Part shown: positions 1-61,113 of the stretch, piece by piece
Numbering within the stretch: the stretch's first letter is position 1
Layout of the letters: every line of letters begins with the position of its first letter
Translations under genes and position numbers: made by a program
Notes under the pieces: model-generated
Seen by the model: the letters and a program-made list of their open reading frames with translations, nothing else
What the model was told of the DNA's origin: nothing
Database searches by the model: none
Source: Meiothermus sp.
GTDB lineage: Bacteria; Deinococcota; Deinococci; Deinococcales; Thermaceae
Length of the DNA: 61,113 nt
Assembly: GCF_025060375.1 (NCBI RefSeq)
Contig: NZ_JANXCG010000027.1
Span: 1 to 61,113, forward strand
Direction: 5' to 3'

Positions 1-145
1 TGTGGAGATGGTGATGCCTGGGGACAACGTGACGTTTACGGTGGAGCTGATCAAGCCGATTGCGCTGGAGGAGGGCTTGCGGTTTGCCATCCGGGAGGGT
101 GGTCGCACCGTGGGTGCGGGGGTGGTGTCCAAGATCATCGAATAA
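1..145 (+). CDS. tuf: Elongation factor Tu, C-terminal end (partial)
   Basis: The window opens inside this gene; 47 codons and a TAA stop remain. The residues match the last beta-barrel domain (domain III) of EF-Tu, with the typical 'MPGDN' turn, the stretch '[14 protein letters not shown]' and the ending VVSKIIE. EF-Tu is the GTPase that brings aminoacyl-tRNA to the ribosome. It lies just before rpmG-secE-nusG, the order usual in Thermus and relatives. The start and GTPase domain are outside the window. Confidence 0.97.
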
Positions 146-167
146 CGTGATAGACTAAAGCCTTGCT

Positions 168-200
168 GGCCCGGTCAGGCGACGGGAGCCTGGCTGGGCC
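168..200 (+). promoter_or_regulatory. Stable hairpin between tuf and rpmG
   Basis: Bases 168-180 pair with 188-200 over 13 continuous pairs (two of them G-U), closing a 7-base loop. The hairpin ends about 12 bases before the rpmG Shine-Dalgarno sequence and has no T-run after it, so it is not a normal terminator. Inference: an RNA processing or stabilising site, or an attenuating structure, setting the ratio of tuf to rpmG-secE-nusG message. Confidence 0.5.
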
Positions 201-220
201 GAAGGCTGAAAGAGGAACCT

Positions 221-385
221 ATGGCCAGCGAAATCCGGATCAAGCTGCTCCTGGAGTGTACGGGGTGCAAGCGCCGCAACTACGCCAGCGAAAAGAACAA
301 GCGCAACACCACGGCCAAGCTCGAGCTCAAGAAGTACTGCCCCTGGTGCAACAAGCACCTCCCCCACCGGGAAGTAAAAATCTGA
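221..385 (+). CDS. rpmG: 50S ribosomal protein L33
   Basis: A 54-residue basic protein of the large ribosomal subunit. It keeps the zinc-ribbon form of L33: a CxxC pair (CTGC) near residue 13 and a second one (CPWC) near residue 40, with the family motif [13 protein letters not shown] between them. The ATG follows AGAGG at good spacing. It is too short to be noticed easily but is clearly coding; the stop lies 10 bases before secE. Position between tuf and secE is standard for this phylum. Confidence 0.97.
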
Positions 386-395
386 GGGGGGACCC

Positions 396-611
396 ATGGC
401 CCAAGAGAACACCGCCCCTAAGCGCTCCCTTGGCGCCCGAATCATCAACTACTTTCGCGAGGCTCGTGCTGAGCTTTCCCGGGTAACCTGGTCAACTCGC
501 CAGGAGATCATCGAGTCCACTCAGGTTATTCTGGTCTTTGCGGCGGTGGCAATGGTGGTGCTGGGGCTCATCGATACCGTCTTCCGCTTCATCACGGTGC
601 GCCTACCGTGA
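396..611 (+). CDS. secE: Preprotein translocase subunit SecE
   Basis: 71 residues: a short charged N-terminal part with the conserved amphipathic stretch 'FREARAELSRVTWSTRQE' followed by a single membrane helix (about residues 42-65). This is the one-helix bacterial form of SecE, which clamps SecY in the protein-export channel. It follows rpmG by 10 bases with GGGGG before the ATG and precedes nusG by 12 bases, so the three are co-transcribed. Confidence 0.97.
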   Translation: MAQENTAPKRSLGARIINYFREARAELSRVTWSTRQEIIESTQVILVFAAVAMVVLGLIDTVFRFITVRLP

Positions 612-623
612 CGGGTATCCGCT

Positions 624-1181
624 ATGAGCATTGAATGGTACGCCGTTCACACCTATGTGGGCTACGAGGAAAAGGTCAAGGAGAACCTCGAGCAGCGGGT
701 GAAGGCCCTTGGAATGCAGGACAAAATCTTCCAGGTCCTGATTCCTACCGAAGAGGTGGTGGAGCACCGCGAGGGGGGCAAGAAGGAGGTCATTCGCCGC
801 AAACTCTACCCCGGCTACATCTACGTGTTGGTGGACCTGGGTGATACCCCGGGTGAGGTCAACGAGGCCTGGGAGGTGGTGCGGAACACGCCGGGAGTGA
901 CTGGATTTGTGGGCACCGCCACCCGCCCTGTGCCCCTAACCCCCGATGAGGTGCAGCACCTTTTGGAGGTTTCCGGCCTGGCAGGCAAAAAGGAAACCCC
1001 AAAGGCTCAGGTGGCTTTCAAGGAGGGCGATGTGGTGCGGGTAATCTCGGGTCCGTTCGCCGACTTTACCGGGGTGGTAGGGGAGGTCAACCTCGAGCGG
1101 CAGAAGGTTAAGGTGCTGGTTTCCATCTTTGGCCGGGAAACCCCTGTGGAGCTTGACTTTTCTCAGGTGGTTCGGGCTTAG
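624..1181 (+). CDS. nusG: Transcription termination/antitermination factor NusG
   Basis: 185 residues. The N-terminal NGN domain (about 1-115) starts with [12 protein letters not shown], and the KOW domain (about 130-185) contains [19 protein letters not shown]. NusG binds RNA polymerase and links it to Rho or to the ribosome through S10. Normal length for the family. It ends 84 bases before rplK; that gap holds the candidate L1 control site. Confidence 0.97.
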
Positions 1182-1204
1182 GCTCTTAGGTGAGAGACCG
1201 GTTT

Positions 1205-1242
1205 TGGGCGGGCGATAACACCACGAAGTTCGTGGGAGCCCA
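1205..1242 (+). promoter_or_regulatory. Candidate ribosomal protein L1 autoregulatory leader
   Basis: The leader of rplK folds into an outer stem (1205-1209 with 1238-1242) and an inner stem (1221-1226 with 1230-1235), separated by an asymmetric internal loop: 11 bases on the 5' side and GA on the 3' side. The GUGGGAGCC strand resembles the known L1-binding element, which mimics the L1 site on 23S rRNA and lets L1 repress its own rplK-rplA message. The position is as expected; the match to the consensus was judged by eye. Confidence 0.55.
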
Positions 1243-1265
1243 GACAGCAAAAAGGAGGAAGCGAA

Positions 1266-1700
1266 ATGAAAAAGGTTACAGCCGTAGTCAAGCTACAACT
1301 CCCAGCAGGAAAAGCAACCCCAGCTCCCCCGGTGGGCCCTGCTTTGGGGCAGCATGGGGCCAACATCATGGAGTTTGTCAAGGCGTTCAATGCGGCCAGC
1401 GCCCACATGGGCGACGCCATCGTGCCGGTGGAGATTACCATTTACTCCGACCGCTCCTTTACCTTCGTGACCAAGACCCCGCCGGCCTCCTACCTGATTC
1501 GCAAGGCTGCGGGGATTGAGAAGGGTTCGGGTAAGGCTGGTCGGGAAAAGGTGGGCAAGTTGACCTGGGAGCAGTGCCTGGAAATTGCCAAGCAAAAGAT
1601 GCCCGACATGAACGCAGGCGACCTGGAGGCAGCCGCTCGGCAGATTGCTGGCTCGGCCCGTTCCATGGGTGTGGAAGTCACGGGGGTGCCCAATGCCTAA
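1266..1700 (+). CDS. rplK: 50S ribosomal protein L11
   Basis: 144 residues, full length. The N-terminal domain has the proline-rich '[17 protein letters not shown]' element, and the C-terminal rRNA-binding domain ends in [11 protein letters not shown]11 forms the GTPase-associated centre and is the thiostrepton site. The ATG follows a strong AAAGGAGG. Its last 8 bases overlap the start of rplA, which implies translational coupling. Probably repressed together with rplA by L1. Confidence 0.98.
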
Positions 1701-2394
1701 GCGCGGTAAACGCTATCGGGCCATTGTGGAAAGGGTAGACCTCCAAAAGGTCTACAGCATTGAGGAGGCAGCCGCCCTGATTCCGCAGATCAGAAGCGCC
1801 CGTTTTGACGAGACGGTGGAGATTCACGTGAGGCTTGGAATCGACGCCAAGAAGTCGGACCAAAATGTGCGCTCCACCGTGGCCTTGCCCCATGGCACGG
1901 GCCGTGCGGTGCGGGTGCTGGCTATTGCCAAAGGGGAGAAGATTGCCGAAGCCCAAGCGGCGGGTGCGGACATCGCGGCGGGTGAGGAGATCATCCAGGA
2001 GATTCTGGATGGCCGCTCCGACTTCGATGCGGTGGTGGCAACCCCTGATGTGATGGGCGCAGTGGGCTCCAAGTTGGGCCGCATCCTGGGGCCTAAGGGC
2101 CTGCTGCCCAACCCTAAGGCGGGAACCGTGGGCTTTAATATCGGTGAGATCGTACGGGAGATTAAGGCCGGTCGGATTGAATTCCGCAACGACAAAACCG
2201 GTGTGGTGCATGCCCCGGTGGGCAAGGCCAGCTTTACCCCCGAGCAGATTGCCGAGAACGTGCGAGCCTTCCTCAAGGCGGTGGAGAGTGCTAAGCCAGA
2301 GGGGGCCAAAGGCACCTACCTGCGCTCGGTCTACCTTTCGACCACCATGGGTCCCAGCATCAAGGTAAACCCTGCTAGTGTTAGCAAGGCCTAG
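1693..2394 (+). CDS. rplA: 50S ribosomal protein L1
   Basis: 233 residues when started at the ATG inside the end of rplK (MPKRGKRYR). The reading frame is open further upstream, but those residues belong to the rplK overlap. It has the L1 signature region around '[18 protein letters not shown]' and the C-terminal '[20 protein letters not shown]'. L1 builds the mobile stalk next to the E site and is a translational repressor of its own operon. A rho-independent terminator follows at 2417. Confidence 0.98.
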
Positions 2395-2416
2395 AGGTGG
2401 TCTGGGCCTAGGCTCT

Positions 2417-2440
2417 GGCCCCCTTGGGGGGCCTCTTTTT
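2417..2440 (+). terminator. Rho-independent terminator of the rplK-rplA operon
   Basis: GGCCCC (2417-2422) pairs with GGGGCC (2428-2433) around a 5-base loop, followed directly by TCTTTTT. A textbook terminator 22 bases after the rplA stop. Confidence 0.85.
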
Positions 2441-2472
2441 GCTGGCCCAAATTGCGTATGCTAAGCGCTGGC

Positions 2473-3375
2473 ATGACCCCTGCCCAAGCCCTAAGCCTGA
2501 GCCTGCTGGTGGCAGGTGTGGTGTTTGGCCTCAAGTGGTTGGCCTACCTGCTTACCGGTTCAGTGGCGTTGTACTCCGATGCGCTGGAGTCGGTGGTGAA
2601 CATCGTGGCGGCCGCTGTGGCCCTTTTCGCGGTCAGGGTTTCCAGACGCCCAGCCGACCACAACCACCCTTATGGCCACACCAAGGCTGAGTACCTCTCA
2701 GCGGTGTTGGAGGGGGTGTTGATTGTCCTGGCGGCTCTGGCCATCGTGCGGGAGGCCTGGCCTCGGCTGCTCGAGCCGGAGGCCGTTGAAGACCTGGGGC
2801 TGGGCTTGCTGGTTTCCCTGGCGGCCTCGAGCCTCAACGCCCTCCTGGGGTGGTTTCTAATCGCTAGAGGCAGAAGAACCCGCTCCCCTGCGGTGGTGGC
2901 CGACGGGAAGCACGTTTTGACGGATGTGCTGACCTCGGTGGGGGTGATTTTGGGCATGGGGCTGGCTGGCCTGACGGGGTGGTGGCTGCTTGACCCCCTG
3001 CTGGCTATTTTTGTGGCAACGAACATCTTATGGGTGGGCTGGCGGCTGGTGCGGGACTCCCTGGGGGGGCTGATGGACGAGGGGCTACCCGAGGTGGAGC
3101 TGAGCGAGGTTCGGGAAGCCCTGCGCTATGCCTTAGAAGGCCTGGCTGCCGAGGGGAGGGTGCTGGAGGTGCACGACCTCCGTACCCGTCGGGCTGGACC
3201 CCGTACCTTTGTGGAGTTTCACCTGGTGGTGCCGGGAGAGACCACGGTGGAGCAGGCCCACCAAATTTGCGACCGGCTCGAGGGGGCCCTGCAGGCCCGG
3301 CTGGAGGGCCTGCAGACCACCATCCATGTGGAGCCGGACCACAAGGCCAAGCACGCCACCTTCAGGATTGGTTGA
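2473..3375 (+). CDS. Cation diffusion facilitator family metal efflux protein
   Basis: About 300 residues with six membrane helices in the first 200 and a soluble C-terminal domain with scattered histidines (for example near 'TTIHVEPDHKAKHA'). CDF proteins exchange protons for Zn, Fe, Mn or similar ions across the inner membrane. Helix 2 reads SDALESVVN and helix 5 DGKHVLTDVLTS, with HPYGH between helices 2 and 3. The helix-2 metal ligands are E and N rather than the common H/D and D, so the metal cannot be named. The start is uncertain: ATG 2458, TTG 2452 and ATG 2473 are in frame. I chose 2473 because TATGCT at 2457 may be a -10 box. Confidence 0.9.
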   Translation: MTPAQALSLSLLVAGVVFGLKWLAYLLTGSVALYSDALESVVNIVAAAVALFAVRVSRRPADHNHPYGHTKAEYLSAVLEGVLIVLAALAIVREAWPRLLEPEAVEDLGLGLLVSLAASSLNALLGWFLIARGRRTRSPAVVADGKHVLTDVLTSVGVILGMGLAGLTGWWLLDPLLAIFVATNILWVGWRLVRDSLGGLMDEGLPEVELSEVREALRYALEGLAAEGRVLEVHDLRTRRAGPRTFVEFHLVVPGETTVEQAHQICDRLEGALQARLEGLQTTIHVEPDHKAKHATFRIG

Positions 3376-3377
3376 AC

Positions 3378-3857
3378 CTAAGCGTAGGCCAGGTCCACGA
3401 TTATGTAGGTCTGGCTGCCCTTGGGGCCTTTGACCTGCACCTCGTCGCCCACCTTTTTGCCCATTAGGGCCTGGCCCAAAGGGGATTCGTTGGAGATTTT
3501 TCCGCTGAACACATCGGCCTCATGGCTGCCCACCATGGTTAGGCTCATGCGCTGGCCGCTGGGGGTCTCGAGCTCCACCGTTACCCCGATCTGCACCTCG
3601 GTGGGTACCCCGTTGCCCGCCTCCACCACCTGCACCCGGCTGAGGATGTCCTCCAGCTCGGCAATTCGGCTGTTGTTCTCCCACATTGCCCGACGGGCTT
3701 CGTCGTATCCCGCGTTTTCCCGAAGGTCGCCCTCGGCGATGGCCCGGCCCATCTCTTCCGCAATCTGGCGCATCCTTTCGGTTTTCAAGTAGGCCAGCTC
3801 CTGCTCGAGGCGGGCCTTGCCTTCAGCGGTAAGGTACACTGGCTTCTTGTTGGCCAT
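3378..3857 (-). CDS. greA: Transcription elongation factor GreA
   Basis: 159 residues. The N-terminal coiled-coil domain (about 1-75) carries the acidic tip 'LRENAGYDEARR' that reaches into the RNA polymerase channel and stimulates cleavage of backtracked RNA. The FKBP-like C-terminal domain begins near residue 80 and includes 'SNESPLGQALMGKKVGDEV'. Start chosen at ATG 3857 behind GGAGG, not the adjacent TTG. Its stop is 2 bases from the end of the convergent transporter gene. A -10 TATACT lies at 3902-3907. The related antagonist Gfh1 of Thermus is a possible confusion, but the N-terminal tip looks GreA-like. Confidence 0.9.
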   Translation of the reverse strand: MANKKPVYLTAEGKARLEQELAYLKTERMRQIAEEMGRAIAEGDLRENAGYDEARRAMWENNSRIAELEDILSRVQVVEAGNGVPTEVQIGVTVELETPSGQRMSLTMVGSHEADVFSGKISNESPLGQALMGKKVGDEVQVKGPKGSQTYIIVDLAYA

Positions 3858-3901
3858 CAAACAAAACCTCCAAGGGCCTATCCCGGTAGGCCCGGCTTCC
3901 A

Positions 3902-3907
3902 GTATAG
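3902..3907 (-). promoter_or_regulatory. Promoter -10 of greA
   Basis: TATACT on the minus strand about 45 bases before the greA start, in the gap between ribF and greA. No convincing -35 is visible. It allows greA to be transcribed separately from the nudix-ribF pair. Confidence 0.5.
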
Positions 3908-3918
3908 TGGGCCCTTGG

Positions 3919-4806
3919 TCATATGCCCAGCTGCCGACGGGCTGCCTCGGCGTCTTGGGCGAGCTGGGCTTTTAGGGCTTCCAGGCTTTCAAACTTCCGC
4001 TCCTCCCTCAGCCGGGCTAGAAATTCCACGCTCACCTCCTGCCCGTACAGGTCGCCGGCAAAACCGAAGAGGTGCACCTCCAGCCGCAGGTGCTGGCCCA
4101 AAACCGTCGGCCGGTGGCCCACGTTGGCCATGCCCCCGTAGCGGCCCTGGGGGGTTTGGACGCGCACTGCGAAAACCCCCGGAGGCAGGATTTTGAGTGG
4201 GGCCACCCCAACGTTGGCGGTGGGGAAACCCAGCCTTCGCCCCAGCTTGTCGCCCTCCTGGACAATGCCCCTGGCCGAGTAGGGACGGCCCAGAAGGCGC
4301 TGGGCCTCCTCCACCGCCCCCGCCCGCAGAAGCTCCCGAATCCGGCTTGACTTAACCGGTCCACCCAGGAGTTCGAGAAGGGGCAGGGTACGGGCAGGGG
4401 CCACGCTCTGGAGGTCTTCCAAACCCCCCTTGCGCCCCTGGCCGAAGCGGAAGTCAGCCCCTACATAGAAGCACGCCGCCTCGAGGCGCCTTAGCTCTTG
4501 CAGGAATTCCTCTTTGCTGCGCTGGGCAAAGGCTTCGGTAAAGGGCACAACCAGAGCTATTTCCACCCCGAGCCCGCGCAGGAGCTCTACCTTCTCGCTG
4601 AGGTCGGTCAGAAACCCCTCGCCCCGCGTGAAGACCTTGCTGGGGGGGTCGAAGGTGTAGAGGAGCAGGGGGATGTGGCGCTGGTGGGCCTCGTTTCGGG
4701 CCTGGTGGATGAGGTGTTGGTGGCCCAGGTGGAGCCCGTCAAAGCTGCCAATGGCCACCACCTTGGGGCCAGTCGGGGCGTCCTGAGGGTCGTTGATGAG
4801 GAGCAT
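3919..4806 (-). CDS. ribF: Bifunctional riboflavin kinase / FAD synthetase
   Basis: 295 residues. The N-terminal nucleotidyl-transferase domain has 'GSFDGLHLGHQHLI' (the HxGH-type motif), and the C-terminal flavokinase domain, from about residue 170, has 'GRRLGFPTANV' and 'GMANVGHRPT'. It phosphorylates riboflavin to FMN and adenylates it to FAD. The frame is open for 48 more codons upstream, but those overlap the Nudix gene; MLLINDP at 4806 is 7 bases after the Nudix stop. The pair looks like an operon. Confidence 0.95.
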   Translation of the reverse strand: MLLINDPQDAPTGPKVVAIGSFDGLHLGHQHLIHQARNEAHQRHIPLLLYTFDPPSKVFTRGEGFLTDLSEKVELLRGLGVEIALVVPFTEAFAQRSKEEFLQELRRLEAACFYVGADFRFGQGRKGGLEDLQSVAPARTLPLLELLGGPVKSSRIRELLRAGAVEEAQRLLGRPYSARGIVQEGDKLGRRLGFPTANVGVAPLKILPPGVFAVRVQTPQGRYGGMANVGHRPTVLGQHLRLEVHLFGFAGDLYGQEVSVEFLARLREERKFESLEALKAQLAQDAEAARRQLGI

Positions 4807-4813
4807 GGCCGAG

Positions 4814-5311
4814 CTAGACCGGGCGCTGGGCGGTTTCCAGCAGGTAGTAGAGAATTCCGGCCATGGCCGGGGCGGAGATCTGCTCCCTTCCCGCCTGGGC
4901 TGCGCGGTAGACCTCCTTGGGGTCGTGCCATTCCACCGAGATCTGCTCATCGGGGTCTGGGGTTCCCCGGGCTGGCCGGAGGTCTTTAGCCCGGAAGAGA
5001 AAGACCTTTTCGTTGCAGAAGCCAGGGGATACGTAGAAGCTGTTGAGAAACTCCAACTCCCCGCTGAGCTGGGTTTCCTCAGCTAGCTCGCGCAGGGCCG
5101 CCTCCAGGGGGGTTTCACCCCGATGGATGAGGCCGGCAGGGAGCTCGAGGGTGCTACCGCCCACCGCTGGGCGATGCTGCCGCACGAACAGGAGCTTGCC
5201 GTCGCATTCAGCCAGTATGGCCACTGCGTGGTCATGCTCCACAACCTCGAAGCCGTTCTCTATGGCCAGGTTCAGGATGCGGCCCCGATACAGGTAGTGT
5301 CGCGAGGGCAT
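4814..5311 (-). CDS. Nudix hydrolase, ADP-ribose pyrophosphatase-like
   Basis: 165 residues. The Nudix box lies near residues 60-82 (GLIHRGETPLEAALRELAEE then TQL) and fits G-x5-E-x7-RE-x-x-EE, except that the late glycine is Gln. An LPAG stretch just before the box and a VSPGF stretch after it are typical of the ADP-ribose pyrophosphatase group, which splits ADP-ribose to AMP and ribose-5-phosphate. It is followed 7 bases later by ribF. TAGCTT lies 6 bases before the ATG, so the gene may be leaderless. The exact substrate is not certain. Confidence 0.85.
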   Translation of the reverse strand: MPSRHYLYRGRILNLAIENGFEVVEHDHAVAILAECDGKLLFVRQHRPAVGGSTLELPAGLIHRGETPLEAALRELAEETQLSGELEFLNSFYVSPGFCNEKVFLFRAKDLRPARGTPDPDEQISVEWHDPKEVYRAAQAGREQISAPAMAGILYYLLETAQRPV

Positions 5312-5367
5312 GAGCTCAAGCTAATGGGTGGGGCCACAAACGTCAAATCGGCCCGGTTCAGGTGGCT

Positions 5368-5373
5368 TAGACT
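5368..5373 (+). promoter_or_regulatory. Leaderless-type promoter of ppc (-10 TAGACT)
   Basis: TAGACT ends 8 bases before the chosen ATG at 5382. This places the transcript start at or next to the start codon. No Shine-Dalgarno is present. Confidence 0.5.
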
Positions 5374-5381
5374 GGGGCGGG

Positions 5382-8042
5382 ATGGAGGACTTGCTCTTCG
5401 CAGAGCTGAAGCGGGAGGTGGACCTGCTGGGGCGGGCCTTGGGGAAGGCCATCCGCACGCTTTCGGGTGAACGGGTGTTTGCCTTGGAGGAGCGGATTCG
5501 TGAGCTAACCAAGGCCCTGCGGCACGCCCCCAGCGAGGCCGGTCGTCGGGAACTTTTGGGGTTGATACAGGGTCTGTCCCTCCCGGAGGCCGAGGCGGTG
5601 GTTCGGGCTTTTTCCGCCTACTTTCACCTGGTCAACCTGGCCGAAGAGCGCCAGCGGGTGCGGGTTAACCGGGAGCGGGAGAAGAGGAGCACCCCTGAGG
5701 CGCCTCGAGGTGAGTCCTTTCTAGCCCTGGTGGGCCAGCTCAAGGCCCAAGGGCTTGGCTACGAGGAGGTGGTAGCGGTTCTCTCCCGCCTGCGGCTGCA
5801 CCTAACCTTCACGGCCCACCCCACCGAGACCCGCCGCCGCACCCAACGGCACCACCTGGCAGAGGTTCAGAGGCTTTTGGAGCGGCTTGAGCGGGGCGAG
5901 CCGGTTCTGGAGGAGCTGGAGGCGCGGGTTACGCTGCTTTGGGGCACCACCGAGTTGCGGAAGGCCCGGCCCAGCGTGGAGGACGAGGTCAAAGGTGGGC
6001 TGTTCTACGCCACGGGTGCGCTCTGGCAGGCTGTGCCGAGGCTGGTAGAGGGGTTGGAGCGGGCGGTGGAGGCTCACTACGGCAGGCGGCCCGATTTGAC
6101 CCCTCCTTTGGTCTTCAGAAGCTGGATTGGGGGAGACCGCGATGGAAACCCCAATGTGACCCCCGAGGTAACCGCCTGGGCCCAGAAGTACGCCCGGGAA
6201 TTGGCGTTGCGCCAGTTTGTGGATGGGGTGGATGGGCAGATTCGCGACCTTTCCCTGACCGAGGACCGGGTGGCCATCAGCCGCGAGCTGAGGCTGGCCT
6301 TGGAGGAGCAGGCCCGTCGCCTCAGCCTGCCTGAGCGCTTTCAAGGGGAGCCATACCGCCGATTCGGTATGGGTTTGCGCCGCCGGCTGCGTTCCTTGCT
6401 CGGGGAGATGGGTCCAGGTTACGAGAGCACCCAGGAGTTTGCCGACGACCTGCGCAAGATGGAGGGCAGCCTAGAGCAGCTTGGCCTGGGGAATGTGGCG
6501 CGAACCTTTGTGCGACCCCTCCGGTTCAACGCGCTGGCCTTCGGGCTGGACCTGGTGGCCCTGGACCTGCGCGAAGAGTCCCGGGTCCTGTCTGAGGCGG
6601 TGGCCGAGCTTTTGAGGGTGGGAGGCCTGCAGGAGAACTACCTGGCCCTGGACCCCGAGGCGCGGGAGGTGCTCCTCACCCAGGAGCTGGCCACTGCCCG
6701 TCCCCTGGCCCCGGTGGGCTACCGCCCGCAGAGCCGAGCCCTTCAGACTGCCCTGGAGGCCCTGCGGGTCTGGCGGGCTCGAGGGGCCCACGTGGTCTCC
6801 ATGACCCACCACCCCAGCGACCTGCTCGAGGTCATGCTGCTGGCCCGGGAGGTGGGGCTTTACCGGCCCGGGCGGGGCCTGCCCTTTGATGTGGTGCCGC
6901 TCTTTGAGACCCTGAGCGACCTGCAAAACGCGCCCAGGGTGGTGGCCCGGTTGCTTGAGAATCCGGTGTTTATGGCCCATGTGCAGGGTCGGGGGGGGCT
7001 CGAGGTCATGATTGGCTACTCCGACTCCAACAAGGATGCGGGCTTCCTGGCGGCCAACTGGGCGCTCTACCAGGCCCAGGAGGCCATCAGCGCGGTGGCC
7101 AAAAGCCGAAACGTGCAGGTCTACTACTTCCACGGCCGGGGCACCTCCACCGCGCGGGGGGGTGGCACCGCCGGGCGGGCCATTGCCAGCCTGCCCCCCG
7201 GCACGGTAGGAAGCCGGATGCGCCTGACCGAGCAGGGCGAAGCCCTGGCCGACCGCTACGCCCACCCCGAGCTGGCCTACCGCAACCTCGAGCAGATGCT
7301 CTACCACCTGGCCTTGGCCTCGGCCCGCGACCTCTACGGTCAGGCCGAGCCTCTCCCAGAGGCGTGGCGAGAGGCCATGGAACGGGCCGCCCAGCGCTCC
7401 ACCGAGGCCTACCGGGAGCTGCTCTTGCGCCCGGGGTTCTTTGAGTTCTACGAGCAACTCACCCCCATCCGCGAGATTGGGGCCCTCAACATCGCCAGCC
7501 GCCCGGTTTATCGCTCGGGGCGGGTGCGGGAAATCAAAGACCTGAGGGCCATCCCCTGGGTGATGTCCTGGACGCAGGTGCGGCTTTTGCTGCCGGGTTG
7601 GTATGGCCTGGCCGAGGGCCTGGAGGAGATTCCCCTAGGCCTGCGGCGGGAGATGTTTGAGGGGTGGCCCTTCTTCGCCACCACCCTGGACAGTGCGGCC
7701 ATTGCCCTGGCCAAAGCCGACCTGGGCATTGCCCGGGAGTACCTTCGCCTGGTGGAACCCAAGCTGGCCGAGCGTTTCTTTCCCTCCATCGCCCGGTCCT
7801 TCGAGAGGAGCAGAGCCTTGCTGGAGGAGACCTTCCAGGGTCCCCTGCTCCGCAACCACCCGGTGCTGGCTCGCCAGACCGAACTCAGAAACCCTTATGT
7901 CGACCCCATCTCGCTGGTGCAGGTGGAGCTTCTAGCCCGCTACCGCCGAACCCCCCCGGAGTCGCCTGAGCGGCCCGGCCTCGAGCGGGCCCTAATGCTC
8001 TCCATCCTGGGGATTGCGGCTGGCTTGCGCAACGCGGGCTAA
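5382..8042 (+). CDS. ppc: Phosphoenolpyruvate carboxylase
   Basis: 886 residues from MEDLLFAEL; in-frame upstream codons are rejected because of the promoter position. It adds bicarbonate to phosphoenolpyruvate to make oxaloacetate, feeding the citric acid cycle. Hallmarks: the catalytic-histidine motif [11 protein letters not shown] (about residue 145), the [10 protein letters not shown] motif (about 545) and the substrate loop [13 protein letters not shown] (about 580). Length is normal. The stop overlaps the end of the convergent amidase by 4 bases. Confidence 0.97.
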
Positions 8043-9214
8043 GGGCCTCCAAAAGCCCTTCGGGCCAGCGCCAGCAGTCCCAGGTCGCTGCCCCAAGGCC
8101 CCACCAGCTGGACGCCGATGGGCTTCGCCTCCGGTTGCCCGGCCGGCACCGAGATCACCGGTGCGCCCAGCAGGCTGGCGTAGCAGGTGAGGCTCAGGGT
8201 GCGCCAGCGGAAGGCCAGGGCCCCTTCGGCGTCTTGCAGCTCACTGAGGGGTGGGGCGCTGGTGGGGGTCGCGGGCAACAGCACGAGCGTGCCGGGTAAA
8301 AGCCAAGCCCCCATCTCGGCCCGTAGCTGTGCCTGATGGCTCAAGGCCCGCCCAACTTCCCCCGGGGTGAGCCGGGAGGCCATCTCCAGGAGCCTGCGCA
8401 CATCCTCACCCAGGCGCGGCTGCTGCGCCTCGAGCCACTCCTGGTGAAAACCCCAGGCCTCTGCCCCCTGCAAGACCCGCTGGGTTTCGCGGGCCGCCTC
8501 CAGCAAGCCCAGCCGCCTCTCCTTGATGGCGATGCCCTGGGCCTCGAGCCTCTGCGCCGCCCGCTCTACCGCTTGCTGGGCCTCAGGGCTGGAGAGTTCC
8601 AGGGCGTCGCTCACGATCACCGCCTGTGCAAAACCCACCGCTGGCAGGGCCTCGGAGAGCAGGACTCGGGCAAAGCGCTCCATCACCCCTGGGTCGGCTG
8701 CCAGGAGCCCCACGGTGTCGTAGCTGGGGGCCAGGGGCACCACCCCCTGGGTGGGGATGGCCCCGTGGGTGGGCCGGTAGCCGTAGATACCGCAGAAGGA
8801 GGCCGGAATCCGCACCGAGCCCGCGGTGTCGCTACCCAGGGCCACTGGCACCAGACCCGCGGCCACCGCCACTGCCGACCCCGAAGAGGAGCCCCCGGGA
8901 ATTCCATCCGGTACCCTGGGGTTTTTGGGGGTGCCGAAGTGGGGGTTGATGCCGGTTATGCCGTAGGCCAGCTCGTGGGTGTGGGTCTTGGCCACCAGCC
9001 TGGCCCCTGCCCGCTTGAGTGCCGCCACCGCCCAAGCGTCCCGGGTTGGAAGGCCCCAGCGTTCGGCAAATTCGGGGTTGCCCGCCCCGGTGGGTAGCCC
9101 GGCCACGTCGAAGATGTCCTTGGCGGCGAAGGTAAGCCCAGTCAGCGGACCGCACCCCTGCTCGGGTCCCTCCACCCAGGCCACCACCGCTCCGCAGTCG
9201 TCCCTTAGGTTCAC
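8039..9214 (-). CDS. Amidase signature family amidase
   Basis: 391 residues with the Ser-cisSer-Lys triad of the family: Lys in 'TFAAKDIFD' (about residue 32), then 'GGSSSGSA' (about 107) and the nucleophile region 'GSDTAGSVR' (about 129). Such enzymes hydrolyse amides; GatA-like proteins amidate tRNA, but this one is shorter than GatA and has no gatB or gatC next to it, so a stand-alone amidase is more likely. The substrate is unknown. GTG start, 6 bases after a TAAGAT -10 box that lies inside the palindrome at 9219-9240. Confidence 0.85.
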
Positions 9215-9218
9215 CCCG

Positions 9219-9240
9219 CTATCTTACGCCCGTAAGATAG
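9219..9240. promoter_or_regulatory. Perfect palindrome covering divergent promoters
   Basis: A 10-base arm CTATCTTACG, a 2-base centre and the exact reverse complement. Each arm carries TAAGAT, one reading toward the amidase (6 bases from its GTG) and one toward the esterase (10 bases from its ATG). The whole divergent control region is only 34 bases. Inference: the palindrome is both a pair of -10 boxes and a repressor operator. Confidence 0.6.
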
Positions 9241-9248
9241 GGGCCGGT

Positions 9249-10211
9249 ATGGTTGAGGTGCACCACCGCTCCGTAACCTTTTACCCCCCGGCCCGCGCCA
9301 GGTTTCTGGTCGGTGACTTCACCGACTGGGATAGGAGGCCCATCCCCATTGAAGGACCTCTTACCCTCGAGTTTCCCCCTGGGGCCTACATTGAGTACGC
9401 CTTTCTAGACGAGGACCGAGAGCCCTTCCCCGACCCCGACAACCCCCGCAAGGCCCAAAACCCCTGGTGGAGCTACCCCAGGGCTATCGAACTGCCCGGC
9501 TTTCAGTACGCCACGCCGCACCAGCCCTCCCGCCCGGTAGAGGTAGACCGCCACCGGCTGGCGTCCAGGGTCTTTGGCACCCCCCGCCGCTACTACGTGT
9601 ATAACCCTCAAGAACCGGCCCAGGCCACCCTCTACGTGCACGACGGGGTGGCTTACTATCGCACCGCCAAGCTGGCTGAGGTGGCCCAGGGGCTTCTGGA
9701 GCAGGGTCAGATAGACCCGGTTCGCATCGTGTTCATAGAGCCGGAGGACCGCCGGCAGGAATACTGGTTCAGCACCGCCTACGAACGGCACCTGCTGGAC
9801 GAACTCATCCCCGCGGTGGAGGCCCAGTACGGCCCTACCCCGGAACGGGGTTTGCTGGGCGCCAGCCTGGGGGGGCTGATCTCAGGCTGGCTGGCCTTGC
9901 GCCATCCCCAGGTTTTCCAGAAGGTGGCTACCCAGTCGGCCTGCCTCACTGCCTCGCCCAAGGGGGGCGATTCCTACACCGACCCTGAGTGGCTCACCGA
10001 GCAGTACCAGGTTGCCGAGACCCTCCCGCTGCGCTTTTACTGCGAGACCGGCCAGATTGAGTGGCTGCTGGCTCCCAATCGTCGCTTTGCTGCTATGTTG
10101 GCTGACAAGGGCTACCCTCACCTCTACCAAGAACGCCCTTCCGGCCACAACTGGATGACCTGGCGGCAGGGGCTGGCCCCGGCCCTGCTGTACCTGTTTG
10201 GCAGCAGATGA
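9249..10211 (+). CDS. Alpha/beta-hydrolase, enterochelin-esterase/EstD-like
   Basis: 320 residues from the ATG at 9249 (MVEVHHRSV); the frame is open upstream but overlaps the amidase. The N-terminal 90 residues resemble a CBM48/early-set fold ('FLVGDFTDWDRRP'), and the rest is an esterase domain with the nucleophile elbow GASLGG (about residue 200) and a late 'PSGHNW' histidine. This domain pair is seen in Fes-like enterochelin esterases. No siderophore genes are near, so the substrate stays open. No signal peptide is evident. Confidence 0.8.
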   Translation: MVEVHHRSVTFYPPARARFLVGDFTDWDRRPIPIEGPLTLEFPPGAYIEYAFLDEDREPFPDPDNPRKAQNPWWSYPRAIELPGFQYATPHQPSRPVEVDRHRLASRVFGTPRRYYVYNPQEPAQATLYVHDGVAYYRTAKLAEVAQGLLEQGQIDPVRIVFIEPEDRRQEYWFSTAYERHLLDELIPAVEAQYGPTPERGLLGASLGGLISGWLALRHPQVFQKVATQSACLTASPKGGDSYTDPEWLTEQYQVAETLPLRFYCETGQIEWLLAPNRRFAAMLADKGYPHLYQERPSGHNWMTWRQGLAPALLYLFGSR

Positions 10212-10217
10212 TAAGCT
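10212..10217 (+). promoter_or_regulatory. Leaderless-type promoter of the TerC gene (-10 TAAGCT)
   Basis: TAAGCT directly follows the esterase stop, with 7 bases to the ATG at 10225. Confidence 0.5.
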
Positions 10218-10224
10218 CGGGTTT

Positions 10225-10929
10225 ATGGATTTTGGTGCAGCTTTTTTAGCCATTCTGATTATTGTGGCCCTCGAGGCTGTTCTCTCCGTGGACAACGCCA
10301 TGGTTTTGGCTGTGATGGTGCGGCCTCTACCCGAACATCTACGCTCAAGGGCGTTGCTCTACGGCATCATCGGAGCCTATGTGCTACGCGGGCTGGCCTT
10401 GCTATTTGCCACCGTGATCATCCAGATATGGTGGATACAGCTTCTGGGCGGGGCTTACCTGGTCTACCTGGCCCTCAACCACCTGCTGCGCCGCAAGCCT
10501 GAGGAGGTTGGGGAGGAGAAGTTCCGAATGCAGCAGGCTGCGGCGGCCAGTTTTTGGCGGGTGGTGGCCATGATCAACCTGGTGGACCTGGCCTTTGCGG
10601 TGGACTCGGTGCTGGTGGTCATCGCTTTTAGCCGGGAGTTCTGGGTGATCTTCACCGGTGTTGCCATCGGGATTCTCCTGATTCGGCTGGCTGCTGGCGT
10701 CATGGTCGCTATCATCGAGCGATATCCGCGGCTCGAGGTCGTGGCCTACGCGGTGGTGGGGTGGGCTGGAATCAAGCTAACCCTGGAGGGCTGGGCTCAC
10801 GGTAGCGAGGTCTGGCTGCACCGCCCAGAGTTGGCGCTGCACCTACCGCAGGCCTTCTTCCTGAGCGTCACTCTGGCCATCTTGGTGCTGGGCACCCTGT
10901 GGGCCTTCCGCCGCTCTTCCGAATCCTGA
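10225..10929 (+). CDS. TerC family integral membrane protein
   Basis: 234 residues, about seven membrane helices. The two conserved acidic motifs of the TerC/Alx family are present: 'ALEAVLSVDNAM' (about residue 15) and 'LVDLAFAVDSVLV' (about 125). Members are linked to manganese export and to metalation of exported proteins; in some bacteria they confer tellurite resistance. No tellurite genes are near. Start chosen from the leaderless promoter; the in-frame upstream codons overlap the esterase. Confidence 0.9.
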   Translation: MDFGAAFLAILIIVALEAVLSVDNAMVLAVMVRPLPEHLRSRALLYGIIGAYVLRGLALLFATVIIQIWWIQLLGGAYLVYLALNHLLRRKPEEVGEEKFRMQQAAAASFWRVVAMINLVDLAFAVDSVLVVIAFSREFWVIFTGVAIGILLIRLAAGVMVAIIERYPRLEVVAYAVVGWAGIKLTLEGWAHGSEVWLHRPELALHLPQAFFLSVTLAILVLGTLWAFRRSSES

Positions 10930-10980
10930 ACCCGTACTCACCTGAGAGGGTAATCCCAATCACCCTGGGGGTTTACGGGT
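10930..10980 (+). other. Nested inverted repeat just after the TerC gene
   Basis: ACCCGTA (10930-10936) pairs with TACGGGT (10974-10980), and AGGGT (10947-10951) pairs with ACCCT (10962-10966) inside it. It touches the TerC stop codon. No T-run follows, so a terminator call would be weak. The rest of 10981-11075 shows no gene and no structure I could identify. Confidence 0.35.
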
Positions 10981-11075
10981 ACCTGCTCAAAGCTAGGGGT
11001 GCTGGACGTGGAGGACCTGCTCGGCCCCCGGCCCAGGCCTGAGCCCCCGCTGGGCAAAGCCCGGCCGATAGGCCG

Positions 11076-11081
11076 TAGAAT
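11076..11081 (+). promoter_or_regulatory. Possible promoter (-10 TAGAAT) just before a terminator
   Basis: TAGAAT lies 17 bases before a strong terminator hairpin on the same strand. A transcript from it would be only about 35-40 bases. No good -35 is visible. Confidence 0.35.
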
Positions 11082-11097
11082 CGCCACAAGACGACGG

Positions 11098-11126
11098 ACC
11101 CGAGGGTAGAGCACCCTCGGGTTTTT
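11098..11126 (+). terminator. Strong terminator hairpin facing plus, possibly bidirectional
   Basis: ACCCGAGGGT (11098-11107) pairs perfectly with 11113-11122 around a 5-base loop; TTTTT follows on the plus strand. It also sits 12 bases after the 3' end of the minus-strand tRNA, so on that strand it could end the tRNA transcript, although the tail there is T-poor. Confidence 0.7.
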
Positions 11127-11137
11127 GCGTCCTGGGC

Positions 11138-11215
11138 TGGTGCGCCCGGCAGGACTAGAACCTGCGACCTAAGGTTTAGGAAACCTTTGCTCTATCCACA
11201 CTGAGCTACGAGCGC
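11138..11215 (-). tRNA. tRNA-Arg, anticodon CCT
   Basis: Read on the minus strand, a complete cloverleaf forms. The acceptor stem GCGCTCG pairs with CGGGCGC with one G-U. The D-arm GCTC/GAGC, the anticodon stem AAGGT/ACCTT with loop TTCCTAA (anticodon CCT) and the T-arm GCAGG/CCTGC with loop TTCTAGT are all present. The discriminator A is followed by a genome-encoded CCA. CCT reads the rare arginine codon AGG. A -10-like TAGAAT lies at 11242-11247 upstream, and a 9-base inverted repeat (11217-11225 with 11231-11239) abuts the 5' end. Confidence 0.96.
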
Positions 11216-11216
11216 A

Positions 11217-11239
11217 GGGTTGCCCCAGGCGGGCAACCC
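11217..11239 (-). repeat. Inverted repeat next to the tRNA 5' end
   Basis: GGGTTGCCC and its exact reverse complement with a 5-base spacer, between the tRNA and its likely -10 box at 11242-11247. It would form a hairpin in the tRNA precursor leader. Confidence 0.5.
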
Positions 11240-11292
11240 AGATTCTAGCACCTATGCCGCTTTGCTTCTACAGCAAGCCTGAAGAAATCTGG

Positions 11293-11298
11293 TAAGTT
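11293..11298 (+). promoter_or_regulatory. Leaderless-type promoter (-10 TAAGTT) of the fusion gene
   Basis: TAAGTT, then 7 bases, then the ATG at 11306. No ribosome binding site is seen. Confidence 0.55.
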
Positions 11299-11305
11299 TG
11301 AGCGG

Positions 11306-12973
11306 ATGGGGCTTTTCATGGCGATTCTAGCCTATCTGGTGGGCGCCTTGCCTCTAGGGTACTGGGCGGTGCGCCGTTTGAGCGGATGGGACCCCCGCTG
11401 GGCCTCGAGCTACAACCTGGGTCTGGAGAACGCGCTCCAACGCCTGGGGATTGGTCCTGCGCTGTTGGCTTTTGTCCTGGATGCGCTCAAAGGTTTGTTG
11501 GCAGTTTGGTTGGGGGGGAGGCTGGGGTTCTCCTGGGGAGTGGTCTTTGCCCTTTTGGTCTATCTAGGCCACCTCTATCCCCTGCGACCTTTTTCCCAAG
11601 GAGCGCCGCTGCGGGGGCGGGGAGCAGGGGTGTTGTTGGGGACGATTCTTGGGCTCCACCTGAGCGGTCTGCCCTACCCCCATACGTTGGCGCTTCTGTT
11701 GCTGGGGGCGCTCACCCTGCTGACCCGCTATGTTTCACTGGCGGTCTTGGCTCTGCCTCTAGGCCTTGCATTTCTCACCACGTTTTTGCCCATGGAGCCA
11801 TGGGCCAGGCTCGCTGCTTGGGGCCTTTTTGCTGTGGCCCTGTGGCGCCACAAGGAGAACATTGCTCGGATGCTAGAGGGCATCGAGCCCCGCTTGGGTG
11901 AGCCTCCCCCCCTTCCTTCGGAGAAGCAGGTGGTCTGCGCCTTCATGATTCATCCCCTCACCTTGGAAGACCTCTTCCAAAGCCCCCGTTTTCGCTGGGC
12001 CAGGCCTTTGATTGAGCGGGGCATCCTTTCGCGTGCTTGGGTAGAGCGCCTTGCGGAGTTTTTCCGACCAATGAAGGTAGGGGAGCTGCGCGGGGTGAGG
12101 ACCGCGGACGGTCGGGAGATTCGCTGCTATCTAATTTCCGCCCCGCTTTTGCCCCACCAGATTACCGGTAAGCCCGATCTCGCCACCCTGCGGGCCATTC
12201 AAGGGGCCCGGTTGGCACGGGAGCTGGGCTGTACGGTGGTGGGGCTGGGGGCTTTCTGGAGCGTGGTGGGCGAGAAGGGCCGGTTGGTGCAGGAGGCGGT
12301 GCCCGAGATAGAGGTGACCAACGGTGGAGCCTACACCGCTGGCACCGTCAAGGCGGCCATCCCCGGCATTCTGGCCCACTTCGAGCAGACTGGACGAAGG
12401 TTGGGGGAGGCCACCGCTGCTGTGGTGGGGGCCAATGGGGTGGTGGCCTTTGGCATCGCCCGCCAGATAGCGCCCTTGGTGGGCAAGCTAATCCTGGTGG
12501 GGCGGAACCTCGAGCGCCTGGAGAAGAGCGCCGCAAGCCTCAGGCAGAATCTGGAGCGCAAAGGGCAGCCTGTGCCCAAGATCGTGACCACCTTGGATAT
12601 AGCCGCCATCCGCGAGGCCGACCTGGTTTTCAGCGCCACCTCCGACCCCCGGCCGGTCATCTTCCCCGAGCACGTGAAGCCCGGGGCCTGGATTTACGAT
12701 GAGGGCGTACCACCCGATGTGGACGAGTCGGTCAAGGGGCTGCCGGGGGTGCGGGTGATCCCGGGCGGGGTGGTGCGGCCTCCGGGCAACATGACCGGCA
12801 ACCTTGATCTGCACTTTGGCGAAGGGGCCGTACCGGCCTGTCTGGCTGAGACCATGATTCTGGCCGCTGAAGGGGCCTACGAGCGCAAGAGCCTGGGGGG
12901 TGAGACCAAGAGCGAGAACATCCAGTTCTTCGTGGATCGGGCCGAGGCCTTGGGGTTTCGGGTGGTGGACTAG
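11306..12973 (+). CDS. Fusion of PlsY-like acyltransferase and acyl-ACP-reductase-like protein
   Basis: 555 residues in two parts. Residues 1-195 are a membrane domain laid out like PlsY (glycerol-3-phosphate acyltransferase) with recognisable but altered motifs: 'VGALPLGYWAV', 'SSYNLGLENALQRLG' where PlsY has its GNPGATN motif, 'DALKGLLAV', and 'GHLYPLRPF..GAPLRGRGAG' where PlsY has FKGGKG. Residues about 215-555 resemble cyanobacterial long-chain acyl-ACP reductase: 'AVVGANGVVAFG' (nucleotide site), 'LILVGRNLERL', a GGVV motif, and 'ACLAETMILAAEG', whose cysteine (about 512) aligns with catalytic Cys294 of Synechococcus AAR. Inference: it reduces an acyl thioester to aldehyde next to an acyl-transfer site in the membrane. 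The product is unknown. Confidence 0.8.
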   Translation: MGLFMAILAYLVGALPLGYWAVRRLSGWDPRWASSYNLGLENALQRLGIGPALLAFVLDALKGLLAVWLGGRLGFSWGVVFALLVYLGHLYPLRPFSQGAPLRGRGAGVLLGTILGLHLSGLPYPHTLALLLLGALTLLTRYVSLAVLALPLGLAFLTTFLPMEPWARLAAWGLFAVALWRHKENIARMLEGIEPRLGEPPPLPSEKQVVCAFMIHPLTLEDLFQSPRFRWARPLIERGILSRAWVERLAEFFRPMKVGELRGVRTADGREIRCYLISAPLLPHQITGKPDLATLRAIQGARLARELGCTVVGLGAFWSVVGEKGRLVQEAVPEIEVTNGGAYTAGTVKAAIPGILAHFEQTGRRLGEATAAVVGANGVVAFGIARQIAPLVGKLILVGRNLERLEKSAASLRQNLERKGQPVPKIVTTLDIAAIREADLVFSATSDPRPVIFPEHVKPGAWIYDEGVPPDVDESVKGLPGVRVIPGGVVRPPGNMTGNLDLHFGEGAVPACLAETMILAAEGAYERKSLGGETKSENIQFFVDRAEALGFRVVD

Positions 12974-13115
12974 CCCTTGCGGCCCAGCAAGCTGGGCCAG
13001 CAGGTCTGCGCTCTGGAGCAGGTGCCCGCCCTCCACCGCTCGGTCTGGCAGCGGGATTGGTGCGGTTGCGCTGGTGTGGCCGTGCTGCTACGCAGTTGGT
13101 AGAACACAGGGAGTG

Positions 13116-13121
13116 TAGGTT
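13116..13121 (+). promoter_or_regulatory. Leaderless-type promoter of mqnB (-10 TAGGTT)
   Basis: TAGGTT with 6 bases to the second of two adjacent ATG codons (13128). It supports that start over 13125. The 150 bases before it, after the fusion gene, show no gene. Confidence 0.5.
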
Positions 13122-13127
13122 GGCATG

Positions 13128-13781
13128 ATGCTTCTGCTGAGCCCCACCCGGTTTGAAGCCGCTTTCCTGAGAGGCCGCAGGTTTACCTTCCACGGCCGCG
13201 CCGGGTTGCGCGGGGAGGGGTGGGTCTGGCTCGAGTCGGGCGTTGGCAAGGTCAACACCGCCGCTACCCTGGCTGCTTTTGCAAGGGGCCGAAAGCTGGA
13301 GAGGGTGCTGCTTTTTGGCATTGCCGGGGCCTACCCCGGTGCTGGGCTGCAGCTCGGCGAGGCGGCGCTTGCTGGGGAGGAGGTCCAGGCCGACCTGGGC
13401 ATCCGGGACAGGGGGATGGAGGGCCTGGGCTTCCCCACCCTGGCCCTGGGGTCGGGCCTGTACCACAACCGCTTCCCCCTGGACAGGGCGTTCACTGCGG
13501 AACTGAGCAGGACGCTCGGCCTGCCCGTCAGGACCTTCCTGACCCGCGATTTGGTCTCGGAAAGCCCCAGCGAGGCTCGGCGGCTTCAGCGCAGGTGGAA
13601 GGCGGACCTCGAGAACATGGAGGGCGCGGCTTTTGCCCAGACCTGCTTGTGGCTGGGCCTCCGGGGGGGTGAGCTGCGGGCGGTTTCCAACCTCGCTGGG
13701 GTGCGCGAAAAAGCCCGGTGGCGCATCCGGCAGGCGGTAGAGAGCCTCGAGCACCACATTCTGCGTATCATCGGGTCATGA
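13128..13781 (+). CDS. mqnB: Futalosine hydrolase
   Basis: 217 residues of the nucleoside phosphorylase/hydrolase fold. It has 'FGIAGAYPG' near residue 62 and the ribose-binding 'ENMEGAAFA' near residue 163. The enzyme removes the base from futalosine in the alternative menaquinone pathway known from Thermus thermophilus. MTA/SAH nucleosidase is a relative, but the sequence and the organism fit MqnB better. Its stop overlaps the ATG of the next gene (ATGA), so the two are translated together. Confidence 0.85.
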   Translation: MLLLSPTRFEAAFLRGRRFTFHGRAGLRGEGWVWLESGVGKVNTAATLAAFARGRKLERVLLFGIAGAYPGAGLQLGEAALAGEEVQADLGIRDRGMEGLGFPTLALGSGLYHNRFPLDRAFTAELSRTLGLPVRTFLTRDLVSESPSEARRLQRRWKADLENMEGAAFAQTCLWLGLRGGELRAVSNLAGVREKARWRIRQAVESLEHHILRIIGS

Positions 13782-14380
13782 TGGACATCACCCGCCCCAT
13801 CTACCCGGGCGTTCCGGTCTGGCCCGGCGATACCCCCTACAGCTACGAACTCACCGCCCGGATTGCTCAGGGCGACAGCGTGAACGTGGGTAAAATCACC
13901 ACCACCACCCATCTGGGCACCCATCTGGACGCTCCCTGGCATTACGTGGAGGAAGGGGGCAGGCTGGAAAGCGTGCCCCTTGCGGTGCTGGTGGGTCCCT
14001 GCCGGGTGGTGGACGCTCAAGGGCAAAAAGCCCTTTCGGTGGAGTTCCTAAGGGGTGTGGAGCTGGCTGAGCGCACCCTCTTCTACACAGGGCAGCCCAA
14101 CCGCTGGGATACCTTTCCCCGCCGCTTCACGCACGTGCTGCCGGAGGCCGCGCTGTACCTGGCTGAGCGAGGGGTGCGGCTTTTCGGCACCGATGGCCCC
14201 AGCGTGGACCCCCTTGACTCCAAAGACCTTCCCGCCCACCGGGCCTTTGCCCGGGGCGGGGTTTTCATTCTGGAGGGGTTGGCCCTAGAGGGGGTACCGG
14301 CGGGCAGGTATGAGCTGGTTGCTCTGCCCCTGCGGCTCGAGGGGACCGACGCCGCGCCGGTGCGCGCTATCCTTCGCTAG
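13778..14380 (+). CDS. kynB: Cyclase family protein, kynurenine formamidase-like
   Basis: 200 residues with the metal-binding motif HLGTHLDAPWH (about residue 47) of the KynB cyclase family. The family includes arylformamidase, which turns N-formylkynurenine into kynurenine. No other kynurenine gene is visible, and coupling to mqnB is unexpected, so the true substrate may differ. Start at 13778 (ATGA overlap) or the next ATG at 13781. The stop shares a CTAG with the convergent bamA stop. Confidence 0.8.
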   Translation: MMDITRPIYPGVPVWPGDTPYSYELTARIAQGDSVNVGKITTTTHLGTHLDAPWHYVEEGGRLESVPLAVLVGPCRVVDAQGQKALSVEFLRGVELAERTLFYTGQPNRWDTFPRRFTHVLPEAALYLAERGVRLFGTDGPSVDPLDSKDLPAHRAFARGGVFILEGLALEGVPAGRYELVALPLRLEGTDAAPVRAILR

Positions 14381-16953
14381 AAGCCTATTCCCAGCCGCAA
14401 CGCAAAGCGGCCGGTGGGGTTGCGCTGGCTGAAGCCGTAGTCCAGCCGGATGGGCGGCAGGATGGCCCCCAGCAGGTCCAGGTTGAGCTGCAAGCCCACC
14501 CCAGCCCCCAGGAAGAAGGCGTCCAGGTCGCCCGAGGCTGGCCACAGGCGGCCGAAGTCGGCAAAGACGAAGCCGTAGAGATTGGTGCCTCCGGTAGGGG
14601 AGAGGCCAAAGTCGTAGCCGTACTCGAGGCTGCCATTCAACACCGTGGTGCCCTTGTCGAGAAAGCGGGGGTCGTAGCCGCGCAGGGTGGAGATGTCGGT
14701 GCTGTTTCCGCCCAGGCTGAATTTCTGGCTGTCCTGGGCGGTTCCAAGAATGGTGCCGAAGGAGAGCCTCAGGCCCAAGGCCTGGCGGGCCGCCGCATCG
14801 AGGGGGAAGTACTGCCGAGCAGTGATGACCACCGGCACAAACTGGGTGGCCTCGCTGCCCTTGGGGAAGGTGATGCCATAACCGGTGCTGAGGTTGATGG
14901 AGAAGCCCCGAGTGGGAAAGTTGGCATCGTTGAGGGTGCTGTACGTAGCTCCCAGGGTCAGTGTGATGGCCTGGTATTCCCGCAGGCTCTGCTCAAAGCG
15001 GTTGATGGCATCCTGTAAGAGGGCGTTGCTGCAGGCGGTGTCCTCGGCCACACTGGGGTTGGCGTTGTTGCTCCCGTCGGTGACCCTCACCAAGCAACGT
15101 GGGCGGTTGGGGTCGTTGACCTCCAGGATGGGGATGCTCCACTCCCATCCCAGCCCTGCCGACAGCCGGAGGTTGGGGATTTCCTTGCTCAGGGGGCGGG
15201 AGATGGAGAAGTTCAGGCCGGTTTTACGCTCGGTGTACTGCCAGGGAGAGGTGGTGTCGTTGCTGTCGATGATCCCGTCGCCGTTGAGGTCAGGGGGAGA
15301 GCCATTGTAAAGCTGTTGCAGGGGGAAGTTGATGTTGGCCTGGGGTTGGCTGTAGAAGCTCACGCTGAAGGAGGTGCGCACCTCTTTGAAGTCGCCGAAG
15401 TCGATGTAAATCCAAGGGATGCGGTATGAGGCACTAAAGGTAAGGAGCTGGCCTGCATCGTTGGGGTTGATGCCCAGGGTAACGCTGTACTGGTGGGCTA
15501 GGCCCCAGAGGTTGGTGTCGCTGATGCTGATGCTGCCTTCCCAACCAGTTAGGCTGCTCCAGGCAATGCCCGGTACAAAGCTTCCAGTCTGAGCTTCGCG
15601 GAAGCTCAGCACCAGGATTACATCTTCGGGCCTTTCCCCCTGCTGGGGCCGCACGGTGGGAGGTTCGCGCAAAAGGCCAGTGCGAAGGATGTTGGTAATG
15701 CCCTGGCGCACTGCGCTCACAGAGAAAAGGCTGCCCACTGGAGGCATCTCCCGGAGGAAAACGCTGGGGTCGGTGCGGGTGAGCGGTGGGTCAATGCGGT
15801 AGCCCGCAATGCGCAGTTCGCGCAGCCGCTGGGTGTAGACCCCGTCCCGGAAGCTGAAGTCGGGCTGAGCTACCAGTTCGTACCCCGCCTCGCGGTACTC
15901 CCGCAGTAGCCGGACAAAATCCTCGCTGGCCAGGGCGGGGTTATACTCATCCCCAGCCTTCAGCCGCATGCGGGCCAGCAGCCGCTCAGTGGGAAGGGCG
16001 CTGTTGCCCTCGAGCCGCACCTCTCGGATGGGCCCGTAGCGCTGCTCGCCTACCTGAAAGGTGAGCCGCACCCCATCCTGACCCACGCGCTCTGGGCGAA
16101 CCTCAATGACCCGGCCCAGGCTGCGGGAAAGGGCGTTGACCCCATCTAGAATCCGGTCGAGGTTGAAGGGGTCACCCGCTTTGAGCCCCAGCGGGCTGAT
16201 ATCCAGCCCTTGGGGGTTGATCTCAGCGATCTTGAGCTCGCTGAAGACCACCCTCAAGACCCCCTCTGAAAGAGCGGTGCGGCCCAGGTCCACCCCGCTG
16301 CCGCGAAACCCCGCTGCAGCATAAATCTCGGCCGTTCTTCCCACCGCCTCTCGGTAGCGCTCGAAGGAGAAGCGCCCTTCCTCTATCACGCTCCGGAAAA
16401 GGGGTTCCAGGCGCTCTTTGGGGACGTAGGTGACGGTTCCGACCTCCACGGCTTTGAGTTCGGGGTTTTCCTCCACTCGGAAGGTGAGTTCCACCCCTTC
16501 GGCCAGGTCTTTGGCCTCAGGCGTGACCTTCGGTTCAAAGGGGAAGCCCTCGTTGCGGTAGATGCGGGCTAGGGCCTGGGCTGCCTCGGCGGCCTTTTTA
16601 GGGTTGAAGATAGAACCAACCCCGATGGCGTGCTCGCTCTCCAGGTAGCGCAGCACCTCAGCTTCGGGGAAGGCCCGGGAGGTGGCGCTCACCTTGGTGA
16701 GGCTGGGGTTGGGAACCACCTCCACCACCAGTTTGCTGCCCTCCAGCCGCAACCGTGCATTGCGGAAGTAGCCGGTCTCCAGCACCGCGGCCCGGGCCTG
16801 CTCGAGGTCCCCAGGTTCGTCGCCCACCCCAAAGGGCAAGGCGATGCGCACCAGGGCGGCGAGCACCGCGTCGGCACCCCGCACCTCGACCTCCTCGAGG
16901 GGGGCGGCGCAGGCCAGGCCCAGCGGAATCACAAAGGCCAGGAATCGCCTCAT
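14377..16953 (-). CDS. bamA: Outer membrane protein assembly factor BamA (Omp85)
   Basis: 858 residues: a signal peptide (MRRFLAFVIPLGLACA), several POTRA repeats over about residues 20-430, and a C-terminal 16-strand-type barrel ending in phenylalanine (GIGF), as outer membrane proteins do. It inserts barrels into the outer membrane and is expected in a diderm such as Meiothermus. The frame is open to 17016, but the start at 16953 gives a proper signal peptide and lies 7 bases after TATGGT (16961-16966). The long barrel loop around 'DLNGDGIIDSND' looks calcium-site-like. Confidence 0.93.
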   Translation of the reverse strand: MRRFLAFVIPLGLACAAPLEEVEVRGADAVLAALVRIALPFGVGDEPGDLEQARAAVLETGYFRNARLRLEGSKLVVEVVPNPSLTKVSATSRAFPEAEVLRYLESEHAIGVGSIFNPKKAAEAAQALARIYRNEGFPFEPKVTPEAKDLAEGVELTFRVEENPELKAVEVGTVTYVPKERLEPLFRSVIEEGRFSFERYREAVGRTAEIYAAAGFRGSGVDLGRTALSEGVLRVVFSELKIAEINPQGLDISPLGLKAGDPFNLDRILDGVNALSRSLGRVIEVRPERVGQDGVRLTFQVGEQRYGPIREVRLEGNSALPTERLLARMRLKAGDEYNPALASEDFVRLLREYREAGYELVAQPDFSFRDGVYTQRLRELRIAGYRIDPPLTRTDPSVFLREMPPVGSLFSVSAVRQGITNILRTGLLREPPTVRPQQGERPEDVILVLSFREAQTGSFVPGIAWSSLTGWEGSISISDTNLWGLAHQYSVTLGINPNDAGQLLTFSASYRIPWIYIDFGDFKEVRTSFSVSFYSQPQANINFPLQQLYNGSPPDLNGDGIIDSNDTTSPWQYTERKTGLNFSISRPLSKEIPNLRLSAGLGWEWSIPILEVNDPNRPRCLVRVTDGSNNANPSVAEDTACSNALLQDAINRFEQSLREYQAITLTLGATYSTLNDANFPTRGFSINLSTGYGITFPKGSEATQFVPVVITARQYFPLDAAARQALGLRLSFGTILGTAQDSQKFSLGGNSTDISTLRGYDPRFLDKGTTVLNGSLEYGYDFGLSPTGGTNLYGFVFADFGRLWPASGDLDAFFLGAGVGLQLNLDLLGAILPPIRLDYGFSQRNPTGRFALRLGIGF

Positions 16954-16960
16954 GCTGCCA

Positions 16961-16966
16961 ACCATA
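16961..16966 (-). promoter_or_regulatory. Leaderless-type promoter of bamA (-10 TATGGT)
   Basis: TATGGT on the minus strand with 7 bases to the ATG at 16953. Confidence 0.45.
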
Positions 16967-17041
16967 TGCGAGTCGGGTGAAGGGCGAGTGAGAGGCAGGG
17001 CAACCCCCAAACCCAAACCTTATGCTAAGGCAGGGGTATTC

Positions 17042-18013
17042 ATGAAACGTCTGGCCAGTGGGGCAGGCCGCGAGAAGGAGGGCTTTTGGCACCGGCTGGG
17101 CCGCTGGCTCTCCCCCAGCCGGGCAGCCCCCTGTAGCCCTCCCTCCCCTTCCCTACAGGGGATGCCCCGCCCGCTCAGGCTGGAGGAGGGCGAGCTCGTC
17201 GATCTGGGGGAGTGCTGGGGAGAGGCTTCGCTGCGGGGGGTCCTTCTGCGGGGCACCCTCAGCGGAGCCCAGCTCCAGAGCCTGCCCAGGGGTCTTTCCT
17301 GCTGGGCCCCGGAGCCCCTCGAGGCCGGGGCCCTGCTGCCCTACGGAGCGCCTGCCTGGCTTTGTGGCCCCAGCGGGCCGCTGGTCAGCCTGCTGCCCGT
17401 CATGCCCCGCGCCGCGCAGCCCCTGTGCTGGGGCAAGGCCCTCTGCCTCTGGGAGGGGCGGCTCATCAGCCTCGAGCTCGGCGGGCTGGAGCCTTTCGAC
17501 CTGGGGCAGAGGCTCAACCTGCCCCAGCTCAGGGGGTTCTGGCTCCTCCTTTCCCAAGGCGGGCTGCGTCTTCTCGAGCTACCCGTAGGGCTGAGGCTCT
17601 CCCACGGAGCTCATCCCCTGCGGCCCGAAAGCCACCTGCCCTTCGAGGTGCCCTTCCGGCTGGAGGGCGGGGACCTCCGGGGAGAGCTGCTCTTCCTGGC
17701 CTACGAGAACCCCCCCGTGCCCCTCGCGCGCCTGCGCTACCTGGGCGCCCCGCCCGAGGCGCGCCGCAAACACCTGCTGCTCACGGGGGCCATCGACCTC
17801 GGTCAGGAACTTCACGACCCCCTGCTCGCCCGGCTCCGCCTGCAGCCGGAGCCGGAGGGGGTGCGGCTTCTGCACCTGCCGGGGCACCTGTGGGCCCTGC
17901 TGCGCTTTGAGCCGCTTGGCCCGGGGGCCCTGGCGCCCTGGGGGGAGGCCCTGGCGCTGCTCGAGGTGGGCCAGAAGCGCTGCTTGGGGCTGCTGGAGGT
18001 GCTCAAACCCTAA
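17042..18013 (+). CDS. Uncharacterised protein, 323 residues
   Basis: I do not recognise a family. The protein is rich in Leu, Gly and Pro, has no clear membrane helix or signal peptide, and reads like a mostly beta protein with a few cysteines (for example LCWGKALCLW). The frame is open further upstream inside bamA, but ATG 17042 is the first outside it; GGCAGGGG precedes it and TATGCT at 17021-17026 may be its -10. It diverges from bamA and converges on phoX. Codon use is like the neighbours and the frame is long, so it is probably real. Confidence 0.65.
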   Translation: MKRLASGAGREKEGFWHRLGRWLSPSRAAPCSPPSPSLQGMPRPLRLEEGELVDLGECWGEASLRGVLLRGTLSGAQLQSLPRGLSCWAPEPLEAGALLPYGAPAWLCGPSGPLVSLLPVMPRAAQPLCWGKALCLWEGRLISLELGGLEPFDLGQRLNLPQLRGFWLLLSQGGLRLLELPVGLRLSHGAHPLRPESHLPFEVPFRLEGGDLRGELLFLAYENPPVPLARLRYLGAPPEARRKHLLLTGAIDLGQELHDPLLARLRLQPEPEGVRLLHLPGHLWALLRFEPLGPGALAPWGEALALLEVGQKRCLGLLEVLKP

Positions 18014-18042
18014 AACACCCCTCCCCGTCCAGAGGAGGGGTG
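18011..18042 (-). terminator. Terminator of phoX
   Basis: A 9-base stem (18016-18024 with 18034-18042) followed on the minus strand by TTTTA. It also separates the convergent gene on the plus strand. Confidence 0.75.
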
Positions 18043-18056
18043 CGCGGGAGCTGCGG

Positions 18057-20009
18057 CTAGCTGCCAATCAACCCGCCGTCCAGCTTGCGCACGGCCACCA
18101 GCGAAGGCCGGGGTACGTTGGTGCCGTCGGGCCAGGTGCTTATGGGCTTCTCGAGGGTGCCGCCCTCACCGGGGTGCTGGATGCCGGCGAAGAAGTTCTT
18201 GTTGTCCGGGGTGAAGATGGGGCCGCAGATCTCCGCCCCCACTGGCCCGGACATAAACTGCCGCACGTAGCCGCGCTCGGGACCCTGGGTGGGCACGGCG
18301 TAGACCGCGTCGTTCTTGCGGAGGGAGCTGTCCTGCCCGTCGGTGGCAATCCACATGTTGCCGGCCAGGTCAAAGGCGATGTTGTCGGGGCAGGAGAAGG
18401 CCGAGACCTTGTCCTTGGGGAAGCCCGCAAAGTAGGTGCTGGGGTCGCTGGGCTCCCCGGCCACCAGGAACAGGGCCCAGCGGAAGGTGGTGGCGGTGGG
18501 GTCGTTGCCGGCCTCGAGAATCTCGATGATGTGCCCGTGGCGGTTGTCGGGCCGGGGGTTGGCCGCATCCACCTGGGCTGGGGTACGCCGGTTGTTGTTG
18601 GTCATCACCGCGTACACCGCCCCCGTGACCGGGTTGCGCTCCACATCCTCGGGCCGGTCCATCTTGGTGGCCCCCAGCAGGTCAGCGGCCAGGCGGGTGT
18701 GGATGAGCACATCGGCCTGGCTGTTGAAGCCGTTGGCTGCGGTGAGGGGCCCGTTGCCGTGCACCAGCGGCAGCCAGACCCCGGTGCCGTCGGGGTTGAA
18801 CCGGGCCACATACAGGGTGCCCTCGTCCAGCAGGTTCATGTTGGCCTTGCGGTTGCTGGGGTTGAAGCGGCCTTTGGTCACGAACTTGTAGAGGTAGTCG
18901 AAGCGCTCGTCGTCGCCCATGTACATCACCACCTGGCCGCTCGGGGCCACGGTGGTCTCGGCCCCTTCGTGCTTGAAGCGGCCCAGGGCGGTGCGCTTCT
19001 TGGGCACCGAGTTGGGGTCGTAGGGGTCAATCTCCACAATCCAGCCGTGGCGGAAGGGCTCGTTGGGCTCCTTGGTGAGGTCGAAGCGCTCGTAGAACAG
19101 CTCCCAGCGGCGGCTGCTGTTGCCCCCTGGCAGGCCGTAGCGGGTGTGGCTGCGCTTGACCAGGCCGTCGGGCAGGGCGTTGAGACCGGCGAAGTACTGG
19201 TTGAAGTTCTCCTCGGCGGTGAGGATGGTGCCCCAGGGGGTGGTGCCGCCCGCGCAGTTGTTGAGCATGCCCAGCACCCGCCGGCCGGTGGGGTCGGCCT
19301 TGGTCTGGAGCAAGGGGTGGCCGGCGGCAGGGCCGGTGATCTCCATGGGGGTGGTGGCGGTGATGCGGCGGTTGTAGGGCGAGAAGGGTAGGTAGTAGAT
19401 GCTCCCGTCGCTGGCCCGGCGCACCTCAATCTGGGTGCCCCCATGGGCGGCCAGCTCGATGTCCACCTGCTCCTTGGTGGGGCTCCCTTGCCTGTAGCCG
19501 GGGAACATCAGCTCAGGGTTGGTGTACTCGTGGTTGGCCCAGAGGATGGCCCGGCGGGAGTTGCCCGAGGCGTAGTCGGGCAGGGGCAGCCAGGAGATGT
19601 AGTCCACGTTGTAGCCGAAGGCCTGCTCCTGGGAGCGGGCGTCCCAGTCGTTGACGTTGAAGCGCCGGGCCCCCCGCCCAATGGGGTCGCCCCAGCGGAT
19701 TACGATGTTGGTGGTGTAGCCCTCGGCCACAATCAGCCGGTCTTCGGTGGAGAGGCCGATGGGCTTGAAGCGGAGGGTGCTGCCCCCCTGGGCCCGGCCC
19801 ATCCCCGCGAGGGTGAAAAGCCCCCCCAGGCTTGCGGCCAGGAAGCTGCGGCGGGTGAGGGCCTCCTCTACCACCTGGCGCAGGTACGCGTTTTCGCTCT
19901 GGTTCGGCACCGGCTGGGCGCAGGCGTCGCCGCACTTCCAGTGGCAGGTGGCCGGAGAGCGACCGCCTACGTGGTTTTCCGGGCGGTACTCTTTTTCAAG
20001 CTCTATCAT
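18057..20009 (-). CDS. phoX: PhoX family phosphatase (DUF839), Tat-exported
   Basis: 650 residues. The twin-arginine signal TRRSFLAAS starts about residue 50, after an unusual leader holding three cysteines (CHWKCGDAC) as in actinobacterial PhoX-like proteins. The rest is the DUF839 beta-propeller domain with 'NNCAGGTTPWGTILTAEEN' and late 'NIAFDLAGNMWIATDG' stretches. PhoX enzymes are calcium/iron phosphomonoesterases that free phosphate outside the cytoplasm. Start at ATG 20009 behind GAGGAGG; the frame is open further but unsupported. It diverges from phoA, so both are probably switched on by phosphate shortage. Confidence 0.92.
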   Translation of the reverse strand: MIELEKEYRPENHVGGRSPATCHWKCGDACAQPVPNQSENAYLRQVVEEALTRRSFLAASLGGLFTLAGMGRAQGGSTLRFKPIGLSTEDRLIVAEGYTTNIVIRWGDPIGRGARRFNVNDWDARSQEQAFGYNVDYISWLPLPDYASGNSRRAILWANHEYTNPELMFPGYRQGSPTKEQVDIELAAHGGTQIEVRRASDGSIYYLPFSPYNRRITATTPMEITGPAAGHPLLQTKADPTGRRVLGMLNNCAGGTTPWGTILTAEENFNQYFAGLNALPDGLVKRSHTRYGLPGGNSSRRWELFYERFDLTKEPNEPFRHGWIVEIDPYDPNSVPKKRTALGRFKHEGAETTVAPSGQVVMYMGDDERFDYLYKFVTKGRFNPSNRKANMNLLDEGTLYVARFNPDGTGVWLPLVHGNGPLTAANGFNSQADVLIHTRLAADLLGATKMDRPEDVERNPVTGAVYAVMTNNNRRTPAQVDAANPRPDNRHGHIIEILEAGNDPTATTFRWALFLVAGEPSDPSTYFAGFPKDKVSAFSCPDNIAFDLAGNMWIATDGQDSSLRKNDAVYAVPTQGPERGYVRQFMSGPVGAEICGPIFTPDNKNFFAGIQHPGEGGTLEKPISTWPDGTNVPRPSLVAVRKLDGGLIGS

Positions 20010-20050
20010 GGCACAACCTCCTCTGGGATAGCCATTCCGTGCATCGCTTT

Positions 20051-20071
20051 TGGGAATGGTTTCCAATCCCA
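20051..20071. promoter_or_regulatory. Dyad symmetry between phoX and phoA
   Basis: TGGGA-A-TGG-TTT-CCA-A-TCCCA, symmetric except for the inner A and TTT. It lies in the 184-base divergent region. It may be the binding site of a shared regulator. It does not look like a direct-repeat Pho box. Confidence 0.4.
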
Positions 20072-20193
20072 GTAATGAGGCTAGGCCTGCTGTTTCAGGG
20101 AAGCGTCATGGGATATCCCCATATTTGGTGAGGAAAACCACAATGACGCGCACCTGACGGTACGGAGGTAGCCTCCCCTCGGAGGTGAGAGGC

Positions 20194-21699
20194 ATGAAAC
20201 GGAGAGACCTTCTCAAAGCCGGGGTACTGGCTGGCGCAGCGGCCAGCCTCTCTGCCCGGGCCCAAAGCGCCCAGGCCAACCAGCCGGGCATTCTGACCCG
20301 CGCCCGCAACCTTATTTTCTTCGCCTACGACGGGATGGGCTGGGAGGATTATGCCATTGCCCAGTTCTACTCGAGGCAGGTGCTGGGCAAGCCGCTGGCC
20401 CTCGAGCGCTTTCTTGCCAGCGGTGTGAGCGGCTTGCAGAACACTAACAGTCTGACCAGCTTCGTTACCGAGTCGAGCGCGGCCGGCAACGCCTGGAGCA
20501 CCGGGGTCAAGACCGTCAACGGGGGCCTGGCCATCCACATTGATGGGCGCAAACTGACCCCCATCTTCGCGCTGGCCAAGCAGCAGGGCAAGGCGGTGGG
20601 GGTGGTGACCACCGCCACCGTGACCCACGCTACCCCAGCCAGCTTCCTGGTCTCCAACCCCGACCGCAACGCCGAGGAGGAGATCGCCCAGCAGTACCTG
20701 GAGTTCGGGGCCGAGGTGTACCTGGGAGGCGGCCAGCGCTTCTTCGACCCGGCGGTGCGCCGCGACAAGAGGGACATGTACGCGGAGTTCGCCGCCAAGG
20801 GCTACGGGGTGGTCAAGACCTTGGGTGAGCTGCGGGCCTCCAACGCCTCCAAACTCCTGGGCGTCTTCAGCAGCAGCCACGTGCCCTACGAGGCCGACCG
20901 CCGCTTCCAGGGGGTGAATGTGCCCAGCCTGGCCGATATGACCCGCGCCGCCCTGCCGCGGCTGGCGGCTTACTCCAAGGGCTTCGTGCTGCAGGTGGAA
21001 GCGGCCCGCATTGACCATGCCAACCACCTCAACGACCCTGCCGGTAGCCTGTGGGACATCCTGGCAGCAGACGAGGCCCTGGAGGTGGTGATGAACTTTG
21101 TGGACCAGAACCCCGACACCCTCCTCATCATCGGTTCTGACCACGCCTGTGGGGCCCCAGCGCTCTACGGCGCAGGGCCTTCCTACCGGGAGAGCAGCGC
21201 TGGGGTGCTTCAGCTTGAGGCTCAGAAGGGCACCTTCGAGTTCATGCTGGCCCGTCTGGGCAACAACCCCACCCCTGACCAGGTGGTCGAGATCTTCCGC
21301 ACCGTGAAGGGCGTGACCCTCAAGCCCGAGCAGGCCCAGGTGGTGGTGGACGCCATCACCAGGCGGGTTTTCCAGCCCGATGGGGTGCGTTACGGCATCC
21401 AGCCGGCCAACACCCTCTCCTGGGTGATGCGCCAGACCAACGCCAACAAGCCCGACCTACCCAACATCGGCTGGAACTCCGGCCAGCACACCGCCAGCCC
21501 CACCATCTTTGGGGTCTACGGGCGCGGGATAGGGGCGGCCCGGATCGGCCTAATCGACAACACCTACAACTTCACCCTGATGACCCGGGCGCTGGGCATC
21601 CGCTTCCAGAACCCGGTGATGAGCGAACAGGAGGCCCTCGAGGTGCTCAAGTCTCGTGCCGGGGCACCCACCCTGCACCCAGAGGACGTGCTGGCCTGA
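20194..21699 (+). CDS. phoA: Alkaline phosphatase, Tat-exported
   Basis: 501 residues. A twin-arginine signal MKRRDLLKAG leads into ASLSARA, followed by the alkaline phosphatase fold: 'FAYDGMGWEDY' (first metal Asp), 'TESSAAGNAWSTG' (nucleophile Ser region), 'VEAARIDHANH', 'GSDHACGAP' and a final 'NSGQHTASP' histidine. It releases phosphate from monoesters outside the cytoplasm. The ATG follows GGAGGTGAG. It diverges from phoX. Proximity of two Tat phosphatases suggests a small Pho regulon. The GGAGG of the ribosome site can pair with CCTCC upstream. Confidence 0.93.
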   Translation: MKRRDLLKAGVLAGAAASLSARAQSAQANQPGILTRARNLIFFAYDGMGWEDYAIAQFYSRQVLGKPLALERFLASGVSGLQNTNSLTSFVTESSAAGNAWSTGVKTVNGGLAIHIDGRKLTPIFALAKQQGKAVGVVTTATVTHATPASFLVSNPDRNAEEEIAQQYLEFGAEVYLGGGQRFFDPAVRRDKRDMYAEFAAKGYGVVKTLGELRASNASKLLGVFSSSHVPYEADRRFQGVNVPSLADMTRAALPRLAAYSKGFVLQVEAARIDHANHLNDPAGSLWDILAADEALEVVMNFVDQNPDTLLIIGSDHACGAPALYGAGPSYRESSAGVLQLEAQKGTFEFMLARLGNNPTPDQVVEIFRTVKGVTLKPEQAQVVVDAITRRVFQPDGVRYGIQPANTLSWVMRQTNANKPDLPNIGWNSGQHTASPTIFGVYGRGIGAARIGLIDNTYNFTLMTRALGIRFQNPVMSEQEALEVLKSRAGAPTLHPEDVLA

Positions 21700-21725
21700 G
21701 CTGGTTCTCAATTCTTACCTAGGCG

Positions 21726-21795
21726 CCACGGGAGGTGCCCTTGGGCGTGGCGGAAGGGGACCGAGTGCTACGCCAGCGGGCGGAACCTCCCGTGG
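21726..21795 (+). ncRNA. Structured intergenic element of unknown type
   Basis: An 11-base perfect stem (21726-21736 with 21785-21795) encloses two smaller hairpins: GCC/GGC at 21737-21746 and TGGCG/CGCCA (21748-21752 with 21771-21775). This gives a three-way junction of 70 bases, 30 bases before the Rieske Shine-Dalgarno. No T-run follows. It matches no riboswitch class I could recall. It could be a 5' regulatory element of the Rieske gene or a 3' structure of phoA. Confidence 0.45.
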
Positions 21796-21836
21796 AACGC
21801 TTGGGGCGGGGCTTGCCCGTTTACTAGGAGGTTAGG

Positions 21837-22274
21837 TTGAACCGGAGGGATGCGCACAAGGCTTTGATAGCTGGGGCCATCGGGCTGGCGATGGGCGTAC
21901 CCAGCCGGGCCCAGCCGCGCCCAGTGCGGGTGGTGGAGCTTGGGCGGCTGGCCCAGGTGGGGGCCGAGGCCGAGTTTACCTTTGCCGGAGAGCGAGCCTT
22001 TCTGCTGCGGGTAGCTCCGCCGGAGACGCCCAGCCCCAGGGTGCAGCGCCTGGGGGATGTCTACCTGGTGGCCTACAGCCGCACCTGCACCCATGCGGGC
22101 TGCACCGTCCCCCTTCCGGACCAACGGGGCATCATAGAGTGCGGTTGCCACGGGAGCCGCTTCCGGTCTGACGGCACCTTGCTGCAAGGACCCGCATCCA
22201 CAGATCTGCGGGCCATCCGGCTCGAGCTGCGCGATGGGCTGGTCTGGGCAGTGGGGTGGTTGGATGCCCCCTAG
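21837..22274 (+). CDS. Rieske [2Fe-2S] protein with Tat signal
   Basis: 145 residues from a TTG that lies 5 bases after AGGAGG. The N-terminus NRRDAHKALIAGAIGLAMG is a twin-arginine signal, and the cluster ligands are in CTHAGC (about residue 87) and CGCHGS (about 103). Rieske proteins pass electrons in the bc1 complex or in oxidases. No cytochrome b or oxidase subunit is adjacent, so the partner is unknown. The stop shares CTAG with the convergent DUF309 gene. Confidence 0.88.
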   Translation: MNRRDAHKALIAGAIGLAMGVPSRAQPRPVRVVELGRLAQVGAEAEFTFAGERAFLLRVAPPETPSPRVQRLGDVYLVAYSRTCTHAGCTVPLPDQRGIIECGCHGSRFRSDGTLLQGPASTDLRAIRLELRDGLVWAVGWLDAP

Positions 22275-22600
22275 CGGGGAAACTCCGGCAGGCGGGCCAG
22301 ACCTGTCTGCAAGGCCTGCCGGACCCCCTCCACCAGACGGCCAACGTGGAGCCCTGCAAAGGTGCTAGGCAGACCCCTTAGGCGGACCAGGGCCTTTTGA
22401 TAGTTGCGCCAGCCCCCCTGGGGGTTGGTGCGGGCCTTGTGCAGGGCGGCGGCCAGGAGGATAACCCCGTGGGTTAGCTCGCGTTCCGGCCCGCTGAGCC
22501 TGCGCCAGAGGGGTTCCAGCGCCTCGTGCACCTCCCAAAAGCGGCCCTCTTGCCAAAGGGCGATGGCCTCTTGGTACTCGGGGGTCTCGAGAAGTTCCAC
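22271..22600 (-). CDS. DUF309 domain protein
   Basis: 109 residues, all helical, with the DUF309 signature 'GRFWEVHEALEPLWRRLSG' near residue 18 and 'GVILLAAALHKARTNPQGG' near residue 45. Function is not established; the family is small, soluble and widespread in Thermus, Bacillus and cyanobacteria. The GTG start is 7 bases after TACACT (22608-22613), which fits a leaderless promoter. Confidence 0.88.
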   Translation of the reverse strand: MELLETPEYQEAIALWQEGRFWEVHEALEPLWRRLSGPERELTHGVILLAAALHKARTNPQGGWRNYQKALVRLRGLPSTFAGLHVGRLVEGVRQALQTGLARLPEFPR

Positions 22601-22607
22601 TATGAAA

Positions 22608-22613
22608 AGTGTA
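22608..22613 (-). promoter_or_regulatory. Leaderless-type promoter of the DUF309 gene (-10 TACACT)
   Basis: TACACT on the minus strand, 7 bases before GTG 22600. Confidence 0.5.
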
Positions 22614-22689
22614 TCGGGTTTCCCTGAACGTTGCTCTGGGTGCTAGAGTATAAACCTAACGGGCCTTTGGGCCCGGCGAGGTAGCAGAC

Positions 22690-23022
22690 ATGGCCAAACC
22701 CATCGAAGTGACCGACGCCAATTTTGATACCGTCCTCAAGGAAAACCGACTCGTGCTGGTGGACTTCTGGGCCGAGTGGTGCGGGCCCTGCCGCGTGGTG
22801 GCCCCGGTGATGGAGGAGCTGGCCGAGGAGTACGAGGGCAAGGTTACCGTGGCCAAGCTGGACGTGGACCAAAACCCCCAGGTGGCCATGAAGTACCGTG
22901 TGATGAGCATTCCCACGATAATCCTTTTCAAGGAAGGCCAGCCGGTGGAGGTTATGGTGGGCGCAGCGCCCAAGAGCAACTTTGTGGCCCGCCTCAACAA
23001 GCACCTCCCGGCGAGCGCCTAA
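22690..23022 (+). CDS. trxA: Thioredoxin
   Basis: 110 residues with the WCGPC redox site (about residue 31) and the cis-proline in 'SIPTIILF' (about 74). It reduces disulfides in cytoplasmic enzymes. GAGG precedes the ATG by 9 bases. A promoter is likely around TATAAA (22650-22655), and a short GGGCC hairpin lies in the leader. The next gene, a P450, has its own promoter. Confidence 0.96.
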
Positions 23023-23061
23023 CCTTGAGGCCGTTTTCCCCTCGCCGCTTTCGGTGAGGGG

Positions 23062-23067
23062 TATGCT
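23062..23067 (+). promoter_or_regulatory. Leaderless-type promoter of the P450 gene (-10 TATGCT)
   Basis: TATGCT, 6 bases, then GTG 23074. Confidence 0.55.
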
Positions 23068-23073
23068 TTTGCC

Positions 23074-24300
23074 GTGGAGACCTATCACCTCAACATCAAC
23101 GACCCGGCCTTCGTCTACGACCCCTACCCGCGGCTGGCCGAGCTTAGGGAGCGCCTGCCGGTCTTCTTCGACCCGGTCTGGAATAAGATTTTCTTTCTGC
23201 GCTACGAGGATATTGCCGCCTTGTTGCGGGATAGGCGGTTGGGGCGTTCCATCACCCATGTTCTCTCCCGCGATGAGCTGGGCTGGCCCCCGCCTAACCC
23301 CCTAACCAAGGACTTCGACCACTTCCAGGAAAACCACATGCTGGACAATGAGCCGCCCAAGCACACCCGGCTCAAGGGCTTGATGCTAAAGGCCTTTACC
23401 CCCGCCCGGGGGGAGGGGCTGCGGGGGAGGATTGAGCGGCTGGTGCACGGCCTCATCGACCGGGTTGAAGACCAGGGGCGGATGGACCTGCTCAAGGACT
23501 ATGCTGAGCCCCTTCCGGTTACGGTTATTGCAGAGCTTTTGGGGGTTCCCGAGGAGGACCGGTACCTCTTGCGCCCCTGGTCGGCCAAGATCGTGAAGCT
23601 CTACGAGCTGGGCTACACCGAGGAGCAGGCCCAGGAAGCCAACCAGGCGGTGGTGGAGTTCTCCGCTTACATCCAGGCCCTGGCTGAGGAGCGGCGCAGG
23701 AGGCCCAAAGATGACCTCATCTCGGCCCTGGTGCAGGTGGAGGAGCAGGGGGACCGGCTCACCTCAGACGAGCTGGTGGCCAACTGTATTCTGCTCTTGA
23801 ACGCAGGTCACGAGGCCACCGTCAACGGCACGACCGCAGGGTTTTTGGCCCTCTCCCGCGACCCAGCGGCCCTCGAGCAGGTTAAGGAGGCTGCAGCCAA
23901 GGACCAGCCCCAGTTCTTCAAGTTAGCGGTGGAAGAGCTGCTGCGCTACGATACCCCTTTGCCGATGTTTGAGCGGTGGGTGCTGGAGGACTTCGAGTAC
24001 AAGGGGATTCCCCTCAAGCGGGGTCAGGAGGTGGCCCTGATGTACGCTTCGGGCAACCGCGACCCGCGCAAGTTTGCCTCTCCCGACAAGCTTTGGCTAA
24101 CCCGTCCAGAGAACCCACACCTGACCTTTGGCTTGGGCATCCACTACTGCATAGGCGCGCCGCTGGCTAGGCTCGAGCTGCAGACCTCTTTCCGTGTCCT
24201 CTTCAAAAGGCTGCCCAACATCCACTTGGTCACCGACCGGGTGGAGTACACGGGAGGCTTTGTGATCCGGGGGCACAGGGCCATGCCGGTGGCCTGGTAG
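23074..24300 (+). CDS. Cytochrome P450
   Basis: 408 residues, soluble bacterial type. The I-helix oxygen motif is AGHEAT (about residue 249), the ExxR motif ELLR (about 288), and the heme-binding loop FGLGIHYCIG (about 351) carries the cysteine ligand. It hydroxylates an unknown substrate; it looks like the CYP107-type group and not like the beta-carotene hydroxylase CYP175A1 of Thermus, though this was judged by eye. No ferredoxin or reductase is adjacent. GTG start set by the promoter. Confidence 0.94.
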   Translation: METYHLNINDPAFVYDPYPRLAELRERLPVFFDPVWNKIFFLRYEDIAALLRDRRLGRSITHVLSRDELGWPPPNPLTKDFDHFQENHMLDNEPPKHTRLKGLMLKAFTPARGEGLRGRIERLVHGLIDRVEDQGRMDLLKDYAEPLPVTVIAELLGVPEEDRYLLRPWSAKIVKLYELGYTEEQAQEANQAVVEFSAYIQALAEERRRRPKDDLISALVQVEEQGDRLTSDELVANCILLLNAGHEATVNGTTAGFLALSRDPAALEQVKEAAAKDQPQFFKLAVEELLRYDTPLPMFERWVLEDFEYKGIPLKRGQEVALMYASGNRDPRKFASPDKLWLTRPENPHLTFGLGIHYCIGAPLARLELQTSFRVLFKRLPNIHLVTDRVEYTGGFVIRGHRAMPVAW

Positions 24301-24304
24301 GGGT

Positions 24305-24310
24305 TAGGCT
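24305..24310 (+). promoter_or_regulatory. Leaderless-type promoter of plsX (-10 TAGGCT)
   Basis: TAGGCT, 7 bases, then ATG 24318, only 4 bases after the P450 stop. Confidence 0.55.
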
Positions 24311-24317
24311 ATATTCC

Positions 24318-25310
24318 ATGAAGCCAATCGCCCTGGACGCCATGGGGGGGGACCATGCCCCCAAAGCGATCGTAGAAGGTGCCCTGGTGGCCCAAAAACA
24401 GGGGATTCCGGTGGTGCTGGTGGGTCCCACCGAGGTGCTCCAGCAGGAGTTGGAGGCCCAGGGGGGGCATCTGCCGGTGGTAGAAGCGCCGGAGCACATC
24501 ACCATGCGGGACCACGCTACCGACGTGCGCAAGAAGCGCCGAGCCTCCATCAACATCTGCATGGAGCTGCTTAGACAGGGTGAGGTCTCGGCGGTGGTGG
24601 CCATGGGACATACCGGGGCTACCCTGGCCTCGGCCCTGTTCAACCTAGGGCGAGTTCCTGGGGTGGACCGCCCGACCTTGCTCATCGAGCTGCCCAGCGA
24701 GAGGGGCCGCACCTATCTGGCCGATGGAGGTGCCAACGTAGACTGCAAGCCCGAGTGGCTGGTGCAGTTTGCGGTCATGGCCACCGCCTATGCCAAGGCC
24801 CAGGGGGTGGAGAACCCCAGCGTGGGCCTGCTCTCCATTGGGGAGGAGGAGGAGAAGGGCAACGACCTGATCCTGCGCACCTTTCCCCTTCTGAAGAGCG
24901 CTGCTGGGCTCAACTTCTACGGCAACGTGGAGGGACGGGACATCTTCAGGGGCACCACCGATATCGTGGTCACCGACGGCTACACCGGTAATGTGGTGCT
25001 CAAACTCTCCGAAGGCGAGGCCCGCGTTCTCTTTGGCTGGATCCGCCAAGCCCTGGCTGAAGGCCCTTGGCCGACCCGGCTGGGTGCCTGGCTGGTGCGC
25101 CCTGCTTTGCAGCGGCTGCGGGCGCGGATGGACCCAGCAGAGTACGGGGCAATGCCCCTTTTGGGGGTGGAAGGTGCGGTTTTCATCGGACATGGTTCCG
25201 CCGACGGGCGGGCGGTTTTGAGCGCGTTGCGCAAGGCCAGGGCAAGTGTCCAGGCGGGCTTGGTGGAACGGGTGCGCGAGGGCATTGCCCGACTGGAAGG
25301 GGTACGCTGA
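24318..25310 (+). CDS. plsX: Phosphate acyltransferase PlsX
   Basis: 330 residues. It begins 'IALDAMGGDHAP', the PlsX hallmark, and includes 'GHTGATLASALFNLGR' and 'VTDGYTGNVVLK'. It turns acyl-ACP into acyl phosphate, the substrate of PlsY-type acyltransferases; the window also encodes a PlsY-like fusion at 11306. The usual fabH/fabD neighbours are absent here; instead a MscS channel gene follows 30 bases later. Confidence 0.96.
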   Translation: MKPIALDAMGGDHAPKAIVEGALVAQKQGIPVVLVGPTEVLQQELEAQGGHLPVVEAPEHITMRDHATDVRKKRRASINICMELLRQGEVSAVVAMGHTGATLASALFNLGRVPGVDRPTLLIELPSERGRTYLADGGANVDCKPEWLVQFAVMATAYAKAQGVENPSVGLLSIGEEEEKGNDLILRTFPLLKSAAGLNFYGNVEGRDIFRGTTDIVVTDGYTGNVVLKLSEGEARVLFGWIRQALAEGPWPTRLGAWLVRPALQRLRARMDPAEYGAMPLLGVEGAVFIGHGSADGRAVLSALRKARASVQAGLVERVREGIARLEGVR

Positions 25311-25340
25311 ACCCTCTTTGGCGGCTGGTGAGGTTGTGCG

Positions 25341-26393
25341 ATGGAGGATGCGGGTCTTTGGCTTCGTCTGCTGCTCAGTGCGGCCCTTCTTGGGGTAGGG
25401 TTTTGGGTGGCCCGGGGTGGAGCCAGGTTTTTTGGTTGGCTGGCCCGCTTTACGCCGGACGCCCGCGACGACCGCTACTGGCGGTTGCTGGGGGGGCTTT
25501 GGTGGGTGTTGGTGGGTTTGGCGGTGTTCTCCCTCTTGAGCCATGCCTGGAAAGTTCCCCTGGAGCCCTTCGGCACCTGGGGAAGAACCCTATTTGGCTG
25601 GTTGGGCGAGCGGGGCCTGGCCGTATTGCTCATTTTGGGGATCACCTCCTTGGCCCTGCGCCTGGTGCCCCGTTTGCTCCAGCGGGTGCCGGTGGGCTCG
25701 GGCGAGTTCACCCGCGAGCAAGTGCGGGCCCAGACCCTCAAGAGCGTGCTCGAGTCGGTGCTGCAGGTCCTGATTGTGGTCCTGGGTGGCCTCCTGCTCC
25801 TTTCCAACCTGGGCCTGAACGTAACCGCCCTTTTGGCTGGGGCCGGGGTGGTGGGGCTTGGTATCTCCCTGGCCGCCCAGAACCTGATTCGGGATGTCAT
25901 AAACGGCTTCTTTATCCTGCTGGAGGACCAGTACGGGGTGGGGGATGTGATTACCGTAGGGCAGTTCGCCGGAACGGTGGAGCGCTTCAACCTGCGCCTT
26001 ACGGTGCTGCGCGACCTCGAGGGACGGGTGCACTTTCTCCCCAACTCCACCATCCAGCAGGTTACGGTGATGAGCCGCGACTGGGCCCGGGCGGTGGTGG
26101 ACGTTTCGGTAGCCTACGAGGCCCCAGTAGACAAAGCCCTGGAGGCGGTGCGGGAGGAGGCGCTGGCCTTTTACCACGACCCCGAGTGGCGGCCCAGGTT
26201 TACCGACCAGCCCCCGGAGATGCTGGGGGTTCAGCAGCTGGCCGAATCGGGGGTGGTCATCCGGGTAATGTTCACCACCAAGCCCAAAGAGCAGTGGGCG
26301 GTGGGGCGGGAGTTTCGCCGGCGCATCAAGCTGCGCCTGGATGCTGAGGGCATCCCAATTCCCTATCCTACCCGCCGGGTTGTGCAGGGCTAG
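25341..26393 (+). CDS. Mechanosensitive channel of the MscS family
   Basis: 350 residues. Four hydrophobic segments cover about residues 5-165; the pore helix region reads 'LLAGAGVVGLGISLAAQN', followed by the conserved 'ILLEDQYGVGD' of the beta domain and a C-terminal alpha/beta domain. It opens on membrane tension to release solutes in osmotic downshock. The ATG is preceded by GAGG. It ends on a CTAG shared with the convergent asparaginase gene. Confidence 0.93.
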   Translation: MEDAGLWLRLLLSAALLGVGFWVARGGARFFGWLARFTPDARDDRYWRLLGGLWWVLVGLAVFSLLSHAWKVPLEPFGTWGRTLFGWLGERGLAVLLILGITSLALRLVPRLLQRVPVGSGEFTREQVRAQTLKSVLESVLQVLIVVLGGLLLLSNLGLNVTALLAGAGVVGLGISLAAQNLIRDVINGFFILLEDQYGVGDVITVGQFAGTVERFNLRLTVLRDLEGRVHFLPNSTIQQVTVMSRDWARAVVDVSVAYEAPVDKALEAVREEALAFYHDPEWRPRFTDQPPEMLGVQQLAESGVVIRVMFTTKPKEQWAVGREFRRRIKLRLDAEGIPIPYPTRRVVQG

Positions 26394-27397
26394 GCGGCCC
26401 GGTCCGTCCAGCGCAGCTCGAGGTGGGCCTCAAGGTGGCCCACCTCAAGACCGCGTACGTTCTTGAGGGCTGGCCTGCGCCAGGGCAGCTCCTCTTCGGG
26501 CGAAAGCACCCCCAGCTCTTCCAGAAGCCGCACCACCATTGGCTCCCGCGCCTCGTTGGAGCCGCTTTCCACCTTCAGGGCAATCCCAATGGGGCCCCAG
26601 CGGCTGTTCTGCAGGGCCATCCCGTAGTAACCGTCGGCTCCCCGCTTGGCCACCAGTCCGGGTACCCTCCGCATCAGCACGGTGTCCATGCTGCGGGGGC
26701 CGGCCACCCACTCTGGGTGCTGTTGCATGGCTGCAAACACGCCCTTCAGTCCTTCCCGGTACTGCCTGGGCGCTGCCCCGGGATGGGCCAGCAGGGCGAA
26801 CATGCGGGCTGTGGAGGCCAGGGGCAGGGCGAAGGTGGGCACGCTACACCCGTCCACTGCCTGCGGAATCTGGGGCTGTCCGGAAAGCTCCCGCAGGGTC
26901 TGAAGGATGAGCTGCTGAACTGGGTGTTCGGGCTTTTCGTAGCCATGGGGGGAGGCGTTTAGGGCTAGGGCTGCCGCCAGCATGCCCGCGTGTTTCCCCG
27001 AGCAGTTGTTGTGAAGCGGGCTGGCGGCTTCGCCTGAGCGGTGGAGGGCCTGGCGGGCCTCAGGGTCGAGGGGGAGATGAGCCCCGCAGGCCAGGTGCTC
27101 AGGGCCCAGCCCAATCTTCTCAAGGTACTGAGCGGCCAGGGCGATGTGCGCGGGCGTGCCGTCGTGGGAGGCGCAGCTCAGCGCGACCTCGGCGGGGGTG
27201 AGACCAAAACGCCCCACGGCCCCGCTGAGGTAGAGGGCCAGGGCCTGAAAGGGCTTGGCGGTGGAGCGTAGCGGGGCTACCCACCCGGGAGGTCCGCTGT
27301 GGGCCAGCAAGCGGCCCTGCGGCTCCACTATGGCGATGAAGACCCGGTGGCGGTTTTCCAGAAGACCACCCCGGTAGGCATAGGTGTACGAGGCCAT
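26390..27397 (-). CDS. Asparaginase II family protein (ReAII type)
   Basis: 335 residues. The protein matches the Rhizobium-type asparaginase family (Asparaginase_II), not the E. coli type: 'RSTAKPFQALAL' near residue 44, 'SCASHDGTPAH' near 75, and 'HNNCSGKHAGML' near 128. These enzymes hydrolyse asparagine to aspartate and ammonia. No signal peptide is seen. The ATG lies 7 bases after TAGGCT (27405-27410). Confidence 0.88.
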   Translation of the reverse strand: MASYTYAYRGGLLENRHRVFIAIVEPQGRLLAHSGPPGWVAPLRSTAKPFQALALYLSGAVGRFGLTPAEVALSCASHDGTPAHIALAAQYLEKIGLGPEHLACGAHLPLDPEARQALHRSGEAASPLHNNCSGKHAGMLAAALALNASPHGYEKPEHPVQQLILQTLRELSGQPQIPQAVDGCSVPTFALPLASTARMFALLAHPGAAPRQYREGLKGVFAAMQQHPEWVAGPRSMDTVLMRRVPGLVAKRGADGYYGMALQNSRWGPIGIALKVESGSNEAREPMVVRLLEELGVLSPEEELPWRRPALKNVRGLEVGHLEAHLELRWTDRAA

Positions 27398-27404
27398 CGT
27401 GCAC

Positions 27405-27410
27405 AGCCTA
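27405..27410 (-). promoter_or_regulatory. Leaderless-type promoter of the asparaginase gene (-10 TAGGCT)
   Basis: TAGGCT on the minus strand, 7 bases before ATG 27397. Confidence 0.55.
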
Positions 27411-27430
27411 TTGCCTGGGCGGGCCCTTGC

Positions 27431-28138
27431 CTAGCTCCTCAGACCCCCTGCGTGCTCCCTCCAGGTGCTCCTGGCCTTTTGAAGGGCTTTTGCTAGCTCC
27501 GCTTCCCTTTCCTGAAGGTAGCCGCTGGGAAGGCGGCCTCCTTCCTCTGCAAACCGCTGCAGGTAAGCCAGGGTGAAGTGCAGGTCGCCCACCCGCCCAA
27601 AGCTTTCCTGGAGTGACCGGATGGCGCGGCTTTCCCGGCCCAGCCACTCCAGCGCGTAGCGCAGCCGGCGCAGCCCCCGCCGTAGGGCGTGAAGGGCATC
27701 AAAGCTGTCCTCCTGGGTCCACAGGGCTGCGCGGCGCTCCACCTGGGCGAGGAAGCGTTCTAGCTGGGGTTCGGCAGCGGCCGCGTCCAGCGGGGGGAGC
27801 AGGGAGAGGGCCAGCAAAAGGCTTTCCAGCCGTCTTGAGTCCAGTACCGGGAGGAGTCGCTCCCTGGCGGCTTCCAGCCTGGCCTGGGCCCATTCCCGAA
27901 AAGCCCGGGGCAGCTCCATCTGGAGCAGCACCTCGAGGTCCCGCACCTCTCCAGCGGCGCGGACCAACCAGGCCAGGTCATCGTCCAGGGTTCGCATACC
28001 GGCCAGGCGAAGCCAGACCCGAAGCCGCCGTCCGGCGACCCGCACCTGGTGGACGCCCTCGGGGTCCTGCCCAGTGCGGGCTAGGGGCAGGTGCTGGCGC
28101 AGGTGCCGCAGCCAGGGGTCTAGGGGCACGGCGCGCAT
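27431..28138 (-). CDS. CHAD domain protein
   Basis: 235 residues, helical and basic. Two CHAD repeats are visible: 'GVHQVRVAGRRLRVWLRL' near residue 28 and 'LHALRRGLRRLRYALEWL' near residue 148, each with the conserved histidine and arginines that bind polyphosphate. CHAD proteins bind polyphosphate granules and are often near CYTH enzymes; none is here. It follows the YceD gene by 10 bases, so they share a transcript. Confidence 0.88.
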   Translation of the reverse strand: MRAVPLDPWLRHLRQHLPLARTGQDPEGVHQVRVAGRRLRVWLRLAGMRTLDDDLAWLVRAAGEVRDLEVLLQMELPRAFREWAQARLEAARERLLPVLDSRRLESLLLALSLLPPLDAAAAEPQLERFLAQVERRAALWTQEDSFDALHALRRGLRRLRYALEWLGRESRAIRSLQESFGRVGDLHFTLAYLQRFAEEGGRLPSGYLQEREAELAKALQKARSTWREHAGGLRS

Positions 28139-28148
28139 GTCGGCGGTC

Positions 28149-28700
28149 CTAGCCCTTCAGGAGGTGCGAGAGGGCTTCGGCCAACCGGGTGCGGGGTTTC
28201 TCCTGGTGCCCGCAGTTCACCTCGTTGCGGTTGGCCCCGCAGATCGGGCAGAGCCCCTTGCAGTCCTCCCTGCAGAGGGCGGTGTAGGGCAGCTCAAGAG
28301 CGAAGGCTTCGCTGAGAATGGGGCTCAGATCCAGGATGGGGTGTCCGAAGAGGAGCACCTCCTCCTCATCTTCAACCAGAAGGGGATGGGCGAGCCCTGG
28401 GGTGTAACGCAGCATGGTCTGGAAGTGGGCCCGGACCAGCACTGGAGTGGGGCCCAGGCAGCGGCGGCACTCCATGACTGCGTACCCCGCGATCTCCCCT
28501 GAAAGCCAGAACTCCTGCCCCCCTTCGCCCTCCAGCCGGGTTACGCTCACCCCCCATTTGGCCGGGGTGTGCAGGGGTATTTCGCCGCCCTCCAGGGCAA
28601 CGGCCCCCAGGAGTTCGCCTTGGGCCTGTAGGCTACCGCCTTCCCGCAGTAGCCGGGAGAGATTGATACTGGGTAAGTAGCCTGGGTTCATCAAGGACAT
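28149..28700 (-). CDS. YceD/DUF177 family protein
   Basis: 183 residues. The family signature is the cysteine pair ECRRC (about residue 80) and the late cluster 'CREDCKGLCPICGANRN' (about 144), probably a zinc site. YceD normally sits before rpmF (L32) and has been linked to 23S rRNA processing. Here rpmF is absent and a CHAD gene takes its place. Start at ATG 28700; ATG 28691 is an alternative. Confidence 0.88.
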   Translation of the reverse strand: MSLMNPGYLPSINLSRLLREGGSLQAQGELLGAVALEGGEIPLHTPAKWGVSVTRLEGEGGQEFWLSGEIAGYAVMECRRCLGPTPVLVRAHFQTMLRYTPGLAHPLLVEDEEEVLLFGHPILDLSPILSEAFALELPYTALCREDCKGLCPICGANRNEVNCGHQEKPRTRLAEALSHLLKG

Positions 28701-28747
28701 TAGCCCCTTATGTTACGCCTCCTTTGCCCTGGGGTCAACCCCAGAAG

Positions 28748-28773
28748 GAGGCCGCAGCCTAGGCTGCGGCCTC
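28748..28773 (-). terminator. Perfect 26-base palindrome after the PEGA gene
   Basis: The arm GAGGCCGCAGCCT is followed directly by its reverse complement. It lies 13 bases after the stop of the minus-strand PEGA gene. The tail on that strand (CTTCT) is weakly T-rich, so it is a probable terminator; it may also protect the 3' end. Confidence 0.55.
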
Positions 28774-28785
28774 GGGCGGCTCCGT

Positions 28786-30012
28786 TTAGCGGGCGCGGCT
28801 CAGGTTGAGCCTGACCTGGAGGGTTCGCCCGGCCTCTACCCGCACCTCACGCACCTCGGCGCGGAAGCCGGGGGCCAGGGCCACGAGTTGGAAGGCGGCG
28901 GGCTCGAGGTCGTCCAGCCTCAAAAAGCCCCCTCGGGTCTGCCCCACCTCTTGCCCGTCAAGGAAGATGCGGGCCTCTGTGTTGGTGGAGATCTCCAACG
29001 AGCCCCGCAGGGGCTTCAGGTTGGCGCTGACGGGAAGGGTCTGGCCGCTCGCCAGCCGGAGCGTGGCGCGGAAGGGCTGGTAGCCTGCAAGGCGCAGCTC
29101 GAGTTCGTACGAGCCTGGGGCTAGGCTCAGGTTGAGCGGTGTGTAGCCCACCAACCGCCCGTTCAGCAGCACCTGGGCCCCTTGAGGGTCGGAACCGACC
29201 TGCAGCAGGCCGTTTTGCAGCGCCGGAACCAGGTTGGCGTTCAGGCTGGTGGTTTCGCCGGGCCGGACCTGCACCGTGGTGCGGAAGTTTTGGTAGCCCG
29301 GAAGCCTGAGTTCTACCTCCACCCGGCCCGGTCGCAGGGCCAGGTTCAAAGGGGTGCTCCCCACCGGCCGGCCCTCCACCAGCACCTGGGCCCCGGCTGG
29401 GTTGGAACTCACGCTCAGGGTGCCGGTGGCCGGTTGAGCGGGTGGGGTTGGGACTACCGGGGCTCGGCCCACGATGAAGAAGGCGGTATCGCTCACCCAG
29501 TCCTGCTCAGGAAGCGGGCTGACCACGATGGAGAGGGCTCGAGCCAGGTTGTCGGCTCCCCGCAGGTTTACGCGACCGCTTTGGATATCGGCTATTTGGG
29601 CCAGGGAGAGGGGCTGGCGGCTGGCTACGGCCAGCACCCGGTCCTGCCCTTCTGGGCCGGCCACCTCGAGGGTGTAGCGGGCGCCGCTGCCTGGGGGGTA
29701 GGTGCGGGTCTCGCCTGCCCGGAGGAGGTTGTTTTGGTCAAAGGCGTTGGGTAGGATCAGGCTTATCTCGCCGGTGGACCTCACGCTGAAGATGTACACG
29801 TAGGCATCCTGATTTACCTGGACCGAGACCTGGATGCGCTCACCGATCTGGTAGACGGGGTTGCCCGTTTTGGCCGGGTCTTTGTTCACCCAGACCCGCA
29901 CCTGCAGCTCGGTGGGTACTGGATTGACGATGATTTGTTGGGGGCTCAGTTCCGGTGCGGCCAAGGCAGCACCTAGAAGTGGACCTAGCGCTGCGAAAAG
30001 GGCTCGTTTCAT
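28786..30012 (-). CDS. Secreted DUF4384/PEGA-repeat protein
   Basis: 408 residues. A signal peptide (MKRALFAALGPLLGAALAA) is followed by a DUF4384-like domain (about 25-185, 'DAYVYIFSVRSTGEISLILP') that resembles the cell-surface domain found next to serine/threonine kinases. Three PEGA repeats then follow (about 200-270, 272-340, 345-408), with the 'NPAGAQVLVEGRPVGSTPLNL' and 'DPQGAQVLLNGRLVGYTPLNL' cores. It probably sits on the cell surface or in the periplasm. The ATG follows GGAGGTAGG. No kinase is adjacent. Confidence 0.88.
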   Translation of the reverse strand: MKRALFAALGPLLGAALAAPELSPQQIIVNPVPTELQVRVWVNKDPAKTGNPVYQIGERIQVSVQVNQDAYVYIFSVRSTGEISLILPNAFDQNNLLRAGETRTYPPGSGARYTLEVAGPEGQDRVLAVASRQPLSLAQIADIQSGRVNLRGADNLARALSIVVSPLPEQDWVSDTAFFIVGRAPVVPTPPAQPATGTLSVSSNPAGAQVLVEGRPVGSTPLNLALRPGRVEVELRLPGYQNFRTTVQVRPGETTSLNANLVPALQNGLLQVGSDPQGAQVLLNGRLVGYTPLNLSLAPGSYELELRLAGYQPFRATLRLASGQTLPVSANLKPLRGSLEISTNTEARIFLDGQEVGQTRGGFLRLDDLEPAAFQLVALAPGFRAEVREVRVEAGRTLQVRLNLSRAR

Positions 30013-30061
30013 CGCCTACCTCCACCCCTAGCGTAAAGCGCGTCTCCTGTAGGGTGTGAGA

Positions 30062-30095
30062 GCGGCTTCAGCCCGCATTAACCTGCGGCTTCAGC
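30062..30095. repeat. Direct repeat upstream of the PEGA gene
   Basis: GCGGCTTCAGC occurs twice (30062-30072 and 30085-30095), 23 bases apart, about two helical turns. It lies about 50 bases before the minus-strand PEGA start and 40 bases before the plus-strand rpsA promoter. Possible tandem operator; only two copies. Confidence 0.4.
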
Positions 30096-30133
30096 GATTT
30101 TTTAGGTGGCAGGCCTGTGAGGCCCCCGTTGCG

Positions 30134-30163
30134 TTGGACAAACGCGCCAACCTATGCTATAAC
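30134..30163 (+). promoter_or_regulatory. Promoter of rpsA (-35 TTGGAC, -10 TATAAC)
   Basis: TTGGAC (30134-30139), an 18-base spacer and TATAAC (30158-30163) with TGC just before the -10 (extended type). This is the best sigma-70-like promoter in the window and gives a leader of roughly 118 bases. Confidence 0.7.
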
Positions 30164-30172
30164 TAGCAGGTA

Positions 30173-30194
30173 TGTCTCAGCCTAGCTTGAGACA
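30173..30194 (+). promoter_or_regulatory. Hairpin at the start of the rpsA leader
   Basis: TGTCTCA pairs with TGAGACA around an 8-base loop, right at the predicted transcript start. The rest of the leader (to 30287) is long and can fold further (GCGCA/TGCGC). Inference: a site for S1 autoregulation or 5' end stabilisation. Confidence 0.4.
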
Positions 30195-30287
30195 CCCCGC
30201 TTGCGCATAAGTTACCCGAAAGCCAACCCGGACCCTCTGGGCGGGGGTTTTGCGCAGGCAAAGGTTATTCGGAGAGGAAGCAGGCGA

Positions 30288-31931
30288 ATGGAAGAGCAAG
30301 CAACCCAGACCCCAGTGGAAACTGGAGACGAGCCCCAGGTTTTCAGCATGGAACAGGCCCTGCAGGATGCAGAGGCCCGGCTCGAGAAGACCGTTCAGCG
30401 CGGCCAGATTGTCACCGGCACGGTGGTTCTCGTAACCAATGACGGCGTGATGGTGGACATCGGCACGCGCACCGAGGCCATCATCCCCCTCAACCAGCTT
30501 ACCGAGGAGAACCTGAGCGAGGAAGAGCTCAAAAACCTCCTCAAGCCCGGCGATACGGTAACCGCTTACGTGGTGCGGGCTGACCTGGAAAACGGCCAGA
30601 TTGTGCTCTCCAAGAAGCGGGCGGAGGCCGACCAGAGCTGGGTCAGGATTCAGGCCCTCTACGAGCGGGGCGAGCCGGTGATGGTTCAGGTCAAGGAGAA
30701 GGTCAAAGGCGGTCTGGTTGCGACCCTCGAGGGCATCCGCGCCTTCCTCCCGGCCAGTCAGGTGGACCTCAAGCGCGCCCCGGAACTAGATGTGTACGTG
30801 GGCCAGAGCTTTCCGGTAAAGATTATCGAGCTCAACCGCAAGAAGGGCCGGGTCATCCTCTCTCGGCGGGTGGTGCTGGAGAGCGAGCTGAAGGCCGCTC
30901 GAGCCCGGGTGCTCTCCAGCCTGAAGGAAGGGGATGTCGTGGAAGGCCAGGTGGTTGAGGTTACGGAATTCGGCGTTTTCGTAGCGCTGGGTGGGGTGGA
31001 CGGCCTGGTCCACCGCAGCGAGATTACCTGGGGCCGTTTCAGCCACCCCCGTGAGGTGGTGCAGAAGGGGCAGACCGTGAGGGCCAAGGTGCTGTCGGTA
31101 GACACCGAGCGGGAGCGGGTCAACCTCTCCATGAAGGCCCTCAGCGAGGACCCTTGGCTCACCGTGGCCGAGCGCTACCCCATCGGCTCTCGGGTAACCG
31201 GTAAGGTGGTGGGGCTAACCCAGTTTGGGGCCTTCGTGGAGGTCGAGCCGGGGCTCGAGGGGCTGATTCACATCTCCGAACTCTCCTGGACCAAGCGCCC
31301 CAAGCACCCCAGCGAGGTGTTGCAAGAGGGGCAGATGGTGGAGGCCCAGGTGTTGCGCATTGACCCTGCCGAGCGCCGGCTTTCCCTTGGGTTGAAGCAA
31401 ACCCAGCCCGACCCCTGGAAGAGCCTGCCGGACCGCTACCCGCCGGGCACTCCCGTCAAGGGCAGGGTTACTGGCCTCACCGACTTTGGGGTTTTCGTGG
31501 AGATTGAACCTGGTATCGAGGGGCTCGTTCACATCTCCGAGCTGGCCCACGAGCGGGTGGAGAAGCCCTCCGAGCTTTTCAAAAAGGGCGACGAGATTGA
31601 GGCGGCCATCCTCCAGATTGACCCCGTGGAGCAGCGCATCAGCCTCTCCCGCAAGCGCCTGCTGCCCCCGCCCGTGCAGAACCTTTCCGACGAGGAGGGT
31701 GAGGGGCGGAAGCGGCGTGAGGCGAAGGGGGCCAAGCGAAAAGGGAAAGGAGCAGCCCGCGAAGGGCGCAGCCGTGAGCGCGACCTAGATTATGGGGCGG
31801 CTGCCTCCTACACCAGCTACGACCCCAGCGTGGTTGCGCCCTCCACCACCAACGTGAAGCTGGGCGATGTGTTTGGCGATTTGCTGAGCCAGCTTGCCCT
31901 TGAGGAAAGCAAGAAGGAAAAAGCCCAGTGA
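30288..31931 (+). CDS. rpsA: 30S ribosomal protein S1
   Basis: 547 residues with five S1 (OB-fold) repeats: about residues 37-105, 122-190, 208-277, 294-363 and 381-450. Repeats 3-5 are the most typical (for example 'TEFGVFVALGG', 'LTDFGVFVEIEPGIEG'). The C-terminus has a very basic patch (KRREAKGAKRKGKG) and a low-complexity tail. S1 brings mRNA to the ribosome. Start at ATG 30288 behind GGAGAGG; in-frame upstream codons are in the leader. With so many leaderless genes nearby, S1 may matter mainly for leadered messages. Confidence 0.95.
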   Translation: MEEQATQTPVETGDEPQVFSMEQALQDAEARLEKTVQRGQIVTGTVVLVTNDGVMVDIGTRTEAIIPLNQLTEENLSEEELKNLLKPGDTVTAYVVRADLENGQIVLSKKRAEADQSWVRIQALYERGEPVMVQVKEKVKGGLVATLEGIRAFLPASQVDLKRAPELDVYVGQSFPVKIIELNRKKGRVILSRRVVLESELKAARARVLSSLKEGDVVEGQVVEVTEFGVFVALGGVDGLVHRSEITWGRFSHPREVVQKGQTVRAKVLSVDTERERVNLSMKALSEDPWLTVAERYPIGSRVTGKVVGLTQFGAFVEVEPGLEGLIHISELSWTKRPKHPSEVLQEGQMVEAQVLRIDPAERRLSLGLKQTQPDPWKSLPDRYPPGTPVKGRVTGLTDFGVFVEIEPGIEGLVHISELAHERVEKPSELFKKGDEIEAAILQIDPVEQRISLSRKRLLPPPVQNLSDEEGEGRKRREAKGAKRKGKGAAREGRSRERDLDYGAAASYTSYDPSVVAPSTTNVKLGDVFGDLLSQLALEESKKEKAQ

Positions 31932-31943
31932 GCGCTGGGAAAA

Positions 31944-31973
31944 GCCCCTCACCCTTTGGGTGGGGGGCCTCTT
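31944..31973 (+). terminator. Terminator of rpsA
   Basis: An 11-pair stem (31944-31954 with 31958-31968, one G-U) closing a TTT loop, then CTCTT. It lies 13 bases after the stop. Confidence 0.75.
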
Positions 31974-32003
31974 CTGGGGGTACACAAGCCCCTCCAGGGG
32001 GTT

Positions 32004-32009
32004 TAGACT
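32004..32009 (+). promoter_or_regulatory. Promoter -10 of gabT (TAGACT)
   Basis: TAGACT, then a short leader with TTGGAGG about 8 bases before the ATG at 32037. This gene is leadered, unlike many neighbours. Confidence 0.45.
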
Positions 32010-32036
32010 CAGGGCTAGGTCTACTTGGAGGAAGCC

Positions 32037-33338
32037 ATGACCCAAGCCCCATCCAAAAACCAAGCCCTTATGGAGCGCCGGCACAAGGTTGTCCCCCGCG
32101 GAGTCTCTCAGGTGCACCCGATTGCGGTGGCCCGGGCCCAGGGGGGCAAGGTCTGGGACGTGGACGGCAAGGAGTACCTGGACTGGTTCGGCGGCATAGG
32201 GGTTCAGAACGTGGGCCACAACCACCCCAAGGTGGTGGCGGCGGTAGAGAGGCAGCTGCAGCTCTACATGCACACCTGCTTCCCCGCAGTGGCCTATGAA
32301 CCTTACGTGGAGCTGGCCGAGCGGCTGTGCGCCACCGCTCCCATACCGGGGGATAAGAAAGCCTTCTTCCTGAATACGGGGGTAGAGGCTACCGAGAACG
32401 CCATAAAAATTGCTCGAGCCTACACCAACCGCCCAGGGGTGATTGCCTTCCGGGGGAGCTTCCATGGGCGCACCCTTCTGGGTATGACCCTCACCGGCAA
32501 GGCTAACCCCTACCGGCAAAACTTCGGCCCCTTCGCTCCGGAGGTCTACCACGCTCCCTACCCCGATGAGTACCGGGGAATTGACACTCGGAAGGCCCTC
32601 GATGGGCTCCAAGAGGTGTTTGAGACCCAGATTCAGCCTGAGCGGGTGGCGGCCATCATCATTGAGCCCCAGCTTGGCGAGGGGGGGTTTGTCCCGGCGC
32701 CCAAGCCCTTTCTTAAGGCCCTCCGGAGCCTTACCCAGAAGCACGGGATTGTTTTCATTGACGACGAGGTGCAGACCGGCATTGGCCGCACCGGCAAGTT
32801 CTGGGCCATTGAGCATGCCGGGGTGGAACCCGACCTGATCTGCTTTGCCAAGAGCATCGGGGGTGGCCTGCCCATCGGGGGGGTCCTTGGCCGGGCCGAG
32901 ATTATGGATGCGCCCAGCCTTGGGGGTCTTGGCAGCACCTTCGGGGGCAATCCCCTGGCCTGTGCAGCGGCCCTGGCGGTGCTGGAGGTGTTTGAGCAGG
33001 AAAACCTGCTGGAAAAGGCCCAGAAGCTGGGGGAGATGCTGCACCAGGGCTTTCGGAGGATTCAGGCCCGCTTTCCCCAGGTGGTGGGCGATGTGCGGGG
33101 CCTAGGGCCCATGATTGCCATGGAGCTGGTCAAGGACCCCGCCTCCAAAAGCCCCAATCCCCAGCTGACCCACCGCTTGCTGGAGGTGGCCCGTGAAAGG
33201 GGTTTGTTGTTGTTCAAGGCGGGGATGCACGCCAACGTGATTCGCTGCTTGGTGCCTTTGGTGGTGAGCGAGGAGGAGGTGGAAAAGGGGCTGGAGATTC
33301 TGGAGGCGAGCCTCGAGCAAGCCCTGAGCGCCGAATAG
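32037..33338 (+). CDS. gabT: Class III aminotransferase, 4-aminobutyrate aminotransferase-like
   Basis: 433 residues of the PLP fold type I. 'NTGVEATENAIKIAR' (about 107), 'GSFHGRTLLGMTL' (about 138), 'FIDDEVQTGIGRTG' (about 240) and the lysine in 'FAKSIGGGLPIGG' (about 273) are in place. It moves the amino group of 4-aminobutyrate or a similar omega-amino acid to 2-oxoglutarate. Ornithine or acetylornithine as substrate cannot be excluded. ATG chosen behind GGAGG; a TTG 12 bases earlier overlaps that site. No succinate semialdehyde dehydrogenase is next to it. Confidence 0.87.
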   Translation: MTQAPSKNQALMERRHKVVPRGVSQVHPIAVARAQGGKVWDVDGKEYLDWFGGIGVQNVGHNHPKVVAAVERQLQLYMHTCFPAVAYEPYVELAERLCATAPIPGDKKAFFLNTGVEATENAIKIARAYTNRPGVIAFRGSFHGRTLLGMTLTGKANPYRQNFGPFAPEVYHAPYPDEYRGIDTRKALDGLQEVFETQIQPERVAAIIIEPQLGEGGFVPAPKPFLKALRSLTQKHGIVFIDDEVQTGIGRTGKFWAIEHAGVEPDLICFAKSIGGGLPIGGVLGRAEIMDAPSLGGLGSTFGGNPLACAAALAVLEVFEQENLLEKAQKLGEMLHQGFRRIQARFPQVVGDVRGLGPMIAMELVKDPASKSPNPQLTHRLLEVARERGLLLFKAGMHANVIRCLVPLVVSEEEVEKGLEILEASLEQALSAE

Positions 33339-33371
33339 GGAACGCTGGCCCTGGGGAACGCCGCCGGGGCT

Positions 33372-36323
33372 TCACCCCACCAGATAGAGCACCTCGCTGA
33401 TGGCCTGAAGGTATTCCTCAGGCCGCAGCCCCTTTTTGTGGATGCGAAACCCTGGTGGGTACTGGGTGGCCTCTGCCCGGAAGGGCAGGTTGCGCAGGGC
33501 CCTGGTGTCGTAGTCCACGCCGGCTTGGGCAAAGGCGATGTGTAGGTACATCAGGTCCTCGGTGATGGAGACCACCCCCCGGGCCTCGGCCAAAAGGCGA
33601 AGCCGGGTGAGGGCCAGAAAGTTTTCCACCTCTGCCGGGGCAGGTCCGTAGCGTTCTTTTAGCTCCTTGGCCAGGCGGGAGAGCTGGGCCAGGTTCCTGC
33701 ACTCGGCCAGACGGCCGTAGTAGCGGCTGCGGGCGGCGGGGCTTGGGATGTACTCTGGGGTCAGGCGGGCCGATAGCTGTAGGTCTAGGGTGACGTGCCG
33801 CTCGGGTTCAACGGTTTCCCCTTTGAGCTTTCGGATGGCCTCGGTGAGTAGCTCGGTGTAGATTTCCAGGCTTACTGCCCGGATGTGGCCGTGCTGCTCG
33901 GGGCCCAGCAGGTTTCCTACCCCCCGGATTTCCATGTCCTTCTCGGCCAGCAGGTGGCCTGAGCCCAGGTCCGAGAGGTCAGCAATAGCCGAGAGGCGGC
34001 GCTCGGCGCCTTCGGTAAGCCGAAGCGGGTGGAAGAGGTAGGCCCAGGCCTCCTGGTCGCGCCGGCCCACCCGCCCCCGGAGCTGGTAGAGGGCAGCCAG
34101 CCCCAGCTTGTCCGCCCTTTCGATGAGGATGGTGTTGGCCTCAGGGATGTCCAGGCCGCTTTCGATGATGGTGGTGGCTAGGAGCACGTCAAAGGCTCCC
34201 TCGGAGAAGGCCAGCATGGTCTCCTCCACCTCGGCCTCGGCCATCTGGCCGTGGACCACCCCAATCCGGGCCTCGGGGACCAGGCTCTCGAGGTAGCTGC
34301 GCCGGGCCAGGATGGTGGCCACCCGGTCGTGAACGTAAAAGGCTTTGCCGCCCCGCTCGAGCTCGTCCATAATCCCTTGCCGCACTAAGGCGGGGTCGTA
34401 GGGGGCCAGCACGGTGCGGATGGGTTTGCGGCCCGGGGGTGGGGTCTGGATGCTGCTGAGGTCGCGTAGCCCCACCAGGGCGCTGTAGAGGCTGCGGGGG
34501 ATGGGGGTGGCGGAGAGGTAGAGGGTGTCCACGGCCTCCTTCAGTTCGCGGATGCGCTCCTTCTGGGCTACCCCGAAGCGATGCTCCTCGTCCACCACCA
34601 GGAGGCCCAGGTCCTTGAAGCGCACGTCGGGGGAGAGCAGCCGATGAGTTCCAATGACGATGTCCACCGTGCCCTCTGCCAACCCCTTCAGGATTTCCCG
34701 CTCCTCGCGCTCGGAGGTAAACCGGGACAGGGCCGCTACCCTTACCGGTAGGCCGGCCAGTCGCTTTTGGAAGGTTTCCCGGTGCTGTTCAGCCAGAAGG
34801 GTGGTGGGCACCAGCAGGGCCACCTGGGCCCCATGCCCCACCACCCGGAAAGCCGCCCGCAGGGCCACCTCGGTCTTGCCGAAGCCCACGTCGCCGGAAA
34901 TCAGGCGCTCCATAGGGCGCGGAGACTCCAGGTCCCGCAGGGTCTCTTCGAGGGCCTTTTTCTGGTCGGGGGTTAGCTCAAAGGGAAAGTTTTCCTCAAC
35001 CAGGGAGTCCCACTCCGGCAGGGGGCCGAAGGAGCGCCCCGGCGTAGCCTCGCGCCTGGCGTGTAGCACCAGGAGGCGCTGGGCTAACTCTTCAGCGTCC
35101 TTAGCGGCTTTCTCTCGGCGTTTTTTCCACTCCCCTTTGCCCAAGGAGGAGAGTGCCGGTGGGTCGTCGGTGGTGCCGGGATGGCGCTTGAGCAGGGGAA
35201 GCTGCTCTACGGGCAGGTACATCCGGGCCTCCCCCGCATACCGCAGCACCAGGTAGTCTCGCCTTACCCCAAGCACCTCGCGGGTCTCTAAGCCCAGGTA
35301 CTGGCCGACGCCGTGCTCGGGGTGAATCAGGTAGTCGCCGATCGCAAGCGCCCCGGGGTCGGCCCCCTCTGCGCTGAGCACCCGCCGCTTACGCAGCGCC
35401 TCTCCTGCACCGAAGGCGTAGAGGTGGGCCTCGCTTAGGTAGACGGTGCGGTTTTCCTCGTCCAGGAAGGCCCCTTCAAAAGGACCGGGAACCAGGGTAA
35501 GGGCGCCTGGGCGGCGCTCAAGCGCGGCCGAGGTGCGGGTGGGTAGCCCATCGAGCTTTTGCATGAGGTAGCCGCGGCTTTTTTGGTGGCGGTAGAAGAA
35601 GACCGCCGCGTACCCTTTGGCAAGCCAGCTGCGCAGGTCCTCCACGAACTGCGAAACGCGGGCCCGGTAGGGTGGCAGGGGGCGGATGGGCAGGTGCAGA
35701 GGGGGCAGTTCGGGGCCGCCCAGGCCGAAGCTGACCTGGGTTCGCCCAGCGAGCAGGGGCCACAGCTCAGCGGGGGCCAGCGAAGGGGTGTCCAGGAAGA
35801 CCGTGCCCGGGAAATGGAGAATTTTTGGGGAGGTCCATCCCTCCGCCTTGCCGGCCTTTGCGGTGATCACGTAGCGGACCTGGGGGAGGCCCTCGAGCCA
35901 GACCCCCTCCAGCTCGTCGCCGAAGAACTCCAAGCGCAGCCTGCCCAGCTCGAGCCTATCCCCCTGCACCTCGAAGTCCTCCCCACGGGCGTAGCCCATG
36001 CGGGCCAGGTCCTCCAGAAGCTTGTCGCGCAGGTAGCGCCGACCCGGCTCCAGAACCAGGCGCCAGCCCTCGGGTTGTTCAGGAAAGGGGGCTAGGGCCT
36101 CTGGATAGGCCATCACCACCGCCAGCGCCTCTTGGTAAGCCTCTAGACCAGGGTTTACGTAAACCCCCAGCCCCAGGGCCGACAGGTCGGCGTAGAGGGG
36201 AAGCCGCTCGGGAGGGCAGAGCAGCACCCGGGGGCCTTTGGCCTGGGCGAACAGAAGCGCCCGGGCTACCTGGGGCAGGCCGGGCAGGTAGCGGTTCTGA
36301 ATCTCAGACTCGGTGCGGGTCAT
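33372..36323 (-). CDS. mfd: Transcription-repair coupling factor Mfd
   Basis: 983 residues, shorter than the roughly 1150 of E. coli. The UvrB-like N-terminal part lacks the full UvrA-binding length, then comes the RNA-polymerase-interacting domain ('GDYLIHPEHGVGQYLG', about residue 328). The RecG-like helicase motor has Walker A 'GDVGFGKTEVA' (about 476), DEEH (about 575), and the 'HGQMAEAEVEETM' and 'LYQLRGRVGRR' motifs; a C-terminal TRCF domain follows. It removes stalled RNA polymerase and recruits repair. Tandem TAGACT boxes at 36353-36364 on the minus strand may be its promoter. Confidence 0.96.
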   Translation of the reverse strand: MTRTESEIQNRYLPGLPQVARALLFAQAKGPRVLLCPPERLPLYADLSALGLGVYVNPGLEAYQEALAVVMAYPEALAPFPEQPEGWRLVLEPGRRYLRDKLLEDLARMGYARGEDFEVQGDRLELGRLRLEFFGDELEGVWLEGLPQVRYVITAKAGKAEGWTSPKILHFPGTVFLDTPSLAPAELWPLLAGRTQVSFGLGGPELPPLHLPIRPLPPYRARVSQFVEDLRSWLAKGYAAVFFYRHQKSRGYLMQKLDGLPTRTSAALERRPGALTLVPGPFEGAFLDEENRTVYLSEAHLYAFGAGEALRKRRVLSAEGADPGALAIGDYLIHPEHGVGQYLGLETREVLGVRRDYLVLRYAGEARMYLPVEQLPLLKRHPGTTDDPPALSSLGKGEWKKRREKAAKDAEELAQRLLVLHARREATPGRSFGPLPEWDSLVEENFPFELTPDQKKALEETLRDLESPRPMERLISGDVGFGKTEVALRAAFRVVGHGAQVALLVPTTLLAEQHRETFQKRLAGLPVRVAALSRFTSEREEREILKGLAEGTVDIVIGTHRLLSPDVRFKDLGLLVVDEEHRFGVAQKERIRELKEAVDTLYLSATPIPRSLYSALVGLRDLSSIQTPPPGRKPIRTVLAPYDPALVRQGIMDELERGGKAFYVHDRVATILARRSYLESLVPEARIGVVHGQMAEAEVEETMLAFSEGAFDVLLATTIIESGLDIPEANTILIERADKLGLAALYQLRGRVGRRDQEAWAYLFHPLRLTEGAERRLSAIADLSDLGSGHLLAEKDMEIRGVGNLLGPEQHGHIRAVSLEIYTELLTEAIRKLKGETVEPERHVTLDLQLSARLTPEYIPSPAARSRYYGRLAECRNLAQLSRLAKELKERYGPAPAEVENFLALTRLRLLAEARGVVSITEDLMYLHIAFAQAGVDYDTRALRNLPFRAEATQYPPGFRIHKKGLRPEEYLQAISEVLYLVG

Positions 36324-36395
36324 ATTGGAGCCAAAGGCCCGTGAGGGCCCAGAGTCTAAGTCTATACGCGGGCCAGCCAGGGGTGGTTGTGGAGG

Positions 36396-36827
36396 CTACC
36401 GTTGGGGTTCCCTTTCCTCCTGCCAGGGCTCAAGGACCACGCGGGTTTCAATCTGGGCATTCAGGCTGGCTGAAACCGAGCAGTACTTGGTGTGGGAAAG
36501 CTCCACGGCCCGTTCCAGGGCTTCACGGGTGACATTTGGCCCTGAGGCGTAGTGCGTTACCACGATGTGCGTGTAGCGCCTAGGGTGTTCTTCGGCCCGC
36601 TGCCCCACCACCTCCACCCGGTAGCGGGCCAGCGGCTGGCGTTTTTTCTCCATGATGTCCACCACGTCGTAGGCGGTGCAGCCAGCCAGAGCAGTCAGCA
36701 GGAGTTCCATAGGGCGCATCCCGGTGGCGGGTTGGTCGCCGTCTACCATTACCTTGTCGCCCTGTTCGTTGATGCCTAGGAAGCGGTGCCCGCTTAGGCG
36801 ATGGAGCACAACCCTCTTGGTTGCCAT
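36396..36827 (-). CDS. OsmC/Ohr family protein (YhfA type)
   Basis: 143 residues. The first redox cysteine is in 'TALAGCTAYDVV' (about residue 49) and the second in 'HTKYCSVSASL' (about 112), the pattern of OsmC-like peroxide-reducing proteins. The YhfA branch is of uncertain substrate. The ATG follows AGAGGAGG; TATCAT (36846-36851) is a likely -10. mfd lies 72 bases downstream with its own -10 boxes. Confidence 0.9.
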   Translation of the reverse strand: MATKRVVLHRLSGHRFLGINEQGDKVMVDGDQPATGMRPMELLLTALAGCTAYDVVDIMEKKRQPLARYRVEVVGQRAEEHPRRYTHIVVTHYASGPNVTREALERAVELSHTKYCSVSASLNAQIETRVVLEPWQEEREPQR

Positions 36828-36845
36828 AGACCTCCTCTAGGCCTG

Positions 36846-36851
36846 ATGATA
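36846..36851 (-). promoter_or_regulatory. Promoter -10 of the OsmC gene (TATCAT)
   Basis: TATCAT on the minus strand 18 bases before the start, upstream of AGAGGAGG. Confidence 0.45.
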
Positions 36852-36911
36852 CCCTACCCTGGCTCAGCCCTGAATGTAAGTCCAAAGACGTGCGCTTTTC
36901 TCGCCAGAAGC

Positions 36912-36917
36912 GATAAT
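36912..36917 (+). promoter_or_regulatory. Leaderless-type promoter of the SDR gene (-10 GATAAT)
   Basis: GATAAT, 6 bases, then ATG 36924. Confidence 0.55.
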
Positions 36918-36923
36918 TGAGGC

Positions 36924-37625
36924 ATGTATAGCTTGGAGGGCAAAGTTTATATCCTCACCGGTGGGGGCGGGGCCATTGCTGGGGCCATTGCGGAGTCGTT
37001 TGCTCGAGCCGGAGCCCGCCTGGCCTTCGCCGATGCCTACGAGCAGCCCAGCCTCGAGCGGGCCCAGCGCTACGGGGGACGGGCTTTCGTGGTCAACCTT
37101 ACCCACTACCCCGATGCCGAGCACCTGGTGCGGCAGGTCAAGGCCCAGATGGGCCGGGTGGACGGACTTATTCACACGGTGGGGGGCTTTGCTTACGCGC
37201 CTGTTAAGGACGCCGAGCCCGGACTCTACGACCGGATGTTCGACCTCAACATGCGCACCCTCTTCTACGCTACGCGGGCGATTTTGCCGGAGCTCCTCGA
37301 GCAAAAAGACGGCTTTATTGCCGGCATAGCTGCGGCGGCAGCTTGGAGCGGGGTAGGGCCGGGAGTGGCCCTGTATGCGGCTGCAAAGGCCGCGGTGGCC
37401 ACCTACCTGCGCTCGCTGGATGCGGAGCTAGGGGGAACCGCCATCCGGGTGGCGGTGGTCTACCCCATGGGGGCGGTAGACACCCCGGCCAACCGCAAGG
37501 AGATGCCCGAGGCCGACCCCATGGCCTGGGTGGACCCGGTGGAGATTGGGGAGAGCCTGGTCTACGCCGCCAGCCGCAGTCCGCGGGGGCGGGTGCTGGA
37601 GCTGCAGATATTTCCCCCGCGGTAG
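36924..37625 (+). CDS. Short-chain dehydrogenase/reductase
   Basis: 233 residues with the SDR Rossmann start 'YILTGGGGAIAGAIAE' (glycine motif slightly altered: GGGGAIAG for GxxxGxG) and the YxxxK pair in 'YAAAKAAVATYLRSL' (about residue 151). The usual catalytic Ser position reads 'IAAAAAWSGVG', where a serine near 138 is replaced by alanine or shifted, so activity is not certain. Substrate unknown. A terminator follows at 37642. Confidence 0.85.
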   Translation: MYSLEGKVYILTGGGGAIAGAIAESFARAGARLAFADAYEQPSLERAQRYGGRAFVVNLTHYPDAEHLVRQVKAQMGRVDGLIHTVGGFAYAPVKDAEPGLYDRMFDLNMRTLFYATRAILPELLEQKDGFIAGIAAAAAWSGVGPGVALYAAAKAAVATYLRSLDAELGGTAIRVAVVYPMGAVDTPANRKEMPEADPMAWVDPVEIGESLVYAASRSPRGRVLELQIFPPR

Positions 37626-37641
37626 GGCGCTGAGGAATCAT

Positions 37642-37673
37642 GCCCCCGGCTGGGTTGTTCTGGGGGGCTTTTT
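37642..37673 (+). terminator. Terminator of the SDR gene
   Basis: GCCCCC (37642-37647) pairs with GGGGGC (37663-37668), followed directly by TTTTT. Confidence 0.7.
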
Positions 37674-37677
37674 GCCG

Positions 37678-37683
37678 TAGGGT
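37678..37683 (+). promoter_or_regulatory. Leaderless-type promoter of the DedA gene (-10 TAGGGT)
   Basis: TAGGGT, 6 bases, then ATG 37690. Confidence 0.5.
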
Positions 37684-37689
37684 GAGGGC

Positions 37690-38292
37690 ATGGATGTGAG
37701 CGCCTATGTGCAGGCGGTGGGGTACCTGGGCATTTTCGCTACCGTGTTTGTTGAGACAGGGCTTTTGGTGGGATTTTTTCTGCCTGGTGACTCCCTCTTG
37801 ATTGCGGTGGGGCTCTTGGCTGCGGCCAAGAAGATGCAGCTCTCCTTGGCGCTGCCAGCCCTTTTGCTGGGCTCGGTCTTGGGCAACAACCTGGGGTACT
37901 ACCTGGGGCGCCGGTGGGGGTTGCCGCTTTTGCGCAGGGCTCGCCTCAGGCCTGGGGACCTCGAGCGCGCCCGGCGTTTCATGGCCCGCTTTGGGCCCCT
38001 TTCCCTTCTGATTGGCCCCTATGTGCCGGTCTTTCGGGCGGTGGTGCCCTTTCTCTGCGGCACAGTGCGGATGTCCTGGCCGCGCTTCTTTGTGCTGAGC
38101 TTCATAGGCAGCCTCCTCTGGACCCAAGGTCTCACCCTCCTGGCCTACTACCTGGGCTCCAAGATTCCTCACCTGGAGAGGTACATCTACCTAATTCTGC
38201 TGGGGGGGGTGGGCTTTGCGGTGCTGCTGGCGGTCTGGCGGGCCTACCGGGCGGGTGGTTTGCGCTGGCCCGGCCGCTCCGCGGCTAGGTAG
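37690..38292 (+). CDS. DedA family membrane protein
   Basis: 200 residues with the family motifs 'VETGLLVGFFLPGDSLL' (about residue 21), 'GNNLGYYLGRRWG' (about 64) and 'RFGPLSLLIGPYVPVFRAVVP' shortened here as RFGPLS and PVFRAVVPF (about 100). DedA proteins are flippases for phospholipid or undecaprenyl phosphate, driven by ion gradients. Its end overlaps the convergent epimerase gene by 8 bases. Confidence 0.92.
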   Translation: MDVSAYVQAVGYLGIFATVFVETGLLVGFFLPGDSLLIAVGLLAAAKKMQLSLALPALLLGSVLGNNLGYYLGRRWGLPLLRRARLRPGDLERARRFMARFGPLSLLIGPYVPVFRAVVPFLCGTVRMSWPRFFVLSFIGSLLWTQGLTLLAYYLGSKIPHLERYIYLILLGGVGFAVLLAVWRAYRAGGLRWPGRSAAR

Positions 38293-38689
38293 GGGCTTCC
38301 ACCTCCTCGACCAGCTCGAGCAGCACACCTCCCAACCAGCTGGGGTGGATGAAGGCCACCCGGTGCCCCCCGAAGCCCGGTCGGGGTAGGGGGTCTACAA
38401 GCGGGGCGCCGGCAGCGGCCAGCCGCACCAGCTCAGCCTCCAGGTCTGGGGTGGCTAGGGCGATGTGGTGGAGACCGGGTCCGTGCCTTTCAACGAACCT
38501 AGCGACGGCGGAGTCAGGGCGGATGGCCCTGACCAGCTCGAGGCGGCTCCCCCCGCTTCTGAGCATCCAGACCTCCACCCCTTGCTGCCCAACCCGCCCG
38601 TGGGCCTCCAGGTGGTACCCCAGCTGCAGGTAGGGCGCCGCGGCCTGCTCCAGGTCTTCCACGGCAATCCCGATGTGGTGGACCCGCAT
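38285..38689 (-). CDS. mce: Methylmalonyl-CoA epimerase-like VOC protein
   Basis: 134 residues made of two beta-alpha-beta-beta-beta units. Metal ligands fit: His in 'VHHIGIAVEDL' (about residue 5), His in 'GLHHIALATPD' (about 75) and Glu in 'VLLELVEE' (about 126). The epimerase converts the R and S forms of methylmalonyl-CoA in propionate use. It starts 9 bases after the lipoprotein stop, so it is the last gene of the lpt-like operon, although TAGCCT 6 bases before the ATG may also give separate expression. Its link to envelope genes is probably accidental. Confidence 0.85.
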   Translation of the reverse strand: MRVHHIGIAVEDLEQAAAPYLQLGYHLEAHGRVGQQGVEVWMLRSGGSRLELVRAIRPDSAVARFVERHGPGLHHIALATPDLEAELVRLAAAGAPLVDPLPRPGFGGHRVAFIHPSWLGGVLLELVEEVEAPT

Positions 38690-38698
38690 GGTCTTAGG

Positions 38699-39778
38699 CT
38701 ACTCTTCCACCGGGATGAAGGCCAGGGCCACCAGTTGATCCTGGAAGCTGCCAATCGTGCTGCTGCGCAGGGCGGTGCTGGTCAGGTTGGTGAAGTTCAG
38801 GGTTAGGTCAACCACCGTGAGGGTAGGGGTGCTCTGCTGGGCTAGGTAGAGGAACTGGTCTTGGGCCACTACGCCGGTTCTGTAGGCGATGCTGCGGGAA
38901 AGGACGCTTTCTGGGGGCAGCTGGAGGCCGTCGCTGAAGCGGGCCAGGCCGGTACCCAGGAGGAAGATGGGTGGGGCCCCACGGGAGAAGCTCCGGACCG
39001 CGAGGTCGCTGGGGAAGGCCGAGGGATCGCGGGCGGCCTCCAGGCTCCAGGCCAGAAGGGTGGTGCCATTGCCCTCCAGCAGGCCCAGGGCCAGGTTGCC
39101 CGCGTAGATCAGGTCGGTGGGGGAGGCGGTTCGGGTGAAGGTGCGTTCCAGGTAGGGGTTGACGAAGTCATAGCGGCCGATCTGGCTTGGGGTCAGGTAG
39201 AGGAGCTGGTCGCCTGGGCCTAGGGTAAGGCGGGCTGGGGTGTCCAGGCGCACCAGGTTGGGCTCGAGGAAGTTGATTGGGTCGGGCAGGGCGGTGGCGT
39301 TGTAGGGGATGCGCCAGGCCCGGTAGTTCTCGATGGGGCGGCTGGGGTCGGTGGGGGGACAGACCAGGAGCAGGTGGCTCTGCCCACCCCGCAGGTATCC
39401 CTGGCCGCAGCCGTCTGGGAGGGCCTGGTCAAAGCCGTCCAGGGTGGGGGTGCCCACGCCGGTGGTGCGCAACGAGCCGGTGCTGTAGCGCCGCAGTCGG
39501 CTGGAGGTGAGTACCCAGAGCTGGTCGCTACCTCCCTCCAGGCTCCGGCGGTAAAGAGAGTCCACCAAAGGCTCGTCCAGGGACCAGGTTCCGGCTAGGC
39601 GGGGGGCTTCGCCGGTGCCGGGTTGGAGGCTGCGGCTTAGGTAAAAGCGGATCTCTGAGGCCTGGCTGCTCTGGTTGACCACCCCTACCGCCAGCAGGGC
39701 CCTTACGGGCTCCTCGCTGCTGCCGGTGCAGCCCGCGGCCAGGGCGGCGAGGACCAGGAGGAGGCATCTGCTTCTCAC
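38699..39778 (-). CDS. Large lipoprotein translated together with the LptD-like gene
   Basis: 359 residues from a GTG whose last bases form the stop of the LptD-like gene (GTGA overlap). The N-terminus RSRCLLLVLAALAAGC is a lipoprotein signal with lipobox LAAGC. The mature part is beta-rich and repetitive, with short blocks such as 'GDQLLYLTPSQIGRY' and 'QDQFLYLAQQ'; a propeller is possible but not shown. I recognise no family. Context suggests a partner of the outer membrane LptD-like protein, in the way LptE partners LptD, though there is no visible likeness to LptE. Confidence 0.75.
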   Translation of the reverse strand: MRSRCLLLVLAALAAGCTGSSEEPVRALLAVGVVNQSSQASEIRFYLSRSLQPGTGEAPRLAGTWSLDEPLVDSLYRRSLEGGSDQLWVLTSSRLRRYSTGSLRTTGVGTPTLDGFDQALPDGCGQGYLRGGQSHLLLVCPPTDPSRPIENYRAWRIPYNATALPDPINFLEPNLVRLDTPARLTLGPGDQLLYLTPSQIGRYDFVNPYLERTFTRTASPTDLIYAGNLALGLLEGNGTTLLAWSLEAARDPSAFPSDLAVRSFSRGAPPIFLLGTGLARFSDGLQLPPESVLSRSIAYRTGVVAQDQFLYLAQQSTPTLTVVDLTLNFTNLTSTALRSSTIGSFQDQLVALAFIPVEE

Positions 39779-42654
39779 GGGCGGCCTCCGGGTAGGGGCA
39801 GGCGGATGTTGCCGGGCAGCACCAGGCTGCTTTGGTCCAACAGGAACTCGGCGGCGCTGCCCCCGAGGGCAAAGGAAAAGCGCAGTTCCTGTTTGGAGGT
39901 GTCTGCGCTGGCCTTGAAGGCCCAGCAGCAGCGGTCCACCACCAGGTCGAAGCGGGGGCGGAGGAAGGTGCCCTCTAGATTGGGTAGGAAGAACTCCCGG
40001 CCTCCCTCGGGAGCGTTCCACACGATTCGGTAGAAAAGGCGGGTCTTCTCGCGTCCCATAAAGCTAAAGGTGGGGCCGAACTCCCTGAGCGTGAGCCTGA
40101 AGCGGCCGCTGCTGTCAGGGAGCCGCTCGAGGCTCAAGAACCCCTGCAGCGAAAGCCCTGGCGGGTCTTCCGGACGCAGGGGGGCCGGCCAGACCTCCCA
40201 CTCTCCATTGAAGCGCAGGAACCTTAGGAAAGCCTGGGTGTCGTCCTCCGGGGTAAGGGGGTTTTCCGGCTCGGGGAGGTGGAGTTCGGCCGAGACCTCG
40301 TTGATGAACAGGTCGGGCTCCCGCACCGCTGCCCGAAGGGTGAGGCGGGGGTTGCGCAGCAGGCCCTGCTGGTATCCCCAGAGCAGGTCGGCCTGGAACT
40401 GGTCGGCGCTGTAGAGGTAGCCCAGCCGGAGACGGCTCTCGCTGCCCGCTGCGAAGCCAATGGTGTGGGCAAAGGCAAAGGTGTGCAGCCCCAGGGTGAG
40501 CTGGACCAGGCCGTCCAGCAGGGCTGGGGTGGGGGTAGGGCTGGGGTTGGTGTAGGAGGGCAGGGGGATGTAGGGATGGGTGAGGCTTTGGCGCAGCCGG
40601 AAGCTGTTAGGAGCCTCCTGCACCACCAGGTTGAGCTCACTGCGGATGGCCTGGCCGTTGTTCAGGTCGCGGCTGTGGCTAAAGGAGAGGGTGTTGCCGG
40701 GGGGGTTGTAGCTGGCGGAGAGTTCCAGCGGGTCGTAGCGGGCGATCAGGGGTATCTGCTCCCTGGGGCGGGTCTCCTTTTCCTGGACATCCCAGTAGCG
40801 GTAGGCGGTGCGCAAGGAGAGGTTGAACGGCAGAGGGTTGTAGCCCAGGTTTAGGCTCAGCAGGCGGTCGAGGCCCAGCTCGAGCTGCCGCTCGTAGCTC
40901 AGGTTCAGGCTGAAGGGGGTGGGGAAGAGGGCCAGGCTGGAGCGCAACAGGTCCCAGCGGCCCAGCTCCAGGTCGCGGCCGGCCCGGGCGGTGAGGTTGA
41001 ACCAGGGGAAGGGCCGGGAGGTGAGGGTGAGCTCGGCTGGAGGGTCAAAGCGGCGGCTCTCCAGGTCGCGGCTGGCCCGGGCGGTGAGGGAGAGGAGGGG
41101 GTCGGGGTTGAAGCCTAGGCTGGCCTCCAGGCGGCTGTTGCGCTGGGGCCGCTCGTAGTCAAACTGAAAAGGGGTCTCGCCCTCCACCAGGTTGCGGCTT
41201 AGGCCCAGATTCAGGCTAAATGGCCCTATGGCCTGGCCTAGGCTGGCCCGAGTGTTCCAGGTGATGAGCCGCTCGAACTCGGTGGGGTTGCCGTTCTCGT
41301 CGAGGTTTTGAGTGCTGTAGTAGCGCCCGATAAAGGTGTTCTCCAGGCTGAAGCTGAGCCCCGGCCAGGGGGGGGTGGCCAGCCGGTAGCTCTCGCGGTG
41401 CTCGAGCCAAAGCCGCCCCGCGCCGATGTAGGGCCCAAGCCGTCGGGCCGAGCGGTTGAGCGGGTTGGAGGGGGCCTGGTAGTAGCCCAGCAGGACCCGG
41501 CCGCTCAGCCGGAACGCCCCTTCTATGCCTCGAGGGAAGCTCACCTCTACCTCCGGTGTCCGCTGAGGGGTGGTGCGCTCGTTGGGTAGGGCCAGGGGGT
41601 TGTGGTCTATGTAGCCGTCCAGGGTAACCCGGAAGAGGGGCTCACCCTGGCGGGTGGCCCACTCCAGCAGGTAAGTGGTGTAGTCGGGCTGCCCCCCTGT
41701 GCCTAGAAAACCGGGTTCGGCCTGTGGGCTGTCGTCCCGCAGCACCAGCCCCTCCAGGCGTTCCTCCGGGGTTTCCAGCTTGTAGCTCAGGCGGTACTTG
41801 AAAATGCCGTCCTTCCGCGGGTCGCTGTCCGGGAGCACTACCCCGGCAGGCGGGGGAAGGTAGAGGAACTGGTAGCGCTCCAGCGCAGCCCCTACGCCAA
41901 AGTGATCGAGGCCAAAGCCCCATCCCCGCCGCTCAAAGTAGCGCAGCAGGGTAAAGCCCACCCCGAAGTCTGAGACATAGGGTAGATCGGCCCGCACGAA
42001 GACCCCCTCGGTGTCGTTTTGACCGAGCTCGAGCCGCGGCCTGCGCTCGTTTAGGAAGAAGAGCAACACCGGCAGGTAGAGCGTGCGCTCCCCCCGCAGG
42101 AGCACCCACACCCCCCGCGCGATGACGCGGTCGCCGGGGTAGAGGAGCACTTCCTGGGCCTGGAAGGCGTAGTCGGCCACCTCTTGCTCGCAGCGCTGGC
42201 AGGGGGTGAGGTAGCCTTGCTGGAGGAGAATCTGCCCTGCGGCCCGCTGGCAGACCGGACCGGTGAGGTAGAAGTCTCCCGACTCTATCCTGACCTCAAT
42301 GGCCTCAAAACTCTCGTCGCTGGTGAAAAGCTCCAGCTCAGCGGCCTCTATGAGCTGGCCCTGCTTGTCGCGGTAGCGCACCCCCTCTAGGAGGAGGAGA
42401 CGCTTGCGGGTGCGGTTGTAGATGACCCGCGGTGCCTCGATCAGCTCGCCATCGCGCTCCATTCGCACCGGAGAGCCCAGCAGCACCACCAGCTCCTCGC
42501 CCTCCTCGTTGCGCAGTTCCATCCGCTGGGCCTCGAGGATTTTGAGCCGCTTGCCCTCCTGGGCCAGCCCGGGCGCACAGGCCGCTGCCAGCAGCAAGAG
42601 AAAGCATCTCCACATCCCTGCGTTGCCCCAGCCTTTCCACTGCCCCTGGCTCAT
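39775..42654 (-). CDS. lptD: LptD/OstA-like outer membrane assembly protein
   Basis: 959 residues. A signal peptide (MWRCFLLLLAAACAPGLAQ, starting at residue 14 of the chosen frame) is followed by a short OstA-type beta-jellyroll (about 35-130, 'RMELRNEEGEELVVLLG') and then a very large beta barrel. A cysteine pair region (CQRAAG..TPCQRCEQE) and 'GDRVIARGVWVLLRG..TLYLPVLLFF' match the junction in true LptD. It would place an amphiphile in the outer leaflet. Start 42654 overlaps the stop of the upstream permease (ATGA); ATG 42615 is an alternative that starts at the signal peptide. The jellyroll is shorter than in E. coli. Confidence 0.85.
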   Translation of the reverse strand: MSQGQWKGWGNAGMWRCFLLLLAAACAPGLAQEGKRLKILEAQRMELRNEEGEELVVLLGSPVRMERDGELIEAPRVIYNRTRKRLLLLEGVRYRDKQGQLIEAAELELFTSDESFEAIEVRIESGDFYLTGPVCQRAAGQILLQQGYLTPCQRCEQEVADYAFQAQEVLLYPGDRVIARGVWVLLRGERTLYLPVLLFFLNERRPRLELGQNDTEGVFVRADLPYVSDFGVGFTLLRYFERRGWGFGLDHFGVGAALERYQFLYLPPPAGVVLPDSDPRKDGIFKYRLSYKLETPEERLEGLVLRDDSPQAEPGFLGTGGQPDYTTYLLEWATRQGEPLFRVTLDGYIDHNPLALPNERTTPQRTPEVEVSFPRGIEGAFRLSGRVLLGYYQAPSNPLNRSARRLGPYIGAGRLWLEHRESYRLATPPWPGLSFSLENTFIGRYYSTQNLDENGNPTEFERLITWNTRASLGQAIGPFSLNLGLSRNLVEGETPFQFDYERPQRNSRLEASLGFNPDPLLSLTARASRDLESRRFDPPAELTLTSRPFPWFNLTARAGRDLELGRWDLLRSSLALFPTPFSLNLSYERQLELGLDRLLSLNLGYNPLPFNLSLRTAYRYWDVQEKETRPREQIPLIARYDPLELSASYNPPGNTLSFSHSRDLNNGQAIRSELNLVVQEAPNSFRLRQSLTHPYIPLPSYTNPSPTPTPALLDGLVQLTLGLHTFAFAHTIGFAAGSESRLRLGYLYSADQFQADLLWGYQQGLLRNPRLTLRAAVREPDLFINEVSAELHLPEPENPLTPEDDTQAFLRFLRFNGEWEVWPAPLRPEDPPGLSLQGFLSLERLPDSSGRFRLTLREFGPTFSFMGREKTRLFYRIVWNAPEGGREFFLPNLEGTFLRPRFDLVVDRCCWAFKASADTSKQELRFSFALGGSAAEFLLDQSSLVLPGNIRLPLPGGRP

Positions 42655-43691
42655 CGTCTTCCCACCTGCAGCAGGATCAGCCCAGCTAGGCCGTACAGGA
42701 GGTTGGGCCCCCAGGCGGCCAGGACGGGGGGGATTACACCCTGCTCGCCCATGATGCGGCCTACGCTCCAGGTGGCGTAGTAGATGAAGGTGAGCACCAC
42801 CACCCCCAGCATCCCCAGGCTGCGGCTGCCCCCCAGGAGGAAGAAGGCCAGGCCTACTGCGAAAAGGGCAAATGCGTAAACCGCCGCGGGCTCGGCCCAT
42901 TTGCGTTGCAAGGCGGTCATCTCGGCATGGTAGGGTAGGCCCTGGGCCTTGTACTGGGCGATGCGCTGACGTAGCTCGGCCACGCTCAGACTGAAAAGCC
43001 CGCCAGGGGGCTCGAGGGAGAGTTCCACCAGCGGCACCACCGCCCGCTCAAACTGGGCCACCGTGCGGGGCCGTGCACCGCCGTAGGTTACCCGGAGGCC
43101 CTCGCTAAGGATTAGTGCTCCCTCCTCAAACCGGCCCTGGGCGGCCACCAGCACTTCCTCTGCAGTGATGACCCGCACCTCCCCAATGCTGCTCTCGTGC
43201 ACCTGCCCTACGTAGACGATGCGCCCGTAGGCGTCCACCAGTCTTGTGCCGGGCTGGAGCAGTGCCCTGGGTTTTTGCAAGACTGCCTGCCGGAGAATGT
43301 TCTGCCCTTGCTGGAGGCTCCGCGGCACCAGGCTGTCGGCGGCTAGAAGGCAGAGGGCGAAGAGAAGGGTGCCGAGGAGCAGCAGGGGAAAAAGCACCCT
43401 TACCTTGGAGATGCCTCCGGCCAGCAGGGCCTTGAGTTCCGACTCCTCCCCCATGCGAGAAAGGACCAGCAAAAGGGCAAAGAGGAAGGCCAAGGGCATT
43501 CCCCGCACCAAAGCCTCGGGTACCCGGAAGGCTAGGTATTGGCTGACCACCAAGGGGTCGGCCCCGCGCGCCAGCAAGGGGGCCAGCACCTCGTAAAGCG
43601 CCCCGCCCAGCAGGGCCAGGACCACCACCGCCAGGGCTCCTAAAAGCGAGGCCCCCACCTCCCGCGTTAGGTAGCGGTCTAAAGTACTCAT
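42651..43691 (-). CDS. LptF/LptG family permease
   Basis: 346 residues, YjgP/YjgQ family: three N-terminal helices, a periplasmic beta-jellyroll (about 145-250) and three C-terminal helices. It has the family's 'LFALLLVLSRMGEESELKALLAGGIS' region (shown here only as MGEESELKALLAGG, about residue 90), which contacts the ATPase LptB. Start at ATG 43691 overlaps the stop of the upstream permease by 4 bases. It supplies half of an ABC exporter; the ATPase is not in this operon. Confidence 0.9.
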   Translation of the reverse strand: MSTLDRYLTREVGASLLGALAVVVLALLGGALYEVLAPLLARGADPLVVSQYLAFRVPEALVRGMPLAFLFALLLVLSRMGEESELKALLAGGISKVRVLFPLLLLGTLLFALCLLAADSLVPRSLQQGQNILRQAVLQKPRALLQPGTRLVDAYGRIVYVGQVHESSIGEVRVITAEEVLVAAQGRFEEGALILSEGLRVTYGGARPRTVAQFERAVVPLVELSLEPPGGLFSLSVAELRQRIAQYKAQGLPYHAEMTALQRKWAEPAAVYAFALFAVGLAFFLLGGSRSLGMLGVVVLTFIYYATWSVGRIMGEQGVIPPVLAAWGPNLLYGLAGLILLQVGRR

Positions 43692-44704
43692 CGGGCCAGC
43701 CTCCAAGTGCCCAGAAGGGCCAGCCCCCCATAGACCAGATTGGGAAGCCAGGCTCCGTAGGCGCTCCACAGGTCAAAACGGGCGAGCTGGGCTGAAAAGG
43801 TAAACAGGGTCCAGTAGCCGAAGATGAGCCCCACCACGGCGATAAAGGCCCAGGCCGCTTCCCGCAACGAAAGGCCGATGACCGCCGCTAGCCATGCCAG
43901 GACCACCGTACCCACCGCGTTGGCGTAGCGGCGAGCCAGGGGAAAGGCCGCAGCGGGGTCGGCCCGGGCAACAGCGGAAAGCTCGGGTAGCCGCATGGCC
44001 TCGTAGGAAACCCCCTTGGGTTGCACCCCTACCGGAAAGGGCAGGGGGTGGCTGGATTCCAGGTGGATCCGGCCGCTGGGGTCTACGCGATAGGCGTTCT
44101 CCAGCCGCCAAGCCCCGTTGACCCAGCTCCCAAGCTCCGCGCTCCAGATGGAGCCGTCGGGCTCCACCACCCGCAGCCCCTCCAGCCTCGAGCCCTCCTG
44201 CCCCTGGGGGTTTGGGTAGATGCGCTGGGCATAGTAGACCCCAAGTCCTTGGGGGGCATAGGTGCGGTCGGTAAGGACACCAGAGGGCTCAGAGCCGTAG
44301 TAAATCTTGTATTGAAGTGCCTCGAAGCGCTCTTGGGCGATGGGCTTAATCCAACCTTCGTTCAGAAAGACCACCCCGCCTACCAGTGCAGACAGCAGCA
44401 GCACCGGAGCAATAAAACGGATGGGGGGTACGCCAGCCGCGTAGGCGGCCTTGAGCTCGGACTGGCGAATCCAGCGGGCTAGGGCCACCAACAGGGCAAA
44501 CACCAGGCCCAAGGGCAACGCGATGCCCAGCGTGTGGGGGACCCGGTAGGCCACCAGCGTGGCAATTTCGCTGACAGGGGTGCGGGCCCTGAGAAAAGCT
44601 CCCGACAGGGAGGAGAGCAGGTCAAAGGTGATTAGACCTACAAAGAGGAGCACGCCCAGCAGGTATAGGGAAAGCGTTTCGCGCAGCAGGTAGCGGGGCA
44701 GCAT
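43688..44704 (-). CDS. LptF/LptG family permease, first gene of the operon
   Basis: 338 residues with the same layout as the next gene: helices at about 10-35, 50-75 and 85-110, a periplasmic domain (about 125-235) and three C-terminal helices. The cytoplasmic contact 'ARWIRQSELKAAYAAGV' (about 80) is clear. Two different permeases fit an LptF+LptG heterodimer. Start: ATG 44704; an in-frame TTG at 44710 sits exactly 6 bases after the -10 TATACT (44717-44722), so leaderless initiation at TTG is possible. Confidence 0.9.
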   Translation of the reverse strand: MLPRYLLRETLSLYLLGVLLFVGLITFDLLSSLSGAFLRARTPVSEIATLVAYRVPHTLGIALPLGLVFALLVALARWIRQSELKAAYAAGVPPIRFIAPVLLLSALVGGVVFLNEGWIKPIAQERFEALQYKIYYGSEPSGVLTDRTYAPQGLGVYYAQRIYPNPQGQEGSRLEGLRVVEPDGSIWSAELGSWVNGAWRLENAYRVDPSGRIHLESSHPLPFPVGVQPKGVSYEAMRLPELSAVARADPAAAFPLARRYANAVGTVVLAWLAAVIGLSLREAAWAFIAVVGLIFGYWTLFTFSAQLARFDLWSAYGAWLPNLVYGGLALLGTWRLAR

Positions 44705-44716
44705 TTCCAAAAGCGA

Positions 44717-44722
44717 AGTATA
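44717..44722 (-). promoter_or_regulatory. Promoter -10 of the lpt-like operon (TATACT)
   Basis: TATACT on the minus strand, 12 bases before ATG 44704 and 6 before TTG 44710. It lies 35 bases after the terminator tail of the SRP RNA gene. Confidence 0.5.
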
Positions 44723-44756
44723 AGCTCCCCTTGGGTGAGAAGCTCCCCATTTGGAC

Positions 44757-44866
44757 AAAAGGGCGCCCTCGGCTTCCTGACGGCACCCGCTCCGTGGCGC
44801 TTAGGGCTGCTGCCTTCCGGCCCTGACCCGGTTCACGCTGGTGCGCTGCGTCAGACCGAGGACGCA
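44757..44866 (-). ncRNA. ffs: Signal recognition particle RNA (4.5S type)
   Basis: On the minus strand the conserved domain IV tip reads GGTCAGGGCCGGAAGGCAGC followed by AGCC, with the GGAA tetraloop and the bulge that bind Ffh. The two ends (GCGTCCTCGGTCTGACG and CGTCAGGAAGCCGAGGGCGC) pair to form the long hairpin, and TTTT follows at 44760-44757. TATCCT (44873-44878), with TGC before it, is a fitting -10. The RNA is about 105 bases, the small bacterial form. Ends are estimated to within a few bases. Confidence 0.93.
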
Positions 44867-44909
44867 AGCTCAAGGATAGCACAAGCCCAAACCCCTGCAA
44901 GGGGCTTCG

Positions 44910-44915
44910 TATAAT
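44910..44915 (+). promoter_or_regulatory. Leaderless-type promoter of the ABC transporter (-10 TATAAT)
   Basis: A perfect TATAAT, 7 bases, then ATG 44923. Diverges from the SRP RNA promoter 32 bases away. Confidence 0.65.
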
Positions 44916-44922
44916 CACACCC

Positions 44923-45843
44923 ATGGGAGCCCCCGCGGCGAGCAGTTCGGGCGCGGCCCTTGAGGCCATCCAATTGAGCAAGCGCTATGGCCGGAAGCCT
45001 GTTTTGGAGGGCATTACCTTTGCCGTGCAGCCTGGTGAGGTCTACGCTCTGGCTGGCCCCAACGGTTCGGGAAAGACCACCCTAATCCGTCTCCTGACAG
45101 GGTTAGCCTTTCCCACCTCAGGGGTGGTGCGGATGCTGGGCCAGGACATTTACAACGGGGGGTATGCGGTCCGGCGGGTTTTGGGGGCAGTGGTGGAGGC
45201 TCCCGCAGCCTTTTACCCCCACCTTAGCGGCCGGCAAAACCTGGAGATGGTGGCCTTCCTGACCGGGATGTCCAGGCCTGAGGCCCGCATTCGGGAGGTG
45301 CTGGCCAAATTGGAGCTGCTGGCGGTGGCCGACCAGCCGGTGCGCACCTACTCCTTAGGCCAGCGTCAGCGCTTGGGGCTGGCCTCGGCCATTCTGCACG
45401 AGCCTCAGGTGCTTATTCTGGATGAGCCCACCAGCGGTCTTGACCCGCAGGGCATAGGGAGGGTGCACGAAATTCTGGCCGAGCTGGCCTGGAAGGGTGT
45501 GGCGGTGCTCCTTTCCACCCACCACCTTCGGGAGGTGTCGGTCTACGCCGATAGGGTGGGTATCCTGGGGGGCGGGCGGCTTCTGGAAGAGGTGAGGTTG
45601 GGGGCGCGGGGTGAGACCTACCGCCTCCGGGTGGACGACCCGGCCAGGGCTGCGGCTTTTCTCAAGACTGTGCCGGGGGTGCGGAACGTGAGCCTGAGGG
45701 ATGTGAACGTTGTTTTTGAGGGCTCCCCCAACCTGGCGTTGGCCGCGCTGGTCCGGGAGAACTTCCAGGTGCGTTTCTTGGAACCCGACTACTTTGACCT
45801 CTACGAATACTATCGAGAAAGGGTGAAGCGTGCGTCTGGTTAG
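44923..45843 (+). CDS. ABC transporter ATP-binding protein
   Basis: 306 residues. Walker A GPNGSGKTT (about residue 46), signature 'YSLGQRQRL' (about 145), Walker B VLILDEPTSGLD (about 165) and the H-loop STHH (about 199). It is of the DrrA/CcmA-like class that works with ABC-2 permeases, and the next gene is such a permease. The substrate cannot be told. It is not a likely LptB: it diverges from the lpt operon and has its own permease. Confidence 0.93.
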   Translation: MGAPAASSSGAALEAIQLSKRYGRKPVLEGITFAVQPGEVYALAGPNGSGKTTLIRLLTGLAFPTSGVVRMLGQDIYNGGYAVRRVLGAVVEAPAAFYPHLSGRQNLEMVAFLTGMSRPEARIREVLAKLELLAVADQPVRTYSLGQRQRLGLASAILHEPQVLILDEPTSGLDPQGIGRVHEILAELAWKGVAVLLSTHHLREVSVYADRVGILGGGRLLEEVRLGARGETYRLRVDDPARAAAFLKTVPGVRNVSLRDVNVVFEGSPNLALAALVRENFQVRFLEPDYFDLYEYYRERVKRASG

Positions 45844-45872
45844 ACTCAGCCTGGAGGGAAGAGGGAGGCGGC

Positions 45873-46646
45873 GTGCTTAGGGTCTTGGTCTGGGAGTTTG
45901 GCAAGCTGGTGCGGCTGCGCTCGGTGCAGATTGGCCTCCTGGCGGCTTTTTTGCTGCCCTTCTTGTGGGCCTTTGCCCCGGGTTTGCGGGCTCAGTACCG
46001 GATTGAGCTGGTCTCAGGCTGGCAGGTGCCTGCCTTTGCCCTCTTTACCGGCATGGACTTCCTCTTTCCTTTTCTCACCGCCATGGCTGCGGCGGAGGTG
46101 CTGGGTTCGGAGGTCTCCATGGGCACCCTAAAGTCGGTGCTGCTGCGCCCCAGCCCCAGAAGCCGTCTGCTGGGGGCCAAGCTGGTGGTGGTGCTCACCT
46201 ACCCCTTCCTCCTCCTGGGGGTCAGCCTGTTGGGCTCGCTTTTGGCAGGCCTTCCCTTTGGCCTGGGCAGCTTTCTCGGAGGTACTGGCCTGGGGCCGGG
46301 TAGCTTTGCGGGCACAGGGGAGCCCCTCACCCCCGGGGCCGCTCTCTCGGAGGTCCTTCGGGCCCATGCCCTAGCCGGGGTGGTGCTCTGGCCGCTGTCG
46401 GCCCTGGCGCTTCTGTACGCGGTGATTTTCCTGAGCACCACCGCGGCGGCCCTGGCGGCGGTCTCCACCCTGCTGCTCATGCGGTTGCTGGTGGCCTTTC
46501 CGGCCCTGCAGCCTTTCTTGCTCACCAGTTACCTTGACCTCTACGTGCGCTCGGAGGCGGTTTCCCTGGGGTTGCCGTTGCTCTTCATCTACACCCTTGG
46601 ATTTTCCGCGTTGGCGCTCCTTATCTTCGAGCGAAAGGACGTTTGA
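45873..46646 (+). CDS. ABC-2 type permease
   Basis: 257 residues, GTG start after GAGGGAGG. Six hydrophobic segments, with the cytosolic 'EVSMGTLKSVLLRPSPRSRLLGAK' block (near residue 90; only EVSMGTLKSVLLRP quoted as the key part) typical of ABC-2 membrane partners. It follows the ATPase by 29 bases and completes that transporter. Confidence 0.88.
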   Translation: MLRVLVWEFGKLVRLRSVQIGLLAAFLLPFLWAFAPGLRAQYRIELVSGWQVPAFALFTGMDFLFPFLTAMAAAEVLGSEVSMGTLKSVLLRPSPRSRLLGAKLVVVLTYPFLLLGVSLLGSLLAGLPFGLGSFLGGTGLGPGSFAGTGEPLTPGAALSEVLRAHALAGVVLWPLSALALLYAVIFLSTTAAALAAVSTLLLMRLLVAFPALQPFLLTSYLDLYVRSEAVSLGLPLLFIYTLGFSALALLIFERKDV

Positions 46647-46667
46647 GGCCTCCGGCTTCCGATGGTT

Positions 46668-46673
46668 TAGGCT
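46668..46673 (+). promoter_or_regulatory. Leaderless-type promoter of moaC (-10 TAGGCT)
   Basis: TAGGCT, 6 bases, then ATG 46680. Confidence 0.55.
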
Positions 46674-46679
46674 TAGGGT

Positions 46680-47153
46680 ATGGGTAAGTTGACCCACTTT
46701 GAGGACGGCAAGCCGCGCATGGTAGACGTGAGCGAGAAGGTCGCCACCCTACGGGTGGCCACGGCCGAGGCTATGGTCTTGCTCACCCCAGAAGCGGTGG
46801 AGGCCTTGCAGGAGGGGGGAGTGGGGAAGGGCGACCCCCTGAGCGTGGCCCAGCTCGCGGGCATCATGGCGGCGAAAAGGACCGGTGAGCTCATCCCTCT
46901 ATGCCACCCCCTGCCTATTACCGGTGTGGAGGTGCGGCTTTGGTTTGAGCCCCAGGAAGCCCGGGTTCGTATTGTGGCCACCGTCAAGACCAAGGCCGAG
47001 ACCGGGGTGGAGATGGAGGCCCTCACGGCCTGCGCAGTGGCTGCCCTCACCGTTTACGACATGCTCAAAGCGGCGAGCAAGGGCCTGGAGATTACCGGTC
47101 TGCGCCTGCTGCACAAGTCGGGGGGCAGGTCGGGGGAGTGGAAGCGGGAATGA
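46680..47153 (+). CDS. moaC: Cyclic pyranopterin monophosphate synthase MoaC
   Basis: 157 residues. The conserved '[20 protein letters not shown]' (about 61) and '[21 protein letters not shown]' region, with [13 protein letters not shown] as the key part (about 105), plus 'TVYDMLKA' are all present. With MoaA it makes the first pterin intermediate of molybdenum cofactor. No other moa gene is adjacent. In the 130 bases after it a GC-rich hairpin forms (TGGACC..GGGCC with GGCCCGGTCCA, about 47173-47206) without a T-run. Confidence 0.96.
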
Positions 47154-47294
47154 GGGTGCCCACTGCTGGACCTGGGCCTTCGTAAGGGGGCCCGGTCCAC
47201 AGCCGACCGAGAAGGGCTGGGGTGGTGGCTTGGAGGCCCTGCCGTGACATATGCCCCTCTTGGCCGGGTGTACCCTTAGCTCGAGGTGGTCCCT

Positions 47295-47729
47295 ATGCTG
47301 GTTAGGGAATTTATGACCCCCAACCCCCAGGTGGTTGGCCCAGATGTGCCGGTGCCCGAAGCGGCCAGGATGATGAAGCAGGGGGGATTCCGCCGCTTGC
47401 CGGTGGTGAAGGACGGGCGGCTGGTGGGCATTGTTACCGACCGCGATCTCAAGGAGGCCATGCCTTCCGACGCCAGTTCGCTTTCCATCTGGGAGCTCAA
47501 CTACCTGATCTCCAAACTCCCTGTGGGTGAGGTCATGAGCAAGGATCCCATTACCATTGGGGAGAACATGCCGCTTCAAGCCGCCGCCAAGCTGATGCTC
47601 GAGCACAAGATTGGGGGCCTCCCAGTGGTTCAGGAGGGTCGGTTGGTGGGCATTGTCACGGTTTCGGATGTGCTCAGGGCCTACCTCGAGCGCGAGGCAG
47701 AGCTGCTGGTGGGGGCAGAGAGCGGCTAG
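47295..47729 (+). CDS. CBS-domain pair protein
   Basis: 144 residues, two CBS domains (about 5-62 and 76-134), each with 'RRLPVVKDGRLVGIVT' or 'GGLPVVQEGRLVGIVT'. Such stand-alone pairs bind adenine nucleotides and act as energy or NAD sensors. Start at ATG 47295 behind GAGGTGG; an in-frame GTG at 47286 overlaps that site. It converges on polX through a shared CTAG. Confidence 0.9.
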   Translation: MLVREFMTPNPQVVGPDVPVPEAARMMKQGGFRRLPVVKDGRLVGIVTDRDLKEAMPSDASSLSIWELNYLISKLPVGEVMSKDPITIGENMPLQAAAKLMLEHKIGGLPVVQEGRLVGIVTVSDVLRAYLEREAELLVGAESG

Positions 47730-49336
47730 GGCCCTTTCTTCAGCCCAATGAGCCGCTCGGCGGGCCAGGTGTTGACGATGCGCTCTGGGCGAAGGCCAGC
47801 TTTTTGGGCGAAGAGCAGCCCATACTGAAGGTCCGAGATCCCTTCCGGGCTGTGGGCGTCTGGTCCAAGGGAAAAGTAGAGGCGCTCGCGCCAGGCCAGC
47901 ATGGCCCGCCAGTCCAGCTCGAGGCGGTGGGGGTTGCAGTTGAACTCCACCGCCTTTTGGTTCCGCTCGGCCCGCTCCAAGACCCTTTCCCAGTCGGCCT
48001 GGGCCCCCTTGCGGCGCAGGAGGAGCCGGCCGCTGGGGTGGCCCAGGATGCTCAGGTAGGGGTTGTCCAAGGCCCTCAGAAGCCGCTCGGTCTGCTCCCT
48101 CGGGTCCAGGGAGAGCCCGCTGTGCAGGCTGCCCACCACCACTTCAAATTGGGCCAGGAGTTCCTCGGGGTAGTCCAGCGACCCGTCCGGCAGGATGTCC
48201 GACTCAATGCCCTTGAGGATGCGGAAAGGGGAGAGCTCCGCGTTGAGCCGGTCTATCTCCGCCCACTGCCGGCGTACCTCCGCCTCCTGAAGCCCCCCTG
48301 CGTAGGCCGCGCTCCTCGAGTGGTCGCAGACCACCATGTAGGCGTAGCCCTGGGCTATGGCTGCTTCGGCCATCTGGCGCAGGGAGGCGGCCCCGTCGGA
48401 GTAGGTGGTGTGGAGGTGAATTAGACCCTTCAGGGCCTCAGGCCGCAGGGGGTCCTCGGGTGGGGCTAGGCCGATGTGCTCCTGCTCCCTCCAGTAGGCC
48501 GGGATGTAGGGCAAGCCCAGCCTAAGAAAAACCTCCTCCTCTGTAGCGCAGCCTTGGGGGATGGAGCCCAGGGCGGAAACCCACTCCCTGGAGCCAGTGG
48601 CCGCCACCCAGACCGAGCCAAAAGCGGCCGTCTCGGCGCAGAAAACCCGCAGGGGCAAACCCTCTACCTGGCCCAGCAGGAGGCTGCCCTGAACCTCCCG
48701 CACGTGGTGTCCAAGGGCCTTCCGCACTGCTTCCGGTGAGCCCTCCACCACCAGGTCTAGGTTGCCCACCGTCTCCAGGCCGCGCCGGACGCTCCCGGCG
48801 ACCTCTGCCCTTAGACCCGCGCTCTGTAGGTCGGTCAGGAGCAGCCGCCCCACCTCCAGCCCCACCGGGAGGAGCACCCGGCGGAGGCCCTGCAGGGCGT
48901 AGCGGGCCGCCTCCAGGAGGTTGGCCTCGCTTTTGGCCCCAAAGCCCGGAAGGGCCCGTAGACGTCCCTCCTCGGCAAAGCGCACCAGTTCCTCCAGACT
49001 TTCCACCCCGCTCTCCCAGAGGGCTCGGATGCGTTTTGGGCCAAGCCCCTGGACCCGGAAGAGCTCCAGCACCCCTGGGGGGATCCGGCCTTCCAGTTCG
49101 GCCAGGTAGGGAAACTCCTGGGTCTCCACGATTTCTTTGAGCAATGGGGCCAGGCCCGGCCCAACCCCCTTCACCCCTCGAAAGCCTTGGGCGGCCAGCT
49201 CGCTGAGGTCGCCCTCGAGCCGCTCCAGGCTGCGGGCGGCCGCCCGGTAGGCCCGGGCGCGGTACTCCCCCTCCCCCAGCACCTCTATCAGGTCGGCGGC
49301 ATACTCGAGCAACCCGGCCAGCTCCTTGCGGGTCAT
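47726..49336 (-). CDS. PolX-like DNA polymerase/PHP protein with altered polymerase site
   Basis: 536 residues. The N-terminal part (about 1-300) has the helix-hairpin-helix repeats ('GVKGVGPGLAPLLKE', 'QGLGPKRIRALWE', 'LPGFGAKSEANLLEA') and palm of PolX. The catalytic motif after GSVRRG reads VGNLDLV instead of a D-x-D, and the third carboxylate position (DLR in active enzymes) is PLR near residue 228. The C-terminal PHP domain (about 305-536) keeps its metal ligands: HLHTTYSDG, CDHS, ESD, SLHSG, LGHPSG, CNP and GPDAHS. So nuclease function is likely and polymerase function doubtful. It overlaps the upstream gene by ATGA. Confidence 0.88.
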   Translation of the reverse strand: MTRKELAGLLEYAADLIEVLGEGEYRARAYRAAARSLERLEGDLSELAAQGFRGVKGVGPGLAPLLKEIVETQEFPYLAELEGRIPPGVLELFRVQGLGPKRIRALWESGVESLEELVRFAEEGRLRALPGFGAKSEANLLEAARYALQGLRRVLLPVGLEVGRLLLTDLQSAGLRAEVAGSVRRGLETVGNLDLVVEGSPEAVRKALGHHVREVQGSLLLGQVEGLPLRVFCAETAAFGSVWVAATGSREWVSALGSIPQGCATEEEVFLRLGLPYIPAYWREQEHIGLAPPEDPLRPEALKGLIHLHTTYSDGAASLRQMAEAAIAQGYAYMVVCDHSRSAAYAGGLQEAEVRRQWAEIDRLNAELSPFRILKGIESDILPDGSLDYPEELLAQFEVVVGSLHSGLSLDPREQTERLLRALDNPYLSILGHPSGRLLLRRKGAQADWERVLERAERNQKAVEFNCNPHRLELDWRAMLAWRERLYFSLGPDAHSPEGISDLQYGLLFAQKAGLRPERIVNTWPAERLIGLKKGP

Positions 49337-50130
49337 AGGTCCTCCAGTGGATAGACCACAGGGCGCCCCTCCTTGAACACCACCGCTTCACGGTAGCCCA
49401 CCCCTCGGAGCAGGGCCACAGCCTCGGCGAAGCGATGGGCCACATCCTCCGGGCGGTGCGCATCGGAGCCCAGCACCACCGGAATACCCATGGCCCGGGC
49501 CTGCGCCAGGAGTTCGGGGCTGGGGTAGATTTCGCCGGCTCTCTTGCGCCAGCCCGCGGTGTTCACGTCCAGGGCCAACCCCTCCCCAGCGATGGCCTCC
49601 AGGGCCTCCTGGGCCAGGTCGGCGTAGCCCTCGGGGGGGCGGTGGCCCATCACTTTGGGCAGGTCAAGGTGGCCGATGGCGTGGAAGAGCCTGCTTCGGG
49701 CGGCCTGGGCTACCAGCCCGAAGTAGACGCGGTAGACCTCCCGCAGGTCCCGCTCCTCAAACTCATCCGCATAGCGTGGGTTGTCCAGAGGCCAGGCCCC
49801 GATGTAGTGAACCGAGCCGATAAGGTAGTCGTACCCGTATTGGGCCCGCAGCCGCCGCACGAAGTACTCGGTGCCGGGATGGAAGTCAGCCTCTAGCCCA
49901 ATCCCCACGTAAAGGCCATCCGCTTCATTTCGAAGCCGCTCGAGCGTCGCGTGGTAGAAGGGTAGCTCCGCTAGCTCCATGCGCACCTCCGGATCAAACC
50001 AGGGGGGCATGGGGCTGTGGTCGGTGAAGACCAGGCCTCTAAGCCCTGCCTGCCGTGCGGCTTGCAGGTACTCGGCGGGGCTGCCCACCGCGTGCTTGCA
50101 CAGAGGGGTGTGGATGTGGCTGTCGTACAT
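49333..50130 (-). CDS. PHP-type histidinol-phosphatase family protein
   Basis: 265 residues, PHP fold. Ligands are visible in 'DSHIHTPLCKH' (about residue 3), 'FTDHSPMPP' (about 35), 'GLEADFHPG' (about 78), 'GSVHYIG' (about 106), 'IGHLDLPK' (about 153) and 'LGSDAHRPEDV' (about 220). HisK-type enzymes remove phosphate from histidinol phosphate in histidine synthesis. No other his gene is near, and the partner is a PolX-like protein, so a nucleic acid or sugar phosphate substrate is also possible. The ATG follows the previous stop by 7 bases. Confidence 0.87.
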   Translation of the reverse strand: MYDSHIHTPLCKHAVGSPAEYLQAARQAGLRGLVFTDHSPMPPWFDPEVRMELAELPFYHATLERLRNEADGLYVGIGLEADFHPGTEYFVRRLRAQYGYDYLIGSVHYIGAWPLDNPRYADEFEERDLREVYRVYFGLVAQAARSRLFHAIGHLDLPKVMGHRPPEGYADLAQEALEAIAGEGLALDVNTAGWRKRAGEIYPSPELLAQARAMGIPVVLGSDAHRPEDVAHRFAEAVALLRGVGYREAVVFKEGRPVVYPLEDL

Positions 50131-50137
50131 ACTTCGT

Positions 50138-50710
50138 TCAGTTCACCCGTACGGTCTGCCCCGCAGAGGTCCAGACCCGGACCCCCCGGCCCAGCAAGGC
50201 GCTGGCCTGCTCGGAGATGGCTTGGTCTAAGACCAGCTCGGCCTCCACCCGCTGGACCAGCGTGGGGGTTTCTGGGGGGGCCAGCCGGGGCTGTCGGTCC
50301 AGCACCGCATCGAGTTGCCAACGGCTGGCCCAAAGCCGCTTGAGGGCCCAGAGGGTGGCCTGGCTGCCCACCTCCAAGCCGAAGGGAGCCTCGTTCGCGT
50401 AACGAACCAGCAGCCGGGCTTCGGGGAGGGCCTTTCGTATCTCCTCGGCGCGTTCGGGAAGCAGGTAGGACTCCCGCAACAGCCGCTCCGCAAAAGCACA
50501 GGCCCGGGCCAGCTTTTCCTCGTCCAACCGGGCGCCGAAGACGCCCTCGAAGGCTCGCTGTATCTGCTCGGCCAGGTTACCCAGCTGGTAGAACTCCGCC
50601 TCCACCCCTACCAGCACCAGGGTGGGAGCCACAGCTAGGCCCGCCCTTTGCAGGGCCTGGAGCTGGGCTACCTCGCCCTCGGGAGGGGCTTGCTCGAGGG
50701 AGAAGATCAC
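50138..50710 (-). CDS. Small protein resembling the N-terminal part of PPDK/PEP synthase
   Basis: 190 residues from a GTG that lies 7 bases after TAGACT (50718-50723). 'RAGLAVAPTLVLVG' near residue 20 recalls the 'G.PVPPGFV' of pyruvate phosphate dikinase, and 'LLVRYANEAPFGLEVGSQAT' followed by 'LWALKRLWASRW' near residue 120 recalls its 'VRSSA...' and 'WAS' region. The domain is much shorter than the family's ATP-binding unit and the C-terminal catalytic domains are absent. It heads an operon with the two PHP proteins. Weak similarity judged by eye; the gene itself is convincing. Confidence 0.7.
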   Translation of the reverse strand: MIFSLEQAPPEGEVAQLQALQRAGLAVAPTLVLVGVEAEFYQLGNLAEQIQRAFEGVFGARLDEEKLARACAFAERLLRESYLLPERAEEIRKALPEARLLVRYANEAPFGLEVGSQATLWALKRLWASRWQLDAVLDRQPRLAPPETPTLVQRVEAELVLDQAISEQASALLGRGVRVWTSAGQTVRVN

Positions 50711-50717
50711 ACCGCCT

Positions 50718-50723
50718 AGTCTA
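50718..50723 (-). promoter_or_regulatory. Leaderless-type promoter of the PPDK-like/PHP operon (-10 TAGACT)
   Basis: TAGACT on the minus strand, 7 bases before GTG 50710. Confidence 0.55.
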
Positions 50724-50756
50724 CCGCCTGCGCAGGGTTTCCCCAAGCGGCCGGCT

Positions 50757-50783
50757 GGAAACCCGCCCCACAGAAGGGGCAGG
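50757..50783 (-). terminator. Terminator of the aconitase gene
   Basis: CCTGCCCC pairs with GGGGCGGG (8 pairs, one G-U) on the minus strand, followed by TTT. It is just after the aconitase stop. Confidence 0.65.
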
Positions 50784-50786
50784 CTT

Positions 50787-53525
<2,739 letters not shown>

Positions 53526-53728
53526 AGCCGCTCCTTTCTAGGTACGCCAAAAACCGGCCCCACGTTGGCCAAAGAGGCTTCACCTGGTGGTTTGCTCGCC
53601 CTCTAGTCTAGCGCAAACGAGCGGAGACGAAGCTCTGGGTTGTGGGGGCTGGTTTATCTGCCTGGGCGGGTGCGCCCTACCTCAGACAACCCCTATATTA
53701 CCCTAGGCCATTGCAAACAGGAACCATT

Positions 53729-53938
53729 TCAGAGCATGCCTGCTAGGAACCCCTGTTCCCGCACCGCTCGAATCAGGTCCATCACGGTGAGCCTTTGGGG
53801 ATCGTAGGCGACCTCGAGCTGTCCCACCTCCGCAGGCCGCACCTCACCCACCCCCTCGAGCCGCTGGAGGGCCTTGCTAACCTTCTCCACCTGGTCGGGG
53901 CGTTCCATGCCCCGCACGCCCAGAAGCACCCGGTTCAT
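53729..53938 (-). CDS. Small HMA-fold protein lacking the metal CxxC
   Basis: 69 residues with the heavy-metal-associated domain pattern: [18 protein letters not shown], '[21 protein letters not shown]' (key part LEGVGEVR), '[10 protein letters not shown]'. In copper chaperones the motif is GMxCxxC; here the cysteine positions are Arg and Gln, so it cannot bind copper in the usual way. It follows the vWA gene by 10 bases. Nothing in the gap 53526-53728 upstream of aconitase looks like another gene. Confidence 0.75.
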
Positions 53939-53948
53939 ACCCTACCAA

Positions 53949-55367
53949 TTATGCTCCAGGGATCTGGGCTTGGGGTTCCACCCGGGCCCGCAGGGGGCGG
54001 TACTGGAAGAGGTAGAACTCAAGGGCCAGCACCAGGGCCGCGGCCAGGGCCAGCCAGGGGGCCAGCCCAAGGCGCAGGCCAGGGGGTAGGGGGAGGTTGG
54101 GAACCGGCCGGGGGAGCAGGGTTTCCTCGGGCAGTAACAGGCCACTGCGTTGTTCGCCCAGGGGGGCCACCAGATTGTAGAGGAGCACGGGGAAGGCCGG
54201 GAGGTCTTTTAGGCGGTCCAGGGGCGGCAGGTAGACCCCGCTGGGGTGGTACCAGGCCAGGGCGACGTCCTCCTCGCTCCATGCCAGGGGTCGCCAGCCG
54301 GGCGATGAAGGGGGCGGGGGTATTTGCAAGGTGTAGCCGACCAGCTCAACCCCGCGCAGGTAGGGGAGGGTGCGCTCAGCGTCAAAGACGGCGGCCTGCC
54401 CTCGGGCTTCCTGGGCGAAGAAGACGGTGAAGCGGGTGGGTTCCCGGCCGGGGGTGCCCTGGGCGAAGACCACCTCTGCGGGGTTGCCGCGGACCGTTCC
54501 CAGCAGTTCCAGAAGGCGGTCCAGGGCGGGCGATGGGGGGCTTTCCACCCGGACCCGCCGGCGGCTGAAGCGGGCCTGGTCGTCTAGGGCAAGCGCGTCC
54601 TGGACGACCAGCCGCGCGCTGGGGGTGGCGGAGGCTACCTCGAGGCCAGCGAATCCGCGCGCCGGGACCTCCAGCGGGTAGCGCCGCCCGTCCACCTCTA
54701 CCTCGCCCCGCCAAACCCCAGGCCCGGCGTTGGCCACCGCCACGAACCCCGGCCCAATGGCGCTGATGCCCACGTTGAAGCCGTTGCCGGCCACGTTGAG
54801 GTACCCGTCGGCTCCCTGGGGAGGGGGCTTGTCGCTGATGACCAGGGTGCGGGCTTCGGGCAGCAGCGCCCTTCCTCGGGCCAGCGCCTCATCCAGCCGA
54901 GCGCTGTGAGGTTTGGGCTGAACCTGCTCCAAAGCCCCCACCAGGCTGCGCCCAGGGGCGGGTCCGAAGGTCTGGGGGGGGTGGTCGGCGGCGACCAAAA
55001 CCGCGCGGGGGGCGGATGTTAGGTACCTTTGGGCCAGGCTCTTGGCCCGCTCCATGCGGCTTGGGAGGAGGTCGGTAGCGGCCATGGAGGCCGAGGTGTC
55101 CAGCACCACCACCAGCGGGCCGGGCCGCTGGAGCCTGGCCTCCGGTCCAGCGAGGGCCAGTAGGGTCAGCAGGGCCGCCAGGAGCAGCAAAACGAGCCTC
55201 AAGTCGAGCCGCCGGCGGGCTCGGCCCTTGCGCTGGGCCTTTTGCCAGAGCCAAAGCCCAGCCACCCTGCGCTCCAGCGGGCGTCTGCGCCGGTACCACC
55301 ACCAGACAAGCCCCAGCGCCAAAGGGGCAAGGGCGAGAATCCATGGGGAGGCAAAGACGAGCTGCAC
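53949..55367 (-). CDS. BatA-like membrane protein with a von Willebrand A domain
   Basis: 472 residues. Two N-terminal membrane helices (about 5-22 and 55-73; the BatA-type 'LALAPLALGLVWWW' start) are followed by a vWA domain with the metal-site motif DTSASM (about residue 90). A long region without a known family follows, and a C-terminal helix (about 435-455) anchors the protein. BatA-type proteins act in MoxR-linked complex assembly, but no moxR or batB is next to it. GTG start, 6 bases after the previous stop. Confidence 0.82.
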   Translation of the reverse strand: MQLVFASPWILALAPLALGLVWWWYRRRRPLERRVAGLWLWQKAQRKGRARRRLDLRLVLLLLAALLTLLALAGPEARLQRPGPLVVVLDTSASMAATDLLPSRMERAKSLAQRYLTSAPRAVLVAADHPPQTFGPAPGRSLVGALEQVQPKPHSARLDEALARGRALLPEARTLVISDKPPPQGADGYLNVAGNGFNVGISAIGPGFVAVANAGPGVWRGEVEVDGRRYPLEVPARGFAGLEVASATPSARLVVQDALALDDQARFSRRRVRVESPPSPALDRLLELLGTVRGNPAEVVFAQGTPGREPTRFTVFFAQEARGQAAVFDAERTLPYLRGVELVGYTLQIPPPPSSPGWRPLAWSEEDVALAWYHPSGVYLPPLDRLKDLPAFPVLLYNLVAPLGEQRSGLLLPEETLLPRPVPNLPLPPGLRLGLAPWLALAAALVLALEFYLFQYRPLRARVEPQAQIPGA

Positions 55368-55373
55368 CCTGAC

Positions 55374-56792
55374 CTACCAGCGCACCTCGTAGAAGCCTCG
55401 GCTCAGCCGGCGATGGCCCTCCACCACCGTGTACGAAAGCCCCGGGCCAAAGCGCTGGGCTGCGCGCTCGAGGAAGCCCGACAGGGCCCGGCTCAGCCTG
55501 CGCTCAAATCCGCCGGCCTGGCCGATTGCTTGGGGCAGCAGGCCGGCCAGCAGGGCCGCTTGCTCACGCATCAGCGCACCCTGGTTGCTGTAGGTAAAAC
55601 CGATGGCGTTGGTTGGCACCCGTACCCGAAAGCGCCGAAAGTCTGGGTCGCGGCCCCATGGGGGGTTGCCCACGGCCTCGAGGGCGCTTTTGCTGGTGGC
55701 TAGGGTGAGCCGGTTGGGCTCGAGCCTGTAGTAGAAGACCCCTGCCAGGCCCACCTCCACTGCCTTGAATCCCCCCACGCTGCCCAGGGTCCTAAAGCCC
55801 CCCTGCCCCTCGGGTGTGGAGAAAGCCGCCAGCCCTCTGAATAACGCCGTCAGGTTGGCCTCGGCCAGGTTGGGGTCTTTTACTTCCCAGTAGATGAGGG
55901 TGTGGCCCAGCAAACCCTCGCCCCGCCCGTCGGGGGCGGGTGGGGGTCCCTTGACGCTGACCAAGGCATAGCGGGCGCCGAAGGCGCTGAGGTCTAGCTC
56001 CAGCGGCACGTTTAGCTCACCCAGCAAGCCCTTCAGGTAAGCGGTGAACCGACCTAGGTCAAAGACTCCGGTGGTCACCGAGTAGCCCTGAGGTAGCTCA
56101 GCTGGGTCGTAGGGGCGCTCTTTGGGGAGGAGCAGCCCGGCTAGTCTGGGGTCCAGGCTGGGGTTGAGCTCGAGCCGGGTCTCCTCGGTGTAGCCACCTG
56201 GAGTGAGCCGAAGGCTGTAGCTGAAGCGCCCCAGTGTGCGGAGGGCCCTGCTGGTCATAGGGGGTAGGCCCAGGTTTTGGGCCAGTTCCTGGGACAGGCT
56301 GGCCCAGAACACGATGTCCCCCTGTGCAGGGGCCTGTAGGCCCCGCCGGTTCTGCAGGAAGAGCTGGGCGTGCTTGGGGCTGGCCGCAAAGAAAAGCTCG
56401 CGGCTGAGGCCGATCTGCACATCCCTGTCTCCCCCCACCTGCCAGCCACCCACCGGGCGCAGGCCCCGGGCCTCCTTGCGCAGGGCCTCCAGGGCCGCGG
56501 GGCTGGGGCGTCCCAGCACGAAGAAGCCATCGGGGTAGGCTGCCGCCACCAATCCCCCCGCGGCCAGACCCAAAAGGTCTGTTGCCTGGCCCGCCTGCTG
56601 CCGCAATTCCTGGCCGAGAAGGGCCTCCATCCCGCTCGCCTTCCAGTCGGAAGCAAAGCCCCGCAAGTATGGGCTGCCGCGCAGGTCGGCCAGGTAGAAG
56701 CCAGCCACCGCTCCCTGGGGCGCCAGCGCAACGAGGTTTTGGGCCAGAGCCGGGCCAAGCAACAGCAGTACAAAAAACATCAGGCGAGCCAT
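55374..56792 (-). CDS. Exported protein resembling DUF3352
   Basis: 472 residues. A signal peptide (MARLMFFVLLLLGPALAQ) and then a globular exported domain with 'LVAAAYPDGFFVLGRPSP' near 88 and 'NRLTLATSKSALEAVGNPP' near 365, a pattern seen in DUF3352 proteins; the likeness is judged by eye. Function unknown. The start is set at ATG 56792, 7 bases after TATCAT (56800-56805), not at the ATG 9 bases earlier that lies inside that box. It heads the operon with the vWA and HMA-like genes. Confidence 0.75.
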   Translation of the reverse strand: MARLMFFVLLLLGPALAQNLVALAPQGAVAGFYLADLRGSPYLRGFASDWKASGMEALLGQELRQQAGQATDLLGLAAGGLVAAAYPDGFFVLGRPSPAALEALRKEARGLRPVGGWQVGGDRDVQIGLSRELFFAASPKHAQLFLQNRRGLQAPAQGDIVFWASLSQELAQNLGLPPMTSRALRTLGRFSYSLRLTPGGYTEETRLELNPSLDPRLAGLLLPKERPYDPAELPQGYSVTTGVFDLGRFTAYLKGLLGELNVPLELDLSAFGARYALVSVKGPPPAPDGRGEGLLGHTLIYWEVKDPNLAEANLTALFRGLAAFSTPEGQGGFRTLGSVGGFKAVEVGLAGVFYYRLEPNRLTLATSKSALEAVGNPPWGRDPDFRRFRVRVPTNAIGFTYSNQGALMREQAALLAGLLPQAIGQAGGFERRLSRALSGFLERAAQRFGPGLSYTVVEGHRRLSRGFYEVRW

Positions 56793-56799
56793 GTGTCCC

Positions 56800-56805
56800 A
56801 TGATA
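56800..56805 (-). promoter_or_regulatory. Leaderless-type promoter of the exported-protein operon (-10 TATCAT)
   Basis: TATCAT on the minus strand, 7 bases before ATG 56792. It includes the in-frame upstream ATG, which supports the later start. Confidence 0.55.
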
Positions 56806-56853
56806 CCCGCCTGAGTCAGGCCTAGATGCTAGACCACCTTCGCAAGGCAACGC

Positions 56854-57729
56854 TTAAAGGGCCTCCCCGTTGTAGGTCACGGTCACGTTATTGCAGCCGT
56901 TGTACTGCACCAGAAGTCTGTTGCCTCGGGTGTCTTCCAGGCTCCAGCTTCCGCCCACAAAGGTTTCCTTGCAGGTGTTGCTGAACTTGAGGTTAGTGGC
57001 TTTGCCCCTCAGCCGGTACCACTTGGTTGTGGTGCGGTAATCCAGCGCGCCCTCGTAGTTGAGGGTGCCTGCGGCAAAGGGCGTTTGGGCGTTGTCGGGG
57101 GCATAGGTGGCGGTGTAGTTGTAGGCGGTGCTAAACCGCTTGCCGTCGCCGTAGATTTCAAGATTGAAGTTGTAGCGAATCGCGTAGTTGGGGTTGTTGC
57201 GGGTTACGTCCACGTCGAGATCCAGTTTGATACCCGACTCGTTGGGCTTGCCGGTATTGAAGGTGAGCTCGTACTGGTCGGTGTCGAGGGTGTAGCCGCT
57301 GGTAGGGTTGTTGTCGTCTTTGTCCCTCAGCAGAATGTTTCTCCTGAGCCGGGTGTCGCCCACCGTGCAATCCACCTGGTAGCGGGCCTCACGCGGAATC
57401 TTGTCGTTGTCCAGGTCTTGCTGCTGGTTTCTAGGAGGGGTTTCGCTGGCGGTACAGTTGAGAGACTGGGGTTCGAGCCCCGAAGCCAGGAGGATATTCG
57501 CTACCGGAGAGGGCAGGCTCAGGTTCCCCACCCGGTTGGTAGTGACCAACCCCGAAGGACTGGCGATGGATGCAACCAGATATTTATTGCTGGCCTCCAG
57601 GGCAACCTTGAGGTTTTGTGCATCCGATTGGCTAAGGGGTTCGGTGGTGGGCTGTTGTTGGCCGCAGGCTGCTAGAAGCCCCATAAGTCCTACGCTCAGC
57701 ACGCTCAATAGCGGACGAGATTGGCCCAT
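56854..57729 (-). CDS. Lipoprotein, divergent from a TetR regulator
   Basis: 291 residues with a lipoprotein signal (lipobox LAAC followed by GQQQPTTEP, about residue 20). The mature part is rich in Asn, Asp and Thr, has about five further cysteines (for example NCTAS, VDCTV, SNTCKETF, NGCNN) and a beta-rich pattern; no family was recognised. The amino acid make-up, low in Leu and high in Asn and Thr, differs from its neighbours. The ATG follows AAGGAGG. The promoter lies in the perfect palindrome at 57756-57779, so it is probably repressed by the adjacent TetR. Confidence 0.82.
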   Translation of the reverse strand: MGQSRPLLSVLSVGLMGLLAACGQQQPTTEPLSQSDAQNLKVALEASNKYLVASIASPSGLVTTNRVGNLSLPSPVANILLASGLEPQSLNCTASETPPRNQQQDLDNDKIPREARYQVDCTVGDTRLRRNILLRDKDDNNPTSGYTLDTDQYELTFNTGKPNESGIKLDLDVDVTRNNPNYAIRYNFNLEIYGDGKRFSTAYNYTATYAPDNAQTPFAAGTLNYEGALDYRTTTKWYRLRGKATNLKFSNTCKETFVGGSWSLEDTRGNRLLVQYNGCNNVTVTYNGEAL

Positions 57730-57755
57730 GGTTCCTCCTTGGGGCAAAAGCCCAG

Positions 57756-57779
57756 TAGAATGATAGTTCTATCATTCTA
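57756..57779. promoter_or_regulatory. Perfect 24-base operator-like palindrome
   Basis: The arm TAGAATGATAG, a TT centre and the exact reverse complement. The minus-strand half holds TAGAAT, a good -10 for the lipoprotein gene. It sits between that gene and the divergent tetR, as TetR operators do. A second, imperfect dyad is at 57804-57820. Confidence 0.75.
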
Positions 57780-57803
57780 ACTCTTCAACCCAAAGTCTAA
57801 AAT

Positions 57804-57820
57804 CTTAGCGTTACGTTAAG
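57804..57820. promoter_or_regulatory. Imperfect dyad upstream of tetR
   Basis: CTTAGCGT-T-ACGTTAAG, symmetric but for one position. It ends 19 bases before the tetR start and could be a second site for autoregulation. Confidence 0.4.
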
Positions 57821-57839
57821 TTCTAAGGTAAGGTGATGC

Positions 57840-58514
57840 ATGAACGCCCAGGTCAAACCCCAACGCAAGCGCCGCGATGGCCAGGCCACGCGGGAGCGGC
57901 TTATTCAAGCCACGGTTGAAATCCTGAGCCGGGAGGGCCTGGGGGCTGTTTCGACGGCTCGAGTGGCCCGCGATGCGGGGATTGTGCAGTCGGGGTTTTA
58001 CGCGCACTTTGCCAGCCTCGAGGAATGCGTGGTGGTGGCCGCCGAACACATCGGTCAGCGCATTCGGGATTCCATTCGAGAAGGTCTTTCCCTGCTGCGC
58101 GAGCAAGGGGTGGGCGATTTTGAACTGGTTCTGTCGCTGTACCGACGGCTGCTGACCGAGGTGGAGGCCCAGTGGCAGTTTGTTGAACTATTGCTGCGCT
58201 ACTTCCGCGAACCCACGCCCCTAGGGCGTACCCTGTTTTCTATTCAACAGAGCATTCGAGATGAACTAACCCAACACCTGGTGGCCATTCTGAAGCCCTT
58301 GGATATCCCAGACGGGGGCCGACCAGAAGCCGCTTTCTTGGCCGACCTGATGGTGAGCATGCTGCTCAGCTCGGTTCAGAGCCTGCGCTGGGAGCCCTCT
58401 TTGAACAAGGAACTGGTGCTCTACCTGCTTACCGTTGAGACCCTGAGCATGGTTGCTCGCACCTACGACTGGATGACTGAAAAGGGTTACTGGCCCAAAA
58501 CGACCGAAGGCTGA
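57840..58514 (+). CDS. TetR family transcriptional regulator
   Basis: 224 residues. The helix-turn-helix (about residues 20-65) reads 'RERLIQATVEILSREGLGAV' then 'TARVARDAGIVQSGFYAHF', the standard TetR pattern. The C-terminal ligand domain is all helical and its ligand is unknown. It probably binds the palindrome at 57756-57779 and represses the lipoprotein gene. TAAGGT lies 5 bases before the ATG. Confidence 0.94.
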   Translation: MNAQVKPQRKRRDGQATRERLIQATVEILSREGLGAVSTARVARDAGIVQSGFYAHFASLEECVVVAAEHIGQRIRDSIREGLSLLREQGVGDFELVLSLYRRLLTEVEAQWQFVELLLRYFREPTPLGRTLFSIQQSIRDELTQHLVAILKPLDIPDGGRPEAAFLADLMVSMLLSSVQSLRWEPSLNKELVLYLLTVETLSMVARTYDWMTEKGYWPKTTEG

Positions 58515-58557
58515 ACCTGGCCCGAAGCCAAAAGCTCCTCTTTGAGAAAGGGGGTGG

Positions 58558-60525
58558 CTAGGCCTCGGTCCTGCGCTCAGCGATGATTTTCTGGGCGAGC
58601 GATGGGGGGACCTCGGCATAGTGAGAGAACTCAAGGCTGTAGGCCCCCGTGCCCTGGGTCAGCCCCGAAAGGGTACGGCTGTACTCCAGCACCTCGGCCA
58701 GGGGTACCTCGGCGCTGATGACCGCCAGGGCTCCTTCCTGGTCCATGCCCAGGATGCGTCCCCGCCGGGCCTGCAGGTCGGAGAGGATGTCGCCCACCCG
58801 CTCTTGGGGGACGAACACCTTTAGGGTGTAGATGGGTTCCAGCAGGGTGGGGCTGGCCTGGGCCACCACGTTCTTGAAGGCAAGCTGGGCGGCGAGCTGG
58901 AAGGCCAGGTCGGAGCTGTCCACCTCGTGGTGGGAGCCGTTGTACACCACCGCCCGGAAGCCGATGACCGGGTAGCCGGCCAGGGGTCCGCTCTTGGCCG
59001 CCTCCTTGATGCCCGCCTCCACTGCCTCCATGTACTTGGTGGGAATCACCCCGCCGCTAATCTCCCAGACGAACTCGTAGTCCTCGTGAGGCTCCAGCCG
59101 CAGCCACACATCCCCGTACTGGCCGTGCCCCCCGGTTTGCTTTTTATGTTTGCCCTGGCCTTCAGCTTTTTTTCGGATGGTCTCCCGGTAGGGCACCTTG
59201 GGTGGCCGGGCGGTTACCCTGACCCCGTAGTCGGCCAGTCGCTCGAGGGCGGTCTCGAGGTGCAGCTCACCCATCCCCCAAAGGAGCTGCTCCCCGGTCT
59301 CGGGGTTGCGCTCAAACCTCAGGCTAGGGTCTTCCTCCAGAAGCTTGCGCAACGCATCGCCGAGCTTGGCCTCGTCGCCGCGGCCTTCCGGGAAGATGGC
59401 CCGCATCACTACCGGGTCGGGTAGGCGGGCACTGGGGAAGCTTGGGCGCTCCCCTTGCCACAACTCCATGCCCTTATGCAGGCCGTCGGCTTTGGGGAGG
59501 GCCAGGATGGTGCCCGCTTCAGCCGCCTCCAGCTCCACCAGGTCTTTGCCGCGCGCTGTGTAGAGGTGGGCCAGCCGTACCGTTCCGTTGTCGGACTGTA
59601 GGGCGTCTCCAGGTTGGAGGCGCCCGCGGTAGAGCCGGGCGAAGGCCACCTGCCCCATAAAGGGGTCTACCTGCACCCTAAAGACCTTGGCTGCTGGGGG
59701 GCCTTCTCCCCAGCGCTCTTCGGGGGAGGGGAGGGCTTCTAAGAAGAGGTCTAGGAGCATGTCCAGACCAATTAGAGCCCCTGCCGAGCCGATGGCCACC
59801 GGGTATACCTGGCCCTTCCGCACCGCCTCGTGGAAGGCCCTCGAGAGGGCCACGTCCTCTACCTCGCCGCCTTCCAGGTACTTTTCCAAAAGCCCCTCGT
59901 CGGTTTCGATGATGGCCTCTCGCGCTTCATTGCGGTACTTTTCCACCAGGGCCTGCTGAGCCTCAGGAATGCTGGCCGTCACCGGGCGGCCCTTCTCGTA
60001 ACGAAAGGCCCGGTCGTGCAGCACATCAATTAGGCCCACCCACTGGCCGTTCTCGTAGAGGGGCAGGTGGGCGGGGAGGATGGGCCCCAAGGTGGCCCGC
60101 AGGTCCTCCAGCAGGGCCAGGAAGTCCCCTCCTTTTTCCAGCTTGGTCACCACCACCATCCGGGGTAGCGAAAGCCGCTCGGCCACCGTCCAGGCCCGTT
60201 CGGTGCCAATCTGCACCCCCATCTCGGCCGAGACCGCCACCACCGCAGCATCGGCGGCCTCCATGGCCCCGCGAATCTCCCCCACAAAGTCGGCGTAGCC
60301 CGGGGCGTCCAGCAGGTAGATGCGGTGCCCTTGGTACACCAAGGGCAACACCGCGGTGCGCACCGAGAACCGGTGAGCCTTCTCCTCTGGGGTGTAGTCG
60401 GAGGTGGTGGTGCCCTCTTCCACCCTGCCCATGCGCTCCTTGCCCCCGGTGAAGAAGAGCAGGGCCTCGCCGAGGGTAGTTTTGCCGCTACCGCTGTGCC
60501 CCACGAGGGCGACAGTGCGAATCAT
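58558..60525 (-). CDS. Elongation factor G-like protein (EF-G-2)
   Basis: 655 residues, about 35-50 shorter than true EF-G. G1 is GHSGSGKTT (about residue 9), G3 DAPGYADF (about 73), and domains II-V follow, with 'QTGGHGQYGDVWLRLEPHED' (key part GGHGQYGDV) in domain IV. The G4 motif reads TKLE (127-130) where EF-G has NKxD, so base recognition may differ. It belongs to the EF-G-2 group of Thermus, a ribosome-binding GTPase whose role is not settled. ATG behind AAAGGAGG; -10 TATACT at 60549-60554. Confidence 0.9.
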   Translation of the reverse strand: MIRTVALVGHSGSGKTTLGEALLFFTGGKERMGRVEEGTTTSDYTPEEKAHRFSVRTAVLPLVYQGHRIYLLDAPGYADFVGEIRGAMEAADAAVVAVSAEMGVQIGTERAWTVAERLSLPRMVVVTKLEKGGDFLALLEDLRATLGPILPAHLPLYENGQWVGLIDVLHDRAFRYEKGRPVTASIPEAQQALVEKYRNEAREAIIETDEGLLEKYLEGGEVEDVALSRAFHEAVRKGQVYPVAIGSAGALIGLDMLLDLFLEALPSPEERWGEGPPAAKVFRVQVDPFMGQVAFARLYRGRLQPGDALQSDNGTVRLAHLYTARGKDLVELEAAEAGTILALPKADGLHKGMELWQGERPSFPSARLPDPVVMRAIFPEGRGDEAKLGDALRKLLEEDPSLRFERNPETGEQLLWGMGELHLETALERLADYGVRVTARPPKVPYRETIRKKAEGQGKHKKQTGGHGQYGDVWLRLEPHEDYEFVWEISGGVIPTKYMEAVEAGIKEAAKSGPLAGYPVIGFRAVVYNGSHHEVDSSDLAFQLAAQLAFKNVVAQASPTLLEPIYTLKVFVPQERVGDILSDLQARRGRILGMDQEGALAVISAEVPLAEVLEYSRTLSGLTQGTGAYSLEFSHYAEVPPSLAQKIIAERRTEA

Positions 60526-60548
60526 AACTGACCTCCTTTGGTGGTTTT

Positions 60549-60554
60549 AGTATA
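60549..60554 (-). promoter_or_regulatory. Promoter -10 of the EF-G-2 gene (TATACT)
   Basis: TATACT on the minus strand, 23 bases before the ATG, giving a short leader that holds AAAGGAGG. Confidence 0.55.
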
Positions 60555-60593
60555 AGCCTCGAGTGGGGCCCGCTCGCAGGCTCATCTGCCTGC

Positions 60594-60599
60594 TATGCT
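60594..60599 (+). promoter_or_regulatory. Leaderless-type promoter of the glycosidase gene (-10 TATGCT)
   Basis: TATGCT with TGC before it (extended -10), 6 bases, then GTG 60606. Confidence 0.6.
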
Positions 60600-60605
60600 G
60601 GAAAG

Positions 60606-61113
60606 GTGCGGAGGTTGCTCTTTTGGGTGGGGTTCCTGGGCGCGGCACTGGCCCAGAACAAGGTTACCTTCACCTACGACCCGCCTTACGGCCTCGAGGT
60701 TCGCTCGGTAAGCCTGCGGGGCAGCTTCAATGGCTGGGCCGAGCAGCCCATGCAGAAGACCCCGGAGGGCACCTGGCAGGTTACGCTGGAGCTTCCCCCC
60801 GGCAAGGTGGTCTACAAGTTCTTCATCAACGGGCAGTGGCCCCGCGACATGTGCGAGGATGCGACCTTCGGCACCCCTCAGGTGGACCTCGAGGCTCAGG
60901 CCTGTGAGGACGACGGGCAGGGGGGCAGAAACGCCGTGCGGGTGGTGGGGCAGGTAGCGGAGCTACACCTGCCAGAGAACCCCGGGCTCGAGCACGACCC
61001 CACCAACCCCCGCTTCCTCTCCATCGCCGCCCAGAGGCTCTCGTTGCGGCTCTGGGCCGAGCGGCCCCTGCGCAGGGCCACCCTCTGGGCCGAGAGGCCC
61101 TACCCCATGCACC
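60606..61113 (+). CDS. Exported glycoside hydrolase with N-terminal CBM48 (partial)
   Basis: The first 169 codons of a gene that runs off the window. The GTG start gives a signal peptide (MRRLLFWVGFLGAALAQ), then a CBM48/AMPK-type glycogen-binding domain: 'SVSLRGSFNGWAEQPMQ' near residue 38 and 'KVVYKFFINGQWPRDMCED' near 78. It continues into an early-set region typical of neopullulanase or cyclomaltodextrinase. It probably degrades alpha-glucans outside the cytoplasm. The catalytic domain is not in the window, so the enzyme class is an inference. Confidence 0.82.
   Translation, partial: MRRLLFWVGFLGAALAQNKVTFTYDPPYGLEVRSVSLRGSFNGWAEQPMQKTPEGTWQVTLELPPGKVVYKFFINGQWPRDMCEDATFGTPQVDLEAQACEDDGQGGRNAVRVVGQVAELHLPENPGLEHDPTNPRFLSIAAQRLSLRLWAERPLRRATLWAERPYPMH

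Follow-up and report, generated by a model that had tools for sequence, protein, structure and literature searches.

A single open reading frame of Meiothermus sp. joins a membrane acyltransferase-like domain to a putative thioester reductase, which raises the question of what such a protein would make at the membrane. The gene lies in the window, that is, the whole 61,113-nucleotide stretch of DNA that was analysed. The initial annotation described a PlsY-type domain with altered motifs fused to a domain like cyanobacterial acyl-ACP reductase (AAR), and suggested that the resulting aldehyde could enter the synthesis of the long-chain 1,2-diols that replace glycerol in part of the glycolipids. 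Our best explanation as a whole, held with moderate confidence, is a different one: the fusion probably makes fatty aldehyde for the alkylamine tail of the signature phosphoglycolipid of the phylum.

Domain organization and predicted structure of the fusion

The gene and its two domains are located as follows.

11306..12973, + strand: PlsY-like/thioester-reductase fusion, 555 aa plus stop (Pfam, PDB search, AlphaFold2 and Foldseek)
11306..11905, + strand: PlsY-type membrane domain, residues 1-200 (Pfam PF02660 at residues 8-189; Foldseek 5xj8)
11921..12970, + strand: AAR/PigE/TamH-type thioester reductase domain, residues 206-555 (profile, PDB, Foldseek and homologue searches)

Pfam found G3P_acyltransf at residues 8-189 (E 3.6e-30; PF02660, 105.7 bits against a cut-off of 24.1) and Shikimate_DH, a Rossmann dehydrogenase domain, at residues 364-485 (E 9.5e-8). 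A class III aminotransferase domain was absent from the protein by Pfam, and the best candidate for that enzyme is encoded on another contig. A PDB sequence search matched the N-terminal half to PlsY 5xj5 (E 4e-15, residues 2-199) and the C-terminal half to Synechococcus AAR 6jzu (E 2e-14, residues 255-532). The AlphaFold2 model, computed from a 57-sequence alignment, reached a pLDDT of 91.4 and a pTM of 0.87. Foldseek with this model returned AAR 6jzu at the top (E 5e-19, TM by target 0.76) and also PlsY 5xj8 (E 2e-7, TM by target 0.79). These results bear out the joining of a PlsY-type domain to an AAR-like reductase in one reading frame. Structure prediction and alignment to AAR and PlsY, run as a check, recovered both folds and placed Cys512 of the fusion on Cys294 of AAR.

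Catalytic residues and family of the reductase half

Two elements of the reductase half were mapped.

12428..12454, + strand: dinucleotide loop GANGVVAFG, residues 375-383, aligned to AAR GATGDIG; G375, G378 and G383 invariant
12839..12841, + strand: Cys512 codon in VPACLAET, equivalent to AAR Cys294; invariant in fusions

In the 6jzu alignment ACLAET lies over ACFAEA, with Cys512 on the catalytic Cys294, and GANGVVAFG lies over GATGDIG. Cys512 is invariant in the fusion family (70 of 70 members), in agreement with the invariant list of a second alignment; across 70 distinct fusions, little or no variation is seen in the GANG..G loop and in PACLAET. The cysteine is also kept in 16 of 17 standalone homologues and in 7/7 aminotransferase fusions, both described below. 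The assignments of the ACLAET cysteine to Cys294 and of an intact nucleotide loop, first made from the sequence of this one protein, are upheld by the alignment and by this conservation. The arginines that hold the NADPH phosphate in AAR, R189 and R193 (PMC7089970), align with R400 and R404 of the fusion, which are found in 28 and 31 of 31 sequences, respectively.

The proposed likeness to cyanobacterial AAR stands for the fold and the cysteine, but PigE is the nearer family (95 bits versus 55 bits for AAR). The PigE model (NF053554) covers residues 258-551 with 94.8 bits, far below the cut-off of that model; the AAR model TIGR04058 gives 55.5 bits, far below its family cut-off of 449.7. The fusion shares with AAR (6jzu; TIGR04058) the fold, the Cys294 equivalent, the dinucleotide loop and R189/R193, but identity is about 25%, AAR Tyr247 is replaced by Val468 in the PDB-search alignment, and the deformylating-oxygenase partner of AAR has no counterpart shown for the fusion. 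PigE of prodigiosin MAP biosynthesis (PMC8341465), the best-scoring characterised reductase relative, has the conserved cysteine; it turns a thioester into an aldehyde, which it then transaminates. Unlike the fusion, it belongs to secondary metabolism, has no membrane domain, and carries its reductase at the N-terminus and an aminotransferase at the C-terminus, the reverse of the domain order in TamH. PtTamH of tambjamine biosynthesis (PMC9594044) shares the AAR-type thioester reductase, a GxxGxxG loop and the catalytic cysteine, and its reductase makes a fatty aldehyde for transamination. PtTamH lacks a PlsY domain and carries its aminotransferase in the same chain, whereas the Meiothermus candidate aminotransferase is a separate gene. 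Fold, Cys512 and PigE/TamH kinship support, as a prediction, the fatty-aldehyde chemistry anticipated for the fused membrane protein.

The PlsY-like half and a possible source of the acyl group

Three sites were mapped in the PlsY-like half.

11426..11428, + strand: Glu41 codon, in place of aaPlsY Thr41; E in 67/70 fusions
11570..11572, + strand: His89 codon, equivalent to aaPlsY His92 of the phosphate hole; 69/69, and invariant in the second alignment
11612..11623, + strand: R103-G-R105-G106 loop, equivalent to the GGKG phosphate-hole loop; R103 and G106 invariant

In aaPlsY, His92 and the loop 104-107 hold the acyl-phosphate and Thr41 contacts its carbonyl, while Ser35, Arg45, Lys104, Asn180, Ser142 and His177 form the glycerol-3-phosphate (G3P) pocket (PMC5700162). 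The fusions retain the histidine (His89, 69/69) and the loop of the acyl-phosphate hole, the latter as R103-G/A-R/K105-G106 with R103 and G106 invariant; K62-G63 is kept, and Thr41 is swapped for Glu in 67 of 70. The G3P pocket as a set is not preserved in the family. Ser35 is replaced by Ala, Pro or Val in most of the 70 fusions, most have Tyr, Phe or His at the His177 position (chiefly Tyr or Phe), and Asn180 is present in 46. The Lys104 position is Arg or Lys across the fusions; that of Arg45 is Arg or Lys in most, and Gln in the window protein. Compared with PlsY (5xj5), the membrane fold, His92, the GKG-type loop and the Lys-Gly motif are shared, but the fusion has Glu41, a new invariant Arg103 and an insertion before the loop, and Ser35 and His177 are lost in most members; the score against the PlsY equivalog model TIGR00023 (82.6 bits) is below the cut-off of 137.2. 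The key PlsY motifs are altered, as had been noticed, and the suggested non-glycerol acceptor is supported: a largely retained acyl-phosphate site together with a changed G3P pocket fits such an acceptor. We infer from these residues that the PlsY-like half may still bind acyl phosphate. Its most likely role is that of a membrane anchor that also works on an acyl or alkyl chain, either by delivering an acyl group or by linking the chain to a non-glycerol acceptor.

The acyl-phosphate synthase PlsX is a possible donor-side partner of the fusion. Its presence in the window, as annotated, was confirmed, and it is the only copy in the genome.

24318..25310, + strand: PlsX, phosphate acyltransferase making acyl-phosphate

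A cytochrome P450 gene (23074-24300, + strand) lies directly upstream of plsX. The largely retained hole (His89, R103-G-R105-G106, K62-G63), the degraded G3P pocket and the single-copy PlsX would agree with a mechanism in which the PlsY-like half passes the acyl group of PlsX-made acyl-phosphate to Cys512, so that the aldehyde would not come from acyl-ACP. Such a reductase could work within the alkylamine route or for another aldehyde product. We know of no PlsY that acylates a thiol. AAR and TamH draw acyl groups straight from thioesters (PMC7089970; PMC9594044), and we consider the acyl-phosphate-fed mechanism quite unlikely.

The Meiothermus genome encodes four PlsY-type proteins. A separate true PlsY, looked for as a check, was found on contig C28 with the canonical PlsY motif set. 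Two more PlsY-type paralogues with altered motifs are located on contigs C62 and C13 (GSGNIGARN; DTPGASG with GGGGIAP). Thermus has a PlsY paralogue no more than about 7 kb away from the PigE-like aminotransferase.

The neighbours of 48 fusion loci were clustered. No conserved lipid operon was found among them; mqnB, prmA/rsmE and similar genes were found instead. Gene neighbourhood was therefore dropped as pathway evidence, and the lack of a conserved lipid operon at these loci is counted against the alkylamine proposal.

Distribution of the fusion and of the candidate lipids

All 111 Deinococcota genomes match the fusion protein, and 107 of the matches take in the reductase half; the 107 include a few contig-end fragments, and none of the 111 genomes was recognised as genus Deinococcus. 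The other four (G072, G076, G077 and G100) have separate PlsY matches only, and three of them are at most 77% complete. G100, of family f5, is 96% complete and lacks the reductase half. By ribosomal protein L2, families f2 and f3 are nearer to D. radiodurans than to T. thermophilus; both carry the fusion, which is therefore present on both sides of the phylum. The genomes with the fusion include those of Oceanithermus profundus (G011) and Truepera radiovictrix (G108). A search of a plasmid collection gave ordinary PlsY matches only and no fusion. In a quick tree of the reductase half, with long branches, the fusions form one clade apart from their Bacillota relatives. Nested within the Deinococcota clade are two fusions from Bacillota (L019 and L118), which suggests transfer out of Deinococcota. 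Fusions are carried by the Bacillota-type genomes G111 (L147) and G239 (L148/L118), and G111 also has the standalone form of the reductase.

One lipid is known across the phylum. The acidic glycolipid of T. thermophilus is N-(((GlcNAc)acyl2Gro)P-2)GroA)alkylamine with an iso-heptadecyl chain, and D. radiodurans has the same scaffold (PMC3398001). The N-glyceroyl alkylamine phosphoglycolipid has been called an unambiguous lineage marker, its first structure being cited as of 1985 (PMC3035268). The enzymes forming its third hydrophobic chain and polar head were stated to be unidentified in 2022 (PMC9636437). In O. profundus, a phospholipid with alkylamine-type Rf and staining was reported, and glycolipid was not detected (PMC3111992).

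This distribution bears on the 1,2-diol pathway suggested in the initial annotation. Worked out in full, that pathway would turn an aldehyde or 2-hydroxyaldehyde into the long-chain diol that stands in for glycerol in some of the glycolipids, with acylation of a diol phosphate by the PlsY-like half. Diols are known from Thermus and Meiothermus and are probable in Truepera (PMC3035268; PMC3072082), and all three bear the fusion; the polar lipids of T. radiovictrix had not been compared (PMC3072082). The 2-hydroxy iso-17:0 of M. ruber is a possible precursor (PMC3035268), and the PlsY-like half has an altered acceptor pocket in which most basic residues remain. However, diols make up only small amounts in M. 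ruber (PMC3035268) and are not known in Deinococcus, the fusion is present in O. profundus, where glycolipid went undetected, and the closest relatives of the reductase pair with aminotransferases, not with alcohol dehydrogenases. The diol pathway is unsupported as the best reading, given the PigE/TamH kinship, the Bacillota aminotransferase fusions and a phylum-wide alkylamine lipid; we judge it rather unlikely, with some weight left to it by the presence of diols in several genera that carry the fusion.

Bacillota homologues and aminotransferase-reductase fusions

Standalone homologues of residues 211-553 are common in 149 Bacillota genomes (31-41% identity, about 360-407 aa). They are full-length homologues of the reductase half, but they lack the PlsY domain and have another neighbourhood. 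One of them scores 239 bits against PigE and 133 bits against AAR. The standalone gene is found in a conserved cluster (L132-L151, e.g., L134:7890-10510), in the order coaX, dusB, a gene for an HTH protein, one for an uncharacterised protein, the reductase gene, greA and lysS (names by sequence reading). The uncharacterised protein, of about 300 aa, has no Pfam or NCBIfam match.

Bacillota also have long ORFs that match the reductase (about 880-1050 aa). All eight that were read start with a class III aminotransferase followed by the reductase, and PF00202 was confirmed in two of them. TamH, which converts acyl-ACP to fatty amines, has the same domain architecture (PMC9594044). The Bacillota TamH-like fusions (L152-L159, e.g., L159:1676-4327 and L154:4907-7738) come from several genomes and lie mostly outside recognisable secondary-metabolite clusters.

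The standalone reductases beside greA and lysS have no known amine product and count against the alkylamine proposal. Their abundance in a conserved non-lipid cluster, together with an aminotransferase partner that is not conserved in three of five families (see below), would agree with another use of the aldehyde in Deinococcota. It could go to a fatty alcohol or some other, unknown lipid, or serve a housekeeping function that the standalone enzymes also have, and the PlsY-like half would be an anchor only. The Bacillota aminotransferase-reductase fusions argue against this, as do the invariant active-site residues of the PlsY-like half, which exceed the needs of an anchor. We regard another product as unlikely.

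A candidate partner aminotransferase

When the Meiothermus genome was searched with a Bacillota aminotransferase-reductase, the reductase in the window was recovered together with an aminotransferase on contig C83 (282 bits; next 201). Against 8/8 Bacillota fusions, the C83 aminotransferase scores higher than any of the other three class III enzymes that the genome encodes. Class III aminotransferases are similar to one another, and the assignment of C83 as partner is therefore a best match only. It scores 429 bits against the PigE model and 452 bits against putrescine aminotransferase. Its locus is adjoined by a 4HBT-type thioesterase, glmM and RNase R (names by sequence reading); neighbours were called here with a codon-position filter, as antisense ORFs outcompete real genes in GC-rich genomes. 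A GabT-like aminotransferase in the window (32025-33338) was considered as a partner and rejected; its best fit is 4-aminobutyrate transaminase, and it came second to C83 against 8/8 fusions.

Orthologues of C83 are 71-100% identical across near-complete Thermaceae and Marinithermaceae genomes (families f1 and f4), with one exception. In families f2, f3 and f5, three of the five, no C83 orthologue was found, which is counted against the alkylamine proposal. The two Bacillota with the PlsY-reductase fusion were compared for co-transfer of the aminotransferase; one gave a 49% match and the other matches of only 42-45%. In M. granaticius (G028:C7:18047-27182, L109) the aminotransferase and the fusion share a strand and are separated by about 6 kb, which may be chance.

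A proposed route to the alkylamine tail

The reductase nearer to PigE, the Bacillota fusions, the C83 match and the alkylamine lipid of the phylum together led us to propose that the fusion provides the aldehyde for the alkylamine tail. At the membrane-anchored enzyme, Cys512 of the reductase half would accept the long-chain acyl group of a thioester, acyl-ACP being the most likely one, and reduction with NADPH would then yield a fatty aldehyde. A separate class III aminotransferase of the PigE/putrescine type (C83 in Thermaceae and Marinithermaceae) would convert the aldehyde to a long-chain alkylamine, which would become the amide-linked third chain of the N-glyceroyl alkylamine phosphoglycolipid. 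Fold, conserved catalytic residues, phylum-wide conservation and reductase-aminotransferase fusions elsewhere are computational observations, from which we infer what the substrate is, that an aminotransferase acts next and which lipid results. The predicted aldehyde step draws on fold, residues and homology, the putative transamination on the analogy of domain fusion in other bacteria, and the presumed lipid product on chemistry and distribution. Counted against the proposal is that the aldehyde step gives no account of the PlsY-like half.

One possible account is that the PlsY-like half is an amide-forming acyltransferase. The alkylamine would occupy what was once the acyl groove, its amine next to Glu41, and would be N-acylated by an activated D-glycerate held at the phosphate hole and Arg103. 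The glyceroyl donor could be, e.g., 1,3-bisphosphoglycerate, itself an acyl phosphate. We think this a long shot. If it were true, one protein would both open and complete glyceroyl-alkylamine synthesis, and it would be the first PlsY-type N-acyltransferase.

To our knowledge, the PlsY family consists of glycerol-3-phosphate acyltransferases only. Recruitment of the PlsY fold with the acyl-phosphate site largely kept and the glycerol-phosphate pocket lost would extend the family. With one conserved gene and one named aminotransferase, the alkylamine route is directly testable in the genetically tractable T. thermophilus, and among candidates for the enzyme that begins the fatty-amine tail of the signature lipid, the fusion is the strongest so far.
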